A stretch of DNA of 64,000 nucleotides from the NCBI GenBank assembly GCA_963669155.1, contig OZ022587.1:20957426-21021425 (forward strand), written 5' to 3'. The notes beneath the pieces were generated by a model. That model made no database searches. It was not told the origin of the DNA and saw only the letters and a list, made by a program, of their open reading frames with translations. The DNA comes from Arbacia lixula (lineage: Eukaryota; Echinodermata; Echinoidea; Arbacioida; Arbaciidae). The translations under genes and the position numbers were made by a program. How positions within the stretch are numbered: position 1 is the first letter of the stretch; every line of letters begins with the position of its first letter. Below, one piece after another: positions 1-64,000 of this stretch.

Positions 1-1196
1 ATCTCTCTTTTTTTGCCTGAAGATGGAGGGCCAATAATTTGATCGGAGTCGAGAAGGAATCATTTTCTTCCGACGGTCGGATGAGCGGATCGATGGGTAG
101 AGAAAATAGAAGTGATGTGTTGACTCGTCGTGATGGTGTCTCTAAATAGTCGGAGATGGATCGGGCTGTCCAGCCATTTATCATTGCGGCTATTGTATGG
201 TAGCTTAAAGCGCGTCAATATTAATTGATCGCCTCAATAGGCGCTCAACAGCGCTCTGTCTTTCTCCCCCTTATTCTGCAATCACTTCACCGTTATCAGC
301 CTTATTAGCCATTATTGAAAGACGGCCTGATATTCGTATTTCATGACTATCTCCGCAATTAAGGGCTCCGCCGGAGACGGTTTTTCATTTCTCCCTGACT
401 CTTTTTATTTTCAGGGCCCATGAACTGTGAGTAAGATTAGTACGTATTGATGGCATCGGGGCTGACTCCTCGCGACATCCAGCGGGCTACTCTCCCGCCG
501 GAATGCTGCGGGCTTGTGGTGTAGGTATCTCGGGTTGCGTCGCTCAGTCGCCAGCCGACAAAACATCGGATTTGCATATCGCTATCATATGAAAGAGCGA
601 CCGCGAGAAAATCATACACCCCGGCACTTCGACACAGGCAACACACGCGACGTCTCGTAGTCTCTTAAGGTTACCGTATACGCGCGAGGCAGCTCAATAT
701 CGCAAACGCGCGCGTATCGTGTATACTCCACCCTCGCCTACCCGCAAAAAAGTTAGCAACGCGCATCACTATCCCCTAGTGTCTTTCCCCTCCCCCCCCC
801 CCCTTCTCTCTCTCCCTCTCTCTCCCTCTCTTTCTTCTCTTTTCTGAGGACACCTCCCAGGTTCCCGGGCAATATTGCACATTCCTCGTTCTTCCCCGAA
901 GCACAGGAAGCTAGTCCCGACTGTAAATGGCCGCTTTATGGATCATGACCAGACTGTGGAAGTCAATGGAAAAATGACAGTGGTGTCGGGTGCCCGGGCG
1001 GGGTGTAGAGTTTCGGCGGTTCACAGCACTCTTCGCTCCCGGAGGAGTCCCGGGGTATTAGGCTCAATAACACGGGCTCACTCTGCACGTGCCTCGCTTT
1101 ATTTGAGAAAACTTTACGTGCGGTTGCGCGGGGATTGTTCCGAAATCCCGGTTGGGCGTTTTGCTTACACGGCGAACTGGAACGAAGCCCCCTTTA

Positions 1197-1202
<6 letters not shown>

Positions 1203-1255
<53 letters not shown>
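1203..1255. repeat. (CT)26 microsatellite
   Basis: Uninterrupted CT dinucleotides. Confidence 0.98.
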
Positions 1256-1259
<4 letters not shown>

Positions 1260-3744
1260 AGTAATACCAATACTAATGTCGGCCTACCACACATCATATC
1301 TGTGCTTTTAGAGCATTCTTTAATTATCTGGGCCGTACTCTAAATATTGTGCATGCTGCTAAGCGAAGCGATCTATTTCTCAGCATAGTATGTTACAATC
1401 TTCATTAGATCTTTCGTCTCGAAACTAAATTCCACTTTCTACAAAAGTAACTGCATACATACAATACTGTAGTATCGCGTCAAAATGCATACACTACAAT
1501 TGCCATAATCATTTTTATTTCTTTTTAACTTGGTTTCTCGCAATGCATTTCCTTTTTATCAATTTGTGTAAAGATATCTACGCTATTTTCACAATCTCGC
1601 TCTAAATAGACCAGGAAATGAATAATATGCCTTATCCGAAATAGTACTTGAATTTCAATCCCGATTCTATTTCCTTACTTCTGTGTCTTAATGGAAAGTG
1701 TGGTCAGTCAATGTTGCTCTGTACAAGCTAATGATATTCTGTAACTTGAAAGACCGTGTAGTTAGAAGTAATCATAACACGATTTTCTATTCAATATTAT
1801 ATCTTAAACAAACCTTTGTTTTAGCTAATTTAAAGGGGAAATAGTTCTTTGATTATATTCCATATAAGGGAATATCAAACAGTAGGTATAATAGGCTTGT
1901 GCCAACTGCGACTTTTTTCAGAAAAAAAAACATCTTTTCCTTGCCTTGTATGAATCCATCACGACATTGTTTTTCTTTAGAGAGCATCATATCATTTATG
2001 TAAAAATGATTAAAATAGAACCTAAAAGTACCATGGTTACTTTGTATTTCAATCTCTCTTTTAGATTAACTCCGTAAATACCAGACACAGCCCTGCTCTA
2101 CCATACCTGTGCATCATTTAAAGTCATACTTTTTTACGTTTATCACAAGTAAATATTTTCATTCGGGGAAGATGAATTGCTATCTGCACTTGTAGCTCCA
2201 TTTCGAATGACAACATTTATGAGTTACCCATTTATAGAAATACATCAGAGTTATCAGCCTTTTAAAGAGCAAATTATGTTAGTATCTTGTAGTCTTCTCC
2301 GGTCATCTTACAGACTATATCACATGCATTATCATGATGATACTGGTATGTTAGTAATACTAATATGAGACACGTAGATTAATTGATGTGATGCAATATA
2401 TATGATTTGTGAACCGTATAGTATATGATACAATTCATGTAACAGGATCCCAGAGAATACATAACACAGTAAAAGCTTTGGATTTAGAAAACATGGCCGT
2501 GATGTGCGTGTGAATGGGTGCGTGTGCGCGTGTGTGTATTGTTATTCTTAAGTGAAGTCCTACTAGTGTTTGGCACGTGAATGCCTTTAAGAGATCTTGT
2601 TTAGTGGGGTATGACTGGGGGTGATATAACGCTGTTTGGAGATCGTAGTGTGTAAACATGAAACTCGGTCGGAGTGGCGCTCCTACGATCCCCGCCTCAA
2701 TTAGTGCCGTGACAAATGACATTACGTAACTTTTCGTCTCGGAAACAAGATAAGGAAAACGTCTTTGTGGTGGCGGAAATCCGTAATGCGCGGGTTTGAC
2801 GAAGACTTATTTACGACCCCGGGAAACCCGCGCGCGAGAGGAAAATATGCCAAGGAAATCGATCATTTCAGCGAATTTCCTTCCTATAATCGTTCGCCAG
2901 GAGCCATGCTCTATACGTCTTGCGCCCTGCACTGTTATTTCCATCTCTCTGTTGATCAGAAAAATGGGTCTTTATTGGGGGGTGCCTTCCTTACACGCGC
3001 GCTCGTAAGCATGAAAGTGCAGGCCGCAGGCGGGATGCTGCGTTAGTAGAGACCAGGAGAGGAAGAGAAAGGAGGGAGAGCTTTGGTGGCGGAGAAATTG
3101 GGCATGGTGATGGCGGAGACGAGCAATCTATTATCTTCCCCTCTTGCTAGGGAAATGTCAGCGCTCAGCGCCAATAAAGCGGGGCTAGAGTTAATAAAAC
3201 ATCAGAGATAAATCAAACACAAAAATCAAGATGAAAATGAGTGAGTAAGAAGAGCCGTGATTGATTTTATTCTGCTCGCTTCTGAAGAGCTCTTTATTAA
3301 GTCGCTCAGAGCTCTGTGAGGGCAAGCTCAGGCGAACATCAGCCACGTAGGCTTCATAATCAGCCTTGGAGACGCGATGATGCGGGATGGGAAGAAAGAA
3401 GAACAGGGGAGATGCGGACAAAAAAAAGTATCGTCCCTAGTAAGCTATAGACGCAGCACGCGGAGGAGGAGCGCGGATATTTTGGATATTGGTAATAATC
3501 TCGCGCACGACTTTTCATGGTTCTTCTTGAGGAAGGGGGGTGGTGGAGGGGTCGTGTGTGGCGGGGTAAATGAAGCGAGAGATGGGGAGGAAAGGGAAGG
3601 GGTGGTATCGGGAACAACGTGGCGTCAGTGTCAGGCCAAGTTGCGATGCGAGTCAACGGAGACCATCAAAACATTCACGCCAGCTAATCAGGCCTAGGAG
3701 CCTAATGTAACCTGTTTACTTCAGACTGTCTGGGGCAGGTTTCA

Positions 3745-4442
3745 GTACCAATACCCATACCAAGATCAATATCAATACCAATACCAATATTGATGTTAAT
3801 GCAAATACATGTATAAATACTTGTATTAACAGCAAAAATACTTATTCTAATACAAATACCAATATTGATACCAATACTAATATCAATATTGATACCAATA
3901 CCCATATCAATATTGATACCAATACCAATATAAATATTGATACCAATACTAATACCAATATTGATACCAATACTAATAGCAATATTGATACCAATACTAA
4001 TAACAACATTGATACCAATACTAATGACAATATTGATACCAATACTAATAACAACATTGATACCGATACTAATATCAATATTGATACCAATACTAACTCC
4101 AATATTGATACCAATACTAATATCAATATTGATACTAATACTAATATTGATATTGATACCAATACTAATACCAATATTGATACCAATACTAATACCAATA
4201 TTGATACTAATACTAATATCAATATTGATACCAATACTAATACCAATATTGATACCAATATTGATACCAATACTAATAACCATATTGATGCAAATACTAA
4301 TACCAATATTGCTGCCAATACTAATAACAATATTGATACCAATACTAATAGCAATATTGATGCCAATACAAATAACAATTTGATACCAAATAAGAACTAC
4401 ACTAATACCAATACCAATACCAAAACCAACATTAAGATCGAT
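3745..4442. repeat. 24-bp minisatellite
   Basis: About 29 units of a 24-bp sequence built from ATTGATACCAATACTAATA-type blocks, with 6-bp substructure (TACCAA). It fades rightwards into looser CCAATACC-like repeats up to about 4660. Because 24 is a multiple of 3 and the unit lacks stops in several frames, it gives overlapping open frames on both strands (I/G/N- or L/V/S-rich). These have no coding support. Confidence 0.92.
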
Positions 4443-4844
4443 ATCCATAATGCACCGTTACCTATGCAATAACCATTAAAGAATCAACGGACTTGAATGG
4501 AAAATAAATGATGGAATTAATTTAAACCGGAGTACCAAGATCAGAAGGCCTACCAATATCATTAACAAGATCACTACCACTACCAAAATCAATATCATTA
4601 TTCATATAACAACCAACACCAAGTCCAATTTTGCTTCCAATACCAAGATAATGTCAAGATGATACCTATGCCAATAAAAGTCCTCTACTGATATCAATAT
4701 GGAAGGATGTGAATAGCATACAAAAAATCTTTCGATTAGACTTTTACCCAAACAAAACAAAAGCAAACCTTACTCTTCTTGCACGCAATTCTGTCAAGAG
4801 AGCTCAAAAGCGTAAAAGACCATTGTACATTGTGGGTAGTGGCC

Positions 4845-4895
4845 CAACACACACACACACATACACACATACGTACATACACACATACACACATA
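4845..4895. repeat. (CA)n/(CATA)n microsatellite
   Basis: ACACAC run with ATAC and GTAC interruptions. Confidence 0.9.
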
Positions 4896-5899
4896 AAACC
4901 AATAGAGCCACGAACTTGCTAGACGCTCCAAAATCACTATTTTGCTAAACTAAACATGGAAAACAAGAGCGGGCGAGCGAGCAATATTCGAATCTCGCTT
5001 GCCTGCCATTCACAATGTGCACACACCGTGCATGCATATAGGACCACGTACACTACGGCTATTTTAATTAAGCTCCCGCATACCACGTGACACGTAACGT
5101 CCAATTAACGAAACTAATATGACATTGTGGTGGTGTAGCCAGCGTTTTCGCTGCGGCAGCATTCTTTCATTGTCTTTTTGTGTAATTATTCTACCGGGAA
5201 GATGAAGCCGATAGAAAAGATGAAAAGATTGGCATGAAGGGAATGTTGATTTTTGACTCCTCTCAATAGTGAGCCCATTATTTTCCTGCCGTTTTCTTTG
5301 CTTCTGTCCATTCGACCTTCGGTGCGCCTACGCGCCTTTGTCGCTCCCATATGAACGTACAATGAATCACGTGACAAGGAAAACAATACTTGTCATGACG
5401 TCACTAGAAAAATAAAGACCTACAGTGAAAAACAATGATTTTAATTTGATCCCCTCTCCACAATAATTCATATTACCCAAGCTTAATATGAACTATTTCC
5501 GCAATACAAACATGATAAAAAGAACTAAAAATTACAACCTAGAACTAAACAACTCCTAAAAATTAGCTTCTATACGTCTCTTTTCAATTAATAATTCACA
5601 ACCACATTACCTATTATTGATGATGGGAATGAGCTATACATGGAGAATCGATCAATAACTTGATCAACCATTCAATCGATGATATCAATAATCAATCAGT
5701 CAAGGTAATCGATCAATTGACCAATCAAACTTTTTTTTCGAATCAAATATTTTGTTTCTACATTTGGTTGAATACCACGAAAACGCATTAACTAAAATCT
5801 TACTCTGTACAAGAAACTGTGATAAAGAACATTTCAAAAATCACAAATTCCTTAAATAAACAATGCACAGAATCTCATTAAATTGAGAAGGATAATGGG

Positions 5900-6022
5900 T
5901 TTTACTATAATACTGAAGTTCTGAAGATTATTTTTTTACTATAAGTTTTACTATAATACTGAAGTTCTGAAGATTATTTTTTTACTATAAGTTTTACTAT
6001 AATACTGATGTTCTGAAGATTA
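5900..6022. repeat. 46-bp tandem repeat, 2.7 copies
   Basis: Units start at 5900, 5946 and 5992 with TTTTACTATAATACTGA and are nearly identical. The array lies in AT-rich DNA. Confidence 0.9.
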
Positions 6023-6325
6023 ATTAATTCTGTAATTTGGTTAACCATTGTACAATTGCATGAATGATTCCATGTATTGCTACTATAAATAGTGTCGATT
6101 AATCGATCGATCGATCAATCATTCATTCATCAGCAGTCTTAGGAACAAGTCTTATGACAAACTGGAAGTGAAAAAAGCGGCAAAGCAGTATGCCTTGCAG
6201 ATATTGTCAGCGGCACAATCCGCTAATGCGTCTCATCTTCCGTTCACTGTCATGACACTTGTCTCCTCCGCTAGCTCGCTGAGATCCATCAAATCTCGCA
6301 CCCTCCCCCCAACTGCTGCTCTATA

Positions 6326-6450
6326 CAATTAACCCATCGCGTATCATGGGTTCATTTTACCACTATCAATGCACACACATGCGCTTAACCCTTCGCGTGC
6401 CATAGGTTCATAAAAGCAGTATCAATTCACGCACATGCGTATAGAGCGGC
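6326..6450 (+). repeat. dispersed TTAACCC/GTGCCA repeat, two units
   Basis: Two adjacent units begin TTAACCCATCGCG (about 6328) and TTAACCCTTCGCGTGCCATA (about 6384). Each has a TATCAATNCACNCACATGCG block downstream. Confidence 0.65.
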
Positions 6451-7052
6451 ATGTGGTCTCGTACCGAGCGATATTTCCTGCCCGTTATTATGACGATCTA
6501 ACGCAAAGAATACCCGAATCAAATATTCCTTATCAATTGTTGTAAAGTTCCATCGATTTAATATTGACATGAACTTATATGAATACAATAATTACCCAAA
6601 AGTTAGTAAAAAGCATCTACAAGCATTTAGGGAGCTCTTTCAACTGTGTGTTTTTGTGTATTCGTCAACATGACACTTTTTCAGTTGCACACACAATGAC
6701 TGGCCCTTAAATTGTTGAGTCACAACTTGCTTTAGAATTGTGAAAATAGCAAAAACTACTATGTCGTCAGTGGATGCTGTCCTGAATTGGTCGGTGTGAT
6801 AACAGGTGACAAGGAGAGCATTATTTGATAAGAAGTTTTATGAAATCGCTGATGCATTCTGGGAGCAATGTAAAATGTTAAGAATGTAAACTAAAGAGGT
6901 CGTTGTCTCTGCTGTCATTTAAGCCTTCTAAATACGCAGATGTGAAGAGACCATTGATGTATAACTCAGTGAATGAGTCCATGGTAATGAAAGGGTTCAA
7001 TAATAGTTGTGTAACTCTGTTATGGGTAATCAGCAGAAAGAAAACGAACTCT

Positions 7053-7073
7053 AGAGAGAGAGAGAGAGAGAGA
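7053..7073. repeat. (AG)n microsatellite
   Basis: Short AG run. Confidence 0.9.
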
Positions 7074-8088
7074 TAGAGCGAGAAATAAATGCCTATAAGG
7101 TCGGATCAACAGTTGACATTCCCTCAATCAGACTTAACTCATTGAAAGTATATTGGCGAGGGAGGGGGGGGGTAGGAAACTGTTTTAACCTAGACAGAGA
7201 AAGGGGAGGAAGGGGGTGGGGGCTTGAGAGATATTAGATAAGAGCAAGGCTGGATATCAACCTTGTAAGACAGAGACCAATGAGAATAGAAGGCCGTAAG
7301 TAAACGAGCCCCTTCAGCCGTGCGCAGTTCTGACATGAGCTGCGCCTAATGGACTCCCAGAGGAAGATCCTGCCGTAACTTATTTCTGGTCCCGGCCGTA
7401 GAAAAATGATTTGAAATCATCCTAAACCCGCAGTCTGGTTGACAGATCTCGGAAGGGAATAAGAACAGAGAGAAAGAGGGAACGGTAACGACGGTGCGCG
7501 TGATCTCTATTGATAGGTCTTAATGCTGATGGCGGCAGAATAAGGAGTTTGACGCACTCTTCAAAATAATACGCTGGGCGGGCCTATACCTTCACTCTCT
7601 CTTCTATTTCATGTGTTCTAGTTCAACCTTCCGATGTCCATTCTGGTAGCGCATTTAGATGCGTTCCCATAGACGCAAGTTCCCACTCTCGCTTGCCGCT
7701 TTCCGCTTGCCATAATGGCCCTTTCACTATAAAAAGAGGCATCTCCCCTCCGACGGCAAATTTGATTGACTTGACATGCGCACATCAGCACATCAAGTGC
7801 AAGCCTTTTTCTGCTGCGATGAGAAAACGTCGGCGTCAAAAAAAAAGGACTTTGGACGGCGGCGGCGAATTGACTCCTCCGTGTTAACGTGCCTCGACTA
7901 TGACCATGTCTACTCCGCTATGATTAGCTGCAGGAGATTCGCCAGAAGCCATCTTCTTCGGGCACGCTTGAAGGGGGGTCATTAGGAGATGACTTTCAAG
8001 CCATCCCCCTGTCTCTCTAAGTCATTTTCCCCGGGACATATTACGGGGTTAATACCTAATGACTTTATCACCCACGCCTATATATGCT

Positions 8089-8190
8089 AACCCTTCCCGT
8101 GCCAAAGAAAATGCAGCTCTGTTTGTGATATTTGTACGTGTTACTAATGCAAACGATACAAAAAGTGCTCAGATGCCACTGCTAAATGCC
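8089..8190 (+). repeat. dispersed TTAACCC/GTGCCA repeat copy
   Basis: It begins CTAACCCTTCCCGTGCCA, followed by TGCAGCTCTGTTTGTGATAT, parallel to the better copies at 12141 and 61997. Confidence 0.55.
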
Positions 8191-9809
8191 CCTTACCTAT
8201 ATCCATATCCATATTCAATGACAGAATAAGTATTCTGAATGTTGTAGAACAAACATCAGAATATGATAGTTGCATCGCCCCAATAACACCATCCTTCCTA
8301 GAGTATCGTGATGAATAATGGCTTTGCTTACTCCATTCGTTATCATGATAGTATGAAAGATATTTCGCAATACAGAGTTATATTCGTAAAGAGGTAAGAG
8401 GTCGAAATCACTACAAATCAAGTTTTTCGTAATGTGTGATCCCCCCCCCCCCCTCCCCCATCCTTTCCTATCTCCCTTATCTTTATAGCGTCTTACCAAG
8501 GTTTGGCATTCATACCTACACCGCAATCAAATTAATACAAAACATTTTGTGCCGTTGGCCATTACAGTCCATGAAAAAAGCAATAACACGTGTTTATTGA
8601 CGAATAGCGATATATGTCTTTCATTTTCAGACGCAATTATAAAAGCTGGGTTGTAAGGAAGATCCTATACAGTATCACAGAGCTCTTTGAATCCCTGAGC
8701 TGACATAGTTATGCTCGATCGATCGTTTTCTCCATCTCTCTCTTTTTCCCCCTCTCTCTCAGCGAATCGGAATGGATTCAAATAAACTATAAAGGGGGAG
8801 GAAAGGGGCAGAAGATACATGCGGCATGATGGTGGAAGAACGAGCGAGGAAGCTATGCCTACCCCAGGGTCGGTAGATATATTACCGAACACAAAGGCAG
8901 GGCGGAAATTAAGCGACTGCGGGGAACGAGCGATTTCGAGAAAATAACAAGAATAGCAACAAAACATTCCCGCCACTCGACTATGTATCGCTTCAAAATC
9001 CGCTCTGTGATTCGCGATCGATTAATCGATAGGACCTCGGTATATCGTAATCGCACCTGCCTCATCACATTGCGCCTTAGATGCGTATGGTAGCCTTAAA
9101 GGATCCAGCGGCTCAAAAGTCCCTGTCGACTTTTCCTTGTCGACGTATCAACAACACCATGGTGATCGTGGGAAAGCTCTACACGTGATTTTCATTTGTT
9201 ACCGATAGCGATCCTGCTATGAAGTGGGTGACAAATTGTGGCGCGAATTATTGATTATCATATCAGCTTTTTGGGAGAGATCAAGCTACAACGTAACGCG
9301 AAGTATATGATTCTACCATTCGAACTTTAAAAATCAAATTCAAATTCTTACCTCCAAAAAAGAATGCTTCGAAATATCCAGACATTCAGAAAATATTCGC
9401 AATCTTTGTATTACTGTACTTAAAGAGATTTGTCATTGCTTGCCAACGAATCTAGAAAAAAAAATCATTTCATCTAGAAACAAAAGTTATCATGAATATG
9501 AAGATGTTATTGAGAACGTGATGCCCTCAACCCGTTTGGCCTCCGGAGTTACGAGGAGAAAGTGACGTACAAATCTGTTGAATAGATAACGCACAACATA
9601 CCCCAATGATCTAAAAGGAGCAACTATTCAATGGATTTGGACTTAGGGTTCAACAAGCTGCGTCTAAGTTTAAACTCTTGTTTGACTTTGTCTAAAACTA
9701 CTTATATCATGATACACATTAATATTCAGCATATTATTTGTGGCAATAGATCACACAGATAGGATATTTGATTAATTATTCATGAGCCACGTGTGTCTTT
9801 TTCTCACAG

Positions 9810-9871
9810 CTAATACACACAAATCCCATAGAGCAGCAGTGTGCTGTATATGGTACACACAGCATGGTTAA
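9810..9871 (-). repeat. dispersed TTAACCC/GTGCCA repeat copy
   Basis: The minus strand reads TTAACCATGCTGTGTGTACC, then CTGCTGCTCTATGGGATTTG and TGTGTATT, a clear family member. Confidence 0.65.
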
Positions 9872-10741
9872 ACAGGCTGCACAACAGAAAGGGAAATAGT
9901 TAAATTGATGAAGACATATTTGCAGGAGTGCATGGAAACGTATGTCCCTTTAATGCGACGTGGTTATGTGCGCAGTGTAGCGTTATCGATGAGGATGGGG
10001 AGAACTAGGGGAGAACTGGATGGGGGTAGGGGTGGGGGGGGGGGGGGGGGCTTCCCGGGGTATGATGTCTGATACCATAGAGTCAAGGTTGGCAGCGAGC
10101 ATCATCGGCCAAAATCGATACACGCACAAGAGCGCCACGGAACCGCAGTCTTTCAACACAGTACATAAAATTAAAGCTGAAATATACACTGTTTATTAAA
10201 CTAAACACTGGGAATTGTATACCCAGTAGGAGATGAATACACGTATATTCGACCTGTCGTTTTGTGTTTCAAGAATGGCGTATGTCAGAACGTTCTGGAA
10301 GTAATTTGATTTATTTGTTAATGAAAGAAGGGGAATGCACTTTTGATTAACTTGCTCCGAAACAGGTGTTATGATAACTCCAAAGGGACTATTTGAAACG
10401 TGAATTGTTGTTTTACTTTGATTTTTGAAGGTGGAGATATTGATGATACGATGACATTTATGGTGACTTTTAGTTTGTGCATCTGCAGTCAGTAGCATTT
10501 ATCATTCTTAATGCCAAGCCATTGTTTCGTTTTGCAACATATCTGATTTTACGACTATCAGAGACAATGACATAATGGACAGCATGTCTTTCATACGACC
10601 ATCATTCATTGTGACGATATATTTTTCATAAAATAACAGATCATTCATCAAAGTCAGGCTATGGTGGAATAATGTACTATGCACAGCTACGGTATCGAAG
10701 AAGCGTCCACTACATTTGAGGCAAATACACATAAGTGGATT

Positions 10742-10754
10742 GAGAGAGAGAGAG

Positions 10755-10803
<49 letters not shown>

Positions 10804-10918
10804 GACAGAGAGAGACAGAGACAGAGACAGAGACAGAGACAGAGAGAGAGAGACAGAGACAGAGAGAGAGAGAGACTGACAGACAGAGGCAGAGACAGAG
10901 AGACAGAGACAGAGAGAT
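10742..10918. repeat. (GA)n/(CAGA)n compound microsatellite
   Basis: GA units grading into GACA and GAGACA units. Confidence 0.96.
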
Positions 10919-11063
10919 AGGATATGAAATTTATATCAAACTCAGGGAAAGGATAGATATGTGTTTATAAAGTTAGATAGATATAATGTGTATAGATAGA
11001 AAGATAGATAGATGAATATAAAAAAAAGTATATACAGATAGATGGTTGGATAAATAGAAAGAT

Positions 11064-11094
11064 ACATGCATACATACATACATACATACATACA
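11064..11094. repeat. (CATA)n microsatellite
   Basis: Tetranucleotide array following GATA-like repeats at 10970-11060. Confidence 0.92.
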
Positions 11095-11218
11095 AGCATA
11101 CAAACACCATTATACATAAAAGTTAGGTAAATAGATAACTAACTTTCTTGATAGATGTATAATTTCGATAGATATTTATACTGTAGGCAAGTACTTGCGA
11201 TTGTGTGAAATCAGTAAA

Positions 11219-11406
11219 GAGGATAAAGAGACAGACAGACAGAGACACGCAAAAAGAATGAGAGACACAAAGAGAAAGAGAGGGGGAGAGAGAGAAAGAA
11301 AGAAAGACAGAGTGAGGCATGGGAGAGGGAGAGAGAGAGTGAGAGGGGAGAGACAGTGGCAAACAGAGAAGGAGAAAGAGGGGGTAGAGAGAGAAAGAGA
11401 GAGAGG

Positions 11407-11457
<51 letters not shown>

Positions 11458-12012
11458 GTGACATTAGAGAACGAGAAAAAGAAAGAGACAGGGGTTAATG
11501 TGGGAGAGGGGTCGGGAAGGAAGACAATAGCGGATATGATATTAAAAGATCCGTACATGTGATTTTCATACATCCTGCGAGAGTGAGGGTGAAGATTGGC
11601 AAAGCAGTGCGCCTGAGCTCCGCGGGTGCTCAATCATAAACGATGAGATTGAAAGGGCAGGTGATTTTTGCTGAATAGAGGGAGAGCGAGAGAAAGTGAG
11701 TTGGAGTGTGAAGAGAAAGAAAGATAATGTAAGAGAGAGGGGTGTGGGTGGGGGAGAGAGGGGGGGGTAAGGTGGATGAGGGGTGAAGGATGAGGGGAGA
11801 GCTAGAGAAAGTGAGCTGGAGCGTGAGGATAAGCCAAATAAAATAAGAGACGGAGACAAAGAGAGAGAGGGGGAGAGAGAGAAGGGGTAAAATAGAGCGA
11901 GGTAAGGGTGAAAGGGGGATACCGAATGGGGATTGACAAAGGGACATAGAGAGTGATGGTGAGAGAGAAAGAGAGGAAGAGAAAGAAAGAGCGGGGGGGG
12001 GGGGGAGAAAGC
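11219..12012. repeat. GA-rich purine tract of about 800 bp
   Basis: Purine-dominated DNA, including a pure (GA)n run at 11409-11454 and a 13-G run at 11993-12005. It gives long spurious R/E- and S/L-rich open frames. Confidence 0.9.
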
Positions 12013-12140
12013 ATGTTAGATCGATAGGTAGATGGAGAGAGATATCAAGGGGACATGTCAGATAAGGGACCCTCTCATCGACCTAAAAATGCAACTGGAT
12101 GGATGTTCAACTCTTTATGTGTCATTTGGGGGATTTTGGC

Positions 12141-12198
12141 AAAAATAATGCATGCAATCCACATAGAGCAGCAGTTTGTTTGGCCTACCAGGGGTTAA
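12141..12198 (-). repeat. dispersed TTAACCC/GTGCCA repeat copy
   Basis: The minus strand reads TTAACCCCTGGTAGGCCAAA, then CTGCTGCTCTATGTGGATTG and CATGCATT. Confidence 0.7.
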
Positions 12199-12547
12199 AG
12201 TTCAAGGGGCCATGACAAGGAACGAAGTTCATTGTGAATCTCGAAGCGACAATGGAGGGCGAGACCAAATTGAAGAGCATGCATCATCTCGAAAATGATT
12301 TTCTTAATTTTCTCCCTACCCTTTGGTCTATCATCTTCATCCCTTTGTTCATATTTAAGTTTTAATAGAATCGTCATCACAGTCGACGTCATTGATATCA
12401 ACTCCTCCCCTCTTCCTTCCCATCCGTCTTTTCCATCTTCACCTCATTATCACTATCATTTTAATGACAGCATTCCCCTTTCTTATTCGTCGTTCTCTTC
12501 TTCATGTTTATCTACATCATCCTCTTCTCCATCATCTTCATTTTCTG

Positions 12548-12616
12548 CTCCTTCTTCTTCCTCCTCTTCTTCTTCTTCTTCGTCGTCTTCTTCTTCTTCT
12601 CCTTCTTCTCCTCCAC
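12548..12616. repeat. (TTC)n microsatellite
   Basis: Imperfect TTC/TCC array with a GTC-GTC interruption, inside a wider pyrimidine-rich stretch (12400-12640). Confidence 0.9.
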
Positions 12617-15600
12617 CTTCTCGCCATTCGTTTTGTACATCTCTATTTCACCAACTTATCTTGTATAAAAAAATATTGATGTCAATATCAAAAGAGTAAA
12701 ACATCGCGGAAGCTTAACGGTTTCCCTGCGTGCTCTCACTGGTGAAATGTTGAATGATGTCACAATTACGATTTGTACGGTTCTTTCTCGATTGGTTGAA
12801 TTTATGACTGAGCAGTTAGTCGCTTTAGTGTTTATTTCATTAACGAAGTCCTGTCTCAATGACTGAATCCAAGTCCAATAATTTCAGTCCAAGTTATCTA
12901 TTTTATCAGCGATGCGGTGTGTAACACGGAATATCATAACTGGTCAATTTTTGTCGGATACCGTAAAACGCTGTGGTGCGCAACCAGCGTGCGATATCAG
13001 TGAACGTGCGTTGGCGGCCCAGTATAAAACAATAGGCGATAATCGGTCAACCCTTTAGTTGCGCACCCGCGCGTTTCAAACCACGCGCGTGCGTTCAAAA
13101 CGAAATCGAGGTAAAATGCATACGCGTGGCGCTACCTATACGGTTGGCTAGAGTTGACTGTCTCTAATCATAGATCGCAGAACAACGGATGAAATAATAA
13201 AATGGAAGCGAACGGGTGACAAGGTTGAAATAAATGACTATAAATCGGGATGCTACCATTATTATGGAACAGATAACCGGATGAATATAGGAAGTTTATT
13301 GGACGTCGTAACTGGTTGAATAATTGATGTTTCGTTTGTTGAAGGAGAGTTGGTACTTGAAAGGCTTCGCTATAATCATGACTGTTCAATGAACTTGTTC
13401 CCCGTGACAACCTCGCACCGTGAAGAAGATATCGAAACGGAGCGAAATATAACCGTGCTCTATTTGAGGGCAGATGATACATAAAAGCGTTGGAGATGAT
13501 ATAAATAGCATTCTTTAAAGTCAATGTTTGATGTCTAGATATTGGTAGGTTGACAATGATTCTATTATCATGATCCGGGAGTAAAAAAATACCAGCTGCA
13601 GGGACATGCTGCGTACTACTTCATAATCATTATAAAGCGTGATTGTTAAAAGAAGTATGTTACGATAATTGAACATTTGCAGGAGCTGTTTCCGCAGAGG
13701 TTACGATCATCAGCTACGAGACTTATGATGCGTTATGCAAAATCGGCCTGTGCATCCATTTGATATATTTCATCCATTTATATGTTGTTGTTGTGTTTTT
13801 TGGGGGGGGGCATATCTATTTTAGTCCCTTTTTATCTATATTCATTTTTTCGGAAGGCCCATGTACCAACCTTCTTTCACGACACTCCATGTTCATATTC
13901 TAAATGAAAAAAAATAAACCTATTTAAAGGAATCATGTGATCTGGTTGAAAGTTGGGACAAAGTGTCCTCCTCCCCCCCCCCCCCCCCCCCTCCCTTAGT
14001 CTGTAAAATTGTCAATTCCTTGTCGATTATGAATGTTGCGACCGCTTTTGTGGGGAAATATCAATTGGGTTTGTCTGTTACATCGAGAATTGCCCAAACG
14101 CCGTGACCGCAGATTCTTGTATGACGTCACAATACACTTTGTCTCTGCGTCTTTTGCAACGATTGTAAAACGACAAACGTGCGCGATGCTCTTGCAAATC
14201 GATACTGTTTTGAGAAATTATATAGGTTAAAGTTTTGCTCTGGAAAAGGGTCATGTTTCATTGATATAGGCTCGAAATATCATACAAAAATAATTAACAA
14301 AGTTAATGAGAACATGTACCACCTGTTGAATATAAATTGATTTGTCTGACTGGTACACAAAAGCAACGCTGACGTAAACAGAGTTCATACTGATGTTAAT
14401 CAATGTGTGAGGTGTGCTTTAAAATGTGTCAGATAAAATATTGTTCAATCAGGTTTACGGGATAAGTTGTCATTCTCATTTCTTTTTTCCATAGGGGGTA
14501 AGGTAGTATGGTATCTTTGAAGATGAAATTGCTGAAGAGGATGCGCAATACGCGTACAGACGATCACATGTGGCGCACAAGCGGAGAAATGTTTGCTTTC
14601 GTCGAGATAAACATGGCACTTGAGTCCTGCCTTGCAAGCTCGCTGATATTAGACACGTTTGCCAGCTAAGTTTGCCGTGGCTCCGGCTTGAGTTTGTGTC
14701 TTGACGAGGCAGCGAGACAAGGCGCTGAGCATATGTCGGGTGACAAAACACGATGGGACGTGATTGTATGAGTGGATAACATTACATTATGTGGGGCTAA
14801 AGGGCGAATTGTCGATCGAGGAGGGATGCGGCGGCTATGCGGTACGCGCCTCTCCCCGGCAAATACTGGGCGGAGGGTCCCGGGCGACTTGCCGGGTGGA
14901 AGCTCTCGAGAGGCCCCGCTCGGCCTGCGAGCTGCAGTACCCTCGCCGCTGTGTTAGCTCAAGTCATCCAGCGTAGCGCGGCTACGGGCTCATAATGAGC
15001 GCTTATGACTAACAATTGGGGTAGTCACGATTAGGATTGTCAAGAAGGTAAAGAGATGGGGGGGGGGGGGGAGGGGGCGGGAGTAAAACGCTATATCGTA
15101 TCTAGAACGTTGCTTGGAGGGGGCGATGGTGTAAGGGGTGGCGGAGGGCTAAAAATTAGCCAACAGACGGCCCCGGGTCTGTCAAGTGCTATATAATACG
15201 TGCCCAGTTGGTCGCACTTCGATGGCATAAAGTCAAATTAATGGTTATGAATGTTAAATGAACGGGTAATACGACGATGAGGAGACATAGTCTGTCGGGG
15301 CGGGGCGGGGTAGGGCTGGGGTGATAAAGGGGTGATGGGAGGGGGTGGGGTCCATGTTACACTTCTTACCTCTTACCAAACTTCACAAAACGGCTGCCAC
15401 AATTGATGCTCCACCTTCCATATGGTAAATGCGTATTCAAAATGAATCAAGATCATTATTCAAAACAATAATCACCTACATAGCCATCACCTTGTACAAA
15501 CAGATAAAGTCGTTCTTCTTTAAGGAAACAAATCAGCATACTTACAACACTCATTTATCATCAACGTAATCATCATCTGATAAGAAAGTAGATAAAAATC

Positions 15601-18208
15601 GTTTTTCTTTAATGAGACCTATAATTTTCGGATGATGTTCTATACACGAACCAATTATTATTTAAATAACCATCACCTGACAAGCATGGACAAGTAAAAG
15701 ATAGAATCGTTCTTTCTCTTCAAAGAAACGGGTTTTCGTGTGCGGTGGATTCAAACCTAGTCTTGGAGGCAACCTTACACTAATGTGCGTCAAGTAACTG
15801 AGCTCGTGTTACTCTCCCATCAACCACCACATCCCATATGTCCGTCTAAATCGAGCCCCCAGTATTCAGTCCAATTATTCATTGCCAGCCCAGTTTCAAT
15901 CTGCCCCTTCACCTCTCCTCCCCCCCCCCCTCCCCTCCCCTCTCACCCCTCCCCTTACCTCACCCTCCCGACCCATTTAGAAGAAGCGTTGTTATCGATG
16001 GTTAAGTACATAGTTCCCATTACATCTTGATTAATATCATAAAGCCTTTATGCGTTAAATAAAGTGCTGCCTTATGCAATATATTCCTTGTGCGAAACCA
16101 CACCAGTGGCACCTTAAGTGTTAAGATGAAACTTCCATCGGAGTGTATGGCGTATCCACTATATTTATTAAATTATCTTTTTTAATTCTGTTTCATTTCC
16201 AGGATTATGTGGATTGACACCCTAATAGCATATGTTTCAATTCATCATAATCGTTAAAGGCTTTCAATCAATTACATGTCAATGTTGACTTTCCTGAATT
16301 TTGTTAGTCAACATTTATTGTGTGCCATGACATATGATAAGTCCTTACATCATTGTAGAATTAAAGTGAAAACATGTTTTAAAAATTCAGACCATAACCA
16401 AAATATGTGTACCCCACAATTACAGTTTCCCTGTGTCATATTGAAGCCATATTTGGTGTTACGTTTCGTACCTAAAGTGTTGTATTTAAGCACAAAAGTG
16501 TTCAGTGTTATAAAAGGTATGCAAACAATATAAACATAAGGTGATCCATTGACCGTCTCGGTATCAGATTTAACACTGAGTGTATTCAATAAATGCCTAT
16601 ACCATGTATACGGCGATACAAACTGGCGTTGATTATAAAAGATCAGTGCTGGTTTGTCGTGCTCATGAAAGAGATCGTCATGTGTCGAAGAAAATGTTTA
16701 TATATCATATGAACAACTTGGGTGAAAATCAGAGAAAAGGGTGTCACTTGTTGCTATTCTTCCGACAAGAGGTGCAAATTGAATTCGTGCCATGTTGATA
16801 AATGCCCCTCCCCTTTCTCCCTCATTCACTCTCCTCCATGACCCCACCCCACTGTACTAAAGCTTCTGTATATAAAGGCGTTCCCAATCTGACAAAGATG
16901 TGGACATTCGAATGACACGAACAAAGTAACTCGAGACTCTTTTGTTTTCAGGTAAAACACATGATTAGGTTTTTGTCCTTGTTTGTCTGGAAATCAACAC
17001 TTCCACATTCTCTCTCTCTCTCTCTCATTCTCATTTTCTTACTTTCTCCTTTCTCTCTCCTTCACTCTATTCCTGTATCTACCTGTCTAATTGCATATTT
17101 CTTATTTAAGTTTTCATACACCATGTACACGTTCGGACCCGAGCATCTCCACACACCAACACACATACAGACACGCATACGCACACACACGCACACATGC
17201 ACATACACTCTCCATCCCACTGCATCTTTCATTATCTGAGGACGATGAAGACTGATCACTGACTGCTATTCGACAGTGTTTCGCAGAGTCAATAATGTAG
17301 ACCCTCTTCGGGACAAGCGAACGTCAAACCTTAAAAGGCACGCAACTTCTTCTCCTAACGGTGAGTAACGCTTACGCGCTCGTCCCGCTCCCCAATACTT
17401 CAGCATTGTGCGATAATCAATAAACTCCCATCCCTTTCCCCCCTTCTCTCTTTCTATCTCTCTCTCTCTTTCCCCCCTCACCGTACCCGTGTTCATCACC
17501 CAATCCCCTCTATTTGTTCGGGGGTCTTAGGGCCGACCCCCGTCTACTTACGGGACTCAATTTTGACTTGCAAATGGGGACATCAAGCGCGTTTGTCAGC
17601 GCAAGTCGGCGCGCGGCTCTCGTCTGGCTTTCCATTAGCAGCGCTATTAGCCGTGCCGCGACAACACCACAAATACTTGACGGGAACCCGCGCGAGCACC
17701 GACTTCTCCGTAACTCAATCGCAGTACAAACAGTGCCCGATCGAAATATACGCGCGACAGTTTTTCCCCTCTTCTCTTTCCTTTCTTATTTCTCACCCCG
17801 TGTTCGCTTCTTCACGTTCACGAAGTTGTTCTGTCTTTTGTCTTTATCTCTACGACTTTTTTGTGTGTGCCTCTTCTCTTTCATTTTCATGCTTTTTAGC
17901 AAATTTTCTCTACCGAGTGATCTTCAATCAAGTCATTTCCATGACACCGCTGAACTTCGTCATGTTTTCCCCGAGCTCCTAGCTAGCCTGCTATCTTCTG
18001 CATCATGGTCTCTCTCCATCCATCGCCTACACAGCAATCCCATCCCCCTCTTTATCCTACCCTTCTTTCCCTCACCCCTCCCAGCTCCGAACCTAAAATC
18101 GCCTTCAGTCATTATATCGAGCCGGGAAAAGGAAGGAACTTGGAAAGTGCTCAAATTTTCCGCAATCAATTTTAAAGGGGAGGTTTCCTTCCTTCGATCC
18201 TGTACCCG

Positions 18209-18210
<2 letters not shown>

Positions 18211-18248
<38 letters not shown>

Positions 18249-18474
18249 TCTATCTCTCTCTTCTCCTCCTTCTCCCCTCCCTCCTGTCTCCCTCCTCCTT
18301 TCTCTCGTCTCCTCTTCTTCTCTCTCGTCCCCTCTCCTCTTTCCCGTATCTCTCCCCTTCTTTCTCTCTCGCCTCTCTTCCTCTCTCGTGCGCCTCTCTT
18401 CGTCTCCCTCGTCTCTCTTTCTCTCCCTCGTCTCTCTTTCTCTCCCTCTCTCTCCGTCCCTCTCCACCGTTTGA
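18211..18474. repeat. CT-rich pyrimidine tract
   Basis: A (CT)n run at 18212-18244, then TCTC/CTCC-rich sequence with ordered CTCTCGTC variants. Confidence 0.9.
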
Positions 18475-20758
18475 TCTTTTCCTTCCCGACTTGTTGATGT
18501 CTTTCCTCTCTGGTCCTTGTTCAATAAAACATGACTGATCGTCGTTCCGTCCTTCCATGACAAGTTATCTCCTTAATAAGTTCCTCTGTTACAGGTGCAC
18601 TGTATATCGAGCAAGCAACTTTTTTCTCTCGCTCTACAAGACAAGTGTTATTTTCTCTCGCAGTGTGTTCGTTTTAGCAGTTAAGAACCTTTCGATAATT
18701 TAACCTAATATTTATAATACCTTGTAAAACAGACACAACAATCATTGTTTCTTGTAATGAGGAACGCTTTTCGTCAAATTGATTTGAATAACAGCAGAAA
18801 AAGCTAACGATCAAAATTTTGAGAAAAAAAATCGTTCAGAAATAAGAATATATTGAGCTTTCTTTACAGATTGCCATTACAAGTGGAAGAATGATATCGA
18901 TGTGTAATTGATTTCTCTGCTCCGTGATATGGCATAACCATGGGAGGGAGAATGAGACGGGAGGCGGGGTGGTATAAGAGAACAACAATATGATTCCATA
19001 TGCAAGCCTATCAAGTATCTCATGAATTATATTTGTTTCCTCTCGATATGTTGGTAATCATGTGTTATCTTCACGTACATGTATAACTATCACGTCACAC
19101 ATATGGCTAATTGATACGCAACTATAACGGATAACATAGTTTGTACCAATACATTGTGTGAAAGTTATGCAGTAGCTGTTTCATTTGCAAAAGAAGTATT
19201 TTTTAAACTTATTATTATTAGGATAAACTCGGAAGTCAACTCTTGATGAACCAGTGATCCATTTTTGGCACAAGTCACAATCTGGAAACGTTTAATAAGA
19301 GACCACTTTGTCTGGTAACGACGGAGGCTACAGTTACTTTTTCTGTGTCATTGTTGTTAAGGACTTAACAATTCCGCCCCCCCCCCCTCATCCCCACCCC
19401 CACGCTTTCCTTTCCCTTTCCAAGACAAAATATGAGTATTATTCTCCATGGTTCTGAGGTACCAAATGTGAAGCAATAACTGAGCCGGTTATAGATCCAT
19501 GCAATGCCCTTTTTCTGCTTCTTCCATTTCTCCTCCGAGGGGAGGTGAAGGGGCATCACGAGGGAGGCACCCGATGCATCCAACTTAAGCATCCCTCCGC
19601 TCTAACTTCTCCCGCCAAAAAAAATCGCTCCTATTTCCGGCGGGAAAGCGTGTGTGTAACCCTAACCCCAGTCCGGCTCTTCATAATAGATTTTTTCTTT
19701 TTGATTTTTTTTTCATCCGTCATTTTCTCTCTTCGCCCTCTTCATGTAAGAGAATCCAGCACTTGATGAGGCAAAGAGAGCTCTCAGAAACACCGCACCT
19801 CCGCCCCACCTTATTTCATTTCTGTTTTCTTTCTGTGGCAAAAATCTAATATCTCTCCTTAGTCCCACCTATACCCTCAAATATCCTTCACTTTGTTTTG
19901 ATCGTTACTGATCTGTCATTTTTCACCTTTTCATCATTTCTTCGTGCGTCTTGATTTTGATTTCTTTTGTTTTTAATCATATGAAGTCTACTGAGATTAA
20001 CTTCATCCCTTTTCTCTTCATTTCTCCCGCGCTGTCCTCATGATTGTTCATTTCTGTAAATTAGCTCTTAGAATTATTTACGCTAGGTATACTAGGTAAA
20101 ACAATAGTAAATATCTTCAGAGGATGAATTGGCACGTCTTTATGGTTTCTATCTGTTCTGGATTGTTTATTCTTATCTTTATATCAAGGAGCGGGTATCC
20201 TATGAACGTGACAATACGCTTCGTTTCAAAATGTCATTAGATTTGAGTTTATCATACGCCTAACTGAAAAAAAAAAGAAACTGAACTGAACAAAGATGTG
20301 GGTATTCCCGTATCATCTTTATCAAGGATGATTGTTAAAGATAATTGCAGGTGCTTTTATTATTTGAGTGCCACATGTTACTTTTTCACAAGGGATCCAC
20401 ACCATTCCCATGGAACAAAAGTTAGTTTGGCACACAATGTGTTAAGGTTATGCACAATTCATATTTCATGCCCAATCTTTATTGCGAATTCGTTTTATAG
20501 TTTCACAAACTACAAACGTTTGAATTGAATTTCTATTCCTTATTGAAGATTAACCAGAGTTATGCCTCACCGAATGCTGCTCTATGCGATTCATACGCGT
20601 CATATGTGTTTAAATACCACATGAGTACATGGAGGATTAATCCGAAAATGTTATCACCGCTGAACTGCAACACATTTGTTTAAGAATCGAGTAGCACTTC
20701 GGATAGACATGATATAACTACTGAAGTGAGAAAGACCGAGATGGTTGATTCTGGGGAC

Positions 20759-21125
20759 GATTCTTCACGCATGACGCGGTCACGAAGGGAGGAAGGAAGA
20801 ACAAAATGTGGAGGAGGAATAGATGGACTAAGGAAAGGAAGAAGGAATACACAGATAGACAAAAAAAAAGAATAATCATTTAAAGAAAAGAACAAAGTGA
20901 CAAGCATGAAGGAAGAGAAAATGAGGAGAAGAAAGAGGAAAGGGACAAGGATACGGAGAATGAGAAATCAAGAAAGGGTGGATTGACAGGGAGGACGACT
21001 CAGCAGAAGGAGAAGCAGGAGAAGGAAAAAGAAAAAAGTGAAGATATCGAAGGAAAAAGAAAATGACAAGAAAAATACGAGGGAAGAATTATAAAGAGAA
21101 AAAGAAGTAAGATGAGAAGGGGACG
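20759..21125. repeat. purine-rich tract
   Basis: Irregular GGAAGA/AAAGA-rich DNA without a clean period. Confidence 0.75.
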
Positions 21126-21449
21126 TAGAATATAATGACGAGGGCAACAGAATTAATGAAATAAAGCGATTAACATTGACATGGTCATAAAATGAAGCAG
21201 TTGTCAAAGTGTAAGTCATGAATGTTAAGTGCTGCGTACATTTCTGCTTTTCAAGCGCTGGCTATGTTCGTGCTGATAATGGGAAAACATGTTCGATGCG
21301 TGATTGCCAAAAGTGTAGCATTTTCGTTTCAAGGGCCATGAATAAAATATTGTGTGCAACGCGGGAATAATAGGGGAGCTCTCCTGTATTTGGTGGCTGA
21401 TTACACCCCTCCCTGCTCCCCCTTTCCCCTTCCACCACCCCTCTCGCTC

Positions 21450-21472
21450 CCTCTCTCTCTCTCTCTCTCTCT
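21450..21472. repeat. (CT)n microsatellite
   Basis: Short CT run within a pyrimidine stretch. Confidence 0.9.
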
Positions 21473-22740
21473 TTCTCTATGACTCCCTCTTCCAGAGTAT
21501 CTGATATTAACTCCAAAGTCCCGTATCTGACGACCCGGAGTTCGCTCGCTGCACGCGAGTGGGTCGCCTTTATTAGTATTTGCATAGCCCTCTCTCTCGG
21601 AGCGGCGTGCTCGTCAAAAACGCACGGGGCAGCGTCGGCCAATTAAGGTGGCGCGTGGCCGCTACAATGCCTCGCCACTCTACGGGCTCGACCACGAGAA
21701 GAGGAGAAGAAGGGGGAAAAACATAATAGTGGCTAAATCTCCACCTCCGTCTATCCCCAAAAGCTAAAGCTCTCCAATCCTATTCATAAACTCGCTTATT
21801 CCCTTCCTCTTTCCACTCGTTGCACGGCAAAGCCACTGAAACGACTTGCTTCCGATCCGATAAACTTGTTAATAATCACAACAAACAAGAACCATGGCAC
21901 GTGCTCTCAAGTATGGACTAGCATTGCACGCCCTCCCCCCCCCCCCCCCCCCCGTGTGCTATCCATGCACTAGCTTCTAAATCAAAGAAGCCTTTGCCAG
22001 TTTCCTGCCTCCCCTTCTAAGCAGAAAATGTTTATTCTTCTTTGGTGGGGATGGATGATTTCATCATCATCGACGTGGCGGGACTTATCCCTCCTTTTAT
22101 CACACAACCGCTTAATAAAACTCATCATCAACGAAAAGATTATCAATATTATCTCAGCGATTCGCAATCATACCCACTCCATACCACACATCAAAGAACG
22201 GTGGCAATCTAAAAAGAGGCCAAACATTCTTATTTAATCTCACCACTTACTGCAAAATAAATTTCCTTGCATCTACCCTCACTCCTCATACGTACAGTAT
22301 TTATTTCACGCCTTTTCATTAAGTTCAGATATCAGAAGGGTGATAGTTAGTAAGGAATATATTTCATCTTTGATTGTCATTTTCTAGGATTTGAAGTTCA
22401 CATTTTCTGGTACTGCCTCAACACGTAGCTATGAATTCCATTTTTTATTCTGTCCATCTACTCATATAAAACTATTTAAACACCAAGAAGCAATCGAGAG
22501 AAAGTTCGAAAGTTTACGATAGGATGAACGACAATAAGTCACGATATTCAAAAACTTTGCATGTAGTTGATACTATTTCAGGCAATAACTAATGCATTAA
22601 AGCAGCGGTATGTGAAAGGTTTGGCGCACAAATGTATCCCTATTTCTTCGTCGTCTCCTTCTCCCATTTCTTTCATTCGTCTTCCTCTGGTTCAATTTCT
22701 CATCATCATGCTGTTCCGTCTCTTCCTCCCACTCATCCTC

Positions 22741-22791
22741 CTTCTCCTCCTCCTCCTCCTCCTCCTCCTCCTCCTCCTCCTCCTCCTCCCC
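22741..22791. repeat. (CTC)n microsatellite
   Basis: About 16 CTC units, some 110 bp from the donor of the GGxAF exon, inside the intron that follows it. Confidence 0.95.
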
Positions 22792-22900
22792 GCCCTCTTC
22801 CTCAATCCTTAACACATCCCTATCGAAACAAAACACAATTGTGGAAAGAACACACGTGACTTGACAAGACCACTACAAACGCACGGGCAAGTGTGCTTAC

Positions 22901-22975
22901 CTGAACGGGGCATGCGCGGCACGCTGTCCACGGTCGTAGTGGTGGAGGCGGGGTAGGGGAAAGCAGATCCACCCA
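22901..22975 (-). CDS. erg: Erg ortholog, linker exon with GGxAF motif
   Basis: This 75-nt exon (phase 1 to phase 1) encodes GGSAFPYPASTTTTVDS then VPRMPRS. It aligns with the human ERG segment GGAAFIFPNTSVYPEATQR, which vertebrates carry on a 72-nt cassette exon immediately after the TSDDVDKALQ exon. The acceptor is tttttgtcttccatag|TGGGTGG and the donor is CGTTCAG|gtaagc, a near-consensus 5' splice site. The Thr/Pro/Ser-rich product is probably an unstructured linker. The following exons should encode the last linker and the ETS domain, but none is detectable in 1-22900. Confidence 0.87.
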
Positions 22976-23748
22976 CTATGGAAGACAAAAAACAGACAAC
23001 ACGACCTTATCAACCATCATAAGATATACCAAACATTGTATTCCAACAAACACGATTATGTACGATGAATCAGTATTCAGACAATAAACAGACAAAATTT
23101 GCGTTGTTTTCATGACGTATACCGAACTCTGTATTGCAAAGAAATATTTAGATATCACAATGTGCGAAACATTGGTGTTGTGATAAAGGTATTAATCAGA
23201 TCCAATTGATGGAGGATACAAAACGAGGTAATGTGGTCGTGATAACATCCATGTCCATTAATTAGATGGTAATCATGTTTTGCATTTGCATTTTGTGATT
23301 GTTTGTAGCAATAAGTGTAGCATTGGTTTGTTTCTTTAATTGCATTTGTCTTCGCACACAATCTTTTTCACACGTCATCTTCCCCTTTCTCTGTCTATGT
23401 GTCTTTGTGTTTTCCAGTTTCTAAATCTCTATAAATATATCTCATCTGATTTCAATTCAATTCAATTCAGTCCAATAATGGTTTAGAGTTCATTTATGCA
23501 CAATCAATTTTTGGCGTACAAATTATACATATATTACATTACAGTTTTACATATGAAACCTTTGTCACCTCCTTCCCCCGCCCACACCAACACATATCTT
23601 CTTCTACATTTTAACGTTCCAGCTTACTCTCTACTATACAATAATCCACAAACAGTGAAACGAGTTCCCGTGGCAACAACCTGTTACGAGCGTAACCAGT
23701 GCTCCCGGAGACTATCCTATTGGAAATGAGAGAGGGCGGTAGTCCTAC
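22976..23748 (-). other. 773-nt intron of the Erg ortholog
   Basis: It lies between the two last linker exons seen here. GT-AG borders are present at 23748 and 22976. Apart from an imperfect ATTCAATTCAATTCAGTCC stretch near 23455, nothing stands out. Confidence 0.75.
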
Positions 23749-23835
23749 CTGACGGGTTGGAGTCGAGCGTCGTCTGATGTTCAGCCGCGTTGTATTTGAC
23801 ATCTGTGAGGTTGTTCTTCGCTCCAGGTGTGTAGC
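23749..23835 (-). CDS. erg: Erg/Fli1 ortholog, second linker exon
   Basis: This 87-nt exon (phase 1 to phase 1) encodes YTPGAKNNLTDVKYN followed by AAEHQTTLDSNPS. The acceptor gacctcag|GCTACAC is preceded by a pyrimidine-rich stretch on the minus strand (the purine-rich 23860-24130 on the plus strand). The donor is CCGTCAG|gtagga. The sequence is weakly reminiscent of FLI1 just after its Pointed domain (a YN, then H and Q, then a Ser-rich patch), but the similarity is low. The call rests mainly on its splice signals, the open frame, the matching phase and its position between two recognisable exons. It would add 29 residues to the linker between the Pointed and ETS domains. Confidence 0.75.
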
Positions 23836-25403
23836 CTGAGGTCGCCAGGTGACCAGTGGTCAAGAGGGAAGAAAGGAGAAGGAAGCGGGAATAGGGAGGA
23901 GGGATAGAGGAGAGATCACAAGTAGGAGAGATAGAAGGAAGGAGAGGGAGAAAAGGGGAAGAGCGAGGGAAACGGGGAGAGAGGGGGAAAGGAGATAAAA
24001 AGGGGAGGCAGGAGAAGAGGTAAAGAGAATGGGGGGGGGGCGTAAAGCAGATATCAGAAGGAATTTAGAGATAGAGGAAAGACAGGTAAAAGGGAAGAAA
24101 GAAGAGAGATAGATGTAACAAGAAAAGGGGGCAACAAGAAAGGTTGTTATTTTACACTGTATCAATTGTTTTGCTTGAGATATATAGTACTTAATAATGC
24201 TTAACTCATATATTGATTGAATGATCAATTTATTGATGCTTATATTTATTCAAGACTTCAAGACACAAGTACTGCATTGAAGGAAACAATAACATAACGT
24301 GTGAGATTAACATTGATTGATTGGTAAGTGGGAAACGTGGAATTTGGGAGAGAGATAGAAAAGGAGGAAGAGAGAGATTGGAACAAAACCACATTGGTAC
24401 TCTATATACCTTCGCAATTAAGAATTAAGAAAATACAATACATCACAGATAGGCAGCAGAGAAAATCATGAAAATAAGGAAAAAATTCAAAATGATCTAT
24501 GGCCAATGAAAACATGATCAATTACATTTTGCTTAAAGACAACACAATAATAAGCAGAACATTCAAGTAGACTGCACTACAGACTGCACTTGTAATGTAA
24601 GGCGTAAGGAGAAGATAAATGTTTCCATTTTATTAATAAATGAGATATTCAAAATCACATCACATAAGCACGTGAAGGGAAAAGGACCAGGCAAATTCAG
24701 GTTTGTTTTTATGAAACGCAAATCATAATATGATAGCAAATGATATTTAGAACGCTCATTAGGAATGCAGAAACACAATAATCATGACTTCGTTTTGATA
24801 TAGACGTAGATGCCAACAAGACACACTGCATTCCATATTTGAAAATAATAGAACATTGATAAGAAAATGGAAATGTTGTATCCACTTAATCGGACATCCA
24901 TGCATTAAAAGAAAATTGGCTAACTGATCACAAACTTCCCAAGCAAAATTGGCTCATGATTTGCTTTGTGGACCTATTTCTTTTTGGTCTCCTGCTCTTT
25001 GCTTTGGGGGGAATTGAGTTTCATCTTTATTCAAAGAGCGTACGATTTGTTTGTGATATAAAAACAGGTGTCTTGTGTGTTTTCGTTTTGATAGATTTGC
25101 TGCTCAGTCTTTTTTCCACTGCACCCAACAATGTGTCATGATAATTATTTCAAACATCATAGTCGTTTTGTTTTTTTAGATATTTACCCCTGTCCTGCTC
25201 GTTTTTTGCTTCCCGTTGCCTTTCACCCCAATCAACAAACTGCCTATATTAAAATAAACTGCCCATATTAAATGTCCTCGTTGTATGATATTTCTGCACA
25301 TGTCCCATGACCCGAAAAAGAGTGGGTTATTTTAATCATCATGTAATGCGCATGTGTGGTGACCCATGAGATGGCCACTGCGCATGTGTGTTGACCTACA
25401 TAC
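23836..25403 (-). other. 1568-nt intron of the Erg ortholog
   Basis: The 3' end (transcript sense) has an extended pyrimidine-rich region corresponding to plus-strand purines at 23860-24130. The rest is AT-rich with no recognised elements. Confidence 0.75.
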
Positions 25404-25481
25404 CTTGCGAGGAGGGTGGTTGCCGCGGACTTGGCTGCAGCGCTTTGTCTATATCATCAGACGTAAGGTTTGGCAGTGGAG
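25404..25481 (-). CDS. erg: Erg ortholog, linker exon with TSDDxDKALQ motif
   Basis: This 78-nt exon (phase 1 in, phase 1 out) encodes PLPNLTSDDIDKALQPSPR followed by QPPSSQ. It closely matches the human ERG segment TPLPHLTSDDVDKALQNSPR that directly follows the Pointed domain; vertebrates encode that on an alternatively used 81-nt exon which FLI1 lacks. The acceptor is cttttttgtctaaactctctgcag|CTCCAC in outline, and the donor is CGCAAG|gtatgt. The incoming G from the Pointed exon makes GCT (Ala), giving KQ-A-PLPN. The segment has no known fold and lies between the Pointed and ETS domains. Length and phase allow it to be skipped without a frameshift. It is an easily missed exon because it has no long surrounding open frame. 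Confidence 0.92.
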
Positions 25482-27243
25482 CTGCAGAGAGTTTAGACAA
25501 AAAAGAGCAAATCTCACGGGTTTAGCCTCCCTCGTAAAAACGCATGGAACGTGATGATCGTTATCAAAATGACAAGGGAAATTTGCATCAGCGTGTAAGC
25601 CATCAAACATAAATTACTAGCCCAAATCAAAAAGAGTGATACGCCCTCTGTTGAGTAGATGCGTAAGGCATAGGGACACCTTGAACTTACCAATGGCTTA
25701 CCTTGCATTGCGTCACACCCTCTGTCCCACTTTGGCAAGAGAAATGACGTCACATATCATAAATAATTTGGATGCTCAGTAATGGTGTGCAGTGCACATG
25801 ATGTATTTAGTGTGCAAAAGACTAAAACGAACATTTGGTGCATTTCTTTTTCCTTCAAAATAATAACCACTTGGGGTCTTAAACGGAAGATGAAATTAAA
25901 TTTAATAAAAAAAAAAACATACGGATACAGATCTGTGCATTGCTGGAATAACAATCGGGCAAATTATATGGGAGTTGTGAATTTGTAATGGAAGAAGAGT
26001 GATATTTCATGAGAAATAAATAAAGTTGGCAAAGTTTGTGGTGCGACATGTGGATATATAATTAATGGATCCCGCATCTTACTGCTATTACGCAGTCACG
26101 TTCAATTAAAAAAAATATTTTACTCGTTTCTTTCACCAAAGAAGGTAGACTGATTATTGATGTTTAGATGGCAATTCAGCTTGCGAGACTGGTCGACAAA
26201 TACACACAGACCACACAAAGCAGTATAATGCCTACAGAATCGTTTGGAATTAACCATATAACACAACATTAAGAACCATGGATATATCCCTTTCCTCTTT
26301 AAAAACTAGTTGATAAGAAAACATTGGCTAGCTCTTGTACAAGATTGATAATTATGTTAATAATTGATAACGTAATACTACTAAACATCTCAATCAAATG
26401 ATATCAAAACGAACAAATCATATGAAATCATTTTTTTTTTCAACCAAACAATTATAATTCATAGGCCTACCAGTCAAGCCCGTAAAGACACACATGTCAT
26501 CATGGGAAGCAGTGTTGTGGAGACAAAAGACCACGTTTTAAGACAAAGAAGGCATAAAAAGACGTCAATTTACATCTCCTTCGATCTTGACTGAGAGCGG
26601 GAAGTGTACATCTTGAAGCCTTCTGTAGACATAATATGTCTTTTCTTGGATAAATCATTCTTACAAGATGTCAAGTTAAAGATGAACTTTGTAATTACAT
26701 TTACGTCGAGTGAGAGTTCTTCGTCTGTTTTAGAAGACACGTTGAGATTTGTTCAACACGCTCTCTCTCTATTTTTCTCTCTTTCTCTGATTTTTTTTCG
26801 CGCGAGGAGATGAGATTCTGATGAAATACATATCAATTATTTCCTAACCATTAGGCTCATTCCAGGCGTTTGCAAACGAGCCCATCAATCAGTCGTAACT
26901 TAGTCGTTTGTCCAGGCTGCTGTCGATTATTTTCAATTCGTCTCTATGACGTTTAATGAAAAATAATTGTGCCAATAATTTCCTAGTATCTTTACGAGGT
27001 AGATCAGATGGTTTTGCTTTTCTTTTCTACATTTCATATAGATTCAGAATATTCAGAATAGCTGGCACATAACTCTTTAGAGCATAATCAGTTTTGACAA
27101 GTCATGGCATAATTAGTTTGAATCACTCTAAGAGGCAAAACTTAAGGAGCGGCTGAGATAAGACTATTTTGTCTGAGTGCCGGATTGTAAAGCAGCGGTG
27201 TTTTAATCATTCCACCGTGTAAGCAGGCGAGCGGGCTCGGCCT

Positions 27244-27294
27244 GGCGCGGCGGGGATGTGCGCTCGCCGCGCCGCTGAAGTGCCGCGCCACTTG
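27244..27294. repeat. GC-rich hairpin cluster
   Basis: GGCGCGGCG at 27244-27252 is the exact inverse complement of CGCCGCGCC at 27265-27273, and AAGTGCCGCGCCACTT at 27279-27294 is a second inverted repeat. The segment is strongly CpG-rich compared with its surroundings. Confidence 0.65.
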
Positions 27295-29129
27295 AAACGA
27301 GTGATTAATACAAAGCGACTGAGATCATTGCGAAATCTGGACAGAAATCACTCGTCTTCTCAAGTAATATTGAGGGGCAAAGTCCCCATTTTATGGCGGT
27401 CCACTTCACATCATCGCAGTTAGTATCCTTCCTCGTTATATCAATCTCTCGTAACCGCAAAATTACGCGTCGTTGTTGTTTTATTTGTCTATGTTTACAA
27501 ACATCCAGGAAAAAACGGCATCATATTTCCTTCAGCATTTCAATTATTTGTTGGTTCTTTGATCATTTATTATTCACTCATATCTTAGTTAATATCTTTA
27601 ATGTCTGACATGTGATCTGACAATTGTGTTTCCAAGCTGGAAGCGTTAGCTTACTCTGAAACTATATTGAAATCTTAATTCACATTTTCTTGGAAATCAC
27701 CTCAAACAAAAACATAGAAATCAGCGCTGCTCAATCGTCGTTCAACCCAGAAGGCTATTGAGACTACAAACCGTATTAAACAGGGATCAGGAGTGCAATA
27801 CAAAACCACAATTAAAAACAGACGAACAATGGTCCTTTCTATTTTGAAATAGATATTATTTACAGACCTTGCTTTAAAACAGTTATATACCAAGCATCGT
27901 TCGTTGTAATGGGGAGAAGGGGCGGCATGGAACTTCAGTGAACGGACAGAATCCATGTACGTCTTGTCTGTTTAGAGGTCTGAGGAAAAGAGCATCGCTA
28001 TACATGTAATTTGTTCGTCATGCTAGCGTTGGCTAGTTAGGTGGTTTAGCGCCCTCTCACTTTAAAAACATTACATTTTTTTAATCGAATGGTGAATGGT
28101 TTTCACGATCTTTGTACGCTTTCGATTTGAAAGTTTTCGAATTCCTGGCAAAAAAAAATATGTAGTTTTAAGGAGAATAAGTTGCTATCAAGAAAGCGAT
28201 AACATTTTATTTCTTATTTCACTTATAAAGAAAGAATAGAAAATGGTTAGTCCTTACTATTGATTTGGTTAATTGTATTTTGATTAATATAATCTTCCTT
28301 CTTTTCCCTTCTTCTTTATCATTAATTTTTGTTACAACCCCCCCCATATGCCCCTCTCCCACTTTCAGGCTTTCTCCTTCCTTCTGTCTCTCTCACTTAC
28401 ATATGACTTATCTCTGTCTGTCTGGCTGTTTGTCTGTTCTCCTTCCCTTTAGCTCCTCCCTACTTACCCCCTCTCTAACTCTTATATTTTCCTACCCCCC
28501 CCCCCCACCACCCCACCCCATCCACATTTCTCTACCTCTTTCCCTCTCTCTCACCTCTCACTACATGCCTTCGAGTATGTTCAAGAAAGACGTTCTTCGT
28601 GTCTTGCCAGGGTATCTAATAGACAGGGGAAGCAGCCTGTTAGCACTGCTTGTATTTCTTAACTTCGTCTTATTACACCCTCCGATCACCACGAAAGTGC
28701 ATAGAGTAGAACACAAATAGTTGTCTTTAACATACAAATGTCGAAAGATATCCGTTTTTGCTGCAACCGCCGTCTTAATTTCATTTTTCGTCAAAATACA
28801 GAACGAATACAAAATATGTTTCACATGTTATATAAACCAATAAAGCAAGTCGGATTGAGCTACCAAAATCCATTGATGAATTTTCTCCAGCGGCTCTTGT
28901 CTTGAACCGTATAACAAGGCAAAATAATTTAAAAACATAAGTTAAAAAGGTTGCACGTAAGAAAAATTAATTATGAAAGTTGATTAAGAGAGGTCGAGCA
29001 GAGAAAGGAAAAGATAAAGACGAAAAGTCAGAGTACAAAGAAAAACGAGACATACTTGTGGACAAGTATCAGGTGGTCTGCATTGGCAAATTCATGCACA
29101 GACATGGGCTGGAAAATGCACGGTGAACT

Positions 29130-30735
29130 ATAGACCTTCATTCGTGACACCAACTTTCCATAAGCAATGTGAGACAGCGCTCAAGAAAGCTCATAGGGCA
29201 CCTATTATATTAAAATTTCAGAGAATTTCCTAAATGGTAACATGTTTATGCTAACGTGATTAATAGTCATGTAAGAGAATGGGGTGAGAGAAAAAAGAAT
29301 TGGAAAGAAAATCTCAAAGAGAATGACAAAGTGAGGCATAGAACAGAAGAAGATGGCAAAATAAACATTGCAAAAGGAATGCAAAAGTTGACCCTACCCA
29401 CGCCAGGAATCGAACCGGGGGCCTCGAGATCTTAAAACGGCGCCTTACCTATTGAGCCACAAATCTTCCCATTCACTTAACACGTAATGCCCAGCAGGGG
29501 CTAGAATGATTAAGAAATCGATATTCAAGCTGAAATTTCACCATGATCCCGACATCTGATTAAAAAATGGAGACAACGTTCCGGAAAGCTCGTAGACTCA
29601 GCTACAACATACTGAAATTTCAGAGTGAAAGCTTGACATATTAGTGAGATACATCTCCTAGAAGCTCGTCATGTCATTTCATAAATACCACTTCCATTGA
29701 CATAACACGGAAGTGCGATTTTGACATTCATGCGTATAATGAAATTTACACCGTGAAGACGTCATCAAAACGAAAAATGAAGGCAACTCCTACTATGGAG
29801 CGAGGTCTCAGCTACAACATACTGAAATTTGGGAGAAAATTGACCATGAATTACTGAGATACACAAAAGCGGGTAAAAAAGTTCATGACGTCATACATGA
29901 AAAATCATTTTTTCGATTCATATGGCAATATGATGACATCAACATAAATTTAAAAGGTAAATCGAACATTAAATCACATCTACATTTCCCACTCTTTCAG
30001 AATATTGAAAAAAAATTGGGGGTCACCGGCCATTCTGAAGAGCTATGGCCGATTGAAGGTAGTCATGTTTTTTGCAATATTTGCACACAAAAACGTATTG
30101 ACGCACGCGCAGACTTTGAACTTTGACGCACCCGCACGACCTTGTTATTACATGGAAATGGCTCAAAATGACAGGATGTGTTGTATGTAGTGTCAGTAAC
30201 ATGAATCCAGTAAGAAAACAGAATTTTGACGTTTTGTTCGCGTTACGCACGAAAAAACGCGCGAACGCGCGCGCACGCGCGGAAATTTTTGAAATGCTAG
30301 AAATGGCCTGAAACATATGCAAAACAATTTTGAGTTGATTTGGAGCATTTTAAAATTTTGCGCGCGCGTTTTTGCACTAACGTACGCGTACGCGCGCGTT
30401 TTTTTTCAATGAAATTAATTAGCTACTCATTAATTATATGTATGTCAAATTTCATTACACAGAGATGACCAGTTCTAGAGCTACATGAGGTAATAGTTTT
30501 TCATTAAACTGCTCGTAGATGACGTCACGATGACGTCATGACCTTGAAAATGTTGCTGTAACATGTTCACATATATGTCCATACATGATGAACATTTCAT
30601 GAAATATGGTTTATGCATTGTTGAGATATCCATGTCACAAAAATTTGGAATAAAAATAAATAAATAATAAATAATAAAGAAAGAAAATTCTAACGAAATT
30701 AAGAGGTGATCTGTCGTTGGCGACAGACCACCTAA
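29130..30735. mobile_element. probable non-autonomous dispersed element, CpG-rich, hairpin-ended
   Basis: The block has internal roughly 210-bp repeats: CTCAGCTACAACATACTGAA at 29597 and again at 29807, each followed by GAGATACA about 50 bp later. Repeated GACGTCAT motifs and two AAAAACGCGCG-type tracts (about 30250 and 30400) are in inverted orientation. The right end has A/T-rich AAATAAATAATAA runs, then a hairpin at 30704-30733 (AGGTGATCTGTCG, loop TTGG, CGACAGACCACCT) immediately before a giant AGT microsatellite. No protein motif is visible. The exact boundaries and class are unknown. Confidence 0.5.
29385..29475 (-). mobile_element. tRNA-derived SINE head or tRNA pseudogene
   Basis: On the minus strand, TGGCTCAATAGG (29448-29459) fits an RNA polymerase III A box and GGTTCGATTCC (29406-29416) is a perfect B box, with AAGGCGCC and AAGATCTCGAGG between them as in tRNA-derived heads. 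The 5' and 3' acceptor arms do not pair and the T stem has a mismatch, so an active tRNA is unlikely. The downstream body of the SINE, if any, would lie to the left and is not recognised. Confidence 0.6.
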
Positions 30736-30785
30736 CTAGGAGAATAAGAAAAGAAAGAGGAAGAAGAAGAAATGAAAGAAGAAGA

Positions 30786-31270
<485 letters not shown>

Positions 31271-32343
31271 TTAATATTAGAAGTAATTGCAGAAGTATTA
31301 AAATAGTAGCATCAGCCGAAAACAAACAAAAAACTTAAAGTCTACATCATGAGAAATGCATTCAAAATATTTGATGGTGTGCCAAGGCTAGATATATGAC
31401 TCATTTTACAAACGCCCACTGATCAAGCCGACACGCTGTTACATAAATACGAGGTCAGACAGTGGTGAAAGAGAATTCAAACAACAGAAATAGCCACCAC
31501 AAAGATAGAAACTATTGGCAGAAAAGAAGATGTTTCTAGCTAGCGGGGAGAAGGGGGGAGGAAGTTCGAAAATCACAATAAACATCAACAAGGAAACGTT
31601 CCACATCCACTTAAATGTCATCGCGGAAAGACATCTACTCCGCAAGACAAAGGGGGAGAGACTGTGACAGGAAGAGGGCCGTTTTGCCCCCTCCTAGCCC
31701 CCCTTCTTGCCCCCTTGTTTGAGAGACTGGCCCTCATCGATCCACCATGATTGCGGTCTTCCTATGAGCGACTTCCTAATTAGCTAAGCGCTGCTTACGA
31801 GGCCAATTAGAGTACTTGGGTCGTTGGAAGAGTTTTTGAAAACAAGAACAGGTGAAAAACAATGGGATCGCACCTCGCGTGGGGTGGATGGGGGTAGAGA
31901 GGGGGTTAAGTCCACCCCACCCCCTCCAGAGCGTTACATTGGAAGAGAACCTAGCATGGCTTTAGTATGACAAGGGAACTGAAGAATAATGGGATAGCCC
32001 ATCTTGGGTTGAGGCAAACAGAGAGCTCAGAAATGATGCAAAACACACCACTGCAACTCTTGTGCAAAGTGAATGGGCAAAAAAGGCAAAACAACTTTCG
32101 CATTAAGAAAGGGAGCGTATTATGCATGGTATAGATACTAATACCATAATGATTTAAGCTTTGTATATTGCAGGTAGGAAATGGGGTGAGGGCGAGTTGA
32201 AATATATGTGATATACAGCACAACAATAGTTTGACCCCCCCCCCCCCCCCCTTGCCCCAAAAATGAGTGGTCGCGTAATAAGTGCTTTTCGAAATTTAAA
32301 AGTTGCATTCAGCAGGGAGAACTGGCCACTCTCGTCGCTTCCA

Positions 32344-32384
32344 CCCCCCCCCCCCAAAAAAAAAAAAAAAAAAAAAAAAAAAAA
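32344..32384. repeat. poly(C)12 followed by poly(A)29
   Basis: A homopolymer switch from C to A. The A run could be a retroposon tail, but nothing recognisable precedes it. Confidence 0.95.
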
Positions 32385-33123
32385 CGCTCACTCTACGTAT
32401 CTATTTGTCTCTGGCAATCGACTTTGTCCGCGAAAACACGAAATTGACATCAAGAAACATTCGATCTGAGGAGTAGATTTGAAAGTGCCAGTCAACATTC
32501 ACCAGCAGAGCTTACAGTTAAAAACATATCAAATATTAAGGACAAACCAAGGATGAAATTATGCATTATTTATCTACTTGCATTATTCCCTAACATACCT
32601 AGCGCGACCCCCCCCCCTCCCCCTCCCCTACCACCACCCTCACTCGGAGGAATCAGTCCCCATAACTACCCCACTGAGGAAGCACCCTTTACCCCACTTC
32701 TTTCCACCCTAGCTCCGGATCTCATTCATTCCCCACCTAATAGCCCAAGCCCCGCCCCTCTCGTTGTCTTCCCGATGCTTCGTTAATTGCGGCAGGTGAG
32801 CCGGCCGATTCATTAGACAGGTGAATCGGGTCAGCGTCAGGGGCAAGGCCCGGCCAGGTAACCGCCCACAGCTCGAGCTTACCCAAGGTGTGCTAGGGTG
32901 GGGTGCGGTGGGGTAATGAGCAATGAGGGGGAGATGAATAACCGACAATCAAACAATCAAACATTGCAATGCACACCTGTATGTTTTTATTCAACTTAAT
33001 CTTCTTGATCATTTGTCCTTTTCTCTTCATTGGGTGAGCCTCCTTCTTTCTCCTTTTCGTATTCTTTTCATTCCTATCCTTCATCTCCCTTCTTTATTCT
33101 GTTCTTATCTTGTTGTTATTGTT

Positions 33124-33344
33124 CTTCCTCTCCTCCTCCTCCTCCTCCTCCTCCTCCTTCTTCTTCTTCTTCTTCTTCTTCTTCTTCTTCTTCTTCTTCT
33201 TCTTCTTCTTCTTCTTCTTCTTCTTCTTCTTCTTCTTCTTCTTCTTCGTCGTCTTCTTCTTCTTCTTCTTCTTCTTCTTCTTCTTCTTCTTCTTCTTCTT
33301 CTTCTTCTTCTTCTTCTCTTTCATCTCCCTCTTCTTCATCTATT
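33124..33344. repeat. (TCC)n then (TTC)n microsatellite
   Basis: A TCC array to about 33157 then TTC to about 33316, with one GTC-GTC interruption near 33247; pyrimidine-only on the plus strand. Confidence 0.97.
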
Positions 33345-33996
33345 GTTTCCTCTTCGTTTACTTATCTAAACAGAATCTATTTTACCTAATTATTTATTTC
33401 TTTGTGTCTCACATCTCTTTGTCGGCCATCTTATGAGCATCATTTTACACTTCCTCACATTTTACTCTTCATCTACCCCGTAGCTTTAATCTCCATTTAC
33501 TTCTCATTAAGCTTATTGTTTTCAATTCCAACTTTATCTTTATCTCGGCTAGATTTTCGTTTCGTGTCATTTTCTACTCCTCCTACTTCGATTCATACCT
33601 AATGCAAATATGGACGCTCAATAAAACAAAACTTGAACGACATTTCCATCGGCCTAGGAAGAGAGTATGGATAAGTGAAAGCAGGAAGAGGTTAAGAACA
33701 AAAGAGTGTTCGCATCCTTCCCCCTTGATCTACCCCAGCGAATCCTCAGCCTCCTTTATAGAATGACTCTTACCAGGCTGAACCAATTTACGCCAACTCT
33801 CCAGTGAGAGAGGCCGGGGAGACAGTGCAAAGAATTAAGAACATTCTCTAGCAAAGAAGCTGTCATACTGGAATTGATTTGAAACCTGTACAAAAAAACA
33901 ACGTGTCGTCTTTTCTGGCATCGCATCAGGAACATGCGAATATAATGATTTTGTTTATTCCTCACCCGATATTTTCCATTGTAGTTATTCTCCAAG

Positions 33997-34049
33997 TAAT
34001 GCAGGCAAACTCCATAGAGTGACATGGTGCTTGGCACATGAAGGGTTAA
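33997..34049 (-). repeat. dispersed TTAACCC/GTGCCA repeat copy
   Basis: The minus strand reads TTAACCCTTCATGTGCCAAG, then GTCACTCTATGGAGTTTGCC and TGCATTAC. Confidence 0.7.
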
Positions 34050-34203
34050 CTACAGACGCGGTTGACACGATATAGTACATGTGACGGCGTCAACAGTCAT
34101 TTTCGGGTAGACTTGTGCACTAGGGAGCAATGCCTCATAGCTTGTTATATGTTTCCATTTCAATATCTCCCACTCTCTTTAGTTCTCCCCGTCTGTTTGT
34201 CTG

Positions 34204-34205
34204 CC

Positions 34206-34265
<60 letters not shown>

Positions 34266-34281
34266 CTCTCTCTCTCTCTCT
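34204..34281. repeat. poly(C) followed by (CT)n
   Basis: Thirteen C then CT units with one GTTC interruption. Confidence 0.95.
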
Positions 34282-34727
34282 GCCTCTCTCCGTTTGTCTG
34301 TCGGTATGTCTCTCCCTCTCTCACCATGTGTCTCCCGCCCCTCCTCTCTCTATACACCTTCCCAGTCTCTTAAGTCATCCCTATTCAGCACACGACATAA
34401 GAGGGAGCCAGATGCAACCGATTCGTTGCGATTCCTTAAACATTCTCGTCTATGGCAGATTGTTTCAACTATCTCAACTATTCACATCTATTCCCATCTT
34501 TTAATATCTTTATAGGATTTCATTTCACACCTTAATTGATGAGGACTGCGGGAAAGTTATAAAGTTATGTGTTGCTTATTAGGTATATGTGTATATATTT
34601 AGGGGGCTGTGGCTAATGAATCCGTTGTTGCTAAAACAAAAATCCTTACAGATGATGAGGTAGAAAATTAAAACACTTCTACTTTGGTCTAAAAATATGT
34701 GAATACAAAAGTTATTGTATACTTTTC

Positions 34728-34933
34728 GTTTCCTACCTTGTTTGCGGAAAGCGTCGCAAGTAATGTGACCACGTAACCATATCTAAAATATCAACGAATT
34801 TTCATTTGCTCTCTTTGCTTTCAAGAGGAAGATCAGGTGCGAGTTTCTGTTTCCTACCTTGTTTGTGGAAAGCATCGCAAGTAATGTGACCACGTGACTA
34901 TATCTGTAATCTCAACAACATTTGTTTTTTATT
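34728..34933. repeat. tandem copies of the Pointed-exon donor region
   Basis: On the plus strand, a segment starting gtttcctaccttgttt occurs at 34728-34784 and 34849-34905 (offset 121 bp, about 90% identical), each running through gcaagtaatgtgaccacgt. The real exon end at 34935 carries the same accttgttt core. On the minus strand each copy reads CAAACAAG|gtagga, a plausible 5' splice site. The spacer at about 34824-34845 also resembles the exon end: read on the minus strand it gives SHLIFLLK against the exon's SHLTFLKQ. This looks like partial tandem duplication of the exon's 3' end. Confidence 0.75.
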
Positions 34934-34936
34934 CAC

Positions 34937-35137
34937 CTTGTTTGAGGAAGGTGAGGTGCGAGATGAGGACATCGACGTTCAAGTTGTTTGTGAGGCGGCT
35001 GAAGTCTTCTCGGGTCATCTTGCACAGGTGCTTGCCGTCCATGTTGAACCGGGAGACCTGGACTTCCTGGAGCGCGTACTCCCGCACTGCCCACTGGACC
35101 CACTGCTGAACGTGCTCCGGGGTCCACATGTTGGGGT
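34937..35137 (-). CDS. erg: Erg/Fli1 ortholog, Pointed (PNT/SAM) domain exon
   Basis: This exon of 201 nt (67 codons, phase 1 in and phase 1 out) encodes a Pointed domain. Landmarks are DPNMWTPEHVQQWVQWAV, then REYALQ, then NMDGKHLCKMTREDF, then SRLTNNLNVDVLISHL ending TFLKQ. The WxxxHVxQWxxWAVxEY helix, the DGKxLCKM core and the final SHLxFL helix are as in ERG and FLI1. In the family this five-helix fold mediates protein-protein contacts and self-association upstream of the ETS DNA-binding domain. The acceptor is preceded by a strong pyrimidine tract and reads cggtacgtag|ACCCCAAC. The donor is AAACAAG|gtgaat. Reading past the donor meets TAA after Gly-Glu, so intron retention would truncate the protein. 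Vertebrate Pointed exons have the same phase and nearly the same length. The flanks are unusual: see the repeats at 34728-34933 and 35186-35565. Confidence 0.96.
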
Positions 35138-35185
35138 CTACGTACCGGGAGCAAGGAGGGGGAGAAGGAGGAGGAGAAGGAGACG

Positions 35186-35565
35186 GAGGATGACGTCATT
35201 ATATTGCACATGGTCATAGAAGCAATTTCAAGATTCAAAATTTGATTATATTTTCACTGAAACCGGATTCGATAAGAATACATAAATTCAGGTAGGAGGA
35301 TGACGTCATTATATTGGACATGGTCAAAGTAGCAATGATATATATATATATTACAACTCTCTTCAAGATTCAAGATTCGATTCTATTTACATCGAAACCG
35401 GAATAATAACAATATATAAATTGAGGTAGAAGGAGGATGACGTCATCATACTGAACAATGTCATAAAAGCTATGATAATCATACTACTACTTCTTTCAAG
35501 ATTCAAGATTTGATTATATTTTCACCGAAACCAGAATAACAACAATACATACATTCGGGTATAAA
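35186..35565. repeat. three-copy tandem repeat, each with a CRE (TGACGTCA)
   Basis: Three copies begin with a purine-rich GGAGGATGACGTCAT, with CRE octamers at 35191-35198, 35301-35308 and 35438-35445 (spacings 110 and 137 bp). Each continues with ATATT or ATACT, a GGTCATA-like stretch, a CAAGATT block and a GAAACCGGA-like block. The repeat begins about 50 bp from the Pointed-exon acceptor, and its purine-rich edge runs into that exon's pyrimidine tract. Confidence 0.8.
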
Positions 35566-37771
35566 ATTGGCCTATGAACACAATAAATAACTTATTTATA
35601 GAAGTGTGGTATTTTATGTAGCTTTTGTGTAATGAGTTTATGATATAATGATAATAATAGTGAGAAAAAGAGGAAACGGAAGAAACAATAAAATATCGAA
35701 ACTTCTGCCACCACCACCGCTACAACAACAATAACTACCTGTTCAACAACTAATACTAATGATAATGATTGAGATAAGATAATGATAATTATAAGAATAA
35801 TAACAACATTGCTAACAGTGATAATTGTCATCATCATCGTCATCACTATGATTATAGCATATCACAATGCATGTAGACTATTATGATAATGCTAATTATG
35901 ATATTAGTGAACTTATTTCATTATATCATATGCATTATTCACAATAAATAAATTGAATATTAAACAACATGCAATCGCCTATGTGTTTTGCTCAAGTTCT
36001 CTGGAGGATAATGATTAACAGCATGTACATCATCTTCATTTTGTATGCTGATTGCACAAGTTATAACATGCTCAGTTAGGCCTCTTAGTCCCATAGGTAA
36101 TACATGATGTTGTACATGACATGGAGCTATGGCTGGTTGATATTCGGAGAGTTAATACACAAGACGACACATGTTTCTCTGTACACGCTGAACCTATGTG
36201 TCAATCAAGCAAGGGTTTGACTTCACGTAACCCATGTCAATCTGTGTTAACGCATCCTTACCAAATGCTCCAAATTAAGGTTACATTAAGGATATATCAG
36301 TTGGATTCCGACCTTAATCCCACTGACTGATATTCCTGCTTCTCTTTTCCTGATCTCTTTTGAAAATGAAAACGGGTAAGTGAGGGACCCCATATTTCCT
36401 CCCGTATGTGCGCAGAGCTATAAGGGGAGCGGGATGCTACAACTCGCCAGCCCGGTAGACACGGCCGACAATTGATGCCGTTTCCTGCTCTCGTCTGCCG
36501 CTCTGGGACAAACGTCAGCTTCAATTTAAGTTACGCGCACGGTCAGGCTAGCTATGTCATCGAGACCCTGAAACGCTCTTTGCGAGTGTGTGGGTATGTT
36601 ATGGTTGAAAGGTTGCTTGCGCAAGTGTGTTGAATGTAAGTACTCCTATATCAGCGGCCATGTTAACCTTCTTGGTACCATAGCTGTGTGAAACGTGTAA
36701 TAAGTCACAGGTTTTAACTGGATTGGTACTGAAAGAGTTGACCCGTGCACTTTTGTTGACGTGCGTTTGCACGAGGAATACACGCCAATCCTACCCAGCA
36801 GCATTGCGACCGACACATAATGAGTTAACAGGATTCCAACAGGTCTTCAACCAATCAGATCGGAGGTATCATAAGTGAACTTTTGGTTAGGTACTGCACG
36901 TTTATCGGGGGTTGTGGGCTATATGTTACATACGATCCACTTGGAGTCCATTTTTAACCAATCACAACAGAGAAACACGCAGGTGTCAAATTTAAACCAG
37001 TAAGGACATAATAATCACACAGAAATAATCTTTTAACCAATAATGTATGTTCACGTTTCATGACAAATCAATATATGATTAAACCTTGCTCACAGGATAA
37101 TTGTTATTATCACCTAGTTAAGTATACGCCTTATCACACTGTTAGTACAGTAATTGAAGAAATAGATAAAAAAAAAAAAAAACGTTTGAATATTTTATAG
37201 CTTGATTTGTATTAAAAGACGTGATTAGTAAAACTTTACGGTTGTCTTATTACACTTCAAGTTTCTTCTATGTAGATCTCCCGGGACGAAAGTTTAAAAT
37301 GTAATTTGGCATTATTGTTCTGTTTGCATTTTTCTTCAGAGCAAAAAGGTGTCATTTATCACCTTTACAGATACAATCATACAAAATTATTTGATTATAC
37401 AGGAATGTCGTCAGTCGGGCTTAAATTGACAATTTTGTGACTAGGCAAGTATCATTTCTGCCCCAAACAATTCAGACAGTGTTCTTATAATCGTTCTCGA
37501 ACGGCTGAAATGGTCATTTCAATTCAGACTTGGTTACATTTCCCCTCGAGTATTAACCGACATGCTATTCGATCCCTGCAGACTTTTATTGCACGATTTG
37601 TTAATCTAATTTTAAAAATCCATCCACACGAAAAGAGAGGACAAACGTGAATGCATGGAACCTGCAGTAGATCCACCTTGGCCCGGCCACTCGTCATTTT
37701 CAGAAAATATAATTATTAACGGACGAGCATGATTTGGAAAGTTAAGTCAAGTGGTTTCCAGATGCCACCCG

Positions 37772-37785
37772 GTTGCCAAGACAAC
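37772..37785. promoter_or_regulatory. near-perfect RFX X-box
   Basis: GTTGCCAAGACAAC differs from the X-box consensus at one central position. It lies within the intron between the N-terminal and Pointed exons. Confidence 0.25.
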
Positions 37786-38580
37786 CGCTTAACTTTTCGT
37801 CACCCGTTTAACATGTGACACTTTTCTGTCAGTAATAATTTCGGCTATAATTTTGCGAACGAGTCCCTCGAGTCGATGTTTATCTCGAAATCTGGCCGTC
37901 TGCAAAAATCCCTAACTTTTCTTCGTTTTTCCCCTCATTCTTTGCATGTCTTTAAGGTGATGTATATCAGATATGATTGTATTTTGGCAAATGTCATACA
38001 CACACATTCCAAAGAGTGGCTGCTTGTCTCACAGTGAATGGGGTAAGGAGAGCAGTATACTATCATACGGAAGGGATACAACTCTTGTGGTTGAAGAAAA
38101 ATGAATACGCTTTTTTAAAGTCAACTCTGTATGATACTCCAATTAATAAGCGTATTATGGTGGTAAAAATATGTTTGTCTCTGCCTGAAAAACGCTGATT
38201 TTTTTCATCATGGCCATAATCCTGAAATGAAAATAATCATAACAGTACCAAACTGGTATTATTTATTTTCATCCATTTCCATCCATATCACGAATACTAC
38301 TTCTCCTATTTCCTCTATCGTTACTTATTTTGGTTAATACTTCTATCGTTACTTCTTCTATTGATGTTACGTGCATTGCTCAAGTTGGTCTTGTTACTTC
38401 TTGTATCACGTTTACTGTCGCCTACTTCTTTTATACTATGCCTAGTCAAAAGCAGTTCGAGGAAATAGGTGGGATACATCCGGGAACCCTCCTCCCCCAT
38501 GCTTTCTCTGTCTACCTCCCTCCCCCTTCTATCTCTTCCTCCTATACCATCTTTCCATTTCGCCGTCTGTCGATCCTTCT

Positions 38581-38607
38581 CCCCCCCCCCCCCTCGCTCT
38601 CTCATTA

Positions 38608-38682
<75 letters not shown>
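38581..38682. repeat. poly(C) followed by (CT)n
   Basis: Thirteen C, then CT units from about 38609 with a single A interruption. Confidence 0.95.
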
Positions 38683-38687
<5 letters not shown>

Positions 38688-38914
38688 CCTCTCTCCTCTC
38701 TCCTTTTGTTTTCATTCTTGTGAACAAGAATAGTGGTTCTGCCCAACTCTCGTGTTTACATTCTGTCGTTGGGGCTAGAGCCGACATCCTATTTTTACCC
38801 GAGTCGAGCCCGGGGGAGATGCCCCGTAGGGCCCCGCTTAGCAACCGCTTGTGAACCTATCGGGTAGACACGAGCTTTGCGCAGGTGGAAAAGGCATTGC
38901 GTATGTTCCCTTAA

Positions 38915-38965
38915 CCTCCCCGTGCCCCTCCCGGCTCCCTAAAGGCTGGGAGGGGTGAGGGGAGG
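38915..38965. repeat. GC-rich inverted repeat
   Basis: The arms are 38915-38936 and 38944-38965. CCTCCCC and CCCCTCCC in the left arm pair with GGGAGGGG and GGGGAGG in the right arm, leaving a 7-nt loop. It could form a strong hairpin. Confidence 0.75.
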
Positions 38966-40029
38966 TAGTGGCAACAGCGTGTGAAGTCATGGACGCAATA
39001 GTACTAGTTCATCAACTGATAATTGCGCAGCTGAAGTAACCAAGCAATGATTTGAAATGTTCTACAATCCTGACAATTCAAGATGACAATGTATCTAAGA
39101 GCTGTCACACTATCCCTGTTCTCAGGACCGCCCCCCCCCCCCCTACTCTCCCGACCCCACTTCCCCCTTTATTCTCACGAAAGTTGACAAACACTCATTT
39201 CATCCGGGTCTCTGATCTCTGCATTTGCTTTCAGAGCACCCTGGTCGAATCGGGGAGCTGTAGTCATGGTAGTAGCAGTATGGTGGATGGCTGTTTCCGT
39301 GGACTGCTCTCTTAATCTTAATATATAACGCATTTTAGAGCGTGCACGTAAAACCGGAGGGGCTTTATTTAGGAGGGAACTTGGCAGAGTTTCAGGGAGG
39401 GGAAGCCTTTTCTGGTTTTCATCGCCTCTTGTGCGCTATCGATTCGACACCTCGTGCACGCTCTAGTTCATGTCCAACGTTGCCACTACCGCAAACATGC
39501 AGAAAGAAAAATCCCCGTCTTCACAAAATCTGCCGCCGAAAATCACAACCGTCTGTTGAGCATATTCCTCTGTGAAACCCTCCTTCTCTTCGGATCAATG
39601 CTTCCACTTTTGTTTGGTGTCTGCCAAGTTTTTATCTAGTTTGGCTGACCCCTCTCCCCCCTCCCCCTCTTACCCCCTTCACTTCACTTTTTCGTTCCCA
39701 AATATATATGGCTAAGGTTGACTTCACAGGTTATCTATGATAATTTTGATGTGGTTATGGCAGGTGCATTTGATGGTCTCGCGACGGAAATCATAAATGA
39801 ACATTTTTTACAGAGATTATAATCATTATTAAAAATATCAGATCTAACCATGGCCTTTAATGGACATAATTCTCGTAAAGAAAGTAATGATAAAACTATT
39901 GTTATTATTATTATATAAAAGTATTATCATTATTATTAATACTATAATTATTGTTTGTTATCATCATTATTATTATCATATTATCATCGATGATAACTGA
40001 TTGCAATAAGATATTAACAAGAACGAGGG

Positions 40030-40310
40030 AGAAGAACAAAAAGAAGAATGAAAAAGAGAAGAAGAAGAAGAAGGAGAAGGAGAAGAAGAAGAAGAAGAAG
40101 AAGAAGAAGAAGAAGGAGAAGAAGAAGAAGAAGAAGGAGAAGAAGAAGAAGAAGAAGAAGAAGAAGAAGAAGAAGAAGAAGAAGGACAAGAAGAAGAAGA
40201 AGAAGAAGAAGAAGAAGAAGAAGAAGAAGAAGAAGAAGAAGAAAATGAAGAAGAAGAAGGAGAAGAAGGAGAAGAAGGAAAAAAAGGAAAATAAAAGTGG
40301 AAGGGTAGGA
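40030..40310. repeat. (GAA)n microsatellite
   Basis: A GAA array with scattered GGA and single GAC units, purine-only over most of its length. Long GAA/TTC arrays can form triplex DNA. Confidence 0.97.
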
Positions 40311-43290
40311 GATGAAGAGGAAGGCAAAGAAGAGAAAACAAGTAGAATGGAGATAACAAAGGTAAAAGAAGAAGAAGACGAAGAAGAAGAACAGCAACAA
40401 TTTAACCATTTAGCACAGCACAGCAAACTATTCAGATTCTAAAGTGAAATATGTAACACAATTTATGCCAACAGCTGCATGTCTTTGTTCTGTCATCAGC
40501 GCTGACATTACAACTAAAAAAAATAAGTGAAAAGAAACGCTTCATCCCGAGCTCGGGGAGGCGATTAAGAATATGTGACAAGGACAGAATTCTGACATCC
40601 TCCTTGCAAGCTTCTTGGATCTCATGGGCGTGCTCTAGGACAGGATGGGCGCACACACTATAAGGCAGCGCGTTCAAGATGGGGCGGGGAGGGGGTATCT
40701 TGTAATCTGATCCGGAGGGAAAGCCCGGCAGACAAAAAGTAACACTGATGTATTTTCATCATCAGTGAACTATCCCTTTAATCTTCGGCTTTAATCGCGG
40801 AGCGGGGCGAATTGGGCTTTGTGATCGTCAGATTTTAAGAGTAATGGTTGATCATCTTGAGGGTGACCCTACCAATAAAACTAGGTTGCATTATCAGCAT
40901 TTTGTCATTCTCTCTGTATGTCCCTCTTATCAGATGGTATCTCCCATTGTGTATACTTCAATATCATGAATTCGGAGTTTTCCAATTGAGCATGCGCAGA
41001 ACAAGTTTCAAGCCTATATATATTTCGCGCCATTTAAGTAAACGAAGAGCTTCATGGCCGGTAGATATCATAGAGTTTGATCGTTATGGGCCAATGTTGC
41101 ACTTTTCCACCAATGATAATTCACAAATCCCCGTGAGCAATATATCTTATGACATTGAAGGAGTTAACAGTGATGATTATATCACGTTTCACAGCTCTGT
41201 GGGAGACAGGTGAAAACACACACTGTTCCTTCATGGTAATGGTGTCATGCGAAATACCTTGACACTCAACATCAAGCGTGGTTTCGGGAACACACACACA
41301 TGCGAATATGTTTGCAATCTCTGGCGTTAAGTCAATTGACTTGATAAGAAAAATGGCTGCCTTAACAATTTGCATTAGTTTATATCACTGTTTGTAGAAT
41401 ATGACACAAACACAAGCGATTGATCATCGGCAGATCTGATGCCACAGATACTATATTACGTTCTTAACCCATTGTTTCACATCCACCGAAGATAACGTAG
41501 GCCTGTTTCCATTCAAACACGATTTGTCTTTCCTGTGTCACGTATGGAAATTCTTAACATGACTGAGCGTATTTTTTCGTGTTAATCGTTACGTATTCCT
41601 AACCATGTTGCTATTAGCAAAATGTTGTTCTCTGTTTTTGTTTTCTGATGACAATCTATTAAATTACCTCATACGCACATCACAGTGTTTAAATCCATAA
41701 CACTTGATTTAGATACAAGGGGAACAAGGTTAGAATGAATTACAAAAATAAAGTGCAAAATACTAGACAATGTAGTTAAATATTATTAATACGTGATATT
41801 TGATCGGATTATGGCAGAGGAGATAGTGGGATACGTTTAGCTGCACATAGATCTACGTCAAGTTTTACAACATTGCACATCGTGCTATCGCTTAAACCTC
41901 GTCTCACAGGTCGAGTGCCGAAGAGCATTCGTTGCCCTAAAAACTAACCCCCCTCGACCAATTTCTCCTCGACGTTTCTTTTTTAATGGCCACAGTGTTG
42001 CGGAGCACGGGGCTTTTCGGAAGATAGTATTTCATAGCGCTCATTACCCGACATCCGCTGGCGGGGTTTTCTTTGGAGGTCTTGATGCTTATCGCTGTGG
42101 CTAGGGGCAATCCGCTTCCCGTTCATGTCAACTCCCATCCCCGCTCAGTCCTCGCGAAGCCTCGACCGTCCGATGCGTTTGACCGGGCACCGTCCGGGCT
42201 AGGGTGGGTTCCATCAACCGTTACGCCACAATGCTGCGCTTCAGCACGAGACACGAAAATAAACGCGTGGGATTGTAGGCGCCGTTTGTGCGCTTTACAT
42301 TCAGTAGTGGCGCTAAAAATATAAATTACTGATTGTCACATTTCATTTGCCGTTCGCTTTCTGTCTCAGGACGCAGGCTCTTGATTTCTCGACTGATCCC
42401 TATTTCGGATCTGTACGATCAAACGATAAGATTTGATACAATCCAAATTGCTGCAAAGCTGATCTAGATAACCCCATTTACATGATTTAGGTCTAATGGT
42501 AGACCCATCCATATAAGGCAACTTAATTTCCATATGCCCGTAATGCAGGGAATTTGACTGAGCATTGCTCGAAACAGATTGACAGCTTGATTGAAAGCCT
42601 CTTTAAAAAGGATCCGTTTCGTAAGCATTGATTGATGCATATTTTAGAGAAGTCGTTGCAATGTGTGAAACTTAAAATCGCACTTACTTTCTTTCTTTAC
42701 CATAGATAGCCTAGATTAACTCGCTGTTTCCCTCAAGACTTCCTTCAGTTGGTTGTATTAGAAATAATATTTGTGTTCCTTGGTAGAATTTCAGCTGAAT
42801 AATTACGCAAGTCAGACAGTGGTTTTAAGGTTATTTTTGTTCAAAAACTGTGCCATCAAGAACCCTTTTCTTAAATGGTGTTGATAACAACTACATTTTC
42901 AAAGATGGTACTGATAGGAACCATGCTGGCAATCATGTCAATGATAGTGCTGATAAGAACCATATGGTGTCGCTTTTGTGACAAAATCTTTTTGAAACGA
43001 ACTACTGTATTTTCTTATATTGCATAGCACAGTACATTAGAAGTCGATGAAGGCAGAGGGTAGTGTAGTGAATGTTCAAACGTGAGGCGCACACTGCGCA
43101 GATGCACAATGTCATGTACTTTGTTGCCAATGGCAGAGCCGTGTGTTGGTGGTGTTTGGAGGAATTCTCCGTCATGTTATTTTTATCAAGCGATCGATGT
43201 TGAGCTGTCGGGGCTCGCTAGCGGCCCATTGACTGAAGATTCGCTGAAACGAGGCTGGGAGAGAGCCGATGGGGATGAGGGAGGGGGGGG

Positions 43291-43300
43291 GAGAGGGAGA

Positions 43301-43386
<86 letters not shown>

Positions 43387-43387
43387 G
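43291..43387. repeat. (GA)n then (GACA)n microsatellite
   Basis: GA run to about 43350 then GACA units; a second short GA run is at 43430-43449. Confidence 0.95.
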
Positions 43388-45589
43388 ACGAAAATCGAGA
43401 AATATGAAGACATGACAGTGAGGCAGAGGGAGAGAGAGAGAGAGAGAGACAGTGTGATAGAGACGGGTGGAATTCTTGATACATACAGAGCTTTCGTCAC
43501 GTGACCAAATATACACCTGTTCCCGTGCGAATGCCTTGATTAGCCTGCTTTCAAGACCTATCTGATTATGTTTCCTTGCAAAACACACCAATTCATTTGC
43601 CAAAAAGAATGGACTTGGATTTTGTTCGCAATTGCAATAGGAAATGAATTATATGTTACATACTGATTTGCAATGCGTATTGTCCCACCCTCTTTGCTTG
43701 ATAACCAACTGTCACAATCATTCGGCGTACCTTTAAATATTTCCGAAGGTCACGTAAGAAGCTGTCCTATCCTGAATTTAAGGTCTATTCATCTGTTTAT
43801 TTTGAGAGAAAAATTAAAATCAATGAACATATACCGCACAAAATCTCACAAAACATAGTTAACGTCCATGAATAGAGGAGGGGGGGGGGTAGCCGTATTG
43901 TCTTCTAACCTGCGCGTGATTAAAGGTAAGTTCAGTGTGCTATACATCTATTCATACTCCCTACAGACGTTTAAGAACGGGACAACCTATTGGGTTATTT
44001 TAAGGGGGTCGCCTCGCTAAATTAAGATCGCACCGAAACAAATCGGCCCCTGATTAGATCGTATCTGGTCCCAAACTCATGGATATCCCCGTATTTATTT
44101 TCTGCCAGCCCTCCTGAGAATGGCGAGCTCATGACAAAGGAATAAGCCAATTTCCAAGAGACCCGCGTGGGGGCGCCCTATGGGAGTACTTCAAACTTTG
44201 TCGCTGATCACGTGACTTGAAAGCGTGACGTAGGCGTAATTAGGACCAGGATTTCTGTTTGTCGACACTGGGAGTAAGAGGTCGAGAGAATCTCCAGGAA
44301 AATTACGTCACAGGCGTGGCATATGTTTACATGATGAAATGTTAATGTAACTTTCCAATTTGTATTATATTGGTGAGATTGTCCTGGCCCCCGTAATATT
44401 GCCAGGATAGTTATTTTAGCATTAATTGCAAAGACATTAGATGTATAAATGTTTATCATAATCATTATAAACCCTTCAGCACCAGCGAAACCCTTACCTC
44501 GTACCATAGGTGTGCATCATGTACAATGAGTAAAGTAGTAGAAAGTAACATTTAAAGACTTAAAGTTAAGATATGTGCGTAAATTGGGATGCGTGTTGTC
44601 ACGTCGACACGTTGTTGATTCGCAGAAAGTTGGCTCGGCTACAACTGAAAAGGCCTCGAAATGTTTAATGAACGGCTTTCATCAGGAATTAAATTTGGAG
44701 CAGGAAAAATAGGTAACCATGTGAAGAAGAGGAAAAAACTCGACATTTCAAACTCCTCGATCATCATCTGTCTGGAACTAATTGAAACAACCCATACACC
44801 GTGTAATGGACATGTCGAGCTAACCGACCAAAGTTAAGTCATTTTGTCAACGGTGAGAGTCCGGTTTATTTTCACCATAATCGTAATTAATTGCTGAGTG
44901 AATTTTCCCTTCGTCGGCTCCTTACTTGCGTCGGGGTTTTGATTTAGAGGGTGCTGTCTGCACTGCCAGCGAGCCACGAGACGTCGACACGCGGTGCACA
45001 ACCCATATCTACGTGACAGGTGCAGCCGAAATGTATTGCGCAGCGCACCAAGTTTTGCTAATGTAGCACAACTGATAATGGTTCTAACATGCTGACATAC
45101 AATGCATTCTTAATGTATTCTAGAAATGCTTAATCACATCACCGTATGATTTGGTGAAAATGATGGAACGATTCTTTAATGGGAGTGGGGGAAGGGCAGA
45201 GGGAGGGGGTTGATATGTCTTTATATGTACGAAATAACAATATTTTTCTGAGAACTGAATGCTTGTGGAGCTACTTCCATTAGTATTTCCCCCTCTGAAA
45301 CTCGTACTGACAGTTAATTTGTACGTGGAAAGAGTGTCCATTCTGACATGGGATTCAAATCCGCAAGCTCATGAGCTAAAGTCACGTTCATTATTGTAAT
45401 ATTAAACGTTAGATGTTCGTTACGTAAGCTGCTATATGAAAGACCTAGCCAGTAATCAGACAAGTGCCTTTCCATCTGATAATTGTACGCTGCGTGCAAC
45501 ATATATTCATACTTGTCGGCGTTCGATAAGGAGGGGGGTGGGGGGGTAGAGAGGGGAAAGTGACAGAGAAGAAAGAAGATGTACATGTA

Positions 45590-45594
<5 letters not shown>

Positions 45595-45648
<54 letters not shown>
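45595..45648. repeat. (GA)n microsatellite
   Basis: Pure GA run. Confidence 0.97.
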
Positions 45649-45651
<3 letters not shown>

Positions 45652-45793
45652 TGAGGGATGGGGGAGCGACGGAGACCCACAATCGTCTGAAGAAAATGAG
45701 AGTCTTGTACACTGGTACGGGAGCTAGGGTAAGGGACGAGAAGAATCTATCACCACCCCACCCCAAAATGCCTTTTAATCTGAGCCTTGGTTC

Positions 45794-45837
45794 ATATTAG
45801 CATGGACCCTATCACGTGATAGGGCCCATGATATTAG
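45794..45837. repeat. 30-bp palindrome flanked by 7-bp direct repeats
   Basis: 45801-45830 is a palindrome pairing 14 of 15 positions with no loop, centred on the E-box CACGTG. It is flanked on both sides by ATATTAG (45794-45800 and 45831-45837). A third ATATTAG lies at 45843. Confidence 0.85.
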
Positions 45838-45977
45838 AAACCATATTAGACATCACCAAAGGTTGCAGGTGACGGTGATCCCCCTTCCCCTAATCGCCCA
45901 ACCACCCGTTGGCTGATCGAGCATACCATGGCTTTGGCTTGATAAGGACGGGAGGAAACCTTTCATTAACGCATCAC

Positions 45978-46086
45978 TACCTGTCGACCATACACTGCAA
46001 CATCTCCCCCACGTCCTGCGTACATCGCTACCTGTCGAGCGACCATACACTGGAACATCTACCCAACACCCTACGTACATACATCG
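45978..46086. repeat. tandem duplication of about 50 bp
   Basis: CTACCTGTCGACCATACACT at 45978 recurs at 46028 with a 4-bp insertion (GAGC) and scattered substitutions, continuing through AACATCT and GTACAT. Confidence 0.8.
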
Positions 46087-46988
46087 TTCATACGGGTCAT
46101 AATCTGGGCATGTTGACTTCAACCGAGCTTTGCGGTCTTCGGAAAGGGTTGATTGGGATGTGACAGACGGGTGTCATCGCTGAAAAATAGCTTCGTGAAC
46201 TAACAAACAACTGCATGTAAAGCCAATTCCGCGGTTAGCCCGTAATCATGTAGATTGAGTATGGGTGGCCTCTTAGTTCAGTTATGTGTTATCGATGCGT
46301 CTACCACGTTCCTCGATCAGCCATGTCAGCCGCCGAAAGAGAATGACAAGCGAGTATCTCCACCTCCATAACCCTTTCCGTACCCAACACTGATAACAGC
46401 ACATCAATTACAACCTAGTAATTTACAATTGTAAGACTGGGAAAGTTAAAAGGCACAGGTGCAACGCTAGCAGGCCATTCTGAACATTCGAAGTGGCTCC
46501 ATTTAACACGCATTAAGTTATTGAAACGAGACATAGTGTTTCCTGAGATGCAGGCGATGCCCAACCCCAATGGCCTACCTAAAAAAAGCTTAACCATACC
46601 AGTATAACATGGTGTATGCAATAAATCGACGGCCATTTCCTAGCTTGGTACCGAATGATCTAAACGGGGTTACCAAGCATTTGACGCAGCAATGGATGTC
46701 GTCGCAAGAGCTGGGGGCACCTGGAATCATGTGATTGGTTTGATATTTTCCTGTTGCCAAATCGAGGCTTCCTTGCCTGGTCTTTATCATAAGAGAAAGT
46801 GAAAGTCCGAACTCCTCCCCTCCCCCAATCCTCCCCGTACACGCACACCATCACCTCTCCAAAATCAATGGGACACCTCTCCCACCTTCTCGAGTCTTAA
46901 CTCTTTGTAACCCCATGAGCATGAAGATGTGTATTAAGCCAATGGAATTCTCACGGCCTGGAAATGTAAGGGTTAGCCATTTTCTCAC

Positions 46989-47514
46989 CTGCTGGGACTA
47001 TGACTCGCTTCTCATTGGTGGTGACGTTTGGTGGCGGGGACCTTCCTGTGGTAGCAGCCGAGGCGGAACGCTCCTCAGCATTGGTACCCGCTGTGGTGCC
47101 CAGGTATGGCTGTGGCGGGCATGGGTACGGTGGGGCGGCCTGTGTGGGCTCAGCCGTGATGGTGCCGGGTGGCGCTCCATGCGGCTGCTGCTGGCGGTGC
47201 TTCGCTACGCTGCAGTCAAGCGGGGACTCGGGTTCCCCGCGGCTGACCTGGGGGGCTGTGAGCCCGTCGTGGGCGGCCGCAGCGCTGGGCTGCTCGATCT
47301 CCTGCTTCATCCTGCTCGCTGTCTGCGCGCAAGAACTCCACAGGACTGCTTCGGCGGTGGGCGACGCGACCGGGACGGTCTGTTTAGGTTTGTGTCCAGG
47401 CGTCGTCAACAGGTGGCTGGTCGTTGGAGGGGACTGCGCGACGGTGTTGGACTTGGTGACGTCACGGTATGAAGGGTCGAACATCGACTGGTCGTCTACT
47501 ACCGAAAGCGCTTC
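46989..47514 (-). CDS. erg: Erg/Fli1 ortholog, N-terminal coding exon
   Basis: The 526-nt exon reads 175 codons plus one base on the minus strand. It opens with EALSVVDDQSMFDPSY, matching the start of the conserved part of vertebrate ERG and FLI1, and ends with PPPNVTTNEKRVIVPA, matching the block just before their Pointed domain. Between them are PESPLDCSVAK (FLI1-like) and RMKQEIE, which sits where ERG and FLI1 carry a SUMO-acceptor psi-K-x-E motif. The rest is Pro/Gln/Ala/Thr-rich and probably disordered. The acceptor is tctatacag|GAAGCG, in phase 0. The donor is CCAGCAG|gtgaga, leaving one G that joins AC of the Pointed exon to make Asp (VPA-D-PNMW). The family encodes nuclear ETS transcription factors. 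The region is about 50 residues longer than in human ERG as I recall it. The family assignment is firm; because invertebrates usually have one gene of this type, it should be a pre-duplication ERG/FLI1 ortholog. Confidence 0.95.
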
Positions 47515-48381
47515 CTGTATAGATAGAAGGAGGAATAAAATATTATGAATACTTTGACAATCAAAAACAAAAGAACAATCACTATTCAAGATGAAGGCAA
47601 CATTTGTTTCTGCTCAAATGAAACCACCTCAAAATCTGATATCCAACGCTGTAATTTCTATGTGTGTTCATTGCGTTGTGACTCATTGTGTACTGATTAA
47701 CTTGTGTATTTGTAAGTATATGTTTGTTTCTTTCTAAACTTAAGAGAGTTGATGAGTAAGTGTGTGATTGCTCCTAACAGCTGCAGGCTACAGTCGTCTA
47801 CCACCTCCAGCCGCATGACGATGCGATCTCACTCAAAATAACTCTCCTGAAGTAGTTCATCGCTTTTCAAATAAAGTGTTGCTCTTTCATACATATAAAT
47901 TATGCAATATGGGATCACTGTCACGCAAAGAGCAATCTTGGAGTATCTTCCATCGACGGTGTCATACCTCGGACATTGTGGCATCTCCAGGACTGGTTTC
48001 AGAACTCTTGAAAACGCACTGATCTCTTGGGCGACTTTCTCTTGTATGATTGCGTTTCCTAAAATCTACCCCTTCCCCAACACCTCACTGGATAACATCT
48101 CATAGGCTAGAGATACCAACTAATAAGAAAGAAGGGAAACTGCTTGAAAGAGCAGAACGTTTTAGTCTGACCTCTACAAATCCTCCTGGAATATGGGAAG
48201 GCGAGACGCTACTAACCACTTCCGGGTTAAATTATGCGGGGGAGATGGAAGGCGTTGTGACGCAAAGCAGACCCGGGCTGACCGCTGCGGAGCGAGCGTT
48301 GTGGCGCAACGATAACCCGACAAGCTTGACGAGTTTCGACAAACATTTTGTTTGTCGCGATTTGATTTGTATTGCTCTCAT

Positions 48382-48598
48382 AAGGTACGTCCACACTGAT
48401 GCGGTTTTGCCGCTCGCCGCTCGAAGCGGAGACTCTGACGCCAGTGATTTACCGCCGGTACAAATCGGGAAACGGGCTATTTGTACCAATGCGTACATAT
48501 CAAGGCGTTTCGCCGCTTCCCCAAACCCCGTGACGGCACAACAGAAGTGCCGCTACGGCAATCGGTAGCGGCAAACCGATTCAATGTGAACGCACCTT
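48382..48598. mobile_element. 217-bp MITE-like element with about 31-bp terminal inverted repeats
   Basis: The left end AAGGTACGTCCACACTGATG, continuing to GCCGC at 48413, matches the inverse complement of the right end (48568-48598), which reads AAGGTGCGTTCACATTGAAT then CGGTTTGCCGC. About 25 of 31 positions agree. The interior is CpG-rich with repeated GCCGC. I see no clear target-site duplication and no transposase. Confidence 0.7.
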
Positions 48599-48741
48599 TC
48601 CAGATAAGAAGCTCGGTGGTATGGTCATGGTTATTAGCATGATTACGTGGAAATAAACGGATTGTTTGACTCTTCTCGATTGGAGCCACTGGGTCCAATA
48701 ACAAACACCTGAGATATCAGCAAATTGAAATAAGATGTGAA

Positions 48742-48781
48742 AATGATGATGATGATGAAGATGATAATGATGATGATGATA

Positions 48782-48816
<35 letters not shown>
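48742..48816. repeat. (GAT)n microsatellite
   Basis: A GAT array with two AAT/AAG variants. Confidence 0.95.
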
Positions 48817-51800
48817 ACGGATGATCTATTCCTTTGTTTGTTTGATCTATCAATTTACGCATCTCCTCCTGGATCTGTCTGTTCATCTAGAGTCTAGACG
48901 TATCAATTATAACTCCTCCTTAGACGTCACTTCCAGCTTTTCACATCTCCGTACGCTCTTTAGAATCATCCCCGTATTAATGCATGTATGGGTCTCGATG
49001 ACAAATTAATAGACCCTCTTTCTGTCATCCTTAAATGTATTATGTGTATAGTGATCAATTCATAACCATTATCATCATCACCATCACCTTCATCATCTTA
49101 ATCACAATCAGAATCATCATCAGAATCATACTATCACTATTAACATCATCGTCGTCTTTATCGTCAATGTGCATGTCATGACTTAATGTTCTTGACCCAT
49201 TTTCGTCAAAAAATCACAAACATAATCTATCCTGAAATGATTAACAGGATCAGTGTTTAAGCAGGTAAGTAAAGCCTGTATACAAAGACTGTTAAAAGAA
49301 GACAGGGAGTGTGGTATTTATGAACAGGTTATTTAACACAGATTTCAATTAATAGAATAGCTCAAAGAAAACTACTGACATGACTGAGGTAGTGTTTAAA
49401 TTCAAGCAGGCTTTCTACACAGGCAGGTTTCCATGTATACGTAGTAATTCTGGCCATCCACTTAACAATTGTGTACCTGTAATTCATGATCAACATTCTG
49501 CGAACAGACATCCTAGCCATTCGCAGCATTGCGGAAATAAAATATGGTCACCTACTTCCTTGACGAATACCAACAAAAATCTCCATGTCAAATCCTTGCT
49601 CAAATATCTGCTCAGAATAGTCGCCAAGTTCCGTGTGGAAGGTGCTACGTGGATACGAATGATAACATTTAATCACATCAGCAGCATCTCTTTTCCGTGA
49701 CGTGATCTTCTTTCATTGTTTCTGTCTGGATACGCAGCTCGATTAAAACAATTCACTTGAGATTTTCTGGGTAGCAATACGGAAACATGAGTGTAAAACC
49801 ACGCTATAGCATTTAAGATTATACCTGGGGCGGTTTCCGGGTTCATATACTTGCTTCTCATATTCGCAGGACTTCTTGAATTGGTGCGGATTTGTTTTTT
49901 TTTTCATCGAAATTAACCACATCACAATCATAAAAAAGCAAGGGAGTAAGAGAGAAAAGGAAAGAGTAAAAGGAAGAGCGGCAGAAATGTATAGAGAAAG
50001 ACTTAGATGGATGTATTCATGTTGTTAATATAACCTGAATCATTACTTAGGAATAACACATATTGATACCAATATTGATCTAGGGGGAGGCTGGGGGTGA
50101 TGATTATGCAAATTATATGTTTCTATCAACTCATGTACATCAACCTTCAAATTTTAAAATCAAATGTTTATATGTCTTTTTGTCCCCTGAACTCACATTA
50201 TTATGTTTATTATTATGTTTTATTATTTGTTATTATTATTTACAATCTAATTCCATTCAAATGTATTAGTCTCTGATCCAACTGTACTGGGTTTTGCATG
50301 TCACATCTGGAAAAGAACTAGGCCTACATCTAAAACAATTACAAGTACGTATTCTAAAAAAATATCAGCATATACAATACATCAATTCCACGAATTTCCA
50401 CGCGCAACACATTCATGAACATATTGTTCAACTCCCTTAAAAGATCTCCTGCTTTTCTCATTCCCTTCCATTATACTGCTTATTTTCGATGTGATTGATC
50501 AGTAACGTACGTCTGCATTTTTCCCGTTTTTTCACTCGATATTTCTTTCCTCACACGAGAACAACTAATTCATATTATACTTGACATATATATCAGTTGA
50601 AATGATCATTAAGCCAATGATATGTTTTGTACATGAAATACTCACAAACCCATCAAGCGGAGGTATTGTATAGCACCCAGGGTTAAAATTGAAGCGAGAA
50701 ATGTTGTTTTGATAAATTTATCAATATCGATTATAGTAGCGAATACATAGCGTGCATTACTATCACGCTCATTTCCATTTTATCGTGTGATACGACTACT
50801 GTACTACTATTAGATATGTAGTATTCGTAGTAGTACTGCTAGCAGTAATAGTGGATGTGATGAATAATAATCTAATTTTATTTTCTGCTAATAGTGAATA
50901 TATTCCAATATCACCCCATACATGAATATATATATTTATTTTTCTTATGTTTCTCCCTTTCTCTCTGATTGATTTAAATCTTCTTTTTTGAGATTATATA
51001 ACAAGGCTAAAATATCGTTTTAAGTCTCTTTGTGTTTTAAGACTCTTTGTTTAATGCAAAGAAAAACAAAATCCAAACATTTTTTACAACAGCACTGAGT
51101 TCCCGAATCTGCAAAATACGTGGTGCGTGTCTATGTAATGTCACACACTTTCTAGTGCAACGCTGATAGACATTTACCAACCCACAAAAACGAATTTCTC
51201 GAAAACAAAATAGGCCGGAAAACCTTCATCAGTGCGGGGATACACTGGGGAATAGCATCTATATGGATCGAGTTAGCTCAGGCTGGCGATGTATGTGGAG
51301 TGCATACAGACGGTGAAACCGACTTACTTTTTCAAGGGGTGATATTACGTTATACACGATACATATGCAACCCCCTTTAAATACAATGTTTATTGTGTAG
51401 TGTAAGTTATATGACTCAGTGGTAACGTGTTAAAAACGGTGTTTAGTTAACTCCTGTGTGATTTGTTAGGCGGGCTTAACGGGTAGCAGTCTCGGGGAAG
51501 TTAGGGGGAAGTTGAGCGGAGGTCTATACTCGAAGAAAACCCATGCTCCGCATTTGGGTGCAAAACTAATTTCTGATGCCAATCTAGCATTTCCGTATAT
51601 TTCCCCCAGGTAATGAGGGATAATTATTCTGCAAATAATAACGGAACATTCAATAAACAACAAGGCAACAATAATAGCTCTTGTGAGGTCAGCGCAAAAG
51701 ATTCAGTTCGCATTTTTTTGCTCGCTTAACCTGAAGACGGGATATCATATGACAAACGCAAACTTACACATTCAAGATGGCGGCCCGGGGTTGCAACCGG

Positions 51801-52150
51801 GTTATTGTCTCGGTCAATAACACTGCTCTTAGATAACCCTCCAAATACCATTCGTTATGTTAAAGTGCATCAGTAATACATGTACGCACAGTTCATACAG
51901 AGCGGCTTTACGTCCCGGTATACATGGTATAAGATAACTTAATGATTTGCTACTACACATTAGCAAGAAGAACAATGTTGATATTTGGTAGTGACATCCG
52001 TGTGTCTCGCAGTGTAATCTGGCAATGCGAGACAAACGAATATCACTAGCGATTATCCGCAATGAGTAACATATTTAGCAATTCGGATAATCATCAACAA
52101 TCTCATGATCTACTCTTCACGCGCCAATGATATATACACACAAACCTCTT

Positions 52151-52200
52151 AGCATGCTTAGAGCAGACTTTTTATCTGGCACTTAAGAGGTTAAAACGTT
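52151..52200 (-). repeat. dispersed TTAACCC/GTGCCA repeat copy (diverged)
   Basis: The minus strand reads TTAACCTCTTAAGTGCCAGA, then GTCTGCTCTAAGCATGC. Confidence 0.5.
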
Positions 52201-55200
52201 TAATCAGGTTTAACTTGTTTTGTCCTAGAAACAACTGCTGTTCTACAGGCATGATGAGTGTAATAAAAATCGTGCATATTCATCGTGCAAAATGCCACAG
52301 CGGTGCATTACGGGTTAAAACCTAGTTCGCGTAAAAGACTGTGCTCCTAACACACGAACTGCTACTAGACTTTGAATCAAAGACTGTTGCAAATTGCATG
52401 ATGCAAGATGCAATGAAATGTTACCCTTGTAATATTTAAATTCCTCATCGGGAGTGACACTGGCTCAAAAATAGTGATATGCACATCGTATTTTACACCT
52501 GTATTGTGTACATTTCTTGATAAGCATTTATCTGAGAGAAATACCTGAAGTAGTTCTCAAGTAAGGGAATGCTAACCAGCAATTCCTGTTGCATTAATCC
52601 TTCATTGGCACACGCCGCTACTTCATTTCAGCAGCTGCCATTCTTTGATCCTCGGGATTATGACAGACTTCAAAAGTCATCTTGGCCTTACACGGTTTTA
52701 ATCCGGCTTAATACTGTTTAGTGACTCTCGTAATCCCCTAGTAATGCTCACGGTATTAGGGGGAGTAATAATAATACATCAATTAAACACTAATAAATTC
52801 GGTGTTGCTGGTTGTTTCTAGTGGACAGAAGTTCGTTCCGTTTTCCGTCGCCTTTAGTAACCATTCATCTTTCTTCTCTGAGGCGACCGTTAACCTTGTC
52901 ATTACAATGGACACACAATGGTGTACAAAGTGTATGGCATTTTTCTTGCTTGGTGGTGAGAGAGTTAAGTAAAAACTACCCAATGCTCCTACAACGTGGC
53001 TTTGACACGCCCGGATGTAAGGCGGAAATGTAATCAAATGGTGTGATTAAACGCTGGGGCGCTGGCTACGTACACAATGGTGTTTACTAGACCGTACCCC
53101 TGTAAATAATAAAAACAAAGGGACAACTTGACCCTTAAAGTTGTTTTCCTCGCGTATCTTGGCTTTATGTACAGCCCGGTATATGAATAATTTTTTAAAA
53201 AGCTTAGTCAAACATGAGGTACTAGTTGTGTAGTAATCCGTATAATACAAAATTATTGCATAACATTCATACTTGCACAATTCAATGTAGTCGTAGGGAG
53301 TGGGGGTGCTCCCCCGTATAAAGAACTTACAATGTATTTGTTGCATTTCAACCTCTCATATTCCACACAAAAATATATGATATGACATAAATGACCGAAC
53401 ATTCCTTTATAAAAATTAAATTAAAAAAAAACCCTTATCTCGACGCGTCTCAGGTCTACGTCGATATACACTGTATCGTGTATGTGTGGGCGGTCTCTCG
53501 CACACTGTGTTACTGTAACGCTGATCACCTCGCACGCCTAACACGCGGGTAGTTTTTTTTTCTATACTGCGTGCAAAAGTTTCTTCGGCGTCGGTCGATA
53601 AGTGACACCTTAAAGTCCGGTTTCCGGTCATTTGTAGGCAATTAATAACGCGGCTGCGGATGTCTTAGTTTTACGACAAAGGAAATTCATATTTGCCGAA
53701 CAGAGCGAACTAAAAAAAACAAGAAAAGAACGCGACCAAACTATACTGCACAATCTATATATGGTATGGAAAGATTAAGAACGAATTAACATTACTACGA
53801 ATTATGTAAAAACAACAAAAAATAGGGCGTCTTGCGAAAAGAGGAGAAGCAGAACAAGGGAGCAAGCAATATAATCGAAAGATTATTGCTTTAGTTTTTT
53901 TTTAATGAAAAGCAACAAAAGCGCAATTTTAAATACAAATTATTTTTAAAAGAATGACCATGCTTAAACAGTTCATGCCTTCGTAAAGAGCAAGGATATC
54001 TACGATCGTCAGTTTACCATTGAAACTATACTTACACGTTCCGCAATTGTCGTTCAATAGGTAAAATATAAATAGTTTAAACGAGTTGTACATGACCACT
54101 TTGCCTTTGTTACTGTTCTATTTGTCATAATTATATTTACAGCGTTATAAATTATCAAGTACAGAATCATGTCCAATCTGACCCTTTTCCTATAATTAAA
54201 AGTGTTGAAACTTCCACCTTACTATGGGCGCATTTTTAACTTTTTAACTTTATCAGCAATCACAAGATACGTCTTAGCAATACCTTCCCATTGGAATAAT
54301 GATGAAGGTCGAGATTTATGCGATATTTGTCACGCTAAATCCTTACAATGGTAACATAGTGATGGTGGTTTTTGAATGACGCCATAAACTATCGATGTGA
54401 ACTCTCTTGCCCGCTGCAGAATGAAGCATGCACCTGTCGTATCCACATTTGAACATCAAGTTCCTAGCAGCTCCACAGGCTATAGATTCATAGGTATAAA
54501 CCCGAAGACCCTCGCGTGGAACACGGACAGCAATTCGCATCAGACTTCTGCTCAAACATGACAAGGGAGGTATTTGGCAGCATCATCATTTAATAATGGT
54601 GGGGATAATGTAGAGTCCTATCATCATATATTTATTAACAGTGATATAATGTCATGTGGGGGAATGGAGGTATATTTAGTATGTTAGCCTGTAGGACTGA
54701 AGGCGTTATCGGATTTCTCTTGCTGGTTGTTTACTCCAGGTCTAGAAGGCTCTGTCTTGAGCTGAGCAAGCCAAGAATATCGCAAGATATGGCGCTATAA
54801 AGTCACAAAGGCCTATTATTACACGTATATGCTTCTAGCAGCATCTCCACCGGACAGTTTAAACGTTGATTGAAATGTGCTGACCTTCAAATGCGTATAT
54901 GAGTTTTCCTTTATATCTGAAATGTATGAAAACGCTCGTCGGAGTTATGACCTTCAGATGAATGGATAGGCATGTTCCTCTTAGACACATCTCTCTCTCT
55001 CTCTCTTCCTCTCATTCTCATTCTGTGATTCATAAAGTTATTGAAATAAGATTGTTTGGATTCGCCTAATCTAGCCTTACCAAGCGACTCGTAGCCCTAC
55101 AAACTATCGAACAAAATCACCTAAATGTATCAAACGTTACAATTATGAGATGAGATGCTACATATATAAGGATAGATGCATACTTCGAAAGGAGGTCTCC

Positions 55201-56810
55201 TTTCTCTTCTATACTCACCTCTTCGATGTTTCGCTCTCTCCTCCTTTTTTTTTCCTGAAGTACAATGATCCGTCAAGAATCGGTGCCGACCATGAATAAA
55301 TAATCACCCTGGCTGGAGCATACGACGGCTGTTACACACACATACACACTATTAGGGAGTAACGAATTGCAGACGCGATATTGCACAAAAGCCCGATAGC
55401 CACAGATTGATGTAACAGATCTGACTTCCCCGAGACGTGATCGTGCATACAAGTCTCTCTTACCAGCCTAGACAGGGGAAGAGAAGAAGTAGGAGGGGGC
55501 AACGGTGTTTGGAGGTCTCGTGTGCGTCAAAAAAAGTTTCAGACCTCAAAGTCCCGGAGAATTAGGGGGAAAGAAAATGACGGCAAATTTTTAAATGACC
55601 GGACGGGATTTAAGTGGCCGCGAAGAAAAAAAAAAGGAGATATCCGCTCGGTGCGTTTTGAACGCGTGCGTGCGTGTGTGTGAGTTTATGTGGGTGTGCG
55701 CGCGCAGGCACCTGTTAGTGTGTAAAGGCGTGTAGGAAGGGAATGTGTGTTATGCGTGTGCGTTCGTGTGTGTGAGTGCGTGTGTTTGTCTGTTTGTATG
55801 TACATGTGTCTGTCAAAGTGTGTGTCTGTGTGGATGCATGTGTAAGAACAAAACCTGAAACTGTGAAATCTAGGACCAGCTTGACGTAATCTTTCGGCAA
55901 TATTTTCCCCTTGCGATGTTGCCATGTGGACCTGATATTGGTTCAGTTCGATACTGTCAGTTTAATGCTGCGCACCTGCAAACTCTAAAAGTGATTCCAG
56001 TTTCAATTCAATACAGTTGCTCAAGTAGCTCTTCCAATACGGCATCTTTTTTCCCCCTTTCTATCCTTCCGTCTTTTGCTTCTTCTTTTTCTTTCTGTTT
56101 GGCTTCTTCCTTTTCTTCTACTTCTTCTTATGTGTCTTTCCCTTCCTCTGCTCCTTGTTATCTGTTTTTGCTTAGTATTTATTTTTCGTCCGTCTTTGCC
56201 ACAGTCGATGGTTAATATTAATTCTGTACAGCACAGCCCCCGTTTCCTTTCTTCCTTATTTCCTTTGTCTAGTTCCTTCTTCTTTCTGTCCAATAAACTC
56301 TTTCAGCACTGTATTTCCTTTTGAATTGTCAGTAATTCCAGTTTCTTTTTCCTTCCCTTTATCTTTTTTTTTTTATTTCTGCTCATCTTTATATTTCGAT
56401 CATCGCGAGTTGTTGATGCTTTAATAAGTAGCTTGTCTGCCTAGTTTTTCTGCTCCAGTATCCTATATTACCTCCTCAGTTTCAAGCAATGGGACTCACA
56501 TGTCAATTGCAACACAGACCATGACCTACGGTACTGAGATCGTTAACCACATCTCTCCTGAAAGATGATGAAAGAGAAGAATCAAGGAAAGAATGTGCTC
56601 TTCTCTCGTCCTTCTTCTTCTTTCGGGGTGTCCTAGTGGCTGAGGGTCCGCGGAGGGGTACAGGCGGAAATCGTCACTTCTTATCGTGGGGAACAGCATT
56701 TCTTTAGTAGAACAGGAAGTCAATTGGCAAATGACGTATTATCCCTCAGTCGACATGGTTGAGAGGGTGGGTGGATGGGGTCAAAGAATGGGGGGGAGGT
56801 CGGGGCAGGG

Positions 56811-56873
<63 letters not shown>
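56811..56873. repeat. (GA)n microsatellite
   Basis: GA run with one AAAG variant, followed by a 14-G run at 56906-56919. Confidence 0.96.
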
Positions 56874-56876
<3 letters not shown>

Positions 56877-57087
56877 ATAATTAAGAAACTAAGAGAGAGG
56901 CGGAAGGGGGGGGGGGGGGCAGATATGACAATCTTAGCCACATTGCGCCCAGATTTGTTGATGCGGGGTTGACATGGCAGAACCCTACCCCCTTATTTTT
57001 TGCCCTTCTCCCCTTCTGCGCCCTTCCTATCACTATTTAGCCATGCTACCTCCATAAATTATGCCTGTCTCCGCCCCCATTCCCCCA

Positions 57088-57089
<2 letters not shown>

Positions 57090-57132
<43 letters not shown>
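57090..57132. repeat. (CT)n microsatellite
   Basis: Pure CT run. Confidence 0.96.
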
Positions 57133-57138
<6 letters not shown>

Positions 57139-58463
57139 TTTATCTCTCTTCATCTTTGTCTCACCCCTCTCCCTCGTCCTCTCTTTAAATTTGACTCTCT
57201 CGTTCCTAGCTGTCTTTTCTCCCTCCAGTTTGATAATTATTCATTAAATTCTAAGTCTAAATTCCTATTTCAATCCCATACACATTGAATTACTTTATAG
57301 CCCCGTAGTTTCCCTTCATATTGACCGTCTTTTTTTTTATTCAGTGGCTTCCTTTTCTCTTCTCGTTCTGCTCGCTATATGTCTACGTCTTCCGGTCATT
57401 CTTTTCTATCTCTTCCTCCGTTCCTTCCTTCCTCCTTTCTTTGCACCTTTATTGTAACATTCTTCGTTTCATCTTCATCACGTCTTATAATTTTTTAGGG
57501 GATGATTGGTGACAAGAAATGCGATTATATGAAAATGCATTTTGGTATTAATATGTCATTTACCCGTCATATGCGTTTAAATTTCGTAAATGCTCTTCCT
57601 TCCTCTTATCTTGCTTGTTTTATATTCATCTCCTCTCCTCATTCCTCACAGCTTCAAACATCCAACCCCCCCCCCCCCCCACTTCTTACATTAAGCTATA
57701 GGCTAAGATACTGTACTGAGTCTCCGCTATATGCAATATAGTACATTCACGACTGTGCATGAATGTATACTCATTGGTTCGCGTAGATAACTAATACCAA
57801 TACGAGGGCATTATTCTTTTCCCCAGAAGTCCGACGAGTTTTTTCCCTCATTGAACGTTAATTTATGTAGCTATGGCACTTCGCTGTTCAGTCGGCTCGT
57901 AGATTTCACCTGCGCCGCCATTGTTTCGCGCGCAAAACACGATGAAAAGCGCGCGCCATTGCAGCTGCCTCTTTTTCGTCTACTAAAATATGAAGGGAGA
58001 ATAGTGTGTGAGAGAGAAAGAGAGATTGCTATATTTATAACCACGTGTATTTGAATGCATTCGGAACCTAAAATTAGCCTATACGTCTTAAATGTGATGT
58101 AAAGATATTTTTCATGAGTTTTATTAAAGTTAATAGAACGAAAACCTTGAATCATGGTAGAAGTGTCGTTGTATTTTCTTCTGTTGTATGTGAACATGGA
58201 TTATTTATTTGCGTGTGAAATATCGCAGTATTTCATTAGCATGTGATGGGTGTATGGTAGGCATGTTCTATGGTATCGATTGGTGACGTGTGGTTGTGTT
58301 TCGGCAAACACAGATTCCAGTGTAATAACGGTGGGGAGGAAATATGATTGACAACAGCAGTACAGTTTTGTTTTAGAAAGTCATACACATTATACTGTAT
58401 TGCCTATTACGCACCACGTTCACATCTAGAGTAGAAGTACAAACACAACAAACACAGATACAA

Positions 58464-58465
<2 letters not shown>

Positions 58466-58510
<45 letters not shown>

Positions 58511-58524
58511 AATTATTATGTGTA

Positions 58525-58557
<33 letters not shown>

Positions 58558-58560
58558 ATG
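58466..58560. repeat. (CT)n and (GT)n/(GTAT)n microsatellites
   Basis: CT run at 58466-58504, then GT and GTAT units at 58520-58560. Confidence 0.95.
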
Positions 58561-58992
58561 AGTGTGTTTGCTATAATGTAGGCTTGTATAATTGTATAAA
58601 TGAGTGTTCCAATGGGTAAAATATGGTCTACAAATATGTGACGTTTAAAAGCTTTGATAATTAACAAATCTTACATACAAGTTTACATTAGTACATTTGT
58701 TATAATGATACGAATAAGTTGGGGAAAAATTTTGAAATTTTTGAAAAATTATCAATTTTCGAAAAATAAATCTAAATGTATAACAGCGTGATGCTCGGTC
58801 TTATTTTTATTTGATAAGTTAAAATAAATAAAAATGTAGTTACCCCTCCAACTAAAACATGTGGTATTATACAAAGACGGAGAGTATGATGTGATAAATT
58901 CCTTTACTAGTTCGATGGGAATTGTTGATTTGCGATATTCTGGATGAAGTTGAAGTACATGTAAAGGCATCTCTCCTCTTTCCTCTTAACAC

Positions 58993-59064
58993 CTGCGGTT
59001 CCCCGTGAGTTCCCGAGCCGCTGTGACCCCGGTGGATAGGCGGGCGGGGAGGTGATGCAAACAT
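58993..59064 (-). other. candidate 5' coding exon (weak)
   Basis: An ATG at 59064 opens 24 codons (MFASPPRPPIHRG, then HSGSGTHGEPQ) ending at a possible donor CCGCAG|gtgtta. The end phase is 0, as required by the N-terminal exon at 47514. Two more potential minus-strand donors lie just upstream, gtaagc (near 59089) and gtaacg (near 59155), so this GC-rich patch in AT-rich DNA could be an alternative first exon or 5' UTR. The peptide does not resemble the short N-termini of vertebrate ERG or FLI1. Treat it as speculative. Confidence 0.15.
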
Positions 59065-60071
59065 GGCTTAGCCAGGATGCCGAGCTTACCCGAATTTCCT
59101 CCAAATTCCCAGCTCGAAAACCGGTAAAATGAAAATAAAACCTGCCGTTACCTGACAACCTAATTAGACCGGATTACTATGTTATTACTCTGCACAATTT
59201 CCTTGGTCGTTTTACAACTAACAAACAAAACGATTGCATTATCCTATGTTTCGACTCCACGCTTATATTTTTAAAAGCCATAGACATCGTCCTGACAAGG
59301 TCACATTATTTTGTCAAAGTTTGAAGAATACTAAGAAGTCACAGCACAAACACAAGTACTATAGTGAAGAAAGGAGCTACCTTCAATCCAGCTATTATAC
59401 ACTTTGTCCAAAATAAGTAAGGCCATTGTGTAGATATACAGCTGCAAAGATAAGCTAGACATCTACACAATTCAATCTATTATAGAAGATATCGTTATAT
59501 AGATAGAAATATCCAAGGGAAAGGAATGCGTGCATCAATATTAAAGAGGTATTTAGGGAAAGCCAAATTAAGGTAAACCAATTATTATAAATGAAAACGT
59601 ATATCTATCAATGTATGTACATTAGAAAATAAGGAAAACTAGTATTCTCAAACAAATAACGTAATAAAGTGTTGAATGAATACGGAGAAGTTAACCAATA
59701 AGTTGATATAGAAAATGCAGCCAAGGTTTCGAAACACTTGCCATAAGTAACCCGCATAGCCTCAGTCAACAGGGCCGGAATATGTCGCATTAAGGATTGC
59801 TTCCCGGCAACCTTGCTCAGCAAATTCTCTGCCTAAAGATTCTTATACTCGGGGATTATCCAGCGTGTTGATACCTCACAGAAGATGAAGAGGGAGATGG
59901 CTGGGGGATAGGAGGGGGGAGGGGTGGAGGAGGGGAGCAAGAGGGGGAGGATAAAGGTCGGAAGAGGGTACGAAGTTTGACATACTTTCTATTCTGTTTC
60001 TGTGTAAGGGTAACCGTTGGAAGTGATCCCTCCATCTACCATGTTCACTACGTAGATAATGGCAATAGGGT

Positions 60072-60276
60072 CTGCAAAGCCGGGTTCACGGCGAGGCGGT
60101 TTGCCGTTTGCCGCTTGCCTTTTTCTTTCGCCGCGGCAAAGCAAGAATTGCGCTATGATGGCAATTTGTAAATTCTCAGGTGGCCCACAGCTCCATTGGA
60201 TTGGAAAAACGGAATAGTGAAAGTGTCACCCTGGCAAACGGGAGCGGTAAACCCTGCCATGTGAATGTACCTAAAG
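60072..60276. mobile_element. degenerate relative of the 48382 TIR element
   Basis: The left side carries GGGTTCACGG then GGCGGTTTGCCG. The right side carries CGGTAAACCCTGCC then ATGTGAATGTACC, whose inverse complement (GGTACATTCACAT then GGGTTTACCG) aligns with it and with the ends of 48382-48598. The interior shares GCCGC and TTGCCG motifs. Confidence 0.5.
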
Positions 60277-61240
60277 GAATGGCGGTGGAGTAACGACCCG
60301 ACAGAAAGTATACAGATAAGAAAGAAGAGGCAGAAAGGGATGGGTAAAGACAAAGAAAGGAAGACGATATAGATGAAGAAGAGAAACAAGAAGATGAAGA
60401 CGGTGAATGGAGATGTGTGATAGGAAGACAAAAAGAAACCGGAATAATGGGAATAATTATGAATGATCATGTATAGATCATCTAACCACAGCTTGATGTA
60501 GAGAAATATAATGACCCTGAAATTATCAGTCTCAGATAATTTTAGGAAAGGAAGAAGAAGGAGAAAAGGGGAAAAAGGATGATGGTGAAGGGGGTGGGTG
60601 CCGGAATGGGGAAGGAGATAATTGTGGAAGAGGTGGTGATATATGAAGGGAAGGTTTTGTGAGAGAGAGTATTCTTATTTTTTCGGCAGAATATATTCAA
60701 TATTGCTCAAGAACGAACCTTCGAGACAAAAATATGAACCCAAGGATTGCAGGTGACACCAAGCCTACTAAACAAACCAACTAATAGTCTCAACCTCACT
60801 GACGAACTTCCCCTCCAAAACCTTGCCCCACTTCTGTTCTATCTATTATAGTTTTCCTTAAACTTTTGTTTAATAGTACGTTTTATTCTGAATTTGGTTT
60901 TACTCCGAGGGGATGTGTATTCTAATGTTTTATAACTTTCCTATAAAAATAGTACACTGATAACGATGATGAAATTAAGTAAACTTTCAGCAAATGCAAA
61001 TAATGTGTTGCCAAACATTTAACTGAATTATCCTTACGAGAAAATGGAAATACATTTTCCAGGGGCTTACACAATTTCACAACTAATCGTAATATACCGC
61101 CTAACCATAAGCCTACAGTTGCAGCAGCAGATTTGGCTGTTTCGCCCATTGTCGCTACCCGCCTACCTCCCCCGGTCGTGTTCATTGTCATCCCGTATCA
61201 AACGCGCATAAATCATCCCTGCGCGACCGTCTGTCTGTCT

Positions 61241-61254
61241 GTCTCCATGGCAAC
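61241..61254. promoter_or_regulatory. perfect RFX X-box
   Basis: GTCTCCATGGCAAC fits the X-box consensus GTHNYYATRRNAAC at every position. It lies in a CpG-richer patch upstream of the recognised exons. RFX factors act at such sites, often in ciliary genes. Function here is inferred only from the motif. Confidence 0.35.
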
Positions 61255-61996
61255 CGCATCAGCTGAGCGGTCATTCATCCAGCAGACTCGCACATTTATC
61301 GCAGTGTTGCCAATTTGCGTTGGCACTTTTAGGATATGATTATTATCTCTCGTCACGCTTCGGTACAAACGCTAGTAAAAAGAAAAAACGGCTTTCAAAT
61401 TTTCTCCATTTGAACTCTAGAAAAAAAAGTGGATCTACTATCGCCTCGTCATAATTGATGAATAAGAATTCGCTTTTGGCAGAGAATGTCTGGTTCTTGA
61501 ATTTGGATGTCATGGCATTTTTGCAAAAAGAAACGGCTTCTCTTGTCAGTTTGTAGAATTGGGAGCGATTGTTATGCGTCGTTAAAGGCGGACAGAACCC
61601 TGGGATGACAAGTTTGCTTATTTGAAACAGGACAATAAGAAAACTAAAGTGGTAACAATTTGAAAAGAGAAACGACGGTTCATAAGAAAATGAAGACATT
61701 TTGAAGACTGGATCACTAGTCCAAACATTTTTTCTAAGCAACTCCAGTTGTCCCAATAGAGCTAGATAATGTATTAGAGACGGTTAGTTGCCCGTGATGG
61801 ATATATTCTACAAACTTAACATGCTCCTAATTGTACGATTATAAGGCTAATGAATGATACAGTTACTCATGTATATAAAGACACAACAAGTGGTCTATAA
61901 AGACAGGTGGTGTTTTAAGGTAATAACCTATATAGACAGGTTCGTTTGTGCTTTGAATACAACAATGGTCTTTTAATAACATTTCTTCCTTTCCTT

Positions 61997-62087
61997 AACC
62001 CTTTGTGTGCGAGGCAAACTGCTCCTCTATGTGATTTGCGTGCATTTCTTGTTTTAAAATGCAACAATGGCACTTAAAGGGCTGAAC
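61997..62087 (+). repeat. dispersed TTAACCC/GTGCCA repeat, fullest copy
   Basis: TTAACCCTTTGTGTGCGAGG, then CTGCTCCTCTATGTGATTTG and CGTGCATT, closing with TGGCACTTAAAGGG. The ends form an imperfect inverted repeat (CCTTTGTGTGC against CCTTTAAGTGCCA), suggesting a roughly 90-bp palindromic MITE. Confidence 0.7.
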
Positions 62088-62675
62088 TATCCATGACCTA
62101 CTTTTCTGATTTACAAATACCTATCCACTTGTTATTAAGAGATTGTTCTTCTTTAAGATGAGAGCGTTATTTGTGAGACGAGTCGCGTATTTCGTTCGCT
62201 CTGAGCTTATGTGGTTAATGGTTCGGCTTCCTTTACGATATGACCTTTGGAAGACTTTCTAGTGAGCGGGACTAATTGACTTGATTTTGAGCGACAGCTC
62301 GTGAGGGAAAGAGAGAAAATAAACCTCCGAGAAGTCTTTGTCGGAAACACGACAGCTTTGGGCAAAAAGGAGAACTGAACTAAGATCTCAGACAGGTATC
62401 TATTACAATTTAATCTAATCCCCTAGTGTAAAGGTGCCACGGTCAACGGGCCAATTTTCGCTCCTTAATTTTGTCTATGCCTTGCGTTTTCCTTGAAAGG
62501 AAAACGGAAAAATGATTTATTAGAAAAACAATAAATCTTATCCGCCCGTCAAAACGTTTTAAAGTTCAGTCTAGTTGTGTCTCTTGCAAAAACAATCTTA
62601 AGCCAGTGGTTTCAGGCTATCGTTATTAAAACTTGATATATTTAGACGATGTAGGTAAGAGGAGCACCCCCACCA

Positions 62676-62692
62676 TTCTCTCTCACTCTCTC

Positions 62693-62783
<91 letters not shown>

Positions 62784-62807
62784 TTCCCTCTCTCTCTCTC
62801 TCTCTCT
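62676..62807. repeat. (CT)n/(CTTT)n microsatellite
   Basis: CT units mixed with TTTCTC variants. Confidence 0.95.
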
Positions 62808-63867
62808 ACTCTATCGCTCTCTACCCGTTACGTCATTTTTGCCTGTCTTGTGTCAGGCTAAACCGTATTTTCTTTACAACACGCCCATCATGACAATGCA
62901 CAAAACATTCCATGTCTCGGCTTACGCACACACACACACACACACACCAATTTGCGACTCATCAGGTGTTAACATTTACACTAATATTCCGAGTGCTTTT
63001 TATCCCAGTGTACATATATTAAACGCCTGGTGATGTACGTTTAACACAACACTTAGAATTGTAAACACCAAAAGAACAATAATGAAAAAAATTGTAAGTT
63101 AAAGGGGTTAAAGGCTAGGTATAATAGTGTTAAAGCATGCATGATAATCAATGTAGCGCCGTCCCGTCATAACCATGGGTCCATATCTTGTGTGATTTCA
63201 AGATACCAGGCAAGAAACATCTCCAAAGTCGTGGAAATTAAACGAAATTTTGACCTCTTTGATGACGGCAGCATAGATTTACGTTGTTTTTTTTTTCTCA
63301 AGAATTGCAACATTCAAGCAGGTGCCAGGCAGTATCCGGTTCACCGAACGAAAAGGAAAATAATGACAACAAATGAGAGCAAACAAATCAACACCTACAG
63401 ATAACCGATACACTACGTAGAACCCGACAGCCTGCGGTTCCTTTTCGAATAAGAGGAGGGGGTAAATCATGGTTATTTTGTGGTGAAACTTTGGATTAAG
63501 TGATTTTTAATTGCTGGCGCACCTCTTGAGGCCAGACAGTACGTACATGACGGTTTGAGAAACTCATATTGACATCCAGACAAATTGCAGTAGTGTGGCT
63601 TGGTTTTTGTAGATGACCGCGCGTAATTGGTTGATTTATGACACGTGGTCACTCAACTTCTCTCACGCGCCCACTTGGAATTAGGTCTCTAATTTCAGGC
63701 CAATGATACCCGGGAAGCAACGGCAGCCTTTTTGTGATATTCTATTTCTAATTTTACGTTCTCTCCCTCTCTCCCTCCCTTTCAATACCGCTTTCTTTCT
63801 TTCTTTTCTCTCTCACTCTTCCTCGGCTATCAATATTTATCTTTCTCGGTTCCCCTCTCACCAGCGG

Positions 63868-63906
63868 ACACACACACGCACACACACGCACACACACACA
63901 CACACA
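63868..63906. repeat. (CA)n microsatellite
   Basis: CA units with two CG interruptions. Confidence 0.95.
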
Positions 63907-64000
63907 TCCACGTAAAAGGATATGCGCTCACACAAATAATATTGTTGTTACCTTCATTGATTGTAATCATAACGATGATTATTCTCAGTATTAAAAACCA

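Follow-up and report, generated by a model that had tools for sequence, protein, structure and literature searches.

Latent 5′ splice sites are described in PMC8890436 as intronic GT dinucleotides that score above zero in MaxEntScan and lie behind an in-frame stop. The same paper reports that in human they outnumber the authentic sites 6- to 9-fold, that more than 98% of them have an in-frame stop upstream and that more than one-third of the authentic donors have a higher-scoring latent site downstream. Small tandem duplications, for their part, can move or create introns (PMC4974935 and PMC2891723), as in potato RdRp, where the duplication crosses an intron–exon border, and in the near intron pairs of Drosophila. 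For human ERG, PMC4162137 describes ERG8, a known transcript that departs beyond exon 12, carries 70 unique residues and retains the Pointed domain without the DNA-binding domain.

In the sea urchin Arbacia lixula, a tandem duplication at the end of the Pointed exon of an ERG/FLI-type gene is accompanied by two donor-like sites that invite comparison with each of these systems. Like the latent sites of PMC8890436, they are good-scoring intronic GTs behind an in-frame stop, which can outscore an authentic donor upstream; unlike that set, which is built on human data, the sea urchin pair is identical through tandem duplication and is known here from sequence. As in potato and Drosophila (PMC4974935 and PMC2891723), a small tandem duplication has copied splicing signals, but whereas those cases gave new introns or intron positions, the Arbacia duplication crosses the donor-side border, the copied donor is dead and the gene structure is apparently unchanged. 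The product resembles that of ERG8 in retaining the Pointed domain without DNA binding, although it is predicted from sequence, and a Pointed-only product may thus have a loose precedent in the human transcript (PMC4162137).

The window, that is, the whole 64-kb stretch of DNA analyzed (C12:20957426-21021425, in a genome searched over 607 Mb and 590 contigs), includes a portion of a minus-strand ETS gene of ERG/FLI type. The Pointed exon of this gene (35137-34937, minus strand, 201 nt, phase 1-1) matched Pfam SAM_PNT (E 9e-24), and a PDB search ranked ETV6 constructs, with three matching stretches each, above the Pointed domains of FLI1 and ERG, which were the top single-domain matches (E 1.6e-24 to 5.8e-24). 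Using a human ERG probe, we recognized three exons with tblastn: the Pointed exon (52% over 69 columns); the next exon downstream (25404..25481, minus strand, 78 nt, phase 1-1, with AG and GT borders), which reads APLPNLTSDDIDKALQPSPRQPPSSQ and matched at 63% over 30 columns, of which roughly the first 10 precede the exon start; and an upstream exon from the N-terminal region of the gene (46989..47514, minus strand, E 6e-7), which ends with VTTNEKRVIVPA plus one base ahead of the donor GTGAGA and probably starts at the AG from which we read it. The true 5′ splice site of the Pointed exon, AAG/GTGAAT (34935..34936, minus strand), has a conserved border and phase. The LKQ end of the exon is followed by A-PLPNLTSDDIDKAL, aligned with YLRE and then TPLPHLTSDDVDKAL in human ERG, and translation continues in frame across the join as it does in the human protein; the paralog exons L044 and L045 share this border. 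The conserved border and the in-frame join therefore identify 34936 as the true donor, and the gene model of the original prediction is correct. On the same strand and about 70 kb further downstream lies an ETS exon (C12:20921756-20921992), which we take to be of ERG/FLI type. A Pointed domain and an ETS domain of ERG/FLI type thus appear to belong to one gene, and the N-terminal, Pointed, 78-nt and ETS exons are probably all joined in one transcript.

Two other ETS-family exons lie on the same strand, both downstream of the ERG-type ETS exon: an ETS exon (C12:20801325-20801564, L009) about 120 kb away and a Pointed exon (C12:20818139-20818333, L044) about 103 kb away. They are likely parts of one gene, presumably ETS-like, and the arrangement with the ERG-type exon recalls the vertebrate ERG–ETS2 and FLI1–ETS1 neighborhoods.

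A tandem duplication of 119–120 bp (34962-34844 versus 34843-34724) spans the 3′ boundary of the Pointed exon; its units are 80.5% identical over 123 columns (self-blastn, E 4e-24). Unit A (34844..34962, minus strand) takes in the exon's final 26 nt, the true donor and the intron past the first donor-like site, and unit B (34724..34843, minus strand) comprises an echo of the exon end, encoding SHLIFLLK and with the donor GT lost, followed by the intron copy and the second donor-like site. The duplication, with two adjacent homologous units of which one holds the exon edge, crosses the exon–intron border. In register, the exon end CTCGCACCTCACCTTCCTC aligns with CTCGCACCTGATCTTCCTC of unit B at 17 of 19 positions, and the score of the exon end against the echo (125) was equalled by 0 of 4,958 randomly drawn other stretches of the window. 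An SHLIFLLK-coding echo had been proposed for the spacer between two 57-bp copies, and translation agrees; the 57-bp copies are real, but the repeat is larger than they are and includes the exon end with which the echo pairs. The true donor AAACAAGGTGA aligns with AAGCAAAGAGA in unit B, where the GT is absent; the duplicated donor is therefore dead, and no second copy of a working donor was left by the duplication. The idea of a partial exon duplication stands in so far as the last 26 nt of the exon, the donor and the intron following it were copied, but the decoys do not correspond to the true donor within the 120-bp duplication.

The two core copies (copy 1, 34849..34905, with its GT at 34857-34856; copy 2, 34728..34784, with its GT at 34736-34735; both minus strand and both reading AAG/GTAGGA) lie 121 bp apart as originally predicted and share 53 of 57 bases. 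The pair of CAAACAAG/GTAGGA sites represents one intronic motif in two copies, each located toward the far end of its unit. We rejected the descent of the decoys from the true donor via the 120-bp duplication, as the register is wrong. A core shared by the three sites and followed by GTAGGA at both copies and by GTGAAT at the true donor is nevertheless present as described: CAAACAAGGT occurs exactly three times when both strands of the 64-kb window are searched, each time on the minus strand (34935, 34856 and 34735), while 0.25 occurrences are expected per window and none of 100 shuffles reached three. The true donor matches the decoys at 14 of 15 positions (TTCCnCAAACAAGGT), and its local alignment score was matched or exceeded by 73 of 4,951 (copy 1) and 75 of 4,950 (copy 2) stretches drawn from the window and by 24 and 12 of 2,000 shuffles, respectively. 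These frequencies are suggestive of a common descent of the true donor and the decoys rather than proof of it; the link may be an older, smaller duplication or perhaps chance.

The original prediction had suggested scoring the three donors, and we found that the spare sites do at least as well as the true one. With a position weight matrix (PWM) of metazoan donor frequencies, both copies scored 4.41 (rank 33 of 3,470 minus-strand GTs) versus 4.06 for the true donor (rank 47 of 3,470), and pairing with the U1 5′ end gave −9.2 kcal/mol at the copies and −6.9 at the true donor. The spare sites, which follow the true donor at distances of 79 and 200 nt, are thus credible donors by predicted strength. 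They also share the attributes of latent sites, being intronic GTs with a positive donor score, here from the PWM rather than MaxEntScan, and having an in-frame stop upstream, directly after the border. This is the TAA foreseen two codons past the border: the frame reads GGT GAA TAA and the product ends in LKQGE-stop, so that use of either copy truncates the protein in the way anticipated. The predicted distance from the stop to the junction would be 71 or 192 nt, and the usual nonsense-decay rule is 50–55 nt; if the copies are used, the predicted outcome is either a Pointed-only protein or nonsense decay. The identical protein end would also result from simple intron retention. Judged by their scores, the spare sites may have the potential to compete with the true donor.

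To place these features against the genomic background, we counted tandem clusters (offset 60–300, an alignment of 50 nt or more, identity of 75% or above) and donor-like sites in 20 control stretches of 10 kb, picked at round coordinates of the same genome (L022–L041); one of them (L041) is near the ERG-type gene on the same chromosome and another (L040) includes 200 N. The 200 kb of controls contained 24 clusters, some of them belonging to longer multi-copy arrays; 11 of the 20 stretches had at least one cluster, with seven in a single stretch and none in nine. The window contained four, two of which are parts of a short-unit array (3746-4379), the other two being the exon-end duplication and a cluster on the Pointed exon's acceptor side. 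Sites scoring at least 4.06 numbered 11 in the 9.45-kb intron after the Pointed exon, both copies counted, and 233 across the controls' 400 kb of strand (0.58 per kb). Of 5,000 random 200-nt stretches, 574 contained one or more such sites; one site so good and so close is therefore a one-in-nine occurrence by chance, and the second spare site is there because the duplication copied the first. As both tandem clusters and equal-scoring sites are frequent in the controls, the duplication and the spare donors look ordinary.

The repeat on the acceptor side (35185-35564) has a unit of about 133 bp in 2.5 copies and contains TGACGTCATNATA three times (35191, 35301 and 35438; 0.01 expected), which we take to be a CRE-like palindrome in an intron of the ERG-type gene. 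The window as a whole is strikingly rich in microsatellites, with many CT/GA runs and with trinucleotide arrays of AGT (30786-31269, about 161 copies), CTT (33157-33341, about 62) and AGA (40030-40391, about 122).

Seven Pointed-domain matches were found in the genome, and three of them, the window exon, L044 and L045, could be placed at the conserved border; in L042, L046 and L047 only the domain front matched, leaving their exon ends unplaced, and L048 had no match to the probe. Within 400 nt of L044 there is no site scoring at least 2.5 except its own donor. In the other paralog, L045, presumably GABPA-like, the own donor has a score of 3.94 with the same PWM and is exceeded by two sites further on, 42 nt (4.88) and 336 nt (4.84) behind that donor. 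A dispersed repeat as the source of the duplicated part found no support in the genome and window searches: the 501-bp stretch around it had no other DNA match in the genome except nine short ones to a pyrimidine-rich part of the query (8-53), in a search that skips common words and scores best candidates only and by which rarity is not provable, and a 21-base piece of the core was found in the window, at up to three mismatches, only as the two copies. In viral_contigs, a poor place to look, an exact match was sought and 0 were found, and the Pointed exon had no confirmed relative.

Identity is distributed unevenly within the unit. The 57-bp core is identical at 53 of 57 positions (93%) versus 36 of 57 (63%) in the adjoining 57 columns, a contrast that gave a Fisher P value of 0.0002 with the borders of the original prediction, and in a border-free permutation of columns the observed best segment was reached in 24 of 20,000 cases. 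The dead copy of the true donor sits in the poorly matching part, and the middle stretch is weakly alike, 76 of 5,000 shuffles being as good. Such a pattern is not what plain neutral decay following a single event would give; conversion would account for it, as would constraint acting on the core or replacement of sequence around the dead donor. We consider it unlikely that local gene conversion, or a role as a cis-regulatory element, has kept the core alike independently of splicing. The sharp change of identity within the unit fits such a process, as do the CACGTG of copy 1, which we take to be an E-box, and the recurrence of the CRE-like palindrome on the other side of the exon; however, CACGTG reads TACGTG in copy 2, so the E-box is not what is kept, and the cores show no folding advantage over shuffles (z 0.77 and 0.55). 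Fold z scores of units and cores together were like those of shuffles (−1.00 to 0.77), and Rfam gave 0 matches at the gathering threshold, which leaves a structured RNA without support. That the core has stayed alike because the spare donors form a regulated poison extension, through which a master regulator of ERG type would alternate between full-length transcripts and ones that are Pointed-only or decay, seems extremely unlikely.

Such an extension would be used in some cells and would, through a Pointed-only protein unable to bind DNA or through decay, lower the output of ERG. It would suit donors that score no worse than the true site, two routes that both end in LKQGE with the stop far enough from the junction (71 or 192 nt), a core maintained at 93% and the human ERG8, which is reported in PMC4162137 to antagonize full ERG in a fusion-transcript setting. 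We nevertheless regard it as quite improbable, given that equal-scoring sites are common in the same intron, in the controls and behind the donor of one paralog (L045), and that the copies contribute nothing to the protein outcome if intron retention yields the same end. There is very little chance that the copies instead bind U1 uncut, as pseudo-donors that help to define a Pointed exon with moderate U1 pairing. The weaker pairing of the true donor than of the copies would agree with this, and downstream-bound U1 stimulates the natural donor of PAH exon 11; but in that study (PMC5933811) the PAH site is at about +17 to +20 and a greater distance leads to exon skipping, while the distances here are 79 and 200 nt, and the true donor, at rank 47 of 3,470, is not clearly weak. 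We give next to no credence to the cores being a pair of small alternative exons of 46 nt each (AG/ATAT...CAAACAAG/GTAGGA): both copies have an AG directly before and a good GT after and read without a stop in the frame continuing from the Pointed exon (DIVTWSHYLRCFPQT and DMVTWSHYLRRFPQT), but their acceptors are poor, with 8 and 9 pyrimidines in 20 nt versus 16 and 16 at two true acceptors, and 46 nt would shift the frame, after which the next exon runs into a stop.

A neutral tandem duplication that left latent, normally unused donors is, in our judgment, a highly probable explanation. The duplication and its register, the dead donor, the scores and the reading frame are seen directly in the window; the mutational mechanism was probably slippage or unequal exchange, which in one event would have copied about 120 bp across the Pointed exon's 3′ boundary. 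Unit A, upstream, would have remained joined to the exon and retained the working donor; in the downstream unit B, then part of the intron, the exon-end echo would have decayed and the donor GT been lost. An intronic donor-like AAG/GTAGGA would have been copied along, giving two latent 5′ splice sites downstream of the donor, which, if used, would add GE-stop after the Pointed domain and so create the premature stop upstream of the junction. Use of the spare sites under normal conditions is probably nil or at noise level only, and the duplication itself appears neutral. Against the neutral reading, the spare donors outscore the true one and follow it closely, only 574 of 5,000 random 200-nt stretches containing any site of that quality, and the contrast between core and flank is one that gene conversion or constraint would predict. 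When U1 occupies two sites separated by more than 40 nt at the same time, the downstream site is reportedly favored (Eperon et al., cited in PMC5933811), which argues for competition.

The locus neatly illustrates that, where a genome is rich in repeats, a tandem duplication can place latent splice sites next to a conserved exon, with the caution that equal donor scores are no demonstration of competition. Should the sites be in use, a developmental regulator would have acquired an off switch of its own from a small duplication, and the locus would be a natural experiment in which a weaker proximal donor is set against two stronger distal ones.
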